Positions 1 to 38,370 of a stretch of DNA of 38,370 nt are shown in pieces; the first letter of the stretch is position 1, and each line of letters begins with the position of its first letter. The notes beneath the pieces are model-generated. The model made no database searches. It was not told the DNA's origin and was given only the letters and a program-made list of their open reading frames with translations. The DNA is taken from positions 1 to 38,370 of the IMG/VR virus record IMGVR_UViG_3300023094_000022; one strand, written 5' to 3'. The stretch is from a virus. The position numbers and the translations under genes were made by a program.

Positions 1-138
1 TTCATTTCATGTTTTTTATTAGTGATAAAACCTCTGTAAACGCATTCGCCTGTCCTCTCCAAAAGTCTACTGATTCCTTTTCAGTATTACCTAACTCACT
101 TTCTATTGCTGTTTGTTTTTTTTTTGCTTTACCGCAAA
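1..138. repeat. left copy of 138-bp terminal direct repeat
   Basis: Positions 1-138 recur at 38233-38370 in the same orientation, with differences only at 127 (c here, t at 38359) and 134 (g here, t at 38366). This is what a circular genome gives when the assembly runs past its own start. A genuine short terminal repeat is less likely because the repeat cuts through a gene rather than ending at a natural border. Confidence 0.95.
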
Positions 139-171
139 TTCTATTAAGTCTAATGTGTATTTATCGCTCAT
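2..171 (-). CDS. small phage protein split by a 10-A run; possible -1 frameshift product
   Basis: The ATG at 171 overlaps the stop of the upstream gene (ATGA). Frame 0 gives 22 residues and stops at 103-105. The -1 frame stays open from the A run (116-125) to a TGA at 2-4, giving a joined protein of about 57 residues that ends in GQANAFTEVLSLIKNMK. The join lies on A AAA AAC (115-121), in frame as a canonical -1 slippery heptamer. The TGA overlaps the ATG of the next gene (38237 on the circular map), as expected if the long product is real. The choices are programmed frameshifting, transcriptional slippage, or a one-base homopolymer error. Function not recognised. Confidence 0.6.
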
Positions 172-299
172 AGTATCCCTAACTTTATTAATTGTTTTTT
201 TAGCTTTGCTTGTTCTTTTGGACAAACTTTCAATAATTCATTAGCCTCAATAATTTTTTCTTTTTTTATTTCTTGTTTTGATTTTACTACTGTTTCCAT
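168..299 (-). CDS. 43-residue lysine-rich small protein
   Basis: The ORF from ATG 299 to TGA 168 encodes a strongly basic, probably helical peptide (starts METVVKSKQEIKKEK, ends LKKQLIKLGIL). It is the first gene after a good promoter at 322-353 and its stop overlaps the next start by ATGA, the coupling pattern used throughout this genome. No family recognised; Lys/Glu spacing suggests a short helix or coiled coil. Confidence 0.65.
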   Translation of the reverse strand: METVVKSKQEIKKEKIIEANELLKVCPKEQAKLKKQLIKLGIL

Positions 300-321
300 A
301 TCTGTTTGTTTTTATCTGATA

Positions 322-353
322 CAAATATACAACGTTAGTTTTGATTACGCAAA
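322..353 (-). promoter_or_regulatory. Bacteroidota-type promoter
   Basis: On the minus strand TTTG (350-353), 20 bp, then TATATTTG (322-329) match the Bacteroidota vegetative consensus (TTTG and TAnnTTTG). It lies 23 bp before the ATG at 299, so the leader would be about 16 nt. Confidence 0.75.
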
Positions 354-410
354 CATTATCATAATATTTAACAATTTTAACACATTACGCGTAGGATAGT
401 GGGTTTTTAA

Positions 411-614
411 CTAATGACCTGTTAAATAGATGTGTTTTAACATAAGGTTTCTACATACTGTAAAACTACCTCTGTAGTCAATTTCGTTAATTTTAAAGAA
501 CCAATCTTTACTTGTTGGAAACATTCGGTAAAGTGATAATCTTATTCCATTGCCTTCAAAAGTTGTTTCTCCAGTAATTGGGTATTGCATTTTTAAAAAC
601 TGTAATTCGCTCAT
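411..614 (-). CDS. 67-residue hypothetical protein
   Basis: Last gene of the leftward replication operon, 17 bp after the primase-helicase stop. The product contains a compact motif-rich sequence (YPITGETTFEGNGIRLSLYR, DWFFKINEIDYRG) suggesting a small beta-rich fold, with no membrane segment or cysteines. Not recognised. The 111 bp after it (300-410) hold only the promoter for the next unit. Confidence 0.7.
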   Translation of the reverse strand: MSELQFLKMQYPITGETTFEGNGIRLSLYRMFPTSKDWFFKINEIDYRGSFTVCRNLMLKHIYLTGH

Positions 615-631
615 ATTTTTTTAATTTTAAG

Positions 632-2419
632 TTAAAATGGTACATCTTCACCATCATCCGAATGTATCTTCGCCTCGTCTAAAAAGTGCTTATTATCCTC
701 TATAGGCTTAGTCTCAGGCGTAATGTAGCCTATCCAGTTGTGATAGTTTGGAGTGCCTTTGTAGTAACGCCCGTTGATTCTATCCCATCCAAATTGAACG
801 CATCCAGTTTGTCCCCAATGTTTAAACTTTACTTTCTGAATATAAACCTCAGTTTGTAGAGTTTGAAGGTTTCTATAGACTGTGATTCCATTGGCGGTTT
901 TATTGTAGAAGTTTGCCGAACCCGAGATACTATAAAGATTTGGGATCTCATAAGCTCCGGTTTGTTTATCCTTTTGTATTTTGGTAGGGTGAGCAACTAA
1001 GAAGCAGTGCACTTTATTTTTTTCACAAAACATGGTTATTTTATCCAATTGCTCTGAAATATACTTAGTTTCGTTTGTGGTATATTGGTGATCTAATTTG
1101 TTCCATGCGTCGATAACAAAAGAGTTAACGCCTTTTTTACGAACCAAAGATTTAACCGCTGTTAGGATTGTATCGAGTGTGAAATTATCTTTAGGGTTTA
1201 TAAAAAAGAAGTTGTTAGCGTGGTATTCGATCATTTCTTTAAGCTCGTTTGGGTTCATTCGGTCTGGACCTTCGAAAGATTTACCTGTTATTTTCTCTGC
1301 AAACTTACTAAAGTGAAGTTCTAAAGGGTGATTCTCTGGAGAGTAAAGTGCTGTTTTCCATTGGTGAGAAACGTTAAGACGGCATAATAAGAAGTCTAAG
1401 AACTCAGATTTACCGTGTCCAGGTATTCCGGTAATGGTTGTTAAGTACCCAGGCTGGAATTTAAGAAACATATCAAACTCTCCCATTCCAATACCGTCAC
1501 CTGAAGGTAGACCGTTATTGTAAAAGTTCATAATGTCTGACTCTATGTCGTTGGCGTTAAAAACCCCCTCAATTGGAAATTCTTTTTTCTCGTTTAATGC
1601 GTCCTCTATTCCAGTTGTGCCGTATTTAATCAGGCAATCGTTCGCATCTTTGCAATCTTTAAATACTACGGTAGTACAATTTTCGTAACCTAAACGCCTT
1701 GCAAGTTCATCTTTAAGTCTGTTTCCTACATGGTCATTGTCCAAAGCTAAGACAAAACGGTGTGTGTCGTCGAACCAATCGATACAGTTATCGAGATAGT
1801 CTAAGTTAATTTTACCCTTGTCACTACATCCATTCGGAACTGATATGGCATTCTTATAACCCGACTGAGCGAGTGCCAGTACATCCATTTCACCCTCAAC
1901 TATTATAATCTCGTCATTCGACAAAACTGCATCGAGGTTGTAAAAAATAAGCTCAGCATCTTTGTACATTTTGAAGTGTTTATCACGGGTTCTGTATTTA
2001 ACATTTACCAGTTCGCCACGTCTAAAATAATTGAATTGTATAGTCCCCTCGTTTTTTTGGCTCTGAGGCATCCATTCTGACCCCTCAGTGACTTTAAATT
2101 CATTTAAGGTACTTTGACTTATCTTTCTACTTTCGAACCATTGTACGGCATTATTTGAAAGATTTGTCTTGTTTTTCCAAACTGGCATCTTGTACTCTTT
2201 AACTGGAATGTATTCCGGTTTATCCTGAACGGCTACCAAAACAACTCCACAATGGTTACATTTACCAGCTCCCTTCTTAACGTTAAATCCAAAACACTTA
2301 AGGTTTTTCTTTTTACGGTGCTCTGAGCATACTGGGCAAAGTATTGTATTTTCACCTGCCTTGTTAAGTTCTATAGTGTATTCCTTTTTATCTTCGGGGT
2401 TAATTACTTTTGTGTCCAT
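632..2419 (-). CDS. DnaB-like replicative helicase with primase (Twinkle/T7 gp4-like)
   Basis: A 595-residue two-module replication protein that should unwind the fork 5'-3' and either prime it or carry a primase-derived N-terminus. In order: zinc-ribbon cysteines at 28/31 and 54/57; a TOPRIM-like core with EGEMD at 175-179 and the acidic LALDNDHVG at 224-232; a RecA/DnaB-type ATPase with Walker A GIPGHGKS at 331-338 and a Walker-B-like SFVID near 433-437. The length fits the family. It starts 5 bp after the initiator gene stop, so initiator and helicase are made together. A clear ring-helicase call; active priming is less certain because I cannot map every primase motif. Confidence 0.92.
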   Translation of the reverse strand: MDTKVINPEDKKEYTIELNKAGENTILCPVCSEHRKKKNLKCFGFNVKKGAGKCNHCGVVLVAVQDKPEYIPVKEYKMPVWKNKTNLSNNAVQWFESRKISQSTLNEFKVTEGSEWMPQSQKNEGTIQFNYFRRGELVNVKYRTRDKHFKMYKDAELIFYNLDAVLSNDEIIIVEGEMDVLALAQSGYKNAISVPNGCSDKGKINLDYLDNCIDWFDDTHRFVLALDNDHVGNRLKDELARRLGYENCTTVVFKDCKDANDCLIKYGTTGIEDALNEKKEFPIEGVFNANDIESDIMNFYNNGLPSGDGIGMGEFDMFLKFQPGYLTTITGIPGHGKSEFLDFLLCRLNVSHQWKTALYSPENHPLELHFSKFAEKITGKSFEGPDRMNPNELKEMIEYHANNFFFINPKDNFTLDTILTAVKSLVRKKGVNSFVIDAWNKLDHQYTTNETKYISEQLDKITMFCEKNKVHCFLVAHPTKIQKDKQTGAYEIPNLYSISGSANFYNKTANGITVYRNLQTLQTEVYIQKVKFKHWGQTGCVQFGWDRINGRYYKGTPNYHNWIGYITPETKPIEDNKHFLDEAKIHSDDGEDVPF

Positions 2420-2424
2420 AATTT

Positions 2425-3102
2425 TTAATATACCATTTTTAAGGTGTTTGGATCTTTAGGAGGGTTTTTAACTAACCAGTTTTTGAAATGGCTTGTAAAT
2501 TTCTGAAATGTTGGGTAAGATAATTCCGAATGCTTTCTGAAAATATCCAATTGTGTTAAAAGTTGTTCTCTGGAATAACCTCGTCTTAATAAACTTTCAA
2601 AGTCAGAACTATTTGGAAAATCTTTAAAAAAAATATCAATCAAATTTTCTTTATTTTGTTTTGTTATATTCTGTTCTATACTATTCTGTTCTATTATGGT
2701 TTCGTTTAGGTTATGGCTTTGGTTTCGTTTAGGTTTCGTTTCGGTTTTTTTTGGTCTACCTCCCTTGCTACCATTGGTTTTCTTAATTTCCCAAATTTCC
2801 ATGTTTTCATTCAAAACCTCAGAATAAAACATTTTACCGTCAAGTTGCAGTAAGTTAATTTTAACACAGTCTTTAAACCAATTCTGGAATTTATCAGGGT
2901 CTTTGCAGCCAATTATGTCGGCCAACATTTGCAGGGAAATATCGTCACTTTCGAAACAATAACCGTCCTGATCCCTTAAAACTTCTATAACATCCCAATA
3001 AATACCTTTGCCCCAATGCCCATAAATGAAGGTCATTTTACGCATGCGCGTTCCTCGGCCCGCCGTTGAATCGTGCTTAAACCAATAAGAATCTTTAGCC
3101 AC
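2425..3102 (-). CDS. replication initiator-like protein (DUF4373 / winged-helix type)
   Basis: About 225 residues. The N-terminal part (AKDSYWFKHDSTAGRGTRMRK ... YGHWGKGIYWDVIEVLRDQ) matches the winged-helix start of phage replisome organisers of the DUF4373 (Lin1244/Lin1753) type. A low-complexity Asn/Gln linker follows and then a C-terminal helical domain that could contact the helicase encoded immediately downstream. The start is taken as GTG at 3102, placed 6 nt after GGAGG; a TTG at 3108 is also possible. It overlaps the 3' end of the 51-residue gene upstream. The linker DNA contains direct repeats that could be origin iterons. Confidence 0.7.
   Translation of the reverse strand: MAKDSYWFKHDSTAGRGTRMRKMTFIYGHWGKGIYWDVIEVLRDQDGYCFESDDISLQMLADIIGCKDPDKFQNWFKDCVKINLLQLDGKMFYSEVLNENMEIWEIKKTNGSKGGRPKKTETKPKRNQSHNLNETIIEQNSIEQNITKQNKENLIDIFFKDFPNSSDFESLLRRGYSREQLLTQLDIFRKHSELSYPTFQKFTSHFKNWLVKNPPKDPNTLKMVY
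2668..2741. repeat. direct repeats inside the initiator gene; candidate replication origin
   Basis: Plus strand: ATTCTGTTCTAT at 2668-2679 and 2683-2694 (15-bp period), and GGTTTCGTTTAGGTT at 2698-2712 and 2721-2735 with a third partial copy at 2732-2741. A very AT-rich stretch lies beside them (about 2620-2670). Iterons plus an AT-rich element inside the initiator gene is the lambda O/ori layout. Part of the repetition may simply be low-complexity linker codons. Confidence 0.4.
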
Positions 3103-3250
3103 AAACAACCTCCAGTCCGCGTGAGGTAATATGTTTTGTTGAAAATTGGAAAGTTGTTAACCAGCGTTTTGTTTCTGGATTCCAAACAAACTTTGAGTTC
3201 ATAGAACGGAAGTTCTTGTATTCTCTGAATACGTTAATGAAAGTCTTCAT
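3095..3250 (-). CDS. 51-residue basic small protein, leader gene of the replication operon
   Basis: The ATG at 3250 follows the structured leader and gives a product beginning MKTFINVFREYKNFRSMNSK, rich in Lys/Arg and aromatics. Its stop lies 8 bp inside the initiator gene (GTG 3102), so the two are probably translationally coupled. The position directly after a structured leader also fits a regulatory leader peptide. No family recognised. Confidence 0.65.
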   Translation of the reverse strand: MKTFINVFREYKNFRSMNSKFVWNPETKRWLTTFQFSTKHITSRGLEVVCG

Positions 3251-3351
3251 GTGTGATGTCTATTAAATGAAAAAGCCTTAAACGTTGTGCTGGAAGACAC
3301 GCAGTAAAAGGCTTAATCGAGTAAAATCTTAATTATCGCTTCCAGACGATG
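3251..3351 (-). ncRNA. structured 5' leader RNA A (kissing-hairpin type) of the initiator-helicase operon
   Basis: The predicted transcript starts near 3351. Its first bases form a hairpin (ATCG/CGAT, 3335-3350) whose loop carries CTGGAAG (minus strand, 3339-3345). A larger stem (AAGCCTT/AAGGCTT, 3308-3314 with 3273-3279) encloses CTTCCAG (3290-3296), complementary to that loop over 7 bases. A T-run follows the large stem, so it may act as a terminator or attenuator. The ATG is 22 nt further. Leader B (6714-6828) has the same plan with different bases. No other content seen in this 119-bp gap. Confidence 0.5.
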
Positions 3352-3356
3352 TTTTA

Positions 3357-3388
3357 CAAATGTAAATAATTATTTCAAAGTTTCCAAA
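3357..3388 (-). promoter_or_regulatory. Bacteroidota-type promoter for leader A
   Basis: Minus strand TTTG (3385-3388), 20 bp, TACATTTG (3357-3364). The -33 box lies inside the end of the resolvase gene. The start of transcription would fall at about 3351, exactly at the first hairpin of leader A. Confidence 0.75.
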
Positions 3389-3696
3389 TTAAATTTAAAA
3401 TATTCTTGTGATTTTGAAACTATTTTTTTAGTAATAACAAGCTGGTAAATATCCCTATCGTTTATCAAATACTTCTTTTGTAAAATATCCAATATCATTT
3501 TTATGGGATTGTCCAGGTCGCTAAGTTTATTACTGAATCCTAACTCAATACTTATCGAATAAGGAGCTTCAGGTATTGTAATCTTTGGTAGTATTAAAAG
3601 AGTGGCGGCTTCGTATGCCCTGTATTTTGGCGTCTTATAACGTTGTCCTTGCCACGCTTCATTAACACTGAGTGGCTTAATTTGTATTGTGTGCAT
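3370..3696 (-). CDS. RusA-like Holliday junction resolvase
   Basis: A 108-residue protein of the RusA fold, which as a dimer cuts four-way DNA junctions during phage recombination or before packaging. The diagnostic segment is SDLDNPIKMILD at 59-70: acidic residues D60 and D62, N63, K66 and D70, followed by a second acidic patch at D80/D82 (INDRDI). The length is near the usual 110-140. The neighbours include a RecT-like annealing protein upstream in the same unit, supporting a recombination module. Metal-binding residues look intact. Confidence 0.8.
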   Translation of the reverse strand: MHTIQIKPLSVNEAWQGQRYKTPKYRAYEAATLLILPKITIPEAPYSISIELGFSNKLSDLDNPIKMILDILQKKYLINDRDIYQLVITKKIVSKSQEYFKFNLETLK

Positions 3697-3734
3697 TCGG
3701 TTAACCTACAAAATTAATTCCACCCGCGCAAGGG

Positions 3735-4196
3735 TTACCAATCAGAACCACCAGAAGATGAACTATCCGAGCTACTGCTTGAATCGTAAGAAGATCCGCT
3801 ATCATAACTTGATGAGTCAGAAGGCGAACTGTAATCGCTAGAGTCGTGAGAATAATGACTAGGAGCATCGTAACTAGGTGTATTATCACTACTCGAATTG
3901 TGATGCGAATAACCTTCATTGTTATCATTACCTACCCATAAAGGACTTAATGGATTTAAAGGGTTAATTGGACTTAGCGGATCTGTTATAGGATCATAAT
4001 TATTTCTACCAGGGTAATCATAACCGTTATAAGGGTGCTCAGATTTTAAGTTTCCTTTTTTATCATAACTTCTGATCATTGGGCCGCTATAGCCTTGAGT
4101 CAATATACTACACCCTTTGTATTTTTTACTTGAAAAATCCTCTAACTCAGGTTTCTTTTTTTCTTTAATTCCGAATAATCTTTTTATCCAATTCAT
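3735..4196 (-). CDS. Ser/Asp-rich low-complexity protein
   Basis: 153 residues. The N-terminus (MNWIKRLFGIKEKKKPE) is a basic amphipathic stretch that could touch membrane. The middle has proline/asparagine repeats (ITDPLSPINPLNPLSPL), and the last third is almost only Ser, Asp, Tyr and Gly, ending GGSDW. It overlaps the stop of the upstream YopX gene by 4 bp. The C-terminus is probably disordered. Function not recognised. A second frame over the repetitive part is also open but looks like a by-product of biased codons. Confidence 0.7.
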   Translation of the reverse strand: MNWIKRLFGIKEKKKPELEDFSSKKYKGCSILTQGYSGPMIRSYDKKGNLKSEHPYNGYDYPGRNNYDPITDPLSPINPLNPLSPLWVGNDNNEGYSHHNSSSDNTPSYDAPSHYSHDSSDYSSPSDSSSYDSGSSYDSSSSSDSSSSGGSDW

Positions 4197-4588
4197 AACT
4201 TATACTTTTTTAAGTAAATATTACCAACCACTTCAACTTTAAAAAGCTGACCATCGTTTAACCCTAAATTAAATCCATTTGAAAAGTAAGATATAACGTC
4301 ATCAGGCATAGACCCCTGATATCCAAACGACCCGTTTTTATAAATCACTTCATGATCAAATTTTCCCATGTGTCTAACAATATCCCCCTCGTATATTTCC
4401 CTGCCGTTCTTATCGAATAGTCCGGTAAATTGCATTAAAGGTTCTTTTATTAAAATATGCGTGTCATTATAATCATTAAGTGAATTTTTCAACTCGCCTA
4501 TGTCATTAGCTGTAAATCCAGACGCATCAAAATAAACCATGCATTCATTTAACTTATCCCAGACTCTAAATTCTATACGTCTTCTCAT
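4193..4588 (-). CDS. YopX family protein, copy 1
   Basis: About 131 residues. The start is ATG 4588, which overlaps the preceding stop by ATGA; a longer upstream extension is open but lacks family similarity. YopX hallmarks are RRRIEFRVWDKLNECMVYF at the start, then MQFTGLFDKNGREIYEGDIV in the middle and VVGNIY near the end. YopX proteins are common in phage early regions; no biochemical role is established. A diverged second copy is at 8087-8515. Confidence 0.85.
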   Translation of the reverse strand: MRRRIEFRVWDKLNECMVYFDASGFTANDIGELKNSLNDYNDTHILIKEPLMQFTGLFDKNGREIYEGDIVRHMGKFDHEVIYKNGSFGYQGSMPDDVISYFSNGFNLGLNDGQLFKVEVVGNIYLKKYKL

Positions 4589-5277
4589 GATTTCAACCTC
4601 CCTAATATCTCTTCTAATTTCTCCACCGGCACAGTAACGCCCGATATTGATACGGTGCATTTCTTCATACTAGCCACTTCAATCATGCACTCTACAGTTG
4701 CAGTACTGTACGATTCTCCATTAACCGCCGCAAACAGCTCCTTACCATACAACGGATGCGTAGTTATCTCAACAACGTGGGAGCCTATTGTTAGGGGTGG
4801 GTAAGCAACTATTGTGGCCCACTGGCCTTCATGGTATAAACAAGCCCCGCCATTTCCTTTTATAGCTCCATATAAAGCGTCTCTATAAGTGTCATATGCA
4901 TAGTCTGCTCTACAAAAATCATCGCCATTTGAAGGAAAATTATCCGGCATTTTTACCGTTACCTTATCCTTAAACCCTCTCTTCTCAGCCTCTTTAATCA
5001 AAGCCGCTTCGATTTCTGAGGCTGACATCAGTTCATATCTATTACTCGGCGAAGGATAAAAATCTTCATACCATTTACCTTGTCTGAATCCTACGGTTAA
5101 GTTTTGGTAGCCATTAAATAAAAATTCCAATCCCTCGACTTCTAAAGACCTGACCCATGTACCTTTAGAGGGGGTGTATTTTTCTACTGGTTCCGGCTCA
5201 CTCTCCCCCAGCCCCCTCTTCAATACGTCTAACTGCTGTTGCATCACTTCCAATGCGTGTTTTGTTTCTGATTTCAT
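4585..5277 (-). CDS. 230-residue hypothetical protein
   Basis: The first 30 residues look helical and acidic (QQQLDVLKRGLGESEPEPVE). The rest is mixed alpha/beta with DFCRADYAYDTYRDALYGAI, then a Gly-rich GAIKGNGGACLYHEGQWA segment. The last 25 residues (CTVSISGVTVPVEKLEEILG) resemble a short beta-strand plus helix. Sits in an ATGA-coupled chain with genes on both sides. Not recognised; the Trp/Tyr-rich middle would suit a ligand- or DNA-binding domain but this is a guess. Confidence 0.75.
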   Translation of the reverse strand: MKSETKHALEVMQQQLDVLKRGLGESEPEPVEKYTPSKGTWVRSLEVEGLEFLFNGYQNLTVGFRQGKWYEDFYPSPSNRYELMSASEIEAALIKEAEKRGFKDKVTVKMPDNFPSNGDDFCRADYAYDTYRDALYGAIKGNGGACLYHEGQWATIVAYPPLTIGSHVVEITTHPLYGKELFAAVNGESYSTATVECMIEVASMKKCTVSISGVTVPVEKLEEILGRLKS

Positions 5278-5471
5278 GGATTTCTTTTTTTAAATTCATA
5301 TTCTTTCAATAATTTATACGCTTTTATACTGGCTTTCTTTAGCTCTGCATGGGTAGCGTCCCCCTCAAAGAAGTTATCTTTTATCGATACCTCTTTATAC
5401 TCCACTTCTGAAAATTGAGACCTGTTAGCCTCAAATTCAGATAGGATTAATCTAACTAAAACATATTCCAT
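5274..5471 (-). CDS. 65-residue hypothetical protein
   Basis: A small mixed-charge protein starting MEYVLVRLILSEFEANRSQF, ending in a helix AYKLLKEYEFKKRNP. ATGA overlap with the downstream gene at 5274-5277. It begins 10 bp after the stop of an HNH endonuclease gene; before that insertion it would have followed the RecT-like gene. No family recognised. Confidence 0.7.
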   Translation of the reverse strand: MEYVLVRLILSEFEANRSQFSEVEYKEVSIKDNFFEGDATHAELKKASIKAYKLLKEYEFKKRNP

Positions 5472-5481
5472 ATAAATAATT

Positions 5482-6021
5482 TTATAAATGATTCCAATTT
5501 TTTCTACATATTATATTACTAATTGTTTTTTTACAAACTGAATATTTATGAGCTAAATGTTTTTGCGTGAAACTACCAGACTCGTATAATCTTCTAATCT
5601 CAAGAACAATTGAATCTGTTAGTTTAAAATTTCTAGAACCTTCTCCTTTCCTTAAAACTATTAAGCCTGTATTTATAGCGTGATTAACATTTTCCGAATT
5701 AGTACACCACTCTAAATTTTCAACTCTGTTATCGGTTTTGATTCCGTTAATATGGTTTACCTGCGGCTTGTTTTTAGGGTTAGGAATAAAGGCTTTAGCG
5801 ATTAATCTGTGAACTGAAACAGAAGAAGAAAATCCGTCCTTCGATAAAATAAATAATTTGTAACCGTTGCTATTAGTTGATTTAAGAATTAATTCTTTTT
5901 TTATTGCAAAGCCTTTTTTGGTCCGGTGCTTTATTTTTCTATTTAAACTCTTTAAATTTCCAATAGAAGAAATCTCATAAATACCCTCGTATCCTATTAC
6001 GCTTTTCCATACCTCTTCCAT
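5482..6021 (-). CDS. free-standing HNH endonuclease with NUMOD4 and C-terminal HTH
   Basis: 179 residues. NUMOD4-like start (EVWKSVIGYEGIYEISSIGN, 3-22), HNH core at about 70-106 (HRLIAKAFIPNPKN, VNHINGIKTDNRVENLEWCT, with H90, N98 and N102), then a C-terminal helix-turn-helix for site recognition (about 140-175). This is the usual make-up of phage-encoded homing endonucleases. It sits with 2-bp and 10-bp spacings between the RecT-like gene and the next ORF, consistent with insertion between genes without disrupting a reading frame. Confidence 0.9.
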   Translation of the reverse strand: MEEVWKSVIGYEGIYEISSIGNLKSLNRKIKHRTKKGFAIKKELILKSTNSNGYKLFILSKDGFSSSVSVHRLIAKAFIPNPKNKPQVNHINGIKTDNRVENLEWCTNSENVNHAINTGLIVLRKGEGSRNFKLTDSIVLEIRRLYESGSFTQKHLAHKYSVCKKTISNIICRKNWNHL

Positions 6022-6023
6022 AG

Positions 6024-6713
6024 CTATGCGGGATTAGTAAATTCTAGTTTCTTAGCAGCAGCAGCACCTTTAACCGTTTCGTGTTTTTGTAAATCAACTG
6101 GCAATCCTTTGTAAAAAGAACCCAACGTTTCTAAGTCGCCACACTCTGCAATTGATAAAACTACGTCGCGTATATCTGATTCGTTGTAAACCTCAGTGTG
6201 AGGAACGTCTTCTACTTTTGGCGGCTCAACATCTGGCATTTCTTCCGGTACATAAATAGGGCCACTGAATACATCTGGACAATACCATTTTACACCGTTC
6301 GAAATAGCACGAGCAAATAGCATATTCTTAGGAAACTTGTCTATGTTTTTAGTCCCTGCTTTTTTAGCATCTTCGATTGTAAAAGTACTGTTACCAATTT
6401 TTTCTTTACTCTGGTAAAAATCAATACTGCATTTTGTTTCGTCTTGCTGAATTACTTTATAGTCATACTTACCAGAACCTTTAACGCGACTTGCAATTAA
6501 ACCGGCTCCGATTGTTGGCTTGCCTTGTATGATATGAATTCCAGTCATGCTAGCGAATGGGGGAATTCCAATCTCTTGCCCTGCTTGAATTTTTACAATA
6601 GCTTGCGCTGCGCTTTTAGTGTCTGCAAACATTCCTGATTCGGCAAATGCTTTCGCCATGTTCATAAGCTCACCTAGTGGTAACTGTTGAACGGTTGTTA
6701 ATTTGTTTTCCAT
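6024..6713 (-). CDS. RecT-like single-strand annealing protein
   Basis: 229 residues. The N-terminal segment (MAKAFAESGMFAD ... AAQAIVKIQAGQEIGIPPFA) and GIHIIQGKPTIGAGLIASRVKGSGKYDYKV are characteristic of a RecT-type phage annealing family. The FARAISNGVKWYCPDVFSG motif (about 134-152) is a hallmark of the same group. The C-terminal 70 residues are acidic and low-complexity, a likely partner-docking tail. It would coat and anneal ssDNA with the DUF3127 SSB-like protein and the RusA-like resolvase in this region. First gene after structured leader B. Confidence 0.7.
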   Translation of the reverse strand: MENKLTTVQQLPLGELMNMAKAFAESGMFADTKSAAQAIVKIQAGQEIGIPPFASMTGIHIIQGKPTIGAGLIASRVKGSGKYDYKVIQQDETKCSIDFYQSKEKIGNSTFTIEDAKKAGTKNIDKFPKNMLFARAISNGVKWYCPDVFSGPIYVPEEMPDVEPPKVEDVPHTEVYNESDIRDVVLSIAECGDLETLGSFYKGLPVDLQKHETVKGAAAAKKLEFTNPA

Positions 6714-6828
6714 TGTATAAAAATATAAAGCCTATCCCAGAAGTCTCGCCTGTAGGCAGAACGCATACAGCAACCAGGATAGGCAATGTTTATGAAAGTT
6801 AATTGTTGGCATCAAGCGAGATTTGATT
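6714..6828 (-). ncRNA. structured 5' leader RNA B (kissing-hairpin type) of the RecT-like operon
   Basis: The predicted transcript starts near 6828 directly with a hairpin (ATCAA/TTGAT, 6811-6827) whose loop reads ATCTCGC. A second, larger stem GCCTATCC/GGATAGGC (6777-6784 with 6730-6737, 8 bp) encloses a smaller helix CTGTA/TACAG and a segment GCGAGA (6744-6749) complementary to the first loop over 6 bases. A U-rich stretch follows, then the ATG 16 nt after the large stem. Same order and spacing as leader A, different bases. Nothing else seen in this 150-bp gap. Confidence 0.5.
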
Positions 6829-6831
6829 TTA

Positions 6832-6863
6832 CAAATATAGGTTATTTGTTTTGGGATTGCAAG
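6832..6863 (-). promoter_or_regulatory. Bacteroidota-type promoter for leader B
   Basis: Minus strand CTTG (6860-6863), 20 bp, TATATTTG (6832-6839). The -7 box is perfect and the -33 box has one mismatch. Transcription would begin at the first hairpin of leader B. Confidence 0.7.
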
Positions 6864-7208
6864 TTATTGCAGAACTATTTTATCTATTAATTTAGATTTA
6901 CTTTGATTTATTACCAAGTGTTGAAACCGATCATAAAATTTATAGTCGTCACTTTCGAATACGTGAATAAAATAATTATGCTTTTGTAGATTTATAATAT
7001 CTTCTTTAGTAAACCAATTGTATAAAGTCTCTAACGAATCAGTTGCAGATAAATATCCTTTTAATTCAGGGTCAAAATCCATTTTTAAATCTTTGTTTAA
7101 GCAAAAATTAAATTCGTTGTGAATTAATCCGGTGTGAGTACCCTTAAAGTCGTACCATAAACCTTGCATTGTTTCTGAGTGGTTAACTCTGTAGAATGTT
7201 TTTGTCAT
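6864..7208 (-). CDS. 114-residue hypothetical protein
   Basis: Starts MTKTFYRVNHSETMQGLWYD and contains several aromatic-rich stretches (HNEFNFCLNKDLKMDFDPEL, HNYFIHVFESDDYKFYDRF). The start (FYRVNHSETMQGLWYDFKGT) resembles small phage proteins that open with a beta-hairpin, but I cannot name a family. The stop is next to the -33 box of the leader B promoter. Spaced 35 bp from the gene upstream. Confidence 0.7.
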   Translation of the reverse strand: MTKTFYRVNHSETMQGLWYDFKGTHTGLIHNEFNFCLNKDLKMDFDPELKGYLSATDSLETLYNWFTKEDIINLQKHNYFIHVFESDDYKFYDRFQHLVINQSKSKLIDKIVLQ

Positions 7209-7243
7209 CTCTCTTCGTTTTAATCGCTGTTAAGCGGGGGTGG

Positions 7244-7477
7244 TTAATCGGCAATACCTAAACTGTCTATGTATTTATTAGCAAAATCACATACTGTTTT
7301 TACACTACCCTGTTTATCATTTTTAAAATCATAAGCTACAGAATCAATAGCGGCATGAATCTCTGCATGTAATTCGCACATTGCTTTCAAGTTTTCTAAT
7401 ATTTTTGGATCTCTTGAAGCGTCACCAACTGGCCTTATTTCGCCAATCAATTTTTTCACTACATCGTAATTTGTCAT
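7244..7477 (-). CDS. 77-residue conserved phage protein
   Basis: The start ATG 7477 (MTNYDVVKKLIGEIRPVGDA) is preferred because the similarity to a recurrent small phage protein begins there (KLIGEIRPVGDASRDPKILENLK); the open frame continues to 7549 but overlaps the upstream gene. All-helical prediction. No known function. It belongs to a run of closely packed small genes. Confidence 0.7.
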   Translation of the reverse strand: MTNYDVVKKLIGEIRPVGDASRDPKILENLKAMCELHAEIHAAIDSVAYDFKNDKQGSVKTVCDFANKYIDSLGIAD

Positions 7478-7532
7478 AATTTTTCTTTTATCTCGAAACA
7501 TCTTTAAAATCCGCGTTGTTTCGTTGGGCGGG

Positions 7533-7736
7533 TTACAAACCAAGTGCAATATTTTTACCTCTATTGGTAAGCACTAAGTCAATCTTATTATTTTTAACAT
7601 CAACTATACCTTTTTTATAAAGGGCAGTTAATGTATTTCTTTTTATAGGAAACGGATTTATTGTGCTAATATATCCAAACTCACTAATGAATTTAATAGC
7701 CTCCCTTTGCGCTGGTGTAATGTTTAATAGTTTCAT
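7533..7736 (-). CDS. 67-residue winged-helix-like small protein
   Basis: The sequence has the proportions of a mini winged helix: ITPAQREAIKFISEFGYI, then NTLTALYKKGIVDVK as recognition-like helix, and a two-stranded wing NNKIDLVLTNRGKNIA. It could be a small DNA-binding regulator. ATGA overlap with the upstream membrane microprotein at 7733-7736. Confidence 0.65.
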   Translation of the reverse strand: MKLLNITPAQREAIKFISEFGYISTINPFPIKRNTLTALYKKGIVDVKNNKIDLVLTNRGKNIALGL

Positions 7737-7831
7737 ATCTCTCCTTTAATTTTTAATGCCAACACAATACCACCTACTGCAATCACGAAGCAACATAATA
7801 GGATAGTAAGGGGGCGGTTAACGGGTTTCAT
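7733..7831 (-). CDS. 32-residue single-span membrane microprotein
   Basis: ATG 7831 to TGA 7733. The product is a short basic start (MKPVNRP), one hydrophobic helix (LTILLCCFVIAVGGIVLALK) and a charged tail. Its ATG lies 14 bp inside the upstream gene and its stop overlaps the next start by ATGA, so it fills the gap exactly. Possibly a holin-like or host-membrane-acting early protein; function unknown. Confidence 0.6.
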   Translation of the reverse strand: MKPVNRPLTILLCCFVIAVGGIVLALKIKGEI

Positions 7832-8090
7832 CGATGCATTGTTTTAGGATTGCTGTTTTGTCTTCGAGGGAATATCCCGTCCACGCATCACCTTCTTCCA
7901 CATCTGCTGGCTTCTTAGCGAAAAATTCAGGAAGGTAAGAATAAACCCATGCAGAGCCATAACTTGAATTAGTTACACCAATATCCCATAGTGCTAACCT
8001 TAAAGCTAAGCACATAAACTGAACACTTTCAAGGTGCTGCACGGATTCCTTATAAACCTCGTGTCTTTGTTCTTTCGTTAAACTATTCAT
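7818..8090 (-). CDS. 90-residue hypothetical protein
   Basis: Helical protein starting MNSLTKEQRHEVYKESVQHL, with a Trp/Tyr-rich middle (NSSYGSAWVYSYLPEF) and an acidic C-terminal half. Overlaps the upstream YopX-family gene by 4 bp and the downstream membrane microprotein by 14 bp. Reminiscent of small early phage proteins of unknown role; not recognised. Confidence 0.7.
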   Translation of the reverse strand: MNSLTKEQRHEVYKESVQHLESVQFMCLALRLALWDIGVTNSSYGSAWVYSYLPEFFAKKPADVEEGDAWTGYSLEDKTAILKQCIDETR

Positions 8091-8515
8091 AATAACTCAG
8101 GATTTTGATGAACGTTGCCGATTACTTCTAGCCATGTAGGTGAGGCGAAGATATCACAAGTTGGATATACTCCATTATCTTCGTCGCCATCAAATTTAGG
8201 CGAGCGTTTCCATTGCCATTTATGCCAGTGCCATTCAATAGTTCCCTCAGCTTCGAAATTACCTCCTAAATAACCAGATCTGTTTAGTCTAACAATATCC
8301 CCCTCGTAAATATCAACACAGTTCTTGTCTTTTAGGCCGGTGTATTGCATTACTTTTACTTCGTTTAAATCAGTGATACTAACTTCGGACATCCAACCTC
8401 CTAAAATAATTGTTTCTCCTAGGATGTTACAACCTTCTTTTCCTGGAGCGTACCCGGCTAACCATCTGTTTTCTTTAGCGAACCACGCTCTGAATTTATA
8501 TCTTGAATTTCCCAT
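8087..8515 (-). CDS. YopX family protein, copy 2
   Basis: 142 residues. YopX-type elements are YKFRAWFAKENRWLAGY at the start, then VMQYTGLKDKNCVDIYEGDI and a C-terminal WLEVIGNVHQNPELL. It is a diverged paralogue of 4193-4588 with a longer Trp/His-rich middle (EWHWHKWQWKRS). Its start lies 20 bp inside the HNH gene upstream, so that endonuclease may have captured or extended into this junction. Confidence 0.85.
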   Translation of the reverse strand: MGNSRYKFRAWFAKENRWLAGYAPGKEGCNILGETIILGGWMSEVSITDLNEVKVMQYTGLKDKNCVDIYEGDIVRLNRSGYLGGNFEAEGTIEWHWHKWQWKRSPKFDGDEDNGVYPTCDIFASPTWLEVIGNVHQNPELL

Positions 8516-8948
8516 TTATTTCTCTTTTAGAATTTGTTTTATGTAATTTAACGTGCTCTGAAGGCGTCATTATTTGAAGGTTTTCTATGCTGTTATTTAA
8601 AGTGTTTTCGTCTTTATGATGAACAACTTCGTTTTTAGTTAAAAATCTACCTATGTGATTTTCCATTACTAACCTATGTTCAGCAATATAAAGTTTTTTT
8701 GTACCTATTGCGTTTGGATGTTCAGGGGAATAAATATAGTAGTATTTGCTAATTATAATTTTTCGTTTATACGCGCCTCTTTTTTCTCTTTTTTCAGCAT
8801 AGCATTTATGACTACAAAATTTAGCGCTTAGCCCGTCTCTTCTTATTTTTTCAACTTTCGTTTTGCAAGATTCACATTCAAATATTGCAAACTTATACTT
8901 TCTTCCGTCTGTTGATTTTTTTAAACCTAACTCTGTTATTATTTTCAT
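8496..8948 (-). CDS. HNH endonuclease with N-terminal zinc finger
   Basis: 150 residues. A four-cysteine element comes first (CESCK at about 25-29 and CSHKCYAE at about 46-53), then an HNH core in the C-terminal half (EHRLVMENHIGRFLTKNEVV followed by HHKDENTLNNSIENLQIMTP). It is free-standing, probably a mobile homing-type nuclease. It has its own promoter at 8953-8984, whose predicted start of transcription coincides with the ATG, suggesting a leaderless mRNA. Confidence 0.88.
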   Translation of the reverse strand: MKIITELGLKKSTDGRKYKFAIFECESCKTKVEKIRRDGLSAKFCSHKCYAEKREKRGAYKRKIIISKYYYIYSPEHPNAIGTKKLYIAEHRLVMENHIGRFLTKNEVVHHKDENTLNNSIENLQIMTPSEHVKLHKTNSKREINGKFKI

Positions 8949-8952
8949 AGTA

Positions 8953-8984
8953 CAAATATAATAAGATAATTTAAATTAATCAAA
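8953..8984 (-). promoter_or_regulatory. Bacteroidota-type promoter of the HNH gene
   Basis: Minus strand TTTG-type box CAAA (8981-8984 on plus), 20 bp, TATATTTG (8953-8960). Only four bases separate the -7 box from the ATG at 8948. This means either a leaderless transcript or translation from a later start codon. Confidence 0.7.
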
Positions 8985-8994
8985 CTTTATTTCT

Positions 8995-9300
8995 CTATTC
9001 ATGCTCTATCGGTTTTAATTCTATTTCCTCAATTGCTGCTTTAACCTTTGCTACTAGGTCGGGGAGGGTGATGGCAGTATCAACAACTATCACTTCAAAT
9101 CCAGTAGACTCAACAGGGTCTTTTTGAATTTGTGGGTCAGGTTCTTTGTCGTATGTAACTCTAGTTACAAACTCAATATCTATCTTAGTCTGTCCGTTCC
9201 AGTGGCTGCTAACATCGGCTATATACCACCTCTCGCTATCCCCACAAGCAATGCACACTGCAAGGACGGCTGTTTTGATTTCGGTTGTGGTCATTACCAT
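8995..9300 (-). CDS. about 100-residue hypothetical protein
   Basis: Begins at ATG 9300 or more likely at 9294, where the ATG overlaps the upstream stop as TAATG. Sequence: TTTEIKTAVLAVCIACGDSE, a middle rich in beta-strand (DIEFVTRVTYDKEPDPQ), and a C-terminal helix LPDLVAKVKAAIEEIELKP. Two nearby cysteines at the N-terminus could bind metal. Not recognised. Confidence 0.7.
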   Translation of the reverse strand: MVMTTTEIKTAVLAVCIACGDSERWYIADVSSHWNGQTKIDIEFVTRVTYDKEPDPQIQKDPVESTGFEVIVVDTAITLPDLVAKVKAAIEEIELKPIEHE

Positions 9301-9479
9301 TTACGCAATAAGTAATATACTCCGAAACCTAATATTAAAACCAATGCAGTTATCCATATCGGTGACAATACCCACCACCAAGACCACGCTATAACATTTG
9401 TAAGTTTTAATACGATAAATACTATTGTAAGTAGGCCAGTAAATCCTATACCTCCACTTGATGTTGATTCTTTGCTCAT
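9294..9479 (-). CDS. small membrane protein, annotated in phages as transmembrane Fragile-X-F protein
   Basis: 61 residues with two hydrophobic helices (TGLLTIVFIVLKLTNVIAW and WVLSPIWITALVLILGFGVY) and a SSGGIGF start. This compact sequence recurs in many phage genomes under that name; its function is unknown. It would sit in the inner membrane with both ends on the same side. Confidence 0.8.
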   Translation of the reverse strand: MSKESTSSGGIGFTGLLTIVFIVLKLTNVIAWSWWWVLSPIWITALVLILGFGVYYLLRKW

Positions 9480-9538
9480 CTTTATTTTATTTTTAATGCC
9501 TTATCGGCGGTTTATGTATGTTTGTAGTGTTGGTTTCA

Positions 9539-9895
9539 TTAGAATGGGAGGTCGTCGTTGTAATCCGTGGGCGTTACTTTGGGAGCTGTATAGTTGTCGG
9601 TTGTGTTATTCGTTGTCCCGCCAACCTTTTCAATTCTCCAAATTTCCAACGTATTAAAATACTTTACACCTTGTGGCCCGTTCCATTCTCTGCCACGTAA
9701 ATTGAACTGTGCTTTTACTTCAATACCTAAAGGCCATCCATGAACTAAATCGCACTTTTCTTGAGTCAATTGAAATGACACATGTTGCGGATAAGGCGTG
9801 TTGCCTTCCGTAGTTATTACTAATTCTCTTTTTTTAAATCTATCCGATACATTTTGAGTTTCGAATAATTCTTTTAGCGTTCCTGTTACTTCCAT
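9539..9895 (-). CDS. DUF3127 single-stranded DNA-binding-like protein
   Basis: 118 residues. The body matches DUF3127, an OB-fold family abundant in Bacteroidota: MEVTGTLKELFETQNVSDRF, FKKRELVITTEG, QHVSFQLTQEKCDLV, FNLRGREWNGPQGVKYFNTL. The acidic C-terminal tip DDLPF is the classical SSB peptide that recruits partner enzymes. It probably coats single strands during replication and hands them to the RecT-like protein. Leftward unit from the promoter at 10730. Confidence 0.85.
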   Translation of the reverse strand: MEVTGTLKELFETQNVSDRFKKRELVITTEGNTPYPQHVSFQLTQEKCDLVHGWPLGIEVKAQFNLRGREWNGPQGVKYFNTLEIWRIEKVGGTTNNTTDNYTAPKVTPTDYNDDLPF

Positions 9896-9909
9896 TTTAT
9901 ATTTTATTT

Positions 9910-10245
9910 TTATTGATTAAACTTATAATTACCCACCATTTCCGGCTCTTTTAAATTTCTGTAAATTAAGTACTCTGATTCAGACATTAATATATTGTCA
10001 GGATCATAATGCGTTGATGACTCATATATAGTTTTGTTTAACACTTCGTCTGGATATTTTACAAATCTTGCTGTGTTTGTGGTTGATCTTTCTTTACTTT
10101 CTAAGTACCCAAATTGCTTTATTCTTAAGATAACATCTTGATTATAAGAAGTAGTGCAAAACCAGTCAAATTTTACTCTGTAGAATAAATCAAACGCATC
10201 CCTTATTGTTTGAGATTTTATTCTGCCCGTTGTTATGTAGCTCAT
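9910..10245 (-). CDS. 111-residue hypothetical protein
   Basis: Contains an N-terminal basic/helical part (TTGRIKSQTIRDAFDLFYRV) and an FDWFCTTSYNQDVILRIKQFG segment that could be a winged helix; the rest is polar. One bp separates it from the next gene. Not recognised. Confidence 0.65.
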   Translation of the reverse strand: MSYITTGRIKSQTIRDAFDLFYRVKFDWFCTTSYNQDVILRIKQFGYLESKERSTTNTARFVKYPDEVLNKTIYESSTHYDPDNILMSESEYLIYRNLKEPEMVGNYKFNQ

Positions 10246-10246
10246 C

Positions 10247-10504
10247 TTACTTCGGATTACAATATTTACAACTTACATGGCCACAGTTGCAATAAATAGG
10301 ATTACCCCACTCGGCAAACTTATAATATCTAACGTATTCCACGCCATTAAACTTGTGGCAGTTTCCCTTAGCGTACATTTTCTTAGCCTTACGTAAATCT
10401 AAATCTTTCTTAAAGAAGTAGTTTAAAATATAGCATCCCAGTAAGTACACGAATGGCAAGCAGCACGCGATTGTTATCAGTTGGTATTTGTATTGTTCGA
10501 TCAT
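10247..10504 (-). CDS. membrane-anchored protein with C-terminal zinc-ribbon-like cluster
   Basis: 85 residues. One hydrophobic helix (LITIACCLPFVYLLGCYIL) is followed by a basic linker and a cysteine cluster CNCGHVSCKYC at the very end, suggesting a cytoplasmic metal site tethered to the membrane. ATGA overlap with the upstream coiled-coil gene. Function unknown. Confidence 0.7.
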   Translation of the reverse strand: MIEQYKYQLITIACCLPFVYLLGCYILNYFFKKDLDLRKAKKMYAKGNCHKFNGVEYVRYYKFAEWGNPIYCNCGHVSCKYCNPK

Positions 10505-10698
10505 ACCTCAGTCGGTTTAGCTAATTGTGAAGTCAATACTTTGTAACGCTCTAGCATACTGTGAAGTTCGTTAATATCCTTGCGAAGTGTATCTACTTCT
10601 TTGTTAGAGATCATTAACTGCATTTCTACATTACGCTGCTCAGTTCTTAATCTGGCATTCTCTCTTTCGAGGCTGTCTATTGTTTGTTGTGGTGTCAT
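10501..10698 (-). CDS. 65-residue coiled-coil protein, first leftward early gene
   Basis: Almost entirely heptad-like: QQTIDSLERENARLRTEQRN and then SNKEVDTLRKDINELHSMLE. Likely a helical dimer, possibly an adaptor. It follows the divergent promoter by about 30 bp, so it should be among the earliest leftward products. Confidence 0.75.
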   Translation of the reverse strand: MTPQQTIDSLERENARLRTEQRNVEMQLMISNKEVDTLRKDINELHSMLERYKVLTSQLAKPTEV

Positions 10699-10729
10699 AT
10701 TCCCGTTTGTTTTAATTGTTATCTGAGTG

Positions 10730-10761
10730 TAAAGATATGCTGACTTTAAATGAAAAACAAA
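10730..10761 (-). promoter_or_regulatory. leftward early promoter
   Basis: Minus strand TTTG (10758-10761), 20 bp, TATCTTTA (10730-10737; last base A instead of G). It is placed to start about 26 nt before the ATG at 10698. Confidence 0.6.
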
Positions 10762-10787
10762 TTTATTTTAACCAGCTTAGTTAAATC

Positions 10788-10800
10788 ATTGATTATCAAT
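10788..10800. promoter_or_regulatory. perfect 13-bp dyad, candidate operator
   Basis: ATTGAT-T-ATCAAT is a perfect inverted repeat in the middle of the 210-bp divergent control region (10699-10908), about 27 bp behind the leftward -33 box and 58 bp before the rightward one. AT-rich dyads arise by chance, so this is only a candidate. TTAACC (10768-10773) and GGTTAA (10821-10826) flank it as a wider, looser inverted pair. Confidence 0.35.
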
Positions 10801-10857
10801 ATGTATATTTTTACCATATAGGTTAAATGTTAAATTATCCAGAATAGTGAAAATAAA

Positions 10858-10889
10858 TTTGGAAATAGAATAAAACGGTTGTAATATTG
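10858..10889 (+). promoter_or_regulatory. rightward early promoter
   Basis: TTTG (10858-10861), 20 bp, TAATATTG (10882-10889; one mismatch to TAnnTTTG). The ATG at 10909 is 19 bp further. The identical 20-bp spacing seen at the other promoters supports it. Confidence 0.65.
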
Positions 10890-10908
10890 CAGTATAATTT
10901 TTTAATAT

Positions 10909-11091
10909 ATGCTACTAACAATACAGCAGTTTGCCGATAAACACGGCGTAGACAAGAAGACAATAGAATATAGAATGCGTAACGGAATGCCATTTGAAAG
11001 GCATTTTGGTAAGCGTCTTATAGATTCTAAAACTAAATTCAAAAAAGATACACGTGGGGCTAAGTCAGCCAAACGCGCAACTAAAAAGTAA
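10909..11091 (+). CDS. 60-residue helix-turn-helix protein
   Basis: The first 40 residues (LLTIQQFADKHGVDKKTIEY, RMRNGMPFERHFGKRLID) have the pattern of a MerR/excisionase-type or phage terminase-like HTH. A strongly basic tail follows (AKSAKRATKK). First gene rightward, beside the operator-like dyad, so an autoregulator of the divergent promoters is plausible. No dimerisation domain is visible. Confidence 0.7.
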   Translation: MLLTIQQFADKHGVDKKTIEYRMRNGMPFERHFGKRLIDSKTKFKKDTRGAKSAKRATKK

Positions 11092-11098
11092 AGGAAAG

Positions 11099-11320
11099 AT
11101 GGAAAAAACAGAAATAACATGCCACACATTTAAAGGCCAGTCTCAAAGTGGAGATTACATTTACGAGATTTATTTTAGTAAATCACTTGAAACAACTACT
11201 AGAATGAACGCAATGACAAGAGGACTTGACAGATTTGATAGATACCGCAAATTTTGGCAAATAATCTATTTATTGTCGCCGTTTAAAAAATTAACCGAAT
11301 ATGCTTATCGCAGGTTTTAA
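11099..11320 (+). CDS. 73-residue hypothetical protein
   Basis: The start is ATG 11099 (MEKTEITCHTFKGQSQSGDY), just 7 bp after the previous stop and behind AAGGAAAG; the open frame extends upstream to 11054 only by overlapping the HTH gene. The protein is basic and aromatic (RGLDRFDRYRKFWQIIYLLS). Not recognised. Confidence 0.6.
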   Translation: MEKTEITCHTFKGQSQSGDYIYEIYFSKSLETTTRMNAMTRGLDRFDRYRKFWQIIYLLSPFKKLTEYAYRRF

Positions 11321-11343
11321 CCCCCAAAAAGTAAGAGAGAATT

Positions 11344-11538
11344 ATGATAACACTATTAACATTTTGCGCTTTATACAGCATTATTGGATGGATTGTAAGA
11401 CATTTCGATTCTAGTAAAAAAGGATACGACTATAATATATTTGATAATTCGCCAAGTGTATTAACTGTAATACTACTTGTGTCAAGTGTTGTTACTGTTG
11501 TATTAGGTATTTATTTATGTATAAAATATTTACCATGA
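11344..11538 (+). CDS. 64-residue two-span membrane protein
   Basis: Two hydrophobic helices (LLTFCALYSIIGWIV and SVLTVILLVSSVVTVVLGIY) connected by a short polar loop (RHFDSSKKGYDYNIFDNSP). Behind AAGAGAGAATT. Overlaps the next gene as ATGA. An early membrane protein of unknown role. Confidence 0.7.
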   Translation: MITLLTFCALYSIIGWIVRHFDSSKKGYDYNIFDNSPSVLTVILLVSSVVTVVLGIYLCIKYLP

Positions 11539-12041
11539 CCCCAACATACAAACAAATTATTCTAACGGCGGATGCTGTACTAGGTTACAGGGAAGAGAAG
11601 CCGGCATACTACCCATACGATTCTCTTACAACCGATTGGGCAAAACCTTCATTTGAAGAACATGAACAGGCCGCAAAGGACAGGTTTAACGAATGGCAAT
11701 CCAGCGCGGAGAGATTGGAATGGGGTAGTAGTGAAGAAGTTTATAAGCTTAGGATGGCATTGCCGTTTCATGTTAATCTCCCGTTTGACATAACCAATTT
11801 AGTGTATTTGAAAGAAGCATGCGATAACGCTCCGTGGTGCTCTGTACTTAAAGAATGCCAATGTAATCATAAACTCTATTTCAAGTCTCCAAGTGTTGTG
11901 GAGGAAACGCAGAGATTGTACACCGAAGAAGAAATGCGTAACTGTTTCATTGCAGGAATAAACACTTTGTCGATTTATAGGAGCAAGGCTAGAATGAATA
12001 AAGACGGTGTTTTTGAAAATTACATTAAATCAATTAAATAA
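11535..12041 (+). CDS. 168-residue hypothetical protein
   Basis: The start is ATG 11535, giving an ATGA overlap with the membrane protein before it. Opening MTPTYKQIILTADAVLGYRE, then an acidic-aromatic stretch (DSLTTDWAKPSFEEHEQAAK), a single cysteine-containing CSVLKECQCNHKLYF part at about 109-123, and a helical end. The cysteines (APWCSVLKECQC) could bind metal. Not recognised. Confidence 0.75.
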   Translation: MTPTYKQIILTADAVLGYREEKPAYYPYDSLTTDWAKPSFEEHEQAAKDRFNEWQSSAERLEWGSSEEVYKLRMALPFHVNLPFDITNLVYLKEACDNAPWCSVLKECQCNHKLYFKSPSVVEETQRLYTEEEMRNCFIAGINTLSIYRSKARMNKDGVFENYIKSIK

Positions 12042-12048
12042 CAAGGAT

Positions 12049-12369
12049 ATGAGCGAAGAGATAAAACGGTATATAGCTGCCGGATTAACATTAGTTAAAG
12101 AAAGTGAGCAAGGAGATTTAGTTATGTTAGAAGATCACACTAGAATATTATCGGCCGAACGCCTCAAGAATGATAGGTTGAGAAAGGCGTTAAACTTAAA
12201 TACAGCATGGCCGTTAACAGATGTTTTAAAACAGCTTTCATCAGCTGCCAAAACTTTATTAAACCATTACAATTATGACGGACACTTTCATGAAGAAATA
12301 AGAATTTGCGCATTACAGGCAGATGCTATTTTGGAAGCCCTCAAAGAAGATAAGGAGGTAAAGGAATGA
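12049..12369 (+). CDS. 106-residue hypothetical helical protein
   Basis: Start ATG 12049 (MSEEIKRYIAAGLTLVKESE), 7 bp after the previous stop and behind AAGGAT; the longer frame from 12007 lies inside the previous gene. A coil-like helix DHTRILSAERLKNDRLRKAL, then LLNHYNYDGHFHEEIRICAL. Ends with an ATGA overlap. Not recognised. Confidence 0.7.
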   Translation: MSEEIKRYIAAGLTLVKESEQGDLVMLEDHTRILSAERLKNDRLRKALNLNTAWPLTDVLKQLSSAAKTLLNHYNYDGHFHEEIRICALQADAILEALKEDKEVKE

Positions 12370-12671
12370 CAAAACCAGAATTAGAACAACGACTAATATC
12401 TATATCAGATAATTCGGTTATGTTTGGTAGAATAATGGCCTATGTCGATGCTCACTTGCATTTCTGCCAATCCTCTAACCTTGCTCGTATAGCTGAATTG
12501 GAGGCCCTTGTAAAGCAAAAGTCAGACCATATAAAACAATCTTATGACGCATGGGTAAAAGAAAATAGTTTAAGGTTGCAATCTGATAAACGTATAGCTG
12601 AATTGGATTTTGAGAATAAAAGATTAAATAATATCCTAGATGAATGGTCTAAAGACTATACAGGAAAATAA
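12366..12671 (+). CDS. 101-residue coiled-coil hypothetical protein
   Basis: ATGA-coupled to the gene before. The second half is a repeated coiled coil: RIAELEALVKQKSDHIKQSY and, after VKENSLRLQS, a similar KRIAELDFENKRLNNILDEW. The IAELE/IAELD duplication (residues about 40 and 78) suggests internal repetition. No family recognised. Confidence 0.7.
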   Translation: MTKPELEQRLISISDNSVMFGRIMAYVDAHLHFCQSSNLARIAELEALVKQKSDHIKQSYDAWVKENSLRLQSDKRIAELDFENKRLNNILDEWSKDYTGK

Positions 12672-12689
12672 ACTTAACCCCGATAAGAA

Positions 12690-12911
12690 ATGAAAGCAAT
12701 ACTAAAAGGATTTGTGGTAATAACAGGTTGTCTATGTATAGCTGTTGCGGTTATCTCATTCTCAGTATTTACAGCTAATGTAATTCAAGGTAAACAGGCG
12801 CACAGGAATGAATACAAAGACTCCACTCAGTTATACAAACGCCTCTACCTCGAATGCAACACTAAACTTAAACACGACAGTACGCACAAGGACTGTTTTA
12901 GAACGAAATAA
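12690..12911 (+). CDS. 73-residue membrane-anchored protein
   Basis: An N-terminal hydrophobic helix (LKGFVVITGCLCIAVAVISF) followed by a polar, cysteine-containing tail (LYLECNTKLKHDSTHKDCFR), probably periplasmic with a possible disulfide. Could be a spanin-like or host-envelope factor; function unknown. Confidence 0.65.
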   Translation: MKAILKGFVVITGCLCIAVAVISFSVFTANVIQGKQAHRNEYKDSTQLYKRLYLECNTKLKHDSTHKDCFRTK

Positions 12912-12913
12912 AT

Positions 12914-13006
12914 ATGAACGATAAAACATACACATACGAATTAGCCGTTATTATGGAGCCCGGAAAACCTGATAGAATAGGCGTAGTTAAAACAATTCAA
13001 AAATAA
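12914..13006 (+). CDS. 30-residue microprotein
   Basis: ATG 12914, two bases after the previous stop, to TAA 13006. Peptide starts MNDKTYTYELAVIMEPGKPD and continues RIGVVKTIQK. It fills the gap between neighbours exactly and shares their orientation. Short beta-rich peptide; not recognised. Confidence 0.5.
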   Translation: MNDKTYTYELAVIMEPGKPDRIGVVKTIQK

Positions 13007-13013
13007 TATAACC

Positions 13014-13301
13014 ATGAACAGAGAAGAAAAATTAAGAGAATTATTAAAATCAGTTTACGATGCTGGTGTAAAATGTGGTTTAGATCATAATGACGACGAT
13101 ACTTATGATGTCGTGCGTTTTAATAGGATTTTTAAATCTGTAAAAGCGAAATTGAACATACTAGATGCAGATATTTGGAACGATGCCTGTAAAGCTCAAA
13201 TGAATGAAGTTTATGACCATTGTCAAGATTCGCCGCAAGGAACTAACGGTCACGCTATAAAACATTGGGTTAAACAACCACAATTCAAAAATAAGAAGTG
13301 A
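13014..13301 (+). CDS. 95-residue hypothetical protein
   Basis: Helical N-terminus (NREEKLRELLKSVYDAGVKC), a DHNDDDTYDVVRF acidic patch, and a polar basic end. TGATG overlap with the following gene. It looks like one of the small phage proteins organised around AGVKCGLDH-type helices; no known function. Confidence 0.7.
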   Translation: MNREEKLRELLKSVYDAGVKCGLDHNDDDTYDVVRFNRIFKSVKAKLNILDADIWNDACKAQMNEVYDHCQDSPQGTNGHAIKHWVKQPQFKNKK

Positions 13302-13468
13302 TGGAGAAACAATGGAAGAAAAGACCTTGGAATAAAGGTAAGAAAAAACCAATAACAGATGAAAGCGGATTAACTTGGTGCAATTGTGATTTTCCTAAAT
13401 TAATAAAAAGTATTGAATGCAGAGGACAAGCTCTGTGCTTACTATGTAATACTCCGTGGTATCATTAA
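13301..13468 (+). CDS. 55-residue Zn-ribbon-like microprotein
   Basis: ATG 13301 overlaps the previous stop (TGATG) and the ORF ends at 13468. Basic start (MEKQWKKRPWNKGKKKP), then four paired cysteines in WCNCDFP and LCLLCNTPWYH with spacing typical of a small zinc ribbon. Possible nucleic-acid-binding protein. Not recognised by family. Confidence 0.6.
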   Translation: MEKQWKKRPWNKGKKKPITDESGLTWCNCDFPKLIKSIECRGQALCLLCNTPWYH

Positions 13469-13471
13469 AAT

Positions 13472-13744
13472 ATGGGATCATTAGCTGAAATACTTATGGA
13501 TGATATTTTTATAGAATTAATAAAAACACACGCTTATTCTTTACGATCAGGTTCGATGACTAAGGGTAAATTTATAGGAATTTACACAGAAGCATTAAAC
13601 AAAGTTGATAGAAAAAATGCATTTAGATATAAAAGACCTCAATTTATATCAGTAGGAGAGGACCCTAAAAATAACTGGCTAGACTATATTATTGATATGG
13701 ATAGCGAAGAGTTTAATTTTATTTATCACGCCTTATCTGAATAA
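13472..13744 (+). CDS. 90-residue hypothetical protein
   Basis: Starts MGSLAEILMDDIFIELIKTH three bases after the preceding gene. Helical; a basic middle (NKVDRKNAFRYKRPQF) and an acidic tail (NNWLDYIIDMDSEEFNFIYH). No family recognised. Confidence 0.7.
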   Translation: MGSLAEILMDDIFIELIKTHAYSLRSGSMTKGKFIGIYTEALNKVDRKNAFRYKRPQFISVGEDPKNNWLDYIIDMDSEEFNFIYHALSE

Positions 13745-13783
13745 GTCGTATTAACCCCACCTTCCACAGGTGATAAAACATAA

Positions 13784-14125
13784 ATGAGAATGAAAAGTAA
13801 AGAAGAAATTGAAAAAATTGCTGAGGAAAAATATCCTAAAATAAGCCCATTTAATAACGGTTGCATTCATGGCTTCATAGCAGGCTACACCGAATGCGTT
13901 AAAGATATGGAGGCTAAATGGATTAGTGTGGAAGATGAGCGAAAGCCGCAACACAAAGAACGTGTATTGGTTAGAGTTCATCCTGCTGATAGTATAGGGC
14001 AAACACTTATAGCTTTTTATAAAAATGAAAAGTTTGATGTTCTTTTTAGAGATCAAGCATCATTTTGTGAAGACGTTACTCACTGGATGCCTTTACCCTC
14101 CTCACCCTATACCGCGAATCATTAA
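13784..14125 (+). CDS. DUF551 domain protein
   Basis: 113 residues. The N-terminal half (SKEEIEKIAEEKYPKISPFN ... HGFIAGYTECVKDME) is a recurrent phage helical pair. The C-terminal half matches DUF551: KWISVEDERKPQHKERVLVR, then VTHWMPLPSSP. DUF551 proteins are frequent in phage early regions with no known reaction. The start ATG 13784 follows a 39-bp gap in which I see nothing. Confidence 0.85.
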   Translation: MRMKSKEEIEKIAEEKYPKISPFNNGCIHGFIAGYTECVKDMEAKWISVEDERKPQHKERVLVRVHPADSIGQTLIAFYKNEKFDVLFRDQASFCEDVTHWMPLPSSPYTANH

Positions 14126-14153
14126 CCCCAACACCTAAACAAGAGAAAGAAGG

Positions 14154-14417
14154 ATGAAAAGTCAAGGACAAATGATAGAAAATTTTGAAAAGATACGCAG
14201 GTGTGCAATGATGGATTATTCTATTAAGATAGAAAATTCAAAATATCCTGAAGATACATTTATGTCAGACGCGAGAAATAGAATTATCCAATATTTATTC
14301 GAACAAAGAAAAACACTTTGCAAGAAGTTAGTTGAAGATAATCTACATGAGACTACTGAGGCTTTGGCCTTATTCGAATACGTGAATAAAGAGATTATTA
14401 AGAATTTGGACCTATAA
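14154..14417 (+). CDS. 87-residue hypothetical helical protein
   Basis: Behind AAGAAAGAAGG. Starts MKSQGQMIENFEKIRRCAMM; ends in a helix TTEALALFEYVNKEIIKNLD. All-helical, acidic. Not recognised. Confidence 0.65.
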   Translation: MKSQGQMIENFEKIRRCAMMDYSIKIENSKYPEDTFMSDARNRIIQYLFEQRKTLCKKLVEDNLHETTEALALFEYVNKEIIKNLDL

Positions 14418-14432
14418 CAAAATTGCGAAAAC

Positions 14433-14627
14433 ATGAAAGAGATAACAATATACGAGTTTCAGTTAGATAATATAATTGAAGCTTTAAGGATCACGTCAAA
14501 TATTCATAAATGCAGTCAAGGTATAACTTGCCATGATCGACAAGTAAGAGATGCTTTACTTTACGCTAAGAATGCTAAGGAAGGTAATAAAGATACTACC
14601 GTTAGGTTTGGCAAGAATATTGATTAA
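14433..14627 (+). CDS. 64-residue hypothetical protein, last rightward gene
   Basis: Short alpha/beta protein (MKEITIYEFQLDNIIEALRI, CHDRQVRDALLYAKNAKEGN). Its stop overlaps the stop of the convergent lysis gene by 3 bp, with no terminator hairpin visible between, so rightward and leftward transcripts overlap here. Confidence 0.65.
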   Translation: MKEITIYEFQLDNIIEALRITSNIHKCSQGITCHDRQVRDALLYAKNAKEGNKDTTVRFGKNID

Positions 14628-15157
14628 CGCGGCACGCCGTTCGCTAAGGTTGTTATTCCCGCTATAACCTGCCATAACCGCTTCTTGTTGCGTTCGCGTT
14701 TAACCGCCTTATTCAACACTTTACAGCTATCCTTAAGTACAGCTACATTAGCACTATCACCTCTGTAAGCGTTGCGCCATGTGGTTATTAAGGTGTCTTG
14801 TTCTGCTGATATATCCTGAAGCATGCCAATGTAAATATTCTGTGCCATTAAAGCCTCGTCACAAGTCGCTACCGCTTCTCTAAATATTGTATCGCGTATT
14901 GTATCGGTTTTAGATTTAAAGCGGTTCCAGTCGCCTAATTTCTTATAAACTGTATCGTGTTGAACGGTTGCTTTAATCTTCTTTTCAGCTACCTTATACC
15001 CCTGATCATATCCTGATTTAGCTATTGAATCGGTGTTGATTAGTTTAGGTAGTGGTCGCTCTGGCCTCTCACACCCCTTCCAAAACAGCAATGCGCATAG
15101 AGCGGCTATAGTTAATAGGAGAAAATATATTGTTGTGCGGGGGTGGGGAGTTTGCAT
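14624..15157 (-). CDS. membrane-anchored spanin-like (Rz-like) protein
   Basis: 177 residues from ATG 15157 (MQTPHPRTTIYFLLLTIAAL); the frame is open to 15205 but that would run into the ncRNA promoter. One N-terminal transmembrane helix, then a long, polar, charged helical domain rich in Lys/Asp (YKKLGDWNRFKSKTDTIRDT). This arrangement, next to holin-like and DUF5675 genes, is what an inner-membrane spanin looks like. No sequence signature proves it; an outer-membrane partner is not obvious. Confidence 0.6.
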   Translation of the reverse strand: MQTPHPRTTIYFLLLTIAALCALLFWKGCERPERPLPKLINTDSIAKSGYDQGYKVAEKKIKATVQHDTVYKKLGDWNRFKSKTDTIRDTIFREAVATCDEALMAQNIYIGMLQDISAEQDTLITTWRNAYRGDSANVAVLKDSCKVLNKAVKRERNKKRLWQVIAGITTLANGVPR

Positions 15158-15182
15158 ATTATAAAAGTAATGATTATTTTTG
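15151..15182 (+). promoter_or_regulatory. plus-strand promoter of the tRNA-like ncRNA
   Basis: TTTG (15151-15154), 20 bp, TATTTTTG (15175-15182): an exact match to TTTG-N20-TAnnTTTG, pointing away from the lysis operon. The start would be at about 15189. It overlaps the start codon of the leftward spanin-like gene. Confidence 0.75.
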
Positions 15183-15188
15183 AATCCG

Positions 15189-15415
15189 TAATAAAATGCC
15201 ATCATAGTTTAATTGATAGAACGCACTCGAAAAGAATGGAGTAATTAACCGGACTAGTAAAGTGAGGTGAGGGTTTGAGTCCCTCTGAAGGTTGCTCGAA
15301 ATGTAGGTTTAACAACCGAATAACGAGGCGTCAAATTACCACGCCTACAATGCTTAATAGCAAGAGATTTCGAGGGTTTGATTATTTAAGGCCCGTGTAA
15401 TAGCGGGCTTTTTAT
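15189..15415 (+). ncRNA. about 225-nt structured RNA with tRNA-like 5' domain
   Basis: Has its own promoter and terminator and no ORF of note. The 5' domain (15198-15293) folds like a tRNA: acceptor GCCATCA/TGAAGGT (one mismatch), D-arm GTTT/GAAC, T-arm GAGGG-TTTGAGT-CCCTC with a 7-nt loop near the TTCRANT consensus. The anticodon arm is abnormal (ACTC/GAGT with a 10-nt loop, no U33) and no CCA is encoded. The 3' domain is closed by CTCGAAAT/ATTTCGAG (15295-15302, 15367-15374) around hairpins GGTT/AACC, AGGCGT/ACGCCT and TGCT/AGCA. It lies antisense to any leftward read-through from 15412 to 15157. Not a tRNA I can assign. Confidence 0.6.
15391..15415 (+). terminator. rho-independent terminator of the ncRNA
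   Basis: GCCCG (15391-15395), 8-nt loop, CGGGC (15404-15408), then TTTTT. It ends the plus-strand RNA against the stop of the leftward gene 15412-15600. Confidence 0.8.
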
Positions 15416-15600
15416 TGCCTACCAGTTAAATCAAAACAAGAATTACATAACTTTACTTCTAATGGAATTATTTTACCGTTTGCTTTCATTGCAAATTGAT
15501 TATTTTTCGTGTAAATAGTATCTTCACACGCTTCGCATTTAGAAAGATCACATTCGGTTTTTATTGTAATTACCTGTATAGTTAAATTTACCTCCGCCAT
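15412..15600 (-). CDS. 62-residue zinc-ribbon protein
   Basis: MAEVNLTIQVITIKTECDLS opens it; CEACEDT (about 22-28) and LCNSCFD (about 51-57) form a CxxC...CxxC pair typical of a small zinc-binding treble-clef or ribbon. It sits one base before the holin-like gene. The role is unknown; it may bind nucleic acid. Confidence 0.7.
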   Translation of the reverse strand: MAEVNLTIQVITIKTECDLSKCEACEDTIYTKNNQFAMKANGKIIPLEVKLCNSCFDLTGRQ

Positions 15601-15601
15601 T

Positions 15602-15868
15602 TTACTTCACCTCAGTCTCTTCTTTAGCCTCGCTCTTCAGTACATTGTTTTTCTCTACTGCCCTGATAACAATAAGAGAAGTAATGAACCCTAGAATGAT
15701 AGGCAACACAGCTAAGAAATTATTTGTATTGGTGTAAATGAATAATAACACAGCTCCAACGGTAGCGTATAAAGCAGCTATCATTTTCTTAATCGAATAA
15801 CCATCGGGGCCGCCTGTTAAGCCTTCCCAACATTTAGTCCATACTGTGTATATGCCGTAGTTTTTCAT
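15602..15868 (-). CDS. holin-like membrane protein
   Basis: 88 residues, two hydrophobic helices (KKMIAALYATVGAVLLFIYT and FLAVLPIILGFITSLIVIRA) with a charged C-terminal tail (SEAKEETEVK). Overlaps the DUF5675 gene by ATGA and precedes a spanin-like gene, so a holin or its antagonist is a reasonable inference; there is no holin-family motif I can name. Confidence 0.6.
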   Translation of the reverse strand: MKNYGIYTVWTKCWEGLTGGPDGYSIKKMIAALYATVGAVLLFIYTNTNNFLAVLPIILGFITSLIVIRAVEKNNVLKSEAKEETEVK

Positions 15869-16284
15869 TTCTTAATAGTTATCCAAACATCTTCCCCAGC
15901 CTTTAGTGCTGCGTTAATCTTGTCGTTTAAGTTTATAAATGCAGTACGTGAGTTACCAACCGAATCAATGCCTTTTACAGTTCCAGGTAATAAGCAACCC
16001 TCAGTGTCTTCTGGTTTATTTCCACTGTGTATGCGAATACCTTCGAATCCTGGGACGTTTAATAATTGTGGCAAGTAAACATCTTTTCCGGCCAGCTTAC
16101 TAAACCTGTTCGATAACGTTACAACTATTTTATACTTTCCGTATGGTATAGCAGTTTGACCGTGAATCTTTGCGCCCTCTCTTACAACGTCTTCACATAT
16201 CCAGCATTCCGGCGTACCGTTAATATCCAATTGGCCTAGCGTAGCCTTGCTGGTAAATTCTTTACGGGTGAGGGTTAGTTTCAT
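15865..16284 (-). CDS. DUF5675 family protein, probable cell-wall-active enzyme
   Basis: 139 residues matching DUF5675, frequent in Bacteroidota phages. Conserved stretches are KLTLTRKEFTSKATLGQLDI, PECWICEDVVREG, AIPYGKYKIVVTLSNRF and GIRIHSGNKPEDTEGCLL. The HSGN...EGC pattern (H86, S87, C97) resembles the His/Cys geometry of YkuD-type L,D-transpeptidases, so peptidoglycan cleavage or modification is inferred, not shown. It lies between two membrane proteins in what looks like the lysis cassette and is the best endolysin candidate. Confidence 0.75.
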   Translation of the reverse strand: MKLTLTRKEFTSKATLGQLDINGTPECWICEDVVREGAKIHGQTAIPYGKYKIVVTLSNRFSKLAGKDVYLPQLLNVPGFEGIRIHSGNKPEDTEGCLLPGTVKGIDSVGNSRTAFINLNDKINAALKAGEDVWITIKK

Positions 16285-16574
16285 CTTTTGCGTGGTTTAA
16301 TTACAATAGGATCAGGCTTTATAAACTCTTCTATATCTTCAATACGTGAAGCGTTAAATTCTGCCTGATTACGAATACCATTAATATCAATTTGCATGAT
16401 CTTATCAGTGTTTCGCAAGTCCTGAATTTCCGATTTCATGTTGTTAAATCCGGCTGTTATAGCCGCCTGAGTTGTGTAGTACTGTATTAAAACAGTAGCT
16501 ATAAACCCGCATATTGCAACAACGACTACAGCCGCCTTACTTATTGGTATTGTTATGTTTTCCGTCGACGGCAT
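16281..16574 (-). CDS. single-span membrane protein with coiled-coil tail
   Basis: 97 residues. N-terminal helix KAAVVVVAICGFIATVLIQY, then a coil (FNNMKSEIQDLRNTDKIMQI) and a basic proline tail (IKPDPIVIKPRKR). The architecture fits an N-in/C-out or pinholin-type lysis accessory. Its start lies 38 bp inside the upstream gene. Confidence 0.65.
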   Translation of the reverse strand: MPSTENITIPISKAAVVVVAICGFIATVLIQYYTTQAAITAGFNNMKSEIQDLRNTDKIMQIDINGIRNQAEFNASRIEDIEEFIKPDPIVIKPRKR

Positions 16575-16914
16575 AAAAGTATTTCTTGTAACCTAAAATT
16601 AAAGATGCGATTATAAACAAGACGTCCATGCCGTGAAACTCATCTTTACCTAAGCTTTTAAGGAATAAAAACTTCTCTAAGATGCTCGCGAATAACATAC
16701 TAATCAGTACGTAAATCCCTAATTTAATTTCTTTGGGTAGTTCGTCAGTTAAGAGAGCTACTTTACATAACAGGAAAATAGTCACATCAAATAAGATAAA
16801 TCTTACTGCATTCCAGTAATCAATGTCTTTTATTGATGGATAAATCAATTCGCATATTCCGTACGATGCCGGATATAAAATTAAAGCTGCTATGAAGTAT
16901 ATCAATCTCTTCAC
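16537..16914 (-). CDS. four-helix membrane protein (possible holin)
   Basis: 125 residues with about four hydrophobic segments (LIYFIAALILYPASYGICEL, VRFILFDVTIFLLCKVALL, GIYVLISMLFASILEKFLFL, MDVLFIIASLILGY). Basic C-terminus. Probable holin or membrane factor of the lysis cassette. It stops where the next ORF has already begun. Confidence 0.65.
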   Translation of the reverse strand: MKRLIYFIAALILYPASYGICELIYPSIKDIDYWNAVRFILFDVTIFLLCKVALLTDELPKEIKLGIYVLISMLFASILEKFLFLKSLGKDEFHGMDVLFIIASLILGYKKYFYAVDGKHNNTNK

Positions 16915-17102
16915 TAGTTAACATATTCAAACACGTGTTTTACAGTACCGCCACCTTTAGTAGGACTAACGTTTTGATTTACTTCTAACACACCGTTAAA
17001 TACTGATACTAATTCCGCGTCACTCATAACTCCGCCATGAGATACTAAAGTGTCGATTTTTGCAATAAGGGCGTTTTTGTAAGCTGTTTTGTCTGGATTC
17101 AT
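16914..17102 (-). CDS. 62-residue hypothetical protein
   Basis: A short, mainly helical protein (MNPDKTAYKNALIAKIDTLV, then SDAELVSVFNGVLEVNQNV). One-base overlap with the membrane protein downstream. Not recognised. Confidence 0.65.
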   Translation of the reverse strand: MNPDKTAYKNALIAKIDTLVSHGGVMSDAELVSVFNGVLEVNQNVSPTKGGGTVKHVFEYVN

Positions 17103-17115
17103 TTGTGTCTATTTT

Positions 17116-17433
17116 TTATTGGTTAAATTTTTCGTAAATTGTAATGTATTCTTTTGTTAACTTCTCTTCTTTGTCCCAGCGTTGGATAGATGTTTTGATA
17201 ACCTCTAATTCCTTTTCACTGAACTCTACTTCAAAAGACTCAGGAACGTCTTTAGGATTCCAGCGAAGCCCTCCTGTTTCCGTTGGCGTTACACCGTATT
17301 TTTCAATCTCTTCAACGGTTAATTCAACTTTAGAAGTGATTGACTTATTCATTATAAGCCCTACGTAGTTACCTGTCTCAGGTAGAATGTTTGGAAGTAT
17401 TACGCGTTCCAATAGCGTTAGTTGTTTTTTCAT
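17116..17433 (-). CDS. 105-residue hypothetical protein, possible fibre chaperone
   Basis: Acidic helical protein (MKKQLTLLERVILPNILPET; KVELTVEEIEKYGVTPTETG; VEFSEKELEVIKTSIQRWDK). This type of small acidic protein recurs beside phage fibre genes. ATGA overlap with the upstream gene. Function inferred from position only. Confidence 0.65.
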   Translation of the reverse strand: MKKQLTLLERVILPNILPETGNYVGLIMNKSITSKVELTVEEIEKYGVTPTETGGLRWNPKDVPESFEVEFSEKELEVIKTSIQRWDKEEKLTKEYITIYEKFNQ

Positions 17434-17678
17434 AATCCTAGTTTTTGCGAAGCTACGGAAATAATTGTATTTCTGCTAACGTTAGGGTTATAATTTGGAG
17501 ATTCGTTTATAGTAATCCAACGTGTTTCTCCTTGTCCGGCCTCGCCGAATGAAACAAGTATTTCAAACTTATTACCATCTGCTCGCATTTGCTCCCAGTT
17601 AATAACATTTGTTTGAACTGTTTCTGAAGGAACTAATACAACCGTCTTTACTGAACCTAATGGGAATGTGTCTATCAT
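17430..17678 (-). CDS. 82-residue hypothetical protein
   Basis: Beta-rich: FPLGSVKTVVLVPSETVQTN, EILVSFGEAGQGETRWITIN. It overlaps both neighbours by 4 bp. Likely a small fibre-associated or baseplate factor judging by position; no family recognised. Confidence 0.65.
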   Translation of the reverse strand: MIDTFPLGSVKTVVLVPSETVQTNVINWEQMRADGNKFEILVSFGEAGQGETRWITINESPNYNPNVSRNTIISVASQKLGL

Positions 17679-18295
17679 TTTTCTGAAACTAATATGTTAA
17701 CCTCGCGTCCGTTTACATTTGAGTACGTTGGTAATAATCCTAAAACATCACTCCTTAACTCTACCTTATAACTACATGAAGTAGTTGTAGGTGCTGCTGC
17801 TGGAATTATCGTTTCTTTATTCCCAGTACCAAAACCTCCAGTGTATTGAATATTAGGAACTACAGGGAATGCGGCAAATGTAAATGTAACTATCCCTAAA
17901 CTGTTTGTTGTCGCTGTCATTGGAATCTGACGTTTAACAGTACTCACCGGCGACCTTTTAAGATACCCGTTATTATCTACCCATAATTGTGAAGTTGGAG
18001 TGCCGTCATTTCTGGTAGACGAATAGCGGTCTAATTTAATTGTATTGGTACTGATTTGAAAGTAACAACCGTTAGTTACTCCAATACTGTCTTTTACTTT
18101 ATATAAAAGTTTACCGCTCCATGCGCCTGTATAATAGCATGCGGAGTCTACCGGAATAAACATCGGTGAGAATTGAGCTTTTCCGTTTGTGATAATAGTC
18201 GAAAATCCTGCTGTTGCCGTTATAGTAGGATGCTCTACTGCAAAAACAAATAGTTTTACAAACGGTAATAATAGTAATAGTTTTATTTTTTTCAT
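17675..18295 (-). CDS. secreted-type tail or adhesion protein with signal peptide
   Basis: 206 residues. A clear N-terminal signal peptide (MKKIKLLLLLPFVKLFVFAV) is followed by a beta-rich body (FSTIITNGKAQFSPMFIPVD, ATTNSLGIVTFTFAAFPVVP). A Sec signal is unexpected for a virion part, which assembles in the cytoplasm, so it may be a host-envelope product. It follows the tail fibre gene by 11 bp. Confidence 0.6.
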   Translation of the reverse strand: MKKIKLLLLLPFVKLFVFAVEHPTITATAGFSTIITNGKAQFSPMFIPVDSACYYTGAWSGKLLYKVKDSIGVTNGCYFQISTNTIKLDRYSSTRNDGTPTSQLWVDNNGYLKRSPVSTVKRQIPMTATTNSLGIVTFTFAAFPVVPNIQYTGGFGTGNKETIIPAAAPTTTSCSYKVELRSDVLGLLPTYSNVNGREVNILVSEK

Positions 18296-18306
18296 GTTTG
18301 TGTTTT

Positions 18307-20763
18307 TTAAGCTCCTATAATAATAAAATAATCTACTGTTCTTGTATCTGTTGGACTGCTTGAAGTTACTGTAAATCCAGACCCTGCGTTCTTTGTAACG
18401 GATAAATAACCAGGAGATCCAGATGTACCGTTCCCCGTTACAAATACCCTGTACAACGCACTCATAGCTGTTATCCCTGTTACTGTAGCTGTACCACCCG
18501 TAAGCGTTACGGTTCCGGAAAGTCCCCCTGATCCTTCACGTATACATAAACCTCTACCTAGCGTTGCTAACAATAATTGACCGTTAGCCCTTATAGCGTA
18601 GTTGTTTGTAATTGTAATATTTGTACTTGCTAACGGTTCACTGAATTGATTCCCATAAGCGTTTGTAATAACAGAAGCACCAACCGCTGTATAAACAACC
18701 TGTCCCCAATCGTTTTCAGACTGATCTACAATGTTACCTGTAGCCCATTGGCGAGAACCTCCGATTAATCTAAATCCGCTTATTGATGTTGAAGCAGTTT
18801 GATTTGTATCATTTGGTTTAGTTATAGAGAACGCTGGATTTGCTCCTGAAGTTCTTGCTGCTGGATTGAATTGTGAAAATCCTGTCCATGTATTTGCCCC
18901 TGCTAAATACGCAAGTGTTCCGGTTCCTGATGGAATAGTAGCGTTGCTTGTAGCTGTTGAAGTTAAAGTAAGTGCAAACGCCCCCGCTGTAATCAAAGAA
19001 GATCCGGTAACAAGCGTTAATGTTGCTGAAGTAGTTGGCTGCGTAATCGTAACTTTATTAACTCCAGTAACTTGTATTTGACCATTAAAACCAGCTGCCC
19101 AATTGTTTGTTATAATTGCATTTGTTCCTTGAATAGGCGGCTCAACATATAAGCCGTACGCGTTCGTAATTGTAGAAGATCCACTAAAGTTGTAGGTAGT
19201 GGCAAGTAAAGATATTTCTTTCTGAGTAGGAATAGCTCCAGATAACCAAGTTCTTGATGAGGCTTGATATGATAACCCTACAATAGCAGTAGACGCTGTT
19301 TGCCCCGTGTTGCTTGTAGGTGTAAAAACAAAACTTCCAACTATACCAGAAGTAGTAGGCGGGTTTATTCTTAAACGCTCGTTCGCCGCTAAAGTTCCAC
19401 CTGTAAACATTACTATAGCATTAGCGGTAGATGTTCCCAAAAGCATATTACCGCCATTAGAATATAAGTAACTTGCTAAAGACCCGCCTATGGTAAATGT
19501 TCCGTCTGAGAAAGCAGAGCTATTAATACCTAAGTTTACAAAGTTAGTGGTATCTGTTCCATTATTTGCAGTAGCTACGTAGTCAGTACTTGCAGCTGTT
19601 CCAGAGCTTAAGTTTTGATAGTTTACCTGAGTAAACGCATTAACGTTATCGTAAACTTGTAGTTTTGTGTTTGCAAAAGCACCAGAGTTACCATTAACGT
19701 ACAGTAAGTTATTTGTAGTATCGTAAAAAAGTTTAGTTGGAACTTCAGTAATTCCACTTCCGCTACCTATAACAACCGCACCAGCTGTTATCGCTGGAGT
19801 TGATACATCACTCAAATAAGCAATAGTATTTCGGGTTCCACTCGCCCCAGTGTAGTATGCTCTGTTTGCATTGTCTACTTCCCATAAACCGATTTCAGGA
19901 GTACCAACTAAAGCGGCCCCAACAACGCCCATTTTTAAAGGGCCTGTTCCTGCTATTGAAGTTCCTGCTGCGAGCTGTAAAAGAGCTGTTGGTGTTGACG
20001 AAACGCCGCCAACATACATTCTATTTGTAACCTCGACACTTCCTCCAGTATAACCCTTAAACATTGGAGATAGCGCTGGATTAAATATGCCAAAATAATT
20101 TACTGTATTCGAAGTGAAAGAACAACCCGCTAACATAGCCCCGCCACCTGGGCCAAAAGCTTTATAAGAGGTGAGAATTAATCCAGTATAAAAGTCTGTC
20201 GGAGCCTGTAAGGTCAACACTTGCCCGTACTGATCTACCGCCTGCACAACCATAGCGCCAACACTAGATGTATAGTCTATTGTCGTTGCTGTTATTTTAA
20301 AACTAGCTCCAGCAGCAGCACTATTTATTAATAGAGATTGATTTGCAAAAGTCAGATTAGCGCTCCCGCCTAAAGTATCTGCACCAGTGCCAACACCGAC
20401 ATAAGTAGAAATTAACGTAGCTGTACCGCTTACAATAATATCACCACTGCCAAGTAGAGAAACTCCGTTAATACTTTTGATATTAGTTCCGCTTACCAGG
20501 GTTGCTTGTTTTGCGTTGAGAGCCGTTTGTAAATCCGTTTGATTCGATAACGTTCCTGTTATTGATCCCCATGTACCTCCGCCAGAACTTCCACCTAAAA
20601 AAGCCAAAGCGCTTAATACCGTAACACCGTCACCTATTTTGTAGGTTCCGGTTTGTAAATAGTCTACCCTTTGACCAAGTTTTAAAACCAGATTTGGGTT
20701 GGCATTGAACCAAGCTAAATTTTTATATCCAAGCTGAACGCTTGCGTAAATTTCTCCTGCCAT
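18307..20763 (-). CDS. tail fibre / receptor-binding protein
   Basis: 818 residues. The N-terminus (QLGYKNLAWFNANPNLVLKL ... YKIGDGVTVLSALAFLG, 10-55) is the MTD-like tail-attachment domain with its GDG signature. Next TDLQTALNAKQATLVSG, a segment typical of phage fibres, and then about 700 residues of Ser/Thr/Gly/Asn-rich, beta-repeat sequence without motifs I can name. The C-terminal part ends in a beta-sandwich-like run (SAGFTVTSSSPTDTRTVDYF-like region). It probably binds the host surface. No reverse transcriptase or variable repeat, so no diversity-generating element is seen. Confidence 0.8.
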   Translation of the reverse strand: MAGEIYASVQLGYKNLAWFNANPNLVLKLGQRVDYLQTGTYKIGDGVTVLSALAFLGGSSGGGTWGSITGTLSNQTDLQTALNAKQATLVSGTNIKSINGVSLLGSGDIIVSGTATLISTYVGVGTGADTLGGSANLTFANQSLLINSAAAGASFKITATTIDYTSSVGAMVVQAVDQYGQVLTLQAPTDFYTGLILTSYKAFGPGGGAMLAGCSFTSNTVNYFGIFNPALSPMFKGYTGGSVEVTNRMYVGGVSSTPTALLQLAAGTSIAGTGPLKMGVVGAALVGTPEIGLWEVDNANRAYYTGASGTRNTIAYLSDVSTPAITAGAVVIGSGSGITEVPTKLFYDTTNNLLYVNGNSGAFANTKLQVYDNVNAFTQVNYQNLSSGTAASTDYVATANNGTDTTNFVNLGINSSAFSDGTFTIGGSLASYLYSNGGNMLLGTSTANAIVMFTGGTLAANERLRINPPTTSGIVGSFVFTPTSNTGQTASTAIVGLSYQASSRTWLSGAIPTQKEISLLATTYNFSGSSTITNAYGLYVEPPIQGTNAIITNNWAAGFNGQIQVTGVNKVTITQPTTSATLTLVTGSSLITAGAFALTLTSTATSNATIPSGTGTLAYLAGANTWTGFSQFNPAARTSGANPAFSITKPNDTNQTASTSISGFRLIGGSRQWATGNIVDQSENDWGQVVYTAVGASVITNAYGNQFSEPLASTNITITNNYAIRANGQLLLATLGRGLCIREGSGGLSGTVTLTGGTATVTGITAMSALYRVFVTGNGTSGSPGYLSVTKNAGSGFTVTSSSPTDTRTVDYFIIIGA

Positions 20764-21362
20764 TATGGTAACGGATCTATAACAATGTTATCTGTATTAT
20801 TGTCAATCGTGTCAATTATTGATCGTATTCGTTTTACTCCGAATCTTTGCCCTACCGGTAATCTGTATAATATTTCTCCTGTATCTTCATCAACTATAAA
20901 CGCCACATTTGCATTTTCATCTACATGTACTCCGTTCATTGGGATCATACAAGCGTTAAAATCAATTACCTGACTAAGCGTTAAAGTAAATTCAACTCCA
21001 GTTGCTAGGTCTTCTAGTTGCCATTGTACAGGGGTAATTATAGCCTCCTCGTTAGCTGTTAATGGTTGGGCAAATTTAGTGTTATAGAAATATGTTATAA
21101 AGTCTAAAGCGATAGTAGTGCAATCACTTATTATCTCTCTATCGTTTAGGGTTTTCCCTTCTAAATTCGGCCTGTCAAATATTCTAACCTTATACGGGAA
21201 AGTTATATTCTTGCCACTCACAACCGCATCTAAAGGCTCAACAATTACAGTGCGGTAATCAGGCGCTACAGTTGGCAGTTCATCAAAGAAACAACTTTCG
21301 ATCTGCTTGTGAGCAATCGTTAAGTCTATTATCATTTGATCTATCTGGTTCCGTGTATACAC
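20763..21362 (-). CDS. 199-residue structural protein of unknown function
   Basis: GTG start (MYTRNQIDQMIIDLTIAHKQ) inside a short basic gene. Mixed beta protein with YRTVIVEPLDAVVSGKNITF and LSQVIDFNACMIPMNGVHVD. One base overlaps the tail fibre start. Position between portal region and fibre suggests a connector, adaptor or fibre-linking role; family not recognised. Confidence 0.65.
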   Translation of the reverse strand: MYTRNQIDQMIIDLTIAHKQIESCFFDELPTVAPDYRTVIVEPLDAVVSGKNITFPYKVRIFDRPNLEGKTLNDREIISDCTTIALDFITYFYNTKFAQPLTANEEAIITPVQWQLEDLATGVEFTLTLSQVIDFNACMIPMNGVHVDENANVAFIVDEDTGEILYRLPVGQRFGVKRIRSIIDTIDNNTDNIVIDPLP

Positions 21363-21432
21363 TTATTTTGTCTTTGTTTTTCTTTAGATATTCGATTAGC
21401 TTCTTTTCGTTTCTTTTTTTTCTCTTATCCAT
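21283..21432 (-). CDS. 49-residue basic microprotein
   Basis: ATG 21432 overlaps the upstream stop (21425) and the frame runs 80 bp into the next gene. It starts MDKRKKRNEKKLIEYLKKNK, very basic. The overlap into the next gene makes it doubtful; its alternative is an untranslated spacer of 62 bp. Confidence 0.35.
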   Translation of the reverse strand: MDKRKKRNEKKLIEYLKKNKDKISVYTEPDRSNDNRLNDCSQADRKLFL

Positions 21433-22003
21433 AGTTATTTGGTAAACCATTATTAGGACGATCTCTATAAGTTGTATCTTCCAAAAAAATATCCACATCG
21501 TAAGTGCTTGTAGCTGGCATCTTTGAGTTTAGATTAACCGCCGTGTAGAATGCGGGGTACTTAGTAGGATTAGCTCTTATGTAGTCTAACATTAACTGCC
21601 CTTTGCTTTCAGCTTTATTTTTCCAGTAGTCTGCTAGTTTCCAAATATCAGCCGTTTCTGCTGATTGGCTATTCTCTGTAGTTCTAACTTGCACTCCCGC
21701 ATTCATCATTCTAAATTTTAGGGTAACACAGAGTTCCTTAGCTACGTATAAAGCAATAATCTTTTTAATGTATGTATCAAGTAAATACTTATTGTCTGTG
21801 CTTAGTCCTGAAAAAGGTGCAACAGGCGAAGATTGAATCTGTGTAATTATCTGATTGTACAAATCAGTTCCGGTTAATATCGGCATGATAATATCCGTTT
21901 GAATATCTTCAATCATAGGACGCACCTTAGAGTAATCTACGTTATCATCAATAACTGAGTTAGAGATAAGATAAGCCTGATCTATAAGTAATATCGTTGC
22001 CAT
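21425..22003 (-). CDS. 192-residue virion protein (connector-like)
   Basis: Opens MATILLIDQAYLISNSVIDD and then DYSKVRPMIEDIQTDIIMPI, LDTYIKKIIALYVAKELCVT, WKLADYWKNKAESKGQLMLD. The order of helices resembles phage head-tail connector proteins encoded after the portal in Bacteroidota phages. Directly coupled (1 bp) to the portal-like gene. Inferred from pattern and position. Confidence 0.6.
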   Translation of the reverse strand: MATILLIDQAYLISNSVIDDNVDYSKVRPMIEDIQTDIIMPILTGTDLYNQIITQIQSSPVAPFSGLSTDNKYLLDTYIKKIIALYVAKELCVTLKFRMMNAGVQVRTTENSQSAETADIWKLADYWKNKAESKGQLMLDYIRANPTKYPAFYTAVNLNSKMPATSTYDVDIFLEDTTYRDRPNNGLPNNYG

Positions 22004-24081
22004 TATTTCTTAACCTTTCTGATTTTAGTTACTGCACTCCATACGTGACGACACCAAGGTGTTGTTTCATTTGTCTTAGGGTTGGTATAAAAACCACCTC
22101 TGTAATCCCAAACGTTTTCACCTAAGTCGTTTTCCATTGAAAATATAGCTTCGAAAGAAAGTGCTTTACTTTGAGTTCTTTCTACTAACTGCCTGCAAAA
22201 ATCCCTTGTCGTTGGTATAACTGTTGCTCCTGGTAAATCTGCACGTTTAGCATAAACATATTCTGTGTAAATCTCAGTAGTCTCTGCGCGTGGCTCTGTA
22301 GTTTTATCTAAGGCCTTTGTAGTTGGCGTAAAGTCTTCGTTTAATAATTTACCTTTAATTAAGTTAGAAGTAATCTTATTTACCAAATCTTCGCTTATGT
22401 CGTATTTACGAGCTAATACTTCTGACTTAACAGTAGGATCGCCTTTGTATTCGTTAAGGATTGAGTTTTTTAAATCAGTTGTAATTTTTAATTCGGCGAA
22501 TTTTACTTTTTCAAATTGTAACATTTCGCCAACAGATTTAAACTTTACATTTTGAACATCTAAAGTTTCGTCTTCAAAGTTTATGTTATGGGCATATTTA
22601 TCAAACAATTCAAAGAACTTAGTACTCTTGTCTTGTTTTGATTGCTGCACTACAGGATCTAAATTACTTACTCCTAACATCGTTAACGCCTGTGAGTCAG
22701 TAAAGTTTAATGAAGTCTTAAGCATCAAAGTAGCCTGCTCTTGATTCAATTGCCCGTTTTTAAACTGTCTAACAATCGCTAGCATGCTTTGTCTTTGTCT
22801 GCCTGTTAAGTTCTTTAAATGTTCATTAACCACCCCCCCTTGTTCAACTTCACCTGGCGCTAATTCAGTTTCAATTTCTTCTAAACCGAATTTATCCATT
22901 ATGTAATTAAATACGTAATCAGGGTTTTTAGCGTTTAGTGCGTTGATAACATTTTGATTATTTAAATCCAATTCAATACCTATTGGTTTAATCTGCTCCA
23001 CATCGATATTTGGCTTGTAACCTGTTCTTAATTTACAGAATAGCTCAACCGTTTTGTTGAACGGTATTTGTCCAGGCTTCGCGTATTCGTTTACTAACAA
23101 TTCATGGTTCTCAACTATTTCAGTTCGTCCCATTTTACCAGCTTCTTGACGAACTTTAAACAGCTCGCCGTTAACGCCATGACCAACCAATATTTTTTGT
23201 AGGGATCTTTTATAAACTTCCTGAAACTGTTTCTCCAGGTTGTTAGAATCGATAGCAGTTATCTCTGTAGCCTTTCCGTTCTCCGTAGTGAACACTACAA
23301 CAGTTTTACCGCCATTATCTTCGCCTTCGTAATTCCCTTTTAATTTATCACTTATAGTAGCTTTTTTCTCAGGATCTGTTTCCCCGTTGAAAATAGTAAC
23401 AATACGACCAGCGCTAAAGTTATTACGTATGTATGCGTTAAAGAAAGTCGATACACGCATATCTGTATCAATATCTAAAGAGCAAGATTCATATTCCGGT
23501 TTAGAATAGTAAGAGCTTAATTTATTATCTGAAGGAGCGTAGTTTTTATATCTGTAAATAGATATGCCGACCAATCCTTCTTGCCATAACGGATAAGTTT
23601 CATATCCCACCCTCCAGTGATTCTTTCCGGACCAATCTTCTGAAATCAAAACATACTCACCACATTCTGACATTCTGCACTTGGCAAAATCCATGTGATA
23701 CCATTCTACAGGAGTTCCTAATACATTAGAAATAACCATCAAATAATATCCCCCGCTTAACACCTCATCAAGCTCGCATTTTTTACGAAGATCATACCAT
23801 GACTCGCGCGGGTTGGCGTGTTCTAGAAATTCATTAACGGCTGGTACATCTAAATCTGTTTTAATCTTTAATCCTGATAAGTATCGCGCCTTACCTTTTA
23901 CAATCGCTCCGTGTTCCGCATGGTTATTAAACCAGAATAATAACTTAGAAGGGTAGTTATTATCTTTTCCCCATTTAACCATTCTCTTTTGCGGATCAAT
24001 AGCGTTTTTAGGCTGCGTATCAATAGCAAGCTTAATCTCGAATACTTCCGAATTCTTTATGTTATCCGCTGTATTCGACAT
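22003..24081 (-). CDS. portal protein with extended C-terminus
   Basis: 692 residues. The portal-like part covers about 1-380 (SKLLFWFNNHAEHGAIVKGK, GYYLMVISNVLGTPVEWYHM, NNFSAGRIVTIFNG, KILVGHGVNGELFKVRQEAG); in the virion a ring of 12 would join head and tail and pass DNA. The remaining 300 residues (acidic, coil-prone middle, then a C-terminal stretch with GGFYTNPKTNETTPWCRHVW) look like a minor head protein joined to it. A GQIPFNKTVELFCKLRTGYK portal segment is present near 345. Downstream of the capsid genes, which is unusual. Confidence 0.8.
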   Translation of the reverse strand: MSNTADNIKNSEVFEIKLAIDTQPKNAIDPQKRMVKWGKDNNYPSKLLFWFNNHAEHGAIVKGKARYLSGLKIKTDLDVPAVNEFLEHANPRESWYDLRKKCELDEVLSGGYYLMVISNVLGTPVEWYHMDFAKCRMSECGEYVLISEDWSGKNHWRVGYETYPLWQEGLVGISIYRYKNYAPSDNKLSSYYSKPEYESCSLDIDTDMRVSTFFNAYIRNNFSAGRIVTIFNGETDPEKKATISDKLKGNYEGEDNGGKTVVVFTTENGKATEITAIDSNNLEKQFQEVYKRSLQKILVGHGVNGELFKVRQEAGKMGRTEIVENHELLVNEYAKPGQIPFNKTVELFCKLRTGYKPNIDVEQIKPIGIELDLNNQNVINALNAKNPDYVFNYIMDKFGLEEIETELAPGEVEQGGVVNEHLKNLTGRQRQSMLAIVRQFKNGQLNQEQATLMLKTSLNFTDSQALTMLGVSNLDPVVQQSKQDKSTKFFELFDKYAHNINFEDETLDVQNVKFKSVGEMLQFEKVKFAELKITTDLKNSILNEYKGDPTVKSEVLARKYDISEDLVNKITSNLIKGKLLNEDFTPTTKALDKTTEPRAETTEIYTEYVYAKRADLPGATVIPTTRDFCRQLVERTQSKALSFEAIFSMENDLGENVWDYRGGFYTNPKTNETTPWCRHVWSAVTKIRKVKK

Positions 24082-24448
24082 TAGTTAAATCGTTATTAGT
24101 GTATTCTGTAGGTACAACCTCGTAAGGCTTTACGGTTAATCTTTCGCATTCTACAATGTTTAACCCTGATGGATTTAAATTTGTAGGGCTAGACTGCTCG
24201 TAAATTTTATAAATGTATTCGCCTGGCTCTAAATTAATCTCTCCTAATAAAGGATTAGGCGAAGCGGTATCTTTTATAATAAATTCATTTGATCTATTGG
24301 TAGAAGTGCTTACATCTTCTGCTACACAGAATACAGAAACAAGTGTCCCCTTTTTAATAAACTCAAATAAGTAATAAACAGGACTCAACGTAGTTCTTTC
24401 GAATAACGTAAACACCGCGTTTTTAGATGAATTCTTTAGGATAACCAC
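24062..24448 (-). CDS. 128-residue virion protein of unknown function
   Basis: GTG start (MVILKNSSKNAVFTLFERTT). A single beta-sandwich-like domain (YYLFEFIKKGTLVSVFCVAE, EINLEPGEYIYKIYEQSSPT, NLNPSGLNIVECERLTV). The YEQxSxTNLxP segment recurs in small proteins near Bacteroidota phage head genes. First gene after the terminator 24483-24510 and preceded by the TTACACGTT box, so it may open a separate late transcript with the portal. Confidence 0.65.
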   Translation of the reverse strand: MVILKNSSKNAVFTLFERTTLSPVYYLFEFIKKGTLVSVFCVAEDVSTSTNRSNEFIIKDTASPNPLLGEINLEPGEYIYKIYEQSSPTNLNPSGLNIVECERLTVKPYEVVPTEYTNNDLTNVEYSG

Positions 24449-24457
24449 TATTATAAT

Positions 24458-24466
24458 AACGTGTAA
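24458..24466 (-). promoter_or_regulatory. TTACACGTT box, site 1
   Basis: The nonamer TTACACGTT (minus strand) ends 9 bp before the GTG start at 24448. Three other copies lie 8 bp before starts of late genes. Here it directly follows a terminator, the expected place for a promoter. Confidence 0.5.
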
Positions 24467-24482
24467 ATATTGCTAGATTTAA

Positions 24483-24510
24483 AAAAAGCCACTCGTTAAA
24501 GCGGCTTTTT
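24483..24510. terminator. bidirectional-looking intrinsic terminator
   Basis: AAAAAGCC (24483-24490), 12-nt loop, GGCTTTTT (24503-24510). On the minus strand the stem is followed by a run of seven T. It separates the tube-like gene from the portal unit. The remainder of the 88-bp gap holds site 1 of the TTACACGTT box. Confidence 0.8.
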
Positions 24511-24536
24511 AATTGATAGGATATGAGTAAAGAAAA

Positions 24537-25055
24537 TTAACTTAAAAGTGTTGCAAGTACTGAGAATTGAACTTCTAAAGCAACGTCCGGTTCTTGACCA
24601 GTAAAGCCCCAAACCATTTGTGGACCGTTAGATGCCTCTTTAGCGTTTTGCATATTACCAACCACTAAGTCCATGCCCTTTTGCTTTCCATACATCCAAG
24701 CCGTGCCGTCACGTCTTAAAACGATAACTGAAAGTGGAGTTTGGGCCATTGCTTTTAACTCTTGTTTCATCGCTGTTGTGATCCCATTAGTAGTAAAATC
24801 TACTTTATGATCGTAAAGCATAGAAGCTGTTGCAACATTACGCGCTAAGTTATCACTATCAGACCCCATTTCTTTTGCAAGATTATAAGTTCTGTAGACT
24901 TTAGTTGCTACTTTCGTAACCGCTGTAACTACATTTGCCGTAACTGTTACTGATGAAACGTTAGCAAATTCCATGATATACACTTTGTCAACGCCTCCAA
25001 TGGAAGCCTGGCAACCTGCCGAAAAATCGTAACTAGATGCTAATTGACAAGCCAT
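24537..25055 (-). CDS. putative major tail tube or capsid-associated protein
   Basis: 172 residues: MACQLASSYDFSAGCQASIG, then DKVYIMEFANVSSVTVTANV, KAMAQTPLSVIVLRRDGTAW and a C-terminal VWGFTGQEPDVALEV. The FTGQEP ending is a recurrent tail-tube-like motif in Bacteroidota phages, so a tail tube is favoured; its place right after the capsid gene also allows a head accessory protein. Ends just before the terminator. Confidence 0.55.
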   Translation of the reverse strand: MACQLASSYDFSAGCQASIGGVDKVYIMEFANVSSVTVTANVVTAVTKVATKVYRTYNLAKEMGSDSDNLARNVATASMLYDHKVDFTTNGITTAMKQELKAMAQTPLSVIVLRRDGTAWMYGKQKGMDLVVGNMQNAKEASNGPQMVWGFTGQEPDVALEVQFSVLATLLS

Positions 25056-25058
25056 TTG

Positions 25059-26054
25059 TTATAGGTATAAAACGTTAGTAGATTGTAACATTACATGTGC
25101 AAAAATTGTAAAGATGTGTTTAACAAACATGTCTTGACGGTTATTTGCAATGAAATCAATTTTCATCATTGAGATGTCTGAAGCTAAATCCGTAGCCCAC
25201 ATTAAGTGAGAAGGTAAAGCTGCTAACATTTGATTCTCTGCCATTGGCACAAAAACAACTTCTATCCCTTGAAAGAAAACCGTTTGACCTGGTTCGCCTA
25301 ACTTAGTAACCACGAAAGGTTTTGTAAAGTTTGCGGGGTTTACATTGTATTGGTTGATGAATTGTAAATGCGAGTACGGTGCGTAGATACGAACTTTCTC
25401 TTCAGTGTTTTGTAAAACTACTGCCGGAATAGCTGCGTAAAGCTTACCATATTCAGTTAGAATGTTTGTAGCTGAAATAGTTGTACCAACAACGTTGATA
25501 CGTCCACCTACTGCGCCACCATTCCAAATGATACGAGTAATTAAACCGTCAAACAAACCAGCTGTAATACCAGCTACATAAGCTTTTTCAGCCGTTGTGT
25601 TGGCGCCTGCTGCTACTGAAACTTTAGTAGCTGCTAAAGCGTTATTCCAAAATTTAGCTTCAACGTCTTGTGAAATCTTACGGTTATACAAATCCAAAAC
25701 AACCGTTTCAAATTCGCCTAAGTTAAGGTTCCAAGCGCCTTTTTTCATGTCGCGACCATAACGAGAGAAACGTAAAGTTTCAGGATCAAACTCGTTATAG
25801 TACATTAGTTTCACTGGAGTGATAACTGTACCTACGGATGTTTGACCGCCTTGCGATGTTGGTGCGCCTGAAGTATAAGCCTGCATCGTTACCGTTGCAC
25901 TTACTTCTGTTATCTCAGTAGTCGACTTAATGTCGTCCGCTAAGGTTACTAAATCTTCATTCAAAGTCTTATTCGAAAATAAGAGTTCAGTTAAGATTGG
26001 TTCGTAAGTTTTACCAGATGCGGTAAACGTACCTGCTGTTAGTGTGATTGCCAT
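25059..26054 (-). CDS. major capsid protein (HK97-like)
   Basis: 331 residues, in the normal size range. Stretches typical of HK97-fold capsids: an N-terminal arm (MAITLTAGTFTASGKTYEPI), a long helical part (NKTLNEDLVTLADDIKSTTE), a beta-rich core (VRIYAPYSHLQFINQYNVNP), and a C-terminal FVKHIFTIFAHVMLQSTNVL. The order protease - scaffold - small protein - capsid in front supports it. No obvious second-copy or delta-domain feature. Confidence 0.85.
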   Translation of the reverse strand: MAITLTAGTFTASGKTYEPILTELLFSNKTLNEDLVTLADDIKSTTEITEVSATVTMQAYTSGAPTSQGGQTSVGTVITPVKLMYYNEFDPETLRFSRYGRDMKKGAWNLNLGEFETVVLDLYNRKISQDVEAKFWNNALAATKVSVAAGANTTAEKAYVAGITAGLFDGLITRIIWNGGAVGGRINVVGTTISATNILTEYGKLYAAIPAVVLQNTEEKVRIYAPYSHLQFINQYNVNPANFTKPFVVTKLGEPGQTVFFQGIEVVFVPMAENQMLAALPSHLMWATDLASDISMMKIDFIANNRQDMFVKHIFTIFAHVMLQSTNVLYL

Positions 26055-26055
26055 T

Positions 26056-26331
26056 TTATTTTGATTTTGCTTTTAATTCTATTGCGTTTTTGTATAGAAA
26101 CTCTCCTTCAGGATAAGCTTCTGTTGGTGCTGATTTACGAGCCATTAACCATTCTGCTAACTCGTCTGTTAAATCTTCCTCAGTGATAACACCACCTTGT
26201 ACACCAAAAGGAGAAACCCCTTTTAATTGTTTAGTAGAAAGTTTTAATAATTGTTCTTTACCTTCTGGAAAGAATCCTGTTAACTCTACTGTATTAACTT
26301 TGTCTGTAAATTTGTATTTGCAATCTGCCAT
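26056..26331 (-). CDS. 91-residue head-associated protein
   Basis: Opens MADCKYKFTDKVNTVELTGF, then FPEGKEQLLKLSTKQLKGVS and a helical C-terminus ending ELKAKSK. It lies one base before the capsid gene and 19 bp after the scaffold gene. Decoration or head-completion role is inferred by position. Confidence 0.6.
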   Translation of the reverse strand: MADCKYKFTDKVNTVELTGFFPEGKEQLLKLSTKQLKGVSPFGVQGGVITEEDLTDELAEWLMARKSAPTEAYPEGEFLYKNAIELKAKSK

Positions 26332-26350
26332 TTTATAGGGGGTGTATGGT

Positions 26351-26974
26351 TTATGAATTCATTTCTTTAATAGCCAGGTATTTTTCTTTACCTTTTAAGG
26401 TAGAGATGTCCACATCGGCGCTGCGAGTTCTGGTTACAACTGGAATAGGAGTATCTAACAACTTTGAAAACTGAGTTAACAGTTTGCCGTGAGACGTTTT
26501 TAACTCTGCTAATTCGTTTTTAATATCTTTGTTTTCTTTCTCGTAAGCTGAAAGTTTTGTTTCAAAAGCTTGTTTTTGTTCTGAAAATTGAAGAGACATT
26601 TTAGCCATATCTGCTACAGGCTCTTGAACTGGAGCTGCAACTACTACAGGAGTAACTACGCCGATTTTACCAGCTTCAGTCACAGTGATTTTAGTACCAT
26701 CTTCTAATTCATAATCTCCTACTGGCAACGGAGAAACTGCTTGTGAAGCAGGATCTAAAATAGTAACAACTGTACCAGCTGCTAATTCACCATCGTAAGA
26801 AATTGATTTGCCGTCTTTTGTTTTCGCTTCTTTCAAGGTTACTGGAGCTGCTGGAGCGGTAACTACTGGCGCTACATCAAATTTAGCCGCCTCTGTTTTA
26901 ATAGCTGTAATTTCCTCAGCTGAAAATTTAGCTGTAATGAAATCTTTAACTTTGTCTAAAATATTCTTATCCAT
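26351..26974 (-). CDS. scaffold-like capsid assembly protein
   Basis: 207 residues. N-terminal helices (MDKNILDKVKDFITAKFSAE, ITAIKTEAAKFDV), an Ala/Pro-rich hinge, a PLPVGDYELEDGTKITVTEA beta-hairpin domain, and a coiled coil (QKQAFETKLSAYEKENKDIK). This mixture, placed between the protease and the capsid gene, is what phage scaffolds look like. It follows a TTACACGTT box by 8 bp. No cleavage site is evident. Confidence 0.7.
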   Translation of the reverse strand: MDKNILDKVKDFITAKFSAEEITAIKTEAAKFDVAPVVTAPAAPVTLKEAKTKDGKSISYDGELAAGTVVTILDPASQAVSPLPVGDYELEDGTKITVTEAGKIGVVTPVVVAAPVQEPVADMAKMSLQFSEQKQAFETKLSAYEKENKDIKNELAELKTSHGKLLTQFSKLLDTPIPVVTRTRSADVDISTLKGKEKYLAIKEMNS

Positions 26975-26982
26975 ACTATATT

Positions 26983-26991
26983 AACGTGTAA
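26983..26991 (-). promoter_or_regulatory. TTACACGTT box, site 2
   Basis: Exact nonamer 8 bp before the scaffold gene start. Same orientation and spacing as the other sites, while the flanking DNA differs. Confidence 0.5.
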
Positions 26992-26994
26992 TTA

Positions 26995-27564
26995 TTATAA
27001 GCTGTTTAAAACTTCTTTAATTAATCCTTCAACTTGCTTGTCTGACAATACCTCTGAAGGCTCGAAACTAAACATAGCATCAATACTCCATCCATTTATT
27101 TCCCCTGACTGTATCTTAGAAATTATTTCTGAATTGTTGACTTTTGCCCCTAAGAATAAAGTGCCTTCTGGCATGTCTTCAAATCCAGGTACTTTACTGG
27201 TTATGTTTGGGCCTGTAATGAACATTGTATCAATGGTAACACCTTGAATAAGTTGATTGCTGTGATCTACGTCTAAGTTTTTATAGGCGTTATCGTTACA
27301 TGCTTTTAAATGAAACTGCTCTATTGTTTCCGAATCTATAGATAAATAAAACTGTTGCCCGTTGTTATTTCTTTCAATTAACAACTCTGGAATTAATGCA
27401 GGCCCGAATATTCTATTTTCAGATAGCGATAATTTAACCCGCTTGTCTTCTGAAAACTTAACACAGTTAACCATTATAGCTGGGCTTCCGACCATTGACA
27501 TAAATTTCATTCCTAGTTTTGGATTGCTAGGATCTAATGTCATTTTGTAAACAGGTACTTGCAT
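26995..27564 (-). CDS. prohead protease, XkdF / S78_2-like
   Basis: 189 residues. The elements expected of a XkdF-type serine protease are present: a beta-rich start, NLDVDHSNQ with the candidate catalytic His (H101), FLGAKVNNSEIISKIQSGEI and the ending GWSIDAMF, where S160 is the candidate nucleophile. A protease of this kind cleaves scaffold and capsid during head maturation. Scaffold and capsid genes follow. Catalytic assignment is by motif similarity only. Confidence 0.75.
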   Translation of the reverse strand: MQVPVYKMTLDPSNPKLGMKFMSMVGSPAIMVNCVKFSEDKRVKLSLSENRIFGPALIPELLIERNNNGQQFYLSIDSETIEQFHLKACNDNAYKNLDVDHSNQLIQGVTIDTMFITGPNITSKVPGFEDMPEGTLFLGAKVNNSEIISKIQSGEINGWSIDAMFSFEPSEVLSDKQVEGLIKEVLNSL

Positions 27565-27572
27565 ATTAAATA

Positions 27573-27581
27573 AACGTGTAA
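27573..27581 (-). promoter_or_regulatory. TTACACGTT box, site 3
   Basis: Exact nonamer 8 bp before the protease start. It falls between the tape measure stop (27585) and the protease ATG. Confidence 0.5.
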
Positions 27582-27584
27582 AAA

Positions 27585-29234
27585 TTAATAACTGCTTTCA
27601 GTTTTTATCCTTTTAGCATCGTTTTGCTTCTCCGTAACGTCTGCTGCCAATACATAAGTTCTAACTAAAGGTGTTGTACTTTGAGTCCCATTAGCGTTTA
27701 AATTAGTTGATGGCTGAACTGTTGGTGCTGTTGGTGTAGCCACACTAGGGGCAGAAATTGAACCTCCTGCGCTTGGCGCTGACGTACCGCCGGCGTCAAA
27801 TTTAGTAGAAGCAATTTTAGCAATCTGAACAGCGGCCGCGATACCAGAAATAGCAGCAACTACAAATGAATAAGGCGGAGGTAAACTTGCTAAGGCTTGC
27901 AATACTGCTTGCGCTCCGTTAATAGTGGCATTGGCAATTTGAAAAGCCTTGTTTACGTTAAATGCTTTCTTTCTTACCTCAAGTTCTGCTGCGCTTCCCT
28001 TCTCTACATTTTGTAGTTGATTTTGAAAGTATAGGTCTGAAAGTTGTTGAGCAGCAGATAAACCTTTTTGAATAGCCTGAGTTCTGGCATCCGCTTCTTG
28101 TTTAGCAAGTTCTTTTCTTTTTTCAGAAGCACTTATATCTCTCTCATCTTGTATCTCTCTCGATCTTTGACTTTCTTCTAATTCAGAATTTAAGTAATAT
28201 TCTTTTAATAATCTATCTTGTTCTAAATATTCAGCTTCACCTGATAATTCAGCCGCCCTTCTTTCCGATTCCATTTGAGAATCCCTGTCACGTTCAGCTT
28301 GCCTTGCTTTTAAATTTACATCAACGTTTTTTAAAATTTGAGCATACTCAGCTTCTAGTTCTTTTCGCCTGTCTGCTGCATTTTGTTTTTGCTCTTCCCT
28401 AGTCTTCTTTTCCTCTTCGCGTATTTTTTTGTCCCCAGATATTTTAAGGATTAATATTTTATTGTATGCGTCCTGCTCCTCTCTATCTAGTTTTCTGAGT
28501 TCATCGGATTGCTCTTTTGATTTATCATTTATTTGCTGTAATAATATTTGACGGGTTCGGATTCCGGCATATATTTGAATCTGAGCGTCTAGTTCGGCTT
28601 TATTTGTTTCTTTTGTAGTTAAACCAACTGCTTTTTTTAACTCCAACTCCCTTTGTATTCCCGCATTAATATTATCCTGTAGCTTTGCTTGTCTTTCTAA
28701 TTCAGCATTTAATGCGGCATCCGCTACAGCTGCATCACTCATGTTTTCAGACCATACTTTATAAGCTACTGCAATAGCCGTAACCGCTGCGACAGCGATA
28801 AGTAGAACTGGATTGAACGAAAGTAAAACAACTTTTAGAGCTGCAAAGGCGTCACTTAAACCAATTATACTTTGAATACCCTGAGCGAACGCAGTAGCAG
28901 CTTGAACTTTCAATAACTGTTTTTCAAGTTCTTCGCTCTGCCCTCCAAATAGCGCAGCGGCTCCCGTAGCAGCCTGGAACCCCCCGGCCAGTTTACCTGC
29001 TACGTTTGAAAATGCCGCCACTTTACCTTCCGGGTTTAAGGCTCCAATTACATCACGAAGATCTCCAATGTCGTCTTTTATTGCGCCAAGTTTCTCTAAC
29101 TGTTCCTGATACTCTTTAGTGCCTTGCTTTGTTTTTGAAAGCTCTACTTGTGTGTCTTTTAACTCTTTGCGTAAATCCAATAAAGACTTAGCAGAGTTAC
29201 CTGTGCTTATTTGTATTACCTCGTCTTGTGCCAT
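27585..29234 (-). CDS. tail tape measure protein
   Basis: 549 residues, which would set a short tail. N-terminal coils (LRKELKDTQVELSKTKQGTK), a central hydrophobic region (about 135-160; LLSFNPVLLIAVAAVTAIAV), long charged coiled coil (EEKKTREEQKQNAADRRKEL, VNLKARQAERDRDSQM) and a hydrophobic patch near the C-terminus (VVAAISGIAAAVQIAKI). These are the usual tape-measure traits. Coupled to the large tail protein upstream by 1 bp. In most phages a chaperone sits directly before it; here four genes intervene. Confidence 0.85.
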   Translation of the reverse strand: MAQDEVIQISTGNSAKSLLDLRKELKDTQVELSKTKQGTKEYQEQLEKLGAIKDDIGDLRDVIGALNPEGKVAAFSNVAGKLAGGFQAATGAAALFGGQSEELEKQLLKVQAATAFAQGIQSIIGLSDAFAALKVVLLSFNPVLLIAVAAVTAIAVAYKVWSENMSDAAVADAALNAELERQAKLQDNINAGIQRELELKKAVGLTTKETNKAELDAQIQIYAGIRTRQILLQQINDKSKEQSDELRKLDREEQDAYNKILILKISGDKKIREEEKKTREEQKQNAADRRKELEAEYAQILKNVDVNLKARQAERDRDSQMESERRAAELSGEAEYLEQDRLLKEYYLNSELEESQRSREIQDERDISASEKRKELAKQEADARTQAIQKGLSAAQQLSDLYFQNQLQNVEKGSAAELEVRKKAFNVNKAFQIANATINGAQAVLQALASLPPPYSFVVAAISGIAAAVQIAKIASTKFDAGGTSAPSAGGSISAPSVATPTAPTVQPSTNLNANGTQSTTPLVRTYVLAADVTEKQNDAKRIKTESSY

Positions 29235-31474
29235 TATATTTTCAGAAGTTCAACCTCTGTAGTTTTGTTTTCAAGAATATTAAAATTGTTTATAGCATTT
29301 ACTCGCATGTAAGTTCCTAGTACGTAAACTAATTGTCTAAAATCAAACACTTTTAAATCAAGTTCGTTTAAGGCGAATTGAGCCGTTACGCGCTTACTAT
29401 TCTTATCTGTTAATCTTTCAAATAATGTTTTATAATAATAAGTCCAAAGATTTGAAGTTGTGTAAGTTTGCCCCGTTTGTAAAGTGTAATAGATCTCAAA
29501 AGGAACATCGAAATTCATATCGATAGTAGGAAAGAACGGGTGGTCTAAATGACCGCAATAAGGGTATTCTGTATTTGACAAGTCACCGTAAATAGTACTC
29601 TTAATAACCCAGTTACTAGGATAAATATTTACAGGAACTGGATTCCAAAATCCAATCCTGATATTTGCCCTTGTAGGCTTAACTACTCCGTTGTCATTCT
29701 TGTAAATCTTTGGAATAACAAGTTTGTTAGTATCATTACCAACCAAAGGAGTTGGGCTAAACAACAACTCAATTGTTTTTATTTCCTTATTAAATTGATT
29801 CTCGCCTTGAGTTATTAAAGTGCCATAAGGCTCACCGTATTGATCCTGATAAACTTTATTGTAGTAGTCGCCATCTGATTTATACAGTAGCTTCATTCCC
29901 TTAATAGCGCCGCCAGCTACAGGCTCAATAACTACGTCCTGACCTATGTCTATTTTATCTGACCAATCTCGTGCGTAAATAGCGTCCTGAAAGAAAAAAG
30001 GCTCCGGCTCAATTATGTAATTATTAGGATCATCTTTATCTATATCGCAGTAAAGATTGAACATATTGATAATACCTTTAAAAAAATCAGCTTGCTTTAT
30101 TTTATCCGGAATAGCCTGATTAACTTGCACGAGTTCGCCTTCGTCTACTTCCATAGATGTAGGGCTTATTGTTAAGTAAGGATCTGTTGAAGCATCTATG
30201 CCGTACTTGGTAATTACAAAGCTGTAAGTTGCCGTACCAGCAACAACCGGAAAACCTCCAGAATCAAAGATCCTAACTTTGGTCATAGACGAGTCCATTC
30301 TTATCCGGTTAGTTTCTCCAGCTGTAAATAAACCAGTGAACTCAAAACTAAACACATGGTTCATGTCTGCAGTATTGGCAGTGAATGATACTGGATCCGA
30401 GCTCTGTCTTAACGTCCAAACGCCGCCAATCAATGTATCTAAGTGCAATTGACAAAATAAATCTCTCTCTCCAACAGTATCAGTTGGTGAGGGTGTGTTT
30501 ACTTTTCCGATTATGTGTAGATAAAGTTTAACCGTTTGGATTGACGTGGCAGCTATTGTAAAAATACCAGTTGTAGTGTCGTTCATTCCCGACGCATCTC
30601 TATAAGGCAAGGTGCTGTCGTTATTAAGTATAATAGTTGATTGATAAGATGCGGGGTTATTCCAGTAGAAATTTGTAGGAGTTCCTGAAGATGTTAAAGC
30701 AAACTGATAGTTTAAATCTATTCCAGTTTGACCGGCTATAAATGTAGTGTTGTCAATTACATCTGAGTCTTTTTTAATTATCTCAGTAGGTAGAATAGCC
30801 ACCTTTTTAAAGTAACTAGAAGATAGAAAGTTACTCGAAAACGTTTTACCATGCGTTGCAAATATTTTTAGCAGGTACTCGTATGCAAAAAATATAGGCC
30901 TAAATCCTGCCAACTTAAATTCTGTTACGTTCCCATTATTATAACCAAAGTCAATAACAGGATATCTATAACCTAATCCTTCAACTGCTGCAACTAAAGA
31001 ACCATTAACGTAATTCGTAGGTGAAGCGTTAGAGCTATCCGTTACATTGTCTCTCGTTAAATCGTGATCGTATTCTGAGAAGTCTAAAGATCTTAACTCT
31101 AAGTCTGCCATTTTAAAAAACAGATCCGAGAAGTGGCCTTTTATCTCGCACTCGTAAATGTGATATTTCTTATCGTAGTTGCGTCTTATCTTACTAAGCT
31201 TTAACCATCCTCCAATAACTTCAGTATTGTTTACTTTATAAGAAACAGCCGTCTTTAAATTAGGGTTGAAATACTGTAGATCTATATCTAATTCAAAGCA
31301 GAATTCAAAAAGTTTATCTATTTGATTTGTTCCTGGAATTAAAACGGTATTACTGAAATCAGTATTGCGTTTATCCGGATCTCTCACGTCCGCAATAAGC
31401 TTACTAATATTAACCTGCAACTCTTCCATTACAGGAACAGGAACGTTATCTATGTATAACTGTGATTTATTCAT
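29234..31474 (-). CDS. large tail protein (distal tail / baseplate-type)
   Basis: 746 residues, starts MNKSQLYIDNVPVPVMEELQ. Beta-rich, with KRNTDFSNTVLIPGTNQIDK and LFEFCFELDIDLQYFNPNLK near the N-terminus, and an Asp/Tyr-rich C-terminal half. It overlaps the upstream gene by 8 bp and ends at the tape measure start. Location and size indicate a tail-tip or baseplate hub protein; no enzyme motif is visible. Confidence 0.65.
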   Translation of the reverse strand: MNKSQLYIDNVPVPVMEELQVNISKLIADVRDPDKRNTDFSNTVLIPGTNQIDKLFEFCFELDIDLQYFNPNLKTAVSYKVNNTEVIGGWLKLSKIRRNYDKKYHIYECEIKGHFSDLFFKMADLELRSLDFSEYDHDLTRDNVTDSSNASPTNYVNGSLVAAVEGLGYRYPVIDFGYNNGNVTEFKLAGFRPIFFAYEYLLKIFATHGKTFSSNFLSSSYFKKVAILPTEIIKKDSDVIDNTTFIAGQTGIDLNYQFALTSSGTPTNFYWNNPASYQSTIILNNDSTLPYRDASGMNDTTTGIFTIAATSIQTVKLYLHIIGKVNTPSPTDTVGERDLFCQLHLDTLIGGVWTLRQSSDPVSFTANTADMNHVFSFEFTGLFTAGETNRIRMDSSMTKVRIFDSGGFPVVAGTATYSFVITKYGIDASTDPYLTISPTSMEVDEGELVQVNQAIPDKIKQADFFKGIINMFNLYCDIDKDDPNNYIIEPEPFFFQDAIYARDWSDKIDIGQDVVIEPVAGGAIKGMKLLYKSDGDYYNKVYQDQYGEPYGTLITQGENQFNKEIKTIELLFSPTPLVGNDTNKLVIPKIYKNDNGVVKPTRANIRIGFWNPVPVNIYPSNWVIKSTIYGDLSNTEYPYCGHLDHPFFPTIDMNFDVPFEIYYTLQTGQTYTTSNLWTYYYKTLFERLTDKNSKRVTAQFALNELDLKVFDFRQLVYVLGTYMRVNAINNFNILENKTTEVELLKI

Positions 31475-32699
31475 GTTGACGAACCTCTGTATTAACTGAA
31501 TTAAACTTAAGCACTAACTTCACATTCTTTTCCAGGTATTCGTTTCTATATTCATAATATGAATCAGCCGGTAACTTTAGATTATAATCGTTCGCGGCTT
31601 CCTGAATAAATGCACTTGATGTTGTAAATAAGTCTGCAACATCTTCCACTTGCTTATTCGTTAACCATTCTGAATTCATGGTCTCAACATATTCATAAGT
31701 ACTGGATAGTATCTTTTGATTCGCCGGTAAAGGGTTTATACCGTTCTCGTTAGTTGATCCTACAACAAAGTAAGAGCTAGCCTGAGATAACGCAGGAACA
31801 ACCGATTTATAAAAGGTTCTGTTAATGTTTATTCCCTTGGTCGGCGTTAACTTCGTATCTATAAAATCATAAGCCCCTAACTTATTCTGATAGAAAACCC
31901 AACGATTATTATTTACCATTGATACCGGACAAGGATCTGCAATAAATATTATAGCATTTTGAACAGAAGTAGTGCCTCCTGCTATTGTAAAGAATTCTAC
32001 AATATAGAAATCTTCAGTCCCGTTAAATGGAGATCCCCCGCCAAGTAAAGCGTTAATTGAAGCGGGAGATAAGTTTATACAAATATATTCCTTTCCCGTG
32101 CTATTCGCTACATCCACCGTAGCAACAGCACCAATAACACCGCCTATATAAGTCCACGTTGATATCCTGACTTTAGTAATAACTTTACCTGGGTCTAGAA
32201 AGAAAAAAGGCATATCATGATTCCTGTCTATTGTTGCAACAGGGGAATCAACTGTAGATACTAAAGGGTAATTATTCAGCCATTTAGCATTAGTAGAGTA
32301 ATCTGTATCTCTATAAGTCCTACGTTGTTTTAAGGATAGCGATCCGTTCCAAACGTTAATAGTTACATTAGTTCCCGTATGAACAGTTGGAGTTGATCCG
32401 TAAAACTCACCAATGTTAACCACCATTGTTTTATAACCATCGATCACCTCTTGCCATCCATTAATTTGAAACGGGTAGTAATTCTTTACATACTTCTCAG
32501 CTATTGACCGAGCGTTAAAGTCACACTGCCCATCCGGCGCAGGTGGTATTTTGTATACATAAGTATCTCCAGAGATAGTTACGGTTACATAATAAATAAA
32601 ATTAGGCTGCGCAATTTGATCGCTCACCGCTCTAAACTCTAAATCGTTGTGAGCTGGATTTACTATTGCAAAAGGTTCGTATACTCTAGTTACTGCCAT
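31467..32699 (-). CDS. tail protein of about 410 residues
   Basis: Starts MAVTRVYEPFAIVNPAHNDL; beta-rich, many Thr/Tyr (TVTISGDTYVYKIPPAPDGQ). Its start overlaps the connector-like gene upstream by 14 bp. Virion component, probably in the tail tip or wall; family not recognised. Confidence 0.6.
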   Translation of the reverse strand: MAVTRVYEPFAIVNPAHNDLEFRAVSDQIAQPNFIYYVTVTISGDTYVYKIPPAPDGQCDFNARSIAEKYVKNYYPFQINGWQEVIDGYKTMVVNIGEFYGSTPTVHTGTNVTINVWNGSLSLKQRRTYRDTDYSTNAKWLNNYPLVSTVDSPVATIDRNHDMPFFFLDPGKVITKVRISTWTYIGGVIGAVATVDVANSTGKEYICINLSPASINALLGGGSPFNGTEDFYIVEFFTIAGGTTSVQNAIIFIADPCPVSMVNNNRWVFYQNKLGAYDFIDTKLTPTKGININRTFYKSVVPALSQASSYFVVGSTNENGINPLPANQKILSSTYEYVETMNSEWLTNKQVEDVADLFTTSSAFIQEAANDYNLKLPADSYYEYRNEYLEKNVKLVLKFNSVNTEVRQHE

Positions 32700-33213
32700 T
32701 GGTAATGATTATTTTAATTTCTTTTTTAAATTCTGTTGCTAGGTCCTTTCGAAGTTGAACAAGGCGACCATCGTTTATTACATCAGACCAGAAGTGTGTT
32801 GGTTCTGTATCTTCTGTCCTGAGTGATCGGCGTACTATAAAATCAAACTGCTTTACAGCCTTTGCAAAAGCTATCGGCTTCTTTCTTACATAACCCCTGT
32901 CAGCTTCCATCTTTGATATAATAGCTACAGGATTAGTTCCTTTTCTCCTTATCCATCCTGCGATATCTGCTGTCTTTTTTACCGGACCTTTTTTTCTACC
33001 CTTATCCAGCCAGTACCAGTAATCAGCCATTGAAAGAATAAGTGTATTCGGGTCTTGCGGATTATCAAAGGCCACTTTTACAGTGCCTGATATTCTACTA
33101 TTTCCGTTTGCTGATCTACCAAACTTAGCTGCTTTCTTTTGCTCAGCCTTATTGATAGATGCCAAAACATCTTTCTTTAGTTTTATCCCGAATATCGCTA
33201 GTGTTCTACTCAA
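32686..33213 (-). CDS. head-tail joining / tail completion-like protein
   Basis: 175 residues from TTG 33213 (MSRTLAIFGIKLKKDVLASI); the TTG overlaps the TGA of the chaperone extension. Basic, with YWYWLDKGRKKGPVKKTADI and PIAFAKAVKQFDF, in the style of HK97 gp10-like joining proteins. Location between the chaperone and tail proteins agrees. Confidence 0.55.
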   Translation of the reverse strand: MSRTLAIFGIKLKKDVLASINKAEQKKAAKFGRSANGNSRISGTVKVAFDNPQDPNTLILSMADYWYWLDKGRKKGPVKKTADIAGWIRRKGTNPVAIISKMEADRGYVRKKPIAFAKAVKQFDFIVRRSLRTEDTEPTHFWSDVINDGRLVQLRKDLATEFKKEIKIIITNGSN

Positions 33214-33994
33214 CTTCTATTTAATTCAAACTGTTTAATTGCGTTAACTTTCTTGAAATAGTTAATCCAAAATATAAATTCAACCGCGCTCCACTCTCCA
33301 ACATCTTGCACCGTTACGTTACCTGGCATTTGCCCTGCAATCTGAAACATAGTATTTACCCAACCGTACTGTTCGTGAAGTCCTCCCCATGCGTTATTTC
33401 CTGTAGATGCTGGTTGATCGTCTTCATCGCTTGGTCGTTCATCTCTTGCAAGACTGGCATAAATGCTTGTAACTGAGTTTCGAAAAAAAAAGCGGTTCCG
33501 GAGATATCCCCCATCTTCGCATGCTTAAATATTTCCTGTAGAGTAGATTGATTTTTACCTATTACAGGTTTACCGAATAGCGAATACTTGCAATACATTA
33601 GCGGTAAAACTAAGTGCATCGCTTTAATAGGATCATTCTTTGTGAGTTCTGAATAAGTGCAAAATTGGTCCGTACTCATAAGGTCACGAAGCTCTGATGC
33701 CAGTTGAATAGCTTGGTAAACTTTCCCCTGTACACGAATGAAACGTTTAGGTTTCTTAGAAAGTTCTGTTTGGAATAAGGACCCGACTTGAGCGAAATAA
33801 AGTTTTAGCTTCTTTGTCTCAACTTTCGTTTCCAGGTAATCGATAGGAACTCCAGTAACTTCTGCTAATAGCAATAAATTACGGTCAAGTATATCTAATG
33901 AAGTGTTATTATTATGCTCGTGACAGTTTTGAAACTGCGCAACGGTTAATTTATCTAAGTGGTCAGGTACTTTTATTTTGGGGGATCTTGCCAT
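33210..33994 (-). CDS. tail assembly chaperone, -1 frameshift fusion (gpG-GT-like)
   Basis: The zero frame stops at 33356. The -1 frame is open from the T-run at 33483-33491 to TGA 33210-33212, adding about 90 residues (FFRNSVTSIYASLARDERPS; GWVNTMFQIAGQMPGNVTVQ; EWSAVEFIFWINYFKKVNAI). The junction has T TTT TTC in the zero frame (33482-33488), a canonical -1 slippery heptamer. The stop overlaps the start of the next gene. This is the arrangement of lambda G/GT and many siphovirus chaperones. Confidence 0.75.
33356..33994 (-). CDS. tail assembly chaperone, unshifted form
   Basis: 212 residues: MARSPKIKVPDHLDKLTVAQ, LLLLAEVTGVPIDYLETKVE, IKAMHLVLPLMYCKYSLFGK, KHAKMGDISGTAFFFETQLQ. The shorter product of the frameshift pair, expected in excess over the fusion. 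It would bind the tape measure protein and organise tube assembly. It starts 8 bp after a TTACACGTT box and 30 bp after the large terminase stop. Confidence 0.75.
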   Translation of the reverse strand: MARSPKIKVPDHLDKLTVAQFQNCHEHNNNTSLDILDRNLLLLAEVTGVPIDYLETKVETKKLKLYFAQVGSLFQTELSKKPKRFIRVQGKVYQAIQLASELRDLMSTDQFCTYSELTKNDPIKAMHLVLPLMYCKYSLFGKPVIGKNQSTLQEIFKHAKMGDISGTAFFFETQLQAFMPVLQEMNDQAMKTINQHLQEITHGEDFTNSTVG

Positions 33995-34002
33995 ACCTTA
34001 AT

Positions 34003-34011
34003 AACGTGTAA
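34003..34011 (-). promoter_or_regulatory. TTACACGTT box, site 4
   Basis: Exact nonamer 8 bp before the chaperone start. The segment CTAGCAATA further upstream is shared with site 1, at a different distance. Confidence 0.5.
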
Positions 34012-34024
34012 AAAAACGCTATTG

Positions 34025-35206
34025 CTAGTACATCTCCCACATTGTTTTCTTTAAAATACAGTTTAGCGCAACATAACGAAGAGCATCGATTAAATGGTTG
34101 GAGTGATCTATAGGCTCATTTAAAGCTGTTCCTGATTTATCAACCTTCCATCTATACGCTCTTAGCTCTTTTATTAGATTGTTGCTATCTTCCGTTACGT
34201 GTATTTTAAATGATTGCAGACAATTAATCCCTGCTGATATGCTGTCTGGGCCTTTATCGGCTGCTTCCATTTTAAAGCCTAAATTAGAAAGTTCTTTAAT
34301 TGACTTTGGATCTGCGCTATCTGCAATAGTTTTATCGTTCTTATTAATCCCTAGTTCAGTTAATCTTCTGTCTATGTCTGGATTTGTCAAGTTTCTCTCG
34401 TAAAGATATTCTTTAACGTAAAGTTCGTTATCCATCATGTAAACCTTTAAATAAGTTGTTGGATCATTTGTAAACCCGAAGTCCATACCTGAACCAACTA
34501 GTTTTGATTCTTTTGGTATTTCCTTTACAGTGTCCCAGTTATTGAATATAACCCCCTGAAGGTTTCCGGTTCTGCCGTGTACGTACACCTCACACCAATT
34601 TCGCCAAAAAGAAGTAATAGGCAATCCTTTTGCTTTTTCCTCTTCAGCTTTTGCCATTGCGATATTAAACTCTTCATCTACATTCGCTGGCCTTGACTCA
34701 TTATCTAGATAAGTTAAAGTAATCATTGAAGCGTTACTTTGTTTAGCTACTTCTAAATGAGCCCAAAATTCATTTGCAGGATTGAAGTCTATAAATATCT
34801 CGTCACTTGTACGTATAGCCATTTGATGGTAATCTTCGTACTTAATATAATTAGCTTCATTGATATAAAGAACATTACGTCTTGAGCCAATTACAGATTC
34901 AGGACTAAAGAATTCAATATAAGATCCGTTGGTAAATGTATATTTCCTATCTGTGGCATTCCAATTTAACGGATTAAAGCGACCAGTTTGCTTCATTATC
35001 TTTAAGAAGTCTTTCATTGCCCCCTTCTTAAGGTGAGGGACAGATTCGGCTACCACAGAGCATTCAAGGTTTTTACGCCTTATACACATGTCAATAATTA
35101 TGATAAGAATGGCAATTGTTTTTCCGGCGGAAGAACTCCCTGGTATAATTTTTATACGGGACATCATTGCCCGTATTTTTTTAACTGCTGTAGTTATCGC
35201 AAACAC
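34025..35206 (-). CDS. terL: terminase large subunit
   Basis: 393 residues. Packaging motor and headful/site nuclease. Walker A GSSSAGKT at 23-30, Walker B VLYINEAN at 112-119, then a RNase-H-like nuclease domain with GMDFGF (D242), IADSADP (D296) and HLIDALRY (D374). GTG start at 35206, overlapping the previous stop TAG by one base. An internal ATG would give a similar protein. The Walker A lies close to the N-terminus, as in the short Terminase_3-like forms. Follows the small subunit. Confidence 0.95.
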   Translation of the reverse strand: MFAITTAVKKIRAMMSRIKIIPGSSSAGKTIAILIIIIDMCIRRKNLECSVVAESVPHLKKGAMKDFLKIMKQTGRFNPLNWNATDRKYTFTNGSYIEFFSPESVIGSRRNVLYINEANYIKYEDYHQMAIRTSDEIFIDFNPANEFWAHLEVAKQSNASMITLTYLDNESRPANVDEEFNIAMAKAEEEKAKGLPITSFWRNWCEVYVHGRTGNLQGVIFNNWDTVKEIPKESKLVGSGMDFGFTNDPTTYLKVYMMDNELYVKEYLYERNLTNPDIDRRLTELGINKNDKTIADSADPKSIKELSNLGFKMEAADKGPDSISAGINCLQSFKIHVTEDSNNLIKELRAYRWKVDKSGTALNEPIDHSNHLIDALRYVALNCILKKTMWEMY

Positions 35207-35601
35207 TATGCTTCCGGCAAAAGCGGTTGCTCGGTTACCGTTGTATGAACTGTTTCAGCTAGACCTTGTAACTTAGCGGTAAGGCCAGAATTAAATAAAC
35301 CCACCATAGCACCCTCTTGCTGATCTGCAAAAATAACGTCCTTAATTAGTTCTAACTCTTCTTGATATTCAGTATAAGCGCCATCCCTATTACTGAAGTA
35401 GTCTTTTAAATTCCTAGATATATCATTCCATGCCATGTAAGCCCTAAAACCAGTCATAGTTAAAGGCTTTTCTTTTTTACGCTTAACAGGCGTAGCCATA
35501 GCGCCAACCCAATCTTCAACTTCAAACGGCTTGCCTTTAGTGTGAGCTATGTACGCCTTAAAGTGGTGTAAAAAATCTCCAGGCTTAACTTTCTTTCCCA
35601 T
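35206..35601 (-). CDS. terminase small subunit (P22 gp3-like)
   Basis: 131 residues: FLHHFKAYIAHTKGKPFEVE, KPLTMTGFRAYMAWNDISRN, GAMVGLFNSGLTAKLQGLAE. The last segment (a GAM/GLYN..I..KLLGL-like stretch) is the typical C-terminal signature of gp3-type packaging proteins that recognise pac DNA. Immediate upstream position to the large subunit supports it. Confidence 0.8.
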   Translation of the reverse strand: MGKKVKPGDFLHHFKAYIAHTKGKPFEVEDWVGAMATPVKRKKEKPLTMTGFRAYMAWNDISRNLKDYFSNRDGAYTEYQEELELIKDVIFADQQEGAMVGLFNSGLTAKLQGLAETVHTTVTEQPLLPEA

Positions 35602-35605
35602 TTAT

Positions 35606-35917
35606 CTAACAATCCCCTAAACTGATTAACTTAACTGGTTCTGTAGCTACCGGTACTGGAGCGTCTTTCACATGATCGAAAGTAACACGAACCTTACTCA
35701 ACACCTCAACGCACCAGTTATATTCATTTGGAGTCATTTGATCGGCTAATCTGGTTCTACTGTTAGCCTCTTTAAGCTCCATAACTTCTCTTTTCAGATC
35801 TGCGTTTTGCTGAATTAATGCTAACATCTCTTCAGGAGCGATTTTACTCATATCGATTTGTTTAAGCGCGTCTACTTTTGAAATACGCTTTTGTCTATCT
35901 TTTGGTGTGCTACTCAT
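35606..35917 (-). CDS. 103-residue coiled-coil protein
   Basis: Basic start (MSSTPKDRQKRISKVDALKQ), a coil (MLALIQQNADLKREVMELKE), then a proline/valine-rich tail. Not recognised. One-base overlap with the upstream gene. Possibly a packaging accessory. Confidence 0.7.
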   Translation of the reverse strand: MSSTPKDRQKRISKVDALKQIDMSKIAPEEMLALIQQNADLKREVMELKEANSRTRLADQMTPNEYNWCVEVLSKVRVTFDHVKDAPVPVATEPVKLISLGDC

Positions 35918-36147
35918 TATTTCTTTGGTTTAGGGGTTTCCGTTTCTTTAGTTTGATCGTTGTACCACATCAGCATCTCAATAATACAAGTTTGGCAAGA
36001 TACCAAATCGGCATTAGGATAAGCCTTCATGTATTCTGGTATAAGCGGCTTGAGTAAATCATGCGAGTATGGCAACTTTTGATTTGAGTTGATCCATGTT
36101 GAGAAAGTCGGCTTATTTGCCAAGTAGTGTGCTGTTGCTTCTTTCAT
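35917..36147 (-). CDS. 76-residue hypothetical protein
   Basis: Starts MKEATAHYLANKPTFSTWIN and ends in an acidic/basic tail (KETETPKPKK). Overlaps neighbours by ATGA or one base. A cysteine pair in VSCQTCIIEM may bind metal. No family recognised. Confidence 0.65.
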   Translation of the reverse strand: MKEATAHYLANKPTFSTWINSNQKLPYSHDLLKPLIPEYMKAYPNADLVSCQTCIIEMLMWYNDQTKETETPKPKK

Positions 36148-36314
36148 TTCAATAAGTCTATTATGTTTTTTAAATCTTCTTTTACCAGTTTGCTACTCAA
36201 TACTTTTATTCCCAGTTCATTACTTTGATCTATTTGTAATACTACAGTTGCTTGACCAAAGTTAAATATATTTCCATCAAAAGAATCACAGTTTTTTTCT
36301 AGCCAATCTCTCAT
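36144..36314 (-). CDS. 56-residue hypothetical protein
   Basis: ATG 36314 lies in ATGA with the sigma-like stop; TGA 36144 in ATGA with the next start. Peptide starts MRDWLEKNCDSFDGNIFNFG and continues with ATVVLQIDQSNELGIKVLSS. It fully bridges the gap, so it is likely translated. Not recognised. Confidence 0.65.
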   Translation of the reverse strand: MRDWLEKNCDSFDGNIFNFGQATVVLQIDQSNELGIKVLSSKLVKEDLKNIIDLLK

Positions 36315-36874
36315 TCTATAGCTTGTTTTAAATATTCTCTTCCTTCGTTGTATATCTCGCTAACAAAGTATCTGGGAATACACATATCCCTAGACGTTTG
36401 CGAAATGTTTGTTTTAACTGAATGTAGAAATACTGAAACTTTAAGATAGTTACTACGTTCTTTAGTACCATTATTCTGTGTACGCATCGCTTTATCTATC
36501 AGTTCTTGTATGTGTTCCTGAGTCTCCTGTTGTATTATCTTAGCCTCAAATCCTTCGTCTTTAAGCAGGTAATCAATATCAACTATTGCAGATAGCGCGG
36601 ATTCGTTTAAATCGCTTGTGCTACCATCATGGTGCTGTTTAACCTTCTTGCTTTCTCTAAGTAAATCTTTCATCCGGCAAATGAATAGAGTTCTTAATCT
36701 CCCCTGTTCACTAACTTTGATAATCGTTTCTGGTTTAGACTTAAGCACCTCTAAATACATATCATGTAAAAGATCTTCCTTCAAATAACGTCCCTTATAT
36801 CGCTGCGAGCAAATTCGGTAGTAATACCCATAATTATCATTGAAATGTTTGTCTACTATCTCCTTAGCGTTCAT
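36311..36874 (-). CDS. sigma-factor-like protein, candidate late regulator
   Basis: 187 residues with the two-domain plan of ECF sigma factors. The region 2 pattern is YLKEDLLHDMYLEVLK (30-45), then LRTLFICRMKDLLRESKK, which resembles the 2.3/2.4 helix ending in an Arg/Lys-rich patch. The C-terminal domain carries a HTH-like stretch (NISQTSRDMCIPRYFVSEIY). It lies upstream of the terminase in the late operon. It may direct RNA polymerase to late promoters, perhaps the TTACACGTT boxes; this is inference. Similarity is motif-level only. Confidence 0.55.
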   Translation of the reverse strand: MNAKEIVDKHFNDNYGYYYRICSQRYKGRYLKEDLLHDMYLEVLKSKPETIIKVSEQGRLRTLFICRMKDLLRESKKVKQHHDGSTSDLNESALSAIVDIDYLLKDEGFEAKIIQQETQEHIQELIDKAMRTQNNGTKERSNYLKVSVFLHSVKTNISQTSRDMCIPRYFVSEIYNEGREYLKQAIE

Positions 36875-37382
36875 AAAGGTTTAACTCAGCGTTACATTGT
36901 GTAGTGGTTGTTGTGACACCGTTTAATGTAATTTGTCCGTTACAAAGTTTTTGCATGCCTAAATTATCAGGCTTATCCCTGCTTGAGAAAATATAGTTCA
37001 AATACAGCTTATCGGTTGTTATAACGATAGTTGTATCTTTTCGGGAGAAATAGTACTTTGTTGTGCGTTCACTTGTTTTATCGAATGTATTTACGGCTAG
37101 AGATACTTCATAGCATCCTGGTTTAAGTTTGAATGTTGTAGTATGGTTTATTCTTGTTACAGGTTGTTCTGCAATGATTGGCTGATCCTCCACCACCTCC
37201 ACAGGTTTGGTAGTTTGTTTGGCGCAAGAGGTGAGTAGAATAAACAGAGTTAATGCGTATAGCTTTACACCAAACTTAAAGTTCTTGTCAGGTGGCAGTA
37301 TCTTAAATACAGGTCTTTCATTTGGTATGCCGTGACCTGGTTTTAGGTCCCAGTAATATCTATATTCGTATTCGTCGCTCAT
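36864..37382 (-). CDS. lipoprotein with unusual N-terminal extension
   Basis: 172 residues. About 40 polar residues (MSDEYEYRYYWDLKPGHGIP) precede a hydrophobic segment and a lipobox-like LLTSC (C53), followed by a beta-rich domain (HTTTFKLKPGCYEVSLAVNT, TTKYYFSRKDTTIVITTDKL). If the cysteine is acylated, the long leader would be a type-II signal with a cytoplasmic extension. A possible superinfection-exclusion or envelope protein. No in-frame ATG lies closer to the lipobox. Confidence 0.65.
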   Translation of the reverse strand: MSDEYEYRYYWDLKPGHGIPNERPVFKILPPDKNFKFGVKLYALTLFILLTSCAKQTTKPVEVVEDQPIIAEQPVTRINHTTTFKLKPGCYEVSLAVNTFDKTSERTTKYYFSRKDTTIVITTDKLYLNYIFSSRDKPDNLGMQKLCNGQITLNGVTTTTTQCNAELNLYER

Positions 37383-37807
37383 CCCTGTATAGTTAATTCT
37401 GTTCCGGTTAATGCGTAGTGAAGATTCTGTAGTTGGTGGACGTATTCGATTTCATTTAGGTCTGCCCAACCGCATCCAACGTCTTCCCTGAATGTTACGA
37501 ACCAAATGTTTTCTTTTTCTTCAGGCTTGTATAATCCTAAGCCTCTTCTTGTATTTGCTTTCGATAATATTCCCCATTCAAAATCCTGCTGTTCATGGTC
37601 AACCTTTTTCACAAACCCAAACTTAACCAGCCACTCTTCGGTTAGTTCTATTCCTAAAACAGAGTCAATTGTAGTTCCATCATGCGAACCCCCCATAGGA
37701 TCAATTAAACCAATATACCTAGACCTAGAATCTAAGCTTCCTACCTGTGCAATTCCGCATTCAGCACTGTTAACCCAATTCCCAATCCTAAGCTCTTCCG
37801 GTTTCAT
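37379..37807 (-). CDS. conserved phage protein with LRIGNW start
   Basis: 142 residues. MKPEELRIGNWVNSAECGIA, ELTEEWLVKFGFVKK and EIEYVHQLQNLHYALTGTEL are recurrent in small proteins of Bacteroidota phages and prophages. No function known. Overlaps both neighbours by ATGA. Confidence 0.8.
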   Translation of the reverse strand: MKPEELRIGNWVNSAECGIAQVGSLDSRSRYIGLIDPMGGSHDGTTIDSVLGIELTEEWLVKFGFVKKVDHEQQDFEWGILSKANTRRGLGLYKPEEKENIWFVTFREDVGCGWADLNEIEYVHQLQNLHYALTGTELTIQG

Positions 37808-37917
37808 ATTTTACCCTCCATTAATAATCTGTATTGAAAGTGTAAGTACCACATCTTCATGCGCCAAAACTCTTTACGCACCGCCTCAAGCTTTATAGTC
37901 ATTTCGGAGTAGTTCAT
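37804..37917 (-). CDS. 37-residue basic microprotein
   Basis: ATG 37917 overlaps the previous stop (TAATG), TGA 37804 overlaps the next start (ATGA). Peptide MNYSEMTIKLEAVRKEFWRM then a helix KMWYLHFQYRLLMEGKI. The overlap at both ends supports translation. Not recognised. Confidence 0.55.
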   Translation of the reverse strand: MNYSEMTIKLEAVRKEFWRMKMWYLHFQYRLLMEGKI

Positions 37918-38042
37918 TACGCTAATCCTATTAAATCCGGTTCCTGTCCTAAGTAGTGTCTACGCATTAAATCACACCACGATTGAAACACTGGATATTT
38001 TTCCATAACCTCAATGTGATGTATTAATTCGGCAGCTTCCAT
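37917..38042 (-). CDS. 41-residue microprotein
   Basis: ATG 38042 to TAA 37917. Starts MEAAELIHHIEVMEKYPVFQ, then SWCDLMRRHYLGQEPDLIGL. It begins 7 bp after a -7 promoter box. Probably helical; no family recognised. Confidence 0.6.
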   Translation of the reverse strand: MEAAELIHHIEVMEKYPVFQSWCDLMRRHYLGQEPDLIGLA

Positions 38043-38049
38043 CTGTAGA

Positions 38050-38057
38050 CAAATATA
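38050..38057 (-). promoter_or_regulatory. -7 promoter box of the late unit
   Basis: TATATTTG on the minus strand matches TAnnTTTG exactly. The expected -33 position (38078-38081) does not read TTTG, so the promoter is weaker or activator-dependent. It would start transcription at about 38044, nearly leaderless for the ATG at 38042. Confidence 0.45.
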
Positions 38058-38072
38058 CACAATATTTTAATA

Positions 38073-38237
38073 TTACGCTTTACTAACCAACTCTTTTAAC
38101 TTTTCAGCTATCAACTCCTTAAACTTACATTCCTGGCTTTTAGGGCATCTGAATGATATTGTTATGGTTGGCTCTGAATACTTTTGTTTGCGCCCTGAGT
38201 TTGGACGGTAGCCGCCTCGGTTAGGTTCTTGTTTCAT
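38073..38237 (-). CDS. 54-residue DNA-binding-like protein
   Basis: Start ATG 38237 (MKQEPNRGGYRPNSGRKQKY), chosen because it overlaps the TGA of the frameshifted small gene (ATGA); the frame is open to 38294. GGYRPNSGRK is a common basic start of small phage and plasmid DNA-binding proteins, followed by EPTITISFRCPKSQECKF, which looks like a ribbon-helix-helix beta-strand, and a helix ending EKLKELVSKA. It may be a small transcription factor. Exact target unknown. Confidence 0.7.
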   Translation of the reverse strand: MKQEPNRGGYRPNSGRKQKYSEPTITISFRCPKSQECKFKELIAEKLKELVSKA

Positions 38238-38370
38238 TTCATGTTTTTTATTAGTGATAAAACCTCTGTAAACGCATTCGCCTGTCCTCTCCAAAAGTCT
38301 ACTGATTCCTTTTCAGTATTACCTAACTCACTTTCTATTGCTGTTTGTTTTTTTTTTGTTTTACCTCAAA
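38233..38370. repeat. right copy of 138-bp terminal direct repeat
   Basis: Same sequence as 1-138 except two bases at 38359 and 38366. Both changes fall inside the frameshifted small gene: one is synonymous (AAG/AAA, Lys) and one changes Ala (GCG) to Glu (GAG). This is a clonal variant pattern rather than random error. Confidence 0.95.
38234..38370 (-). CDS. partial second copy of the frameshifted small gene
   Basis: The 3' part of the gene at 2-171, cut by the window edge. It keeps the 10-A run unchanged while differing at two nearby bases, and its stop overlaps the start at 38237. Confidence 0.55.

Follow-up and report, generated by a model that had tools for sequence, protein, structure and literature searches.

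An apparently undescribed RNA family, which by sequence evidence is common to roughly a hundred viral contigs or more, was represented by one RNA locus at 15151–15413 on the plus strand (the window copy) of a 38,370-nt viral stretch, IMGVR_UViG_3300023094_000022 (the window). The best explanation of the whole, favored tentatively and at somewhat less than even confidence, is a phage RNA family that acts in trans as a non-decoding tRNA mimic. The novelty rests on Rfam 15 and the open-access literature, and an earlier description may exist in subscription journals or on bioRxiv. A conserved, usually single-copy RNA without an Rfam entry would represent a common phage function missed by annotation, and this one ties a small RNA of bacteria to tRNA mimicry and to possible self-assembly of RNA.

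RNA locus in the window

The first-pass annotation had described a stand-alone tRNA-like RNA at 15151–15415, and a promoter match, a non-coding stretch, a tRNA-like head, a second domain, and a terminator were all present there. The claimed promoter of the Bacteroidota type, TTTG separated by 20 nt from TATTTTTG, was matched exactly at 15151–15182 on the plus strand, with a putative start near 15189. Five sites of this pattern were present in the window, where 2.0 would be expected, and five were also reached in 4 of 100 shuffled sequences; the promoter match alone is weak evidence. A 225-nt non-coding stretch was located downstream of the promoter match, in agreement with the claim of about 225 nt without a useful ORF. 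The GC-rich hairpin and T-run claimed for the 3′ end corresponded to an intrinsic terminator (15391–15413, plus strand), in which GCCCG and CGGGC enclosed the 8-nt loop TGTAATAG and were followed by TTTTT (15391–15408), and which formed in the minimum free energy (MFE) structure. The terminator at 15391–15408 was missing from the list of the mechanical terminator scan, probably because the stem was extended into the T-run. The RNA at about 15189–15413 appears to be its own transcription unit. Opposite the locus was the spacer that separates ORFs of the lysis region. On the minus strand, a spanin-like ORF occupied 14624–15205; its longest start overlapped the 5′ end of the RNA, and a later ATG near 15157 was possible.

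The tRNA-like head was located at 15198–15292 on the plus strand. In the tRNA and Rfam model check that had been proposed for it, RF00005 was matched at 15198–15293 with 39.2 bits, above the gathering score of 29, and ARAGORN called no tRNA in the window RNA. The acceptor, D-arm, and T-arm elements claimed earlier were recovered. The acceptor stem was formed by 15198–15204 (GCCATCA) and 15286–15292 (TGAAGGT) with one A·A mismatch, the D-arm (15207–15222) by GTTT and GAAC, and the T-arm (15269–15285) by GAGGG and CCCTC around the loop TTTGAGT. Between the D-arm and the T-arm, an enlarged anticodon/variable region of 46 nt (15223–15268) contained the palindromes TAATTA (15242–15247) and ACTAGT (15253–15258). 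The anticodon-like stem in this region was composed of 4 bp (ACTC, 15225–15228, and GAGT, 15239–15242) and carried a 10-nt loop, the size that had been claimed, in place of a 7-nt loop with U33 and an anticodon. The CCA sequence was absent, also as described.

The head was connected to a conserved 3′ domain (15292–15376, plus strand) through the junction N73-G-C (15293–15295), whose G and C hardly varied across the aligned class. The domain scored 87 bits with the covariance model R1, whose training set included the window copy. As had been proposed, it was a junction closed by 8 bp, here termed P1 (15295–15302/15367–15374). Within P1, the model placed a hairpin (15306–15317), the core ACGAGGCGTC (15323–15332), P2 (15326–15331/15341–15346), TACAA (15346–15350), P3 (15351–15362), and GAG (15364–15366). 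When isolated, the domain folded much better than shuffled sequences (z of -4.7). Both copies of the reported CTCGAAA repeat were found, and the MFE structure of the whole RNA paired the copy outside 15295–15302, unlike the homologues, which favored P1 pairing through 15295–15302. The class had not been recognized in the first-pass annotation; residues 15292–15376 matched no family in Rfam 15, and the window RNA gave only tRNA and chance matches, with no family beyond tRNA over its threshold.

Family members, covariation, and headless copies

No true homologue of the window region emerged from a BLAST search of phage records, and the RNA was absent from phages related to the window through the neighboring DUF5675 gene or the terminase. 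A D-arm pattern derived from the window copy mainly retrieved ordinary tRNAs. One match, L028, was the first homologue, recognized through the same 3′ domain following a tRNA-like stretch. In L028 (906–1373), an HNH endonuclease gene was located directly 3′ of the RNA, within a tRNA array. A first pattern of the 3′ domain matched 17 viral stretches, one or two of them chance-like, and a second pattern, independent of the first hairpin, matched at least 119 IMG/VR stretches, most of which were genuine relatives by inspection. A relaxed pattern that allowed another base after ACGA gave chance-like matches. Of 143 full-motif loci in total, 22 were removed by visual inspection ahead of the helix listing: the Streptomyces matches, L163, L165, and L173, together with thirteen from viruses. 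Several of the 22 scored weakly with R1, so that diverged but genuine members may be among them. R1, which was built from motif-selected sequences, detected the RNA in all 20 tested records, in a single copy in 19 of them. On other viral records it was positive in 1 of 50, and this one was itself fetched by the motif. The viral copies were almost all metagenomic, and family members were often situated within tRNA arrays. In an isolate phage, Tetrasphaera phage TJE1 (HQ225832), a copy of the domain was observed at 1477–1547 of L177, which corresponds to about 37763–37833 of the phage, and a recognizable tRNA-like head was not found; the copy was in an unannotated stretch downstream of ORFs that read as holin- and spanin-like.

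The typical member began with a tRNA-like head containing an enlarged anticodon arm, followed by N73-G-C, P1, an optional hairpin, GAACA, and ACGAGGCGUC, and continued with a loop, CACGCC, UACAA, the P3 hairpin, GAG, P1′, and GG. The homologue search that had been suggested returned covarying relatives, with a P1 covariation score of 0.611 against 0.176 for shuffles and at most 0.16 when slid. In the 20-sequence alignment, 95% of P1 cells paired, and 92 cells were changed on both sides. When P1 pairing was scored without an alignment, cognate strands gave 528 against 379 ± 13 for permuted strands, with a maximum of 449 among 10,000 permutations. Alignments A1 and A4, in which strands were misplaced, were excluded from these statistics. 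The covariation indicates strong selection on the structure of the 3′ domain. P2 was invariant across the aligned members, which says little because P2 belonged to the search pattern; the conservation of P2 and of the core was inflated, since the scans required those letters. In five members (L063, L072, L115, L117, and L152), P3′-GAG-P1′ was located upstream of the tRNA-like head, so that the fold is retained but circularly permuted around the tRNA. In a variant represented by L088, L092, and L106, a CCGCTG...CAGCGG hairpin carried the 5′ strand of P1 in its loop, which may form a pseudoknot.

Recognizable heads were present at 94 loci, of which 55 were non-redundant. In these 55, the region from the D-arm to the T-arm was mostly 52–133 nt, and ARAGORN called a tRNA in only two. 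At the position equivalent to U33, 8 of 32 members had a uridine. Most heads had no usable anticodon loop, and the head is therefore regarded as probably non-decoding; it would also not be chargeable while the 3′ domain is attached. The enlarged arm often contained one or two hairpins, and 6-nt palindromes were found in 19 of 39 hairpin loops compared with 3.0 ± 1.6 in shuffled loops, a number reached by none of 2000 shuffles. The palindromes varied between members (TGATCA, GGTACC, GATATC, ACTAGT, GTGCAC, and others). Palindromic loops that differ in sequence suggest homo-oligomers formed through kissing loops. The window copy carried TAATTA and ACTAGT in its enlarged arm, but not clearly within predicted hairpin loops, so that oligomerization is proposed at the level of the family. 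Palindromic loops were also not seen in L059, L063, and L117, members with a short arm.

The domain was also found without a head in about 1% of the sampled Patescibacteria and in one alphaproteobacterial genome. The headless Patescibacteria loci were L174 (2002–2087), L208, L209, L210, L211, and L212, and a weaker headless copy, L214 (24.7 bits), was of the same class as the Rickettsiales record L167. Promoter-like and terminator-like sequences were seen by eye at L174, L208, L209, L210, L212, and L214; the exception, L211, was positioned at a contig start. The bacterial neighbors included genes resembling bL25, YchF, and IF-2 by reading of their ORFs, and genes with ASCH domains by Pfam, one of them just below the cut-off. 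The bacterial copies had a variant core, which in its exact form was absent from the viral contigs.

Proposed function and alternative readings

In the favored reading, the non-decoding tRNA mimic would act in trans, displaying the elbow and acceptor of a tRNA to host factors that handle tRNA or act in translation, and serving as a decoy or platform for them. Its acceptor end would be taken up by the conserved 3′ domain, which would be the active or protein-binding part, and in many relatives the enlarged arm would drive homo-oligomers through kissing loops. The tRNA or translation factors would thereby be diverted or organized during infection. A decoy for tRNA-acting enzymes, as proposed in the first-pass annotation, is a possible role. 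Since the bacterial copies are headless, mimicry of tRNA can account for only part of the function, and the 3′ domain, being present there without a head, is probably the active part; the phage head may stabilize it or steer it to tRNA-handling proteins. A more specific form of this reading, possible though on the unlikely side, is that of self-assembling non-decoding tRNA mimics, in which kissing-loop oligomers would divert tRNA or translation factors and possibly tRNA-targeting defenses, and the conserved domain would be common to the phage RNA and a small RNA of some bacteria. The acceptor-stem mismatch of the window copy and the position of its palindromes outside predicted hairpin loops are counterpoints. 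The viral neighbor genes gave no functional clue, with no recurring family (any one family was matched by at most 3 of 92 neighboring proteins). The palindromic loops, the invariant core, and the isolate phage TJE1, which carries the domain, provide experimental handles.

The palindromic loops would also fit a structural RNA that mainly assembles a dimer, ring, or cage in the manner of ROOL and GOLLD, in which case the head would be a handle for processing or stability. Cryo-EM work on OLE and GOLLD likewise drew on palindromes that switch sequence when arguing for symmetric loops between molecules (PMC12286853), and the frequent location in tRNA arrays is in line with this reading; the lack of palindromic loops in the window copy, L059, L063, and L117 is not, and the reading is considered rather unlikely. 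The 3′ domain could instead serve to trim the 3′ end of a tRNA, as a small ribozyme or a processing signal with a theta-like function, the head being a tRNA precursor. Its position directly 3′ of the tRNA-like head in most viral copies, its conserved core, and a permutation around the tRNA that resembles arrangements known from small ribozymes would agree with such a role. However, most heads lack a usable anticodon loop and in this differ from the tRNAs beside theta ribozymes, the bacterial copies occur without any tRNA, and the helix order is unlike the HDV fold, which makes this role unlikely.

An intron-containing or decayed tRNA gene would explain the Rfam tRNA score over the cut-off, and ARAGORN, when introns were permitted, placed varied anticodons in the relatives. 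This origin is very unlikely given that neither U33 nor an insert boundary was consistent, CCA was absent, and selection on the 3′ domain is strong. The proposals of the first-pass annotation that the RNA acts as antisense on the lysis operon or switches between two folds through the CTCGAAA repeat fared poorly and are regarded as highly improbable. The position opposite the lysis-region spacer would suit an antisense regulator of lysis genes, but the contexts of the relatives were varied, and no family recurred among their neighboring proteins. The MFE structure did adopt the alternative pairing expected of a switch, but the repeat was not conserved: among 50 members, head repeats of the P1 strand measured 4.36 nt against 4.23 nt by chance, and the window copy and two others stood out.

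Comparison with known systems

Theta ribozymes are HDV-like and adjoin phage tRNAs of assigned isotypes (PMC10879173). They resemble the present family in that a conserved RNA domain is located directly beside phage tRNAs in many cases, whereas the heads described here mostly lack an anticodon loop. Their nested double pseudoknot, with P1 running from the cleavage site to an internal strand, was not seen; here the tRNA-adjacent strand forms a covarying helix with the far 3′ end of the domain. In permissive Rfam scans, neither the window nor L064 had a match of the HDV type.

GOLLD and ROOL are RNAs of phages and prophages that are often near tRNA islands and form homo-oligomers with kissing loops (PMC12286853). 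The present family shares the phage origin and the frequent proximity to tRNA islands, and its kissing loops are predicted from sequence. GOLLD and ROOL are much larger, with many GOLLD RNAs over 800 nt. In the present family, the tRNA-like fold is part of the unit itself. Their models had no match in the permissive scans of the window and L064.

In tmRNA, a tRNA-like part is combined with extra domains, and permuted genes exist (PMC11915505). A tRNA-like part with an extra domain and permuted forms are likewise found here. However, no tag reading frame and no CCA were seen, and the extra domain lies beyond the acceptor end; tmRNA models did not match the window RNA in Rfam. Models of Y RNA families gave no match in permissive Rfam scans with E-values up to 5. 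Bacterial Y RNAs such as YrlA contain a tRNA-like module within a non-coding RNA, and this arrangement is shared by the family described here.
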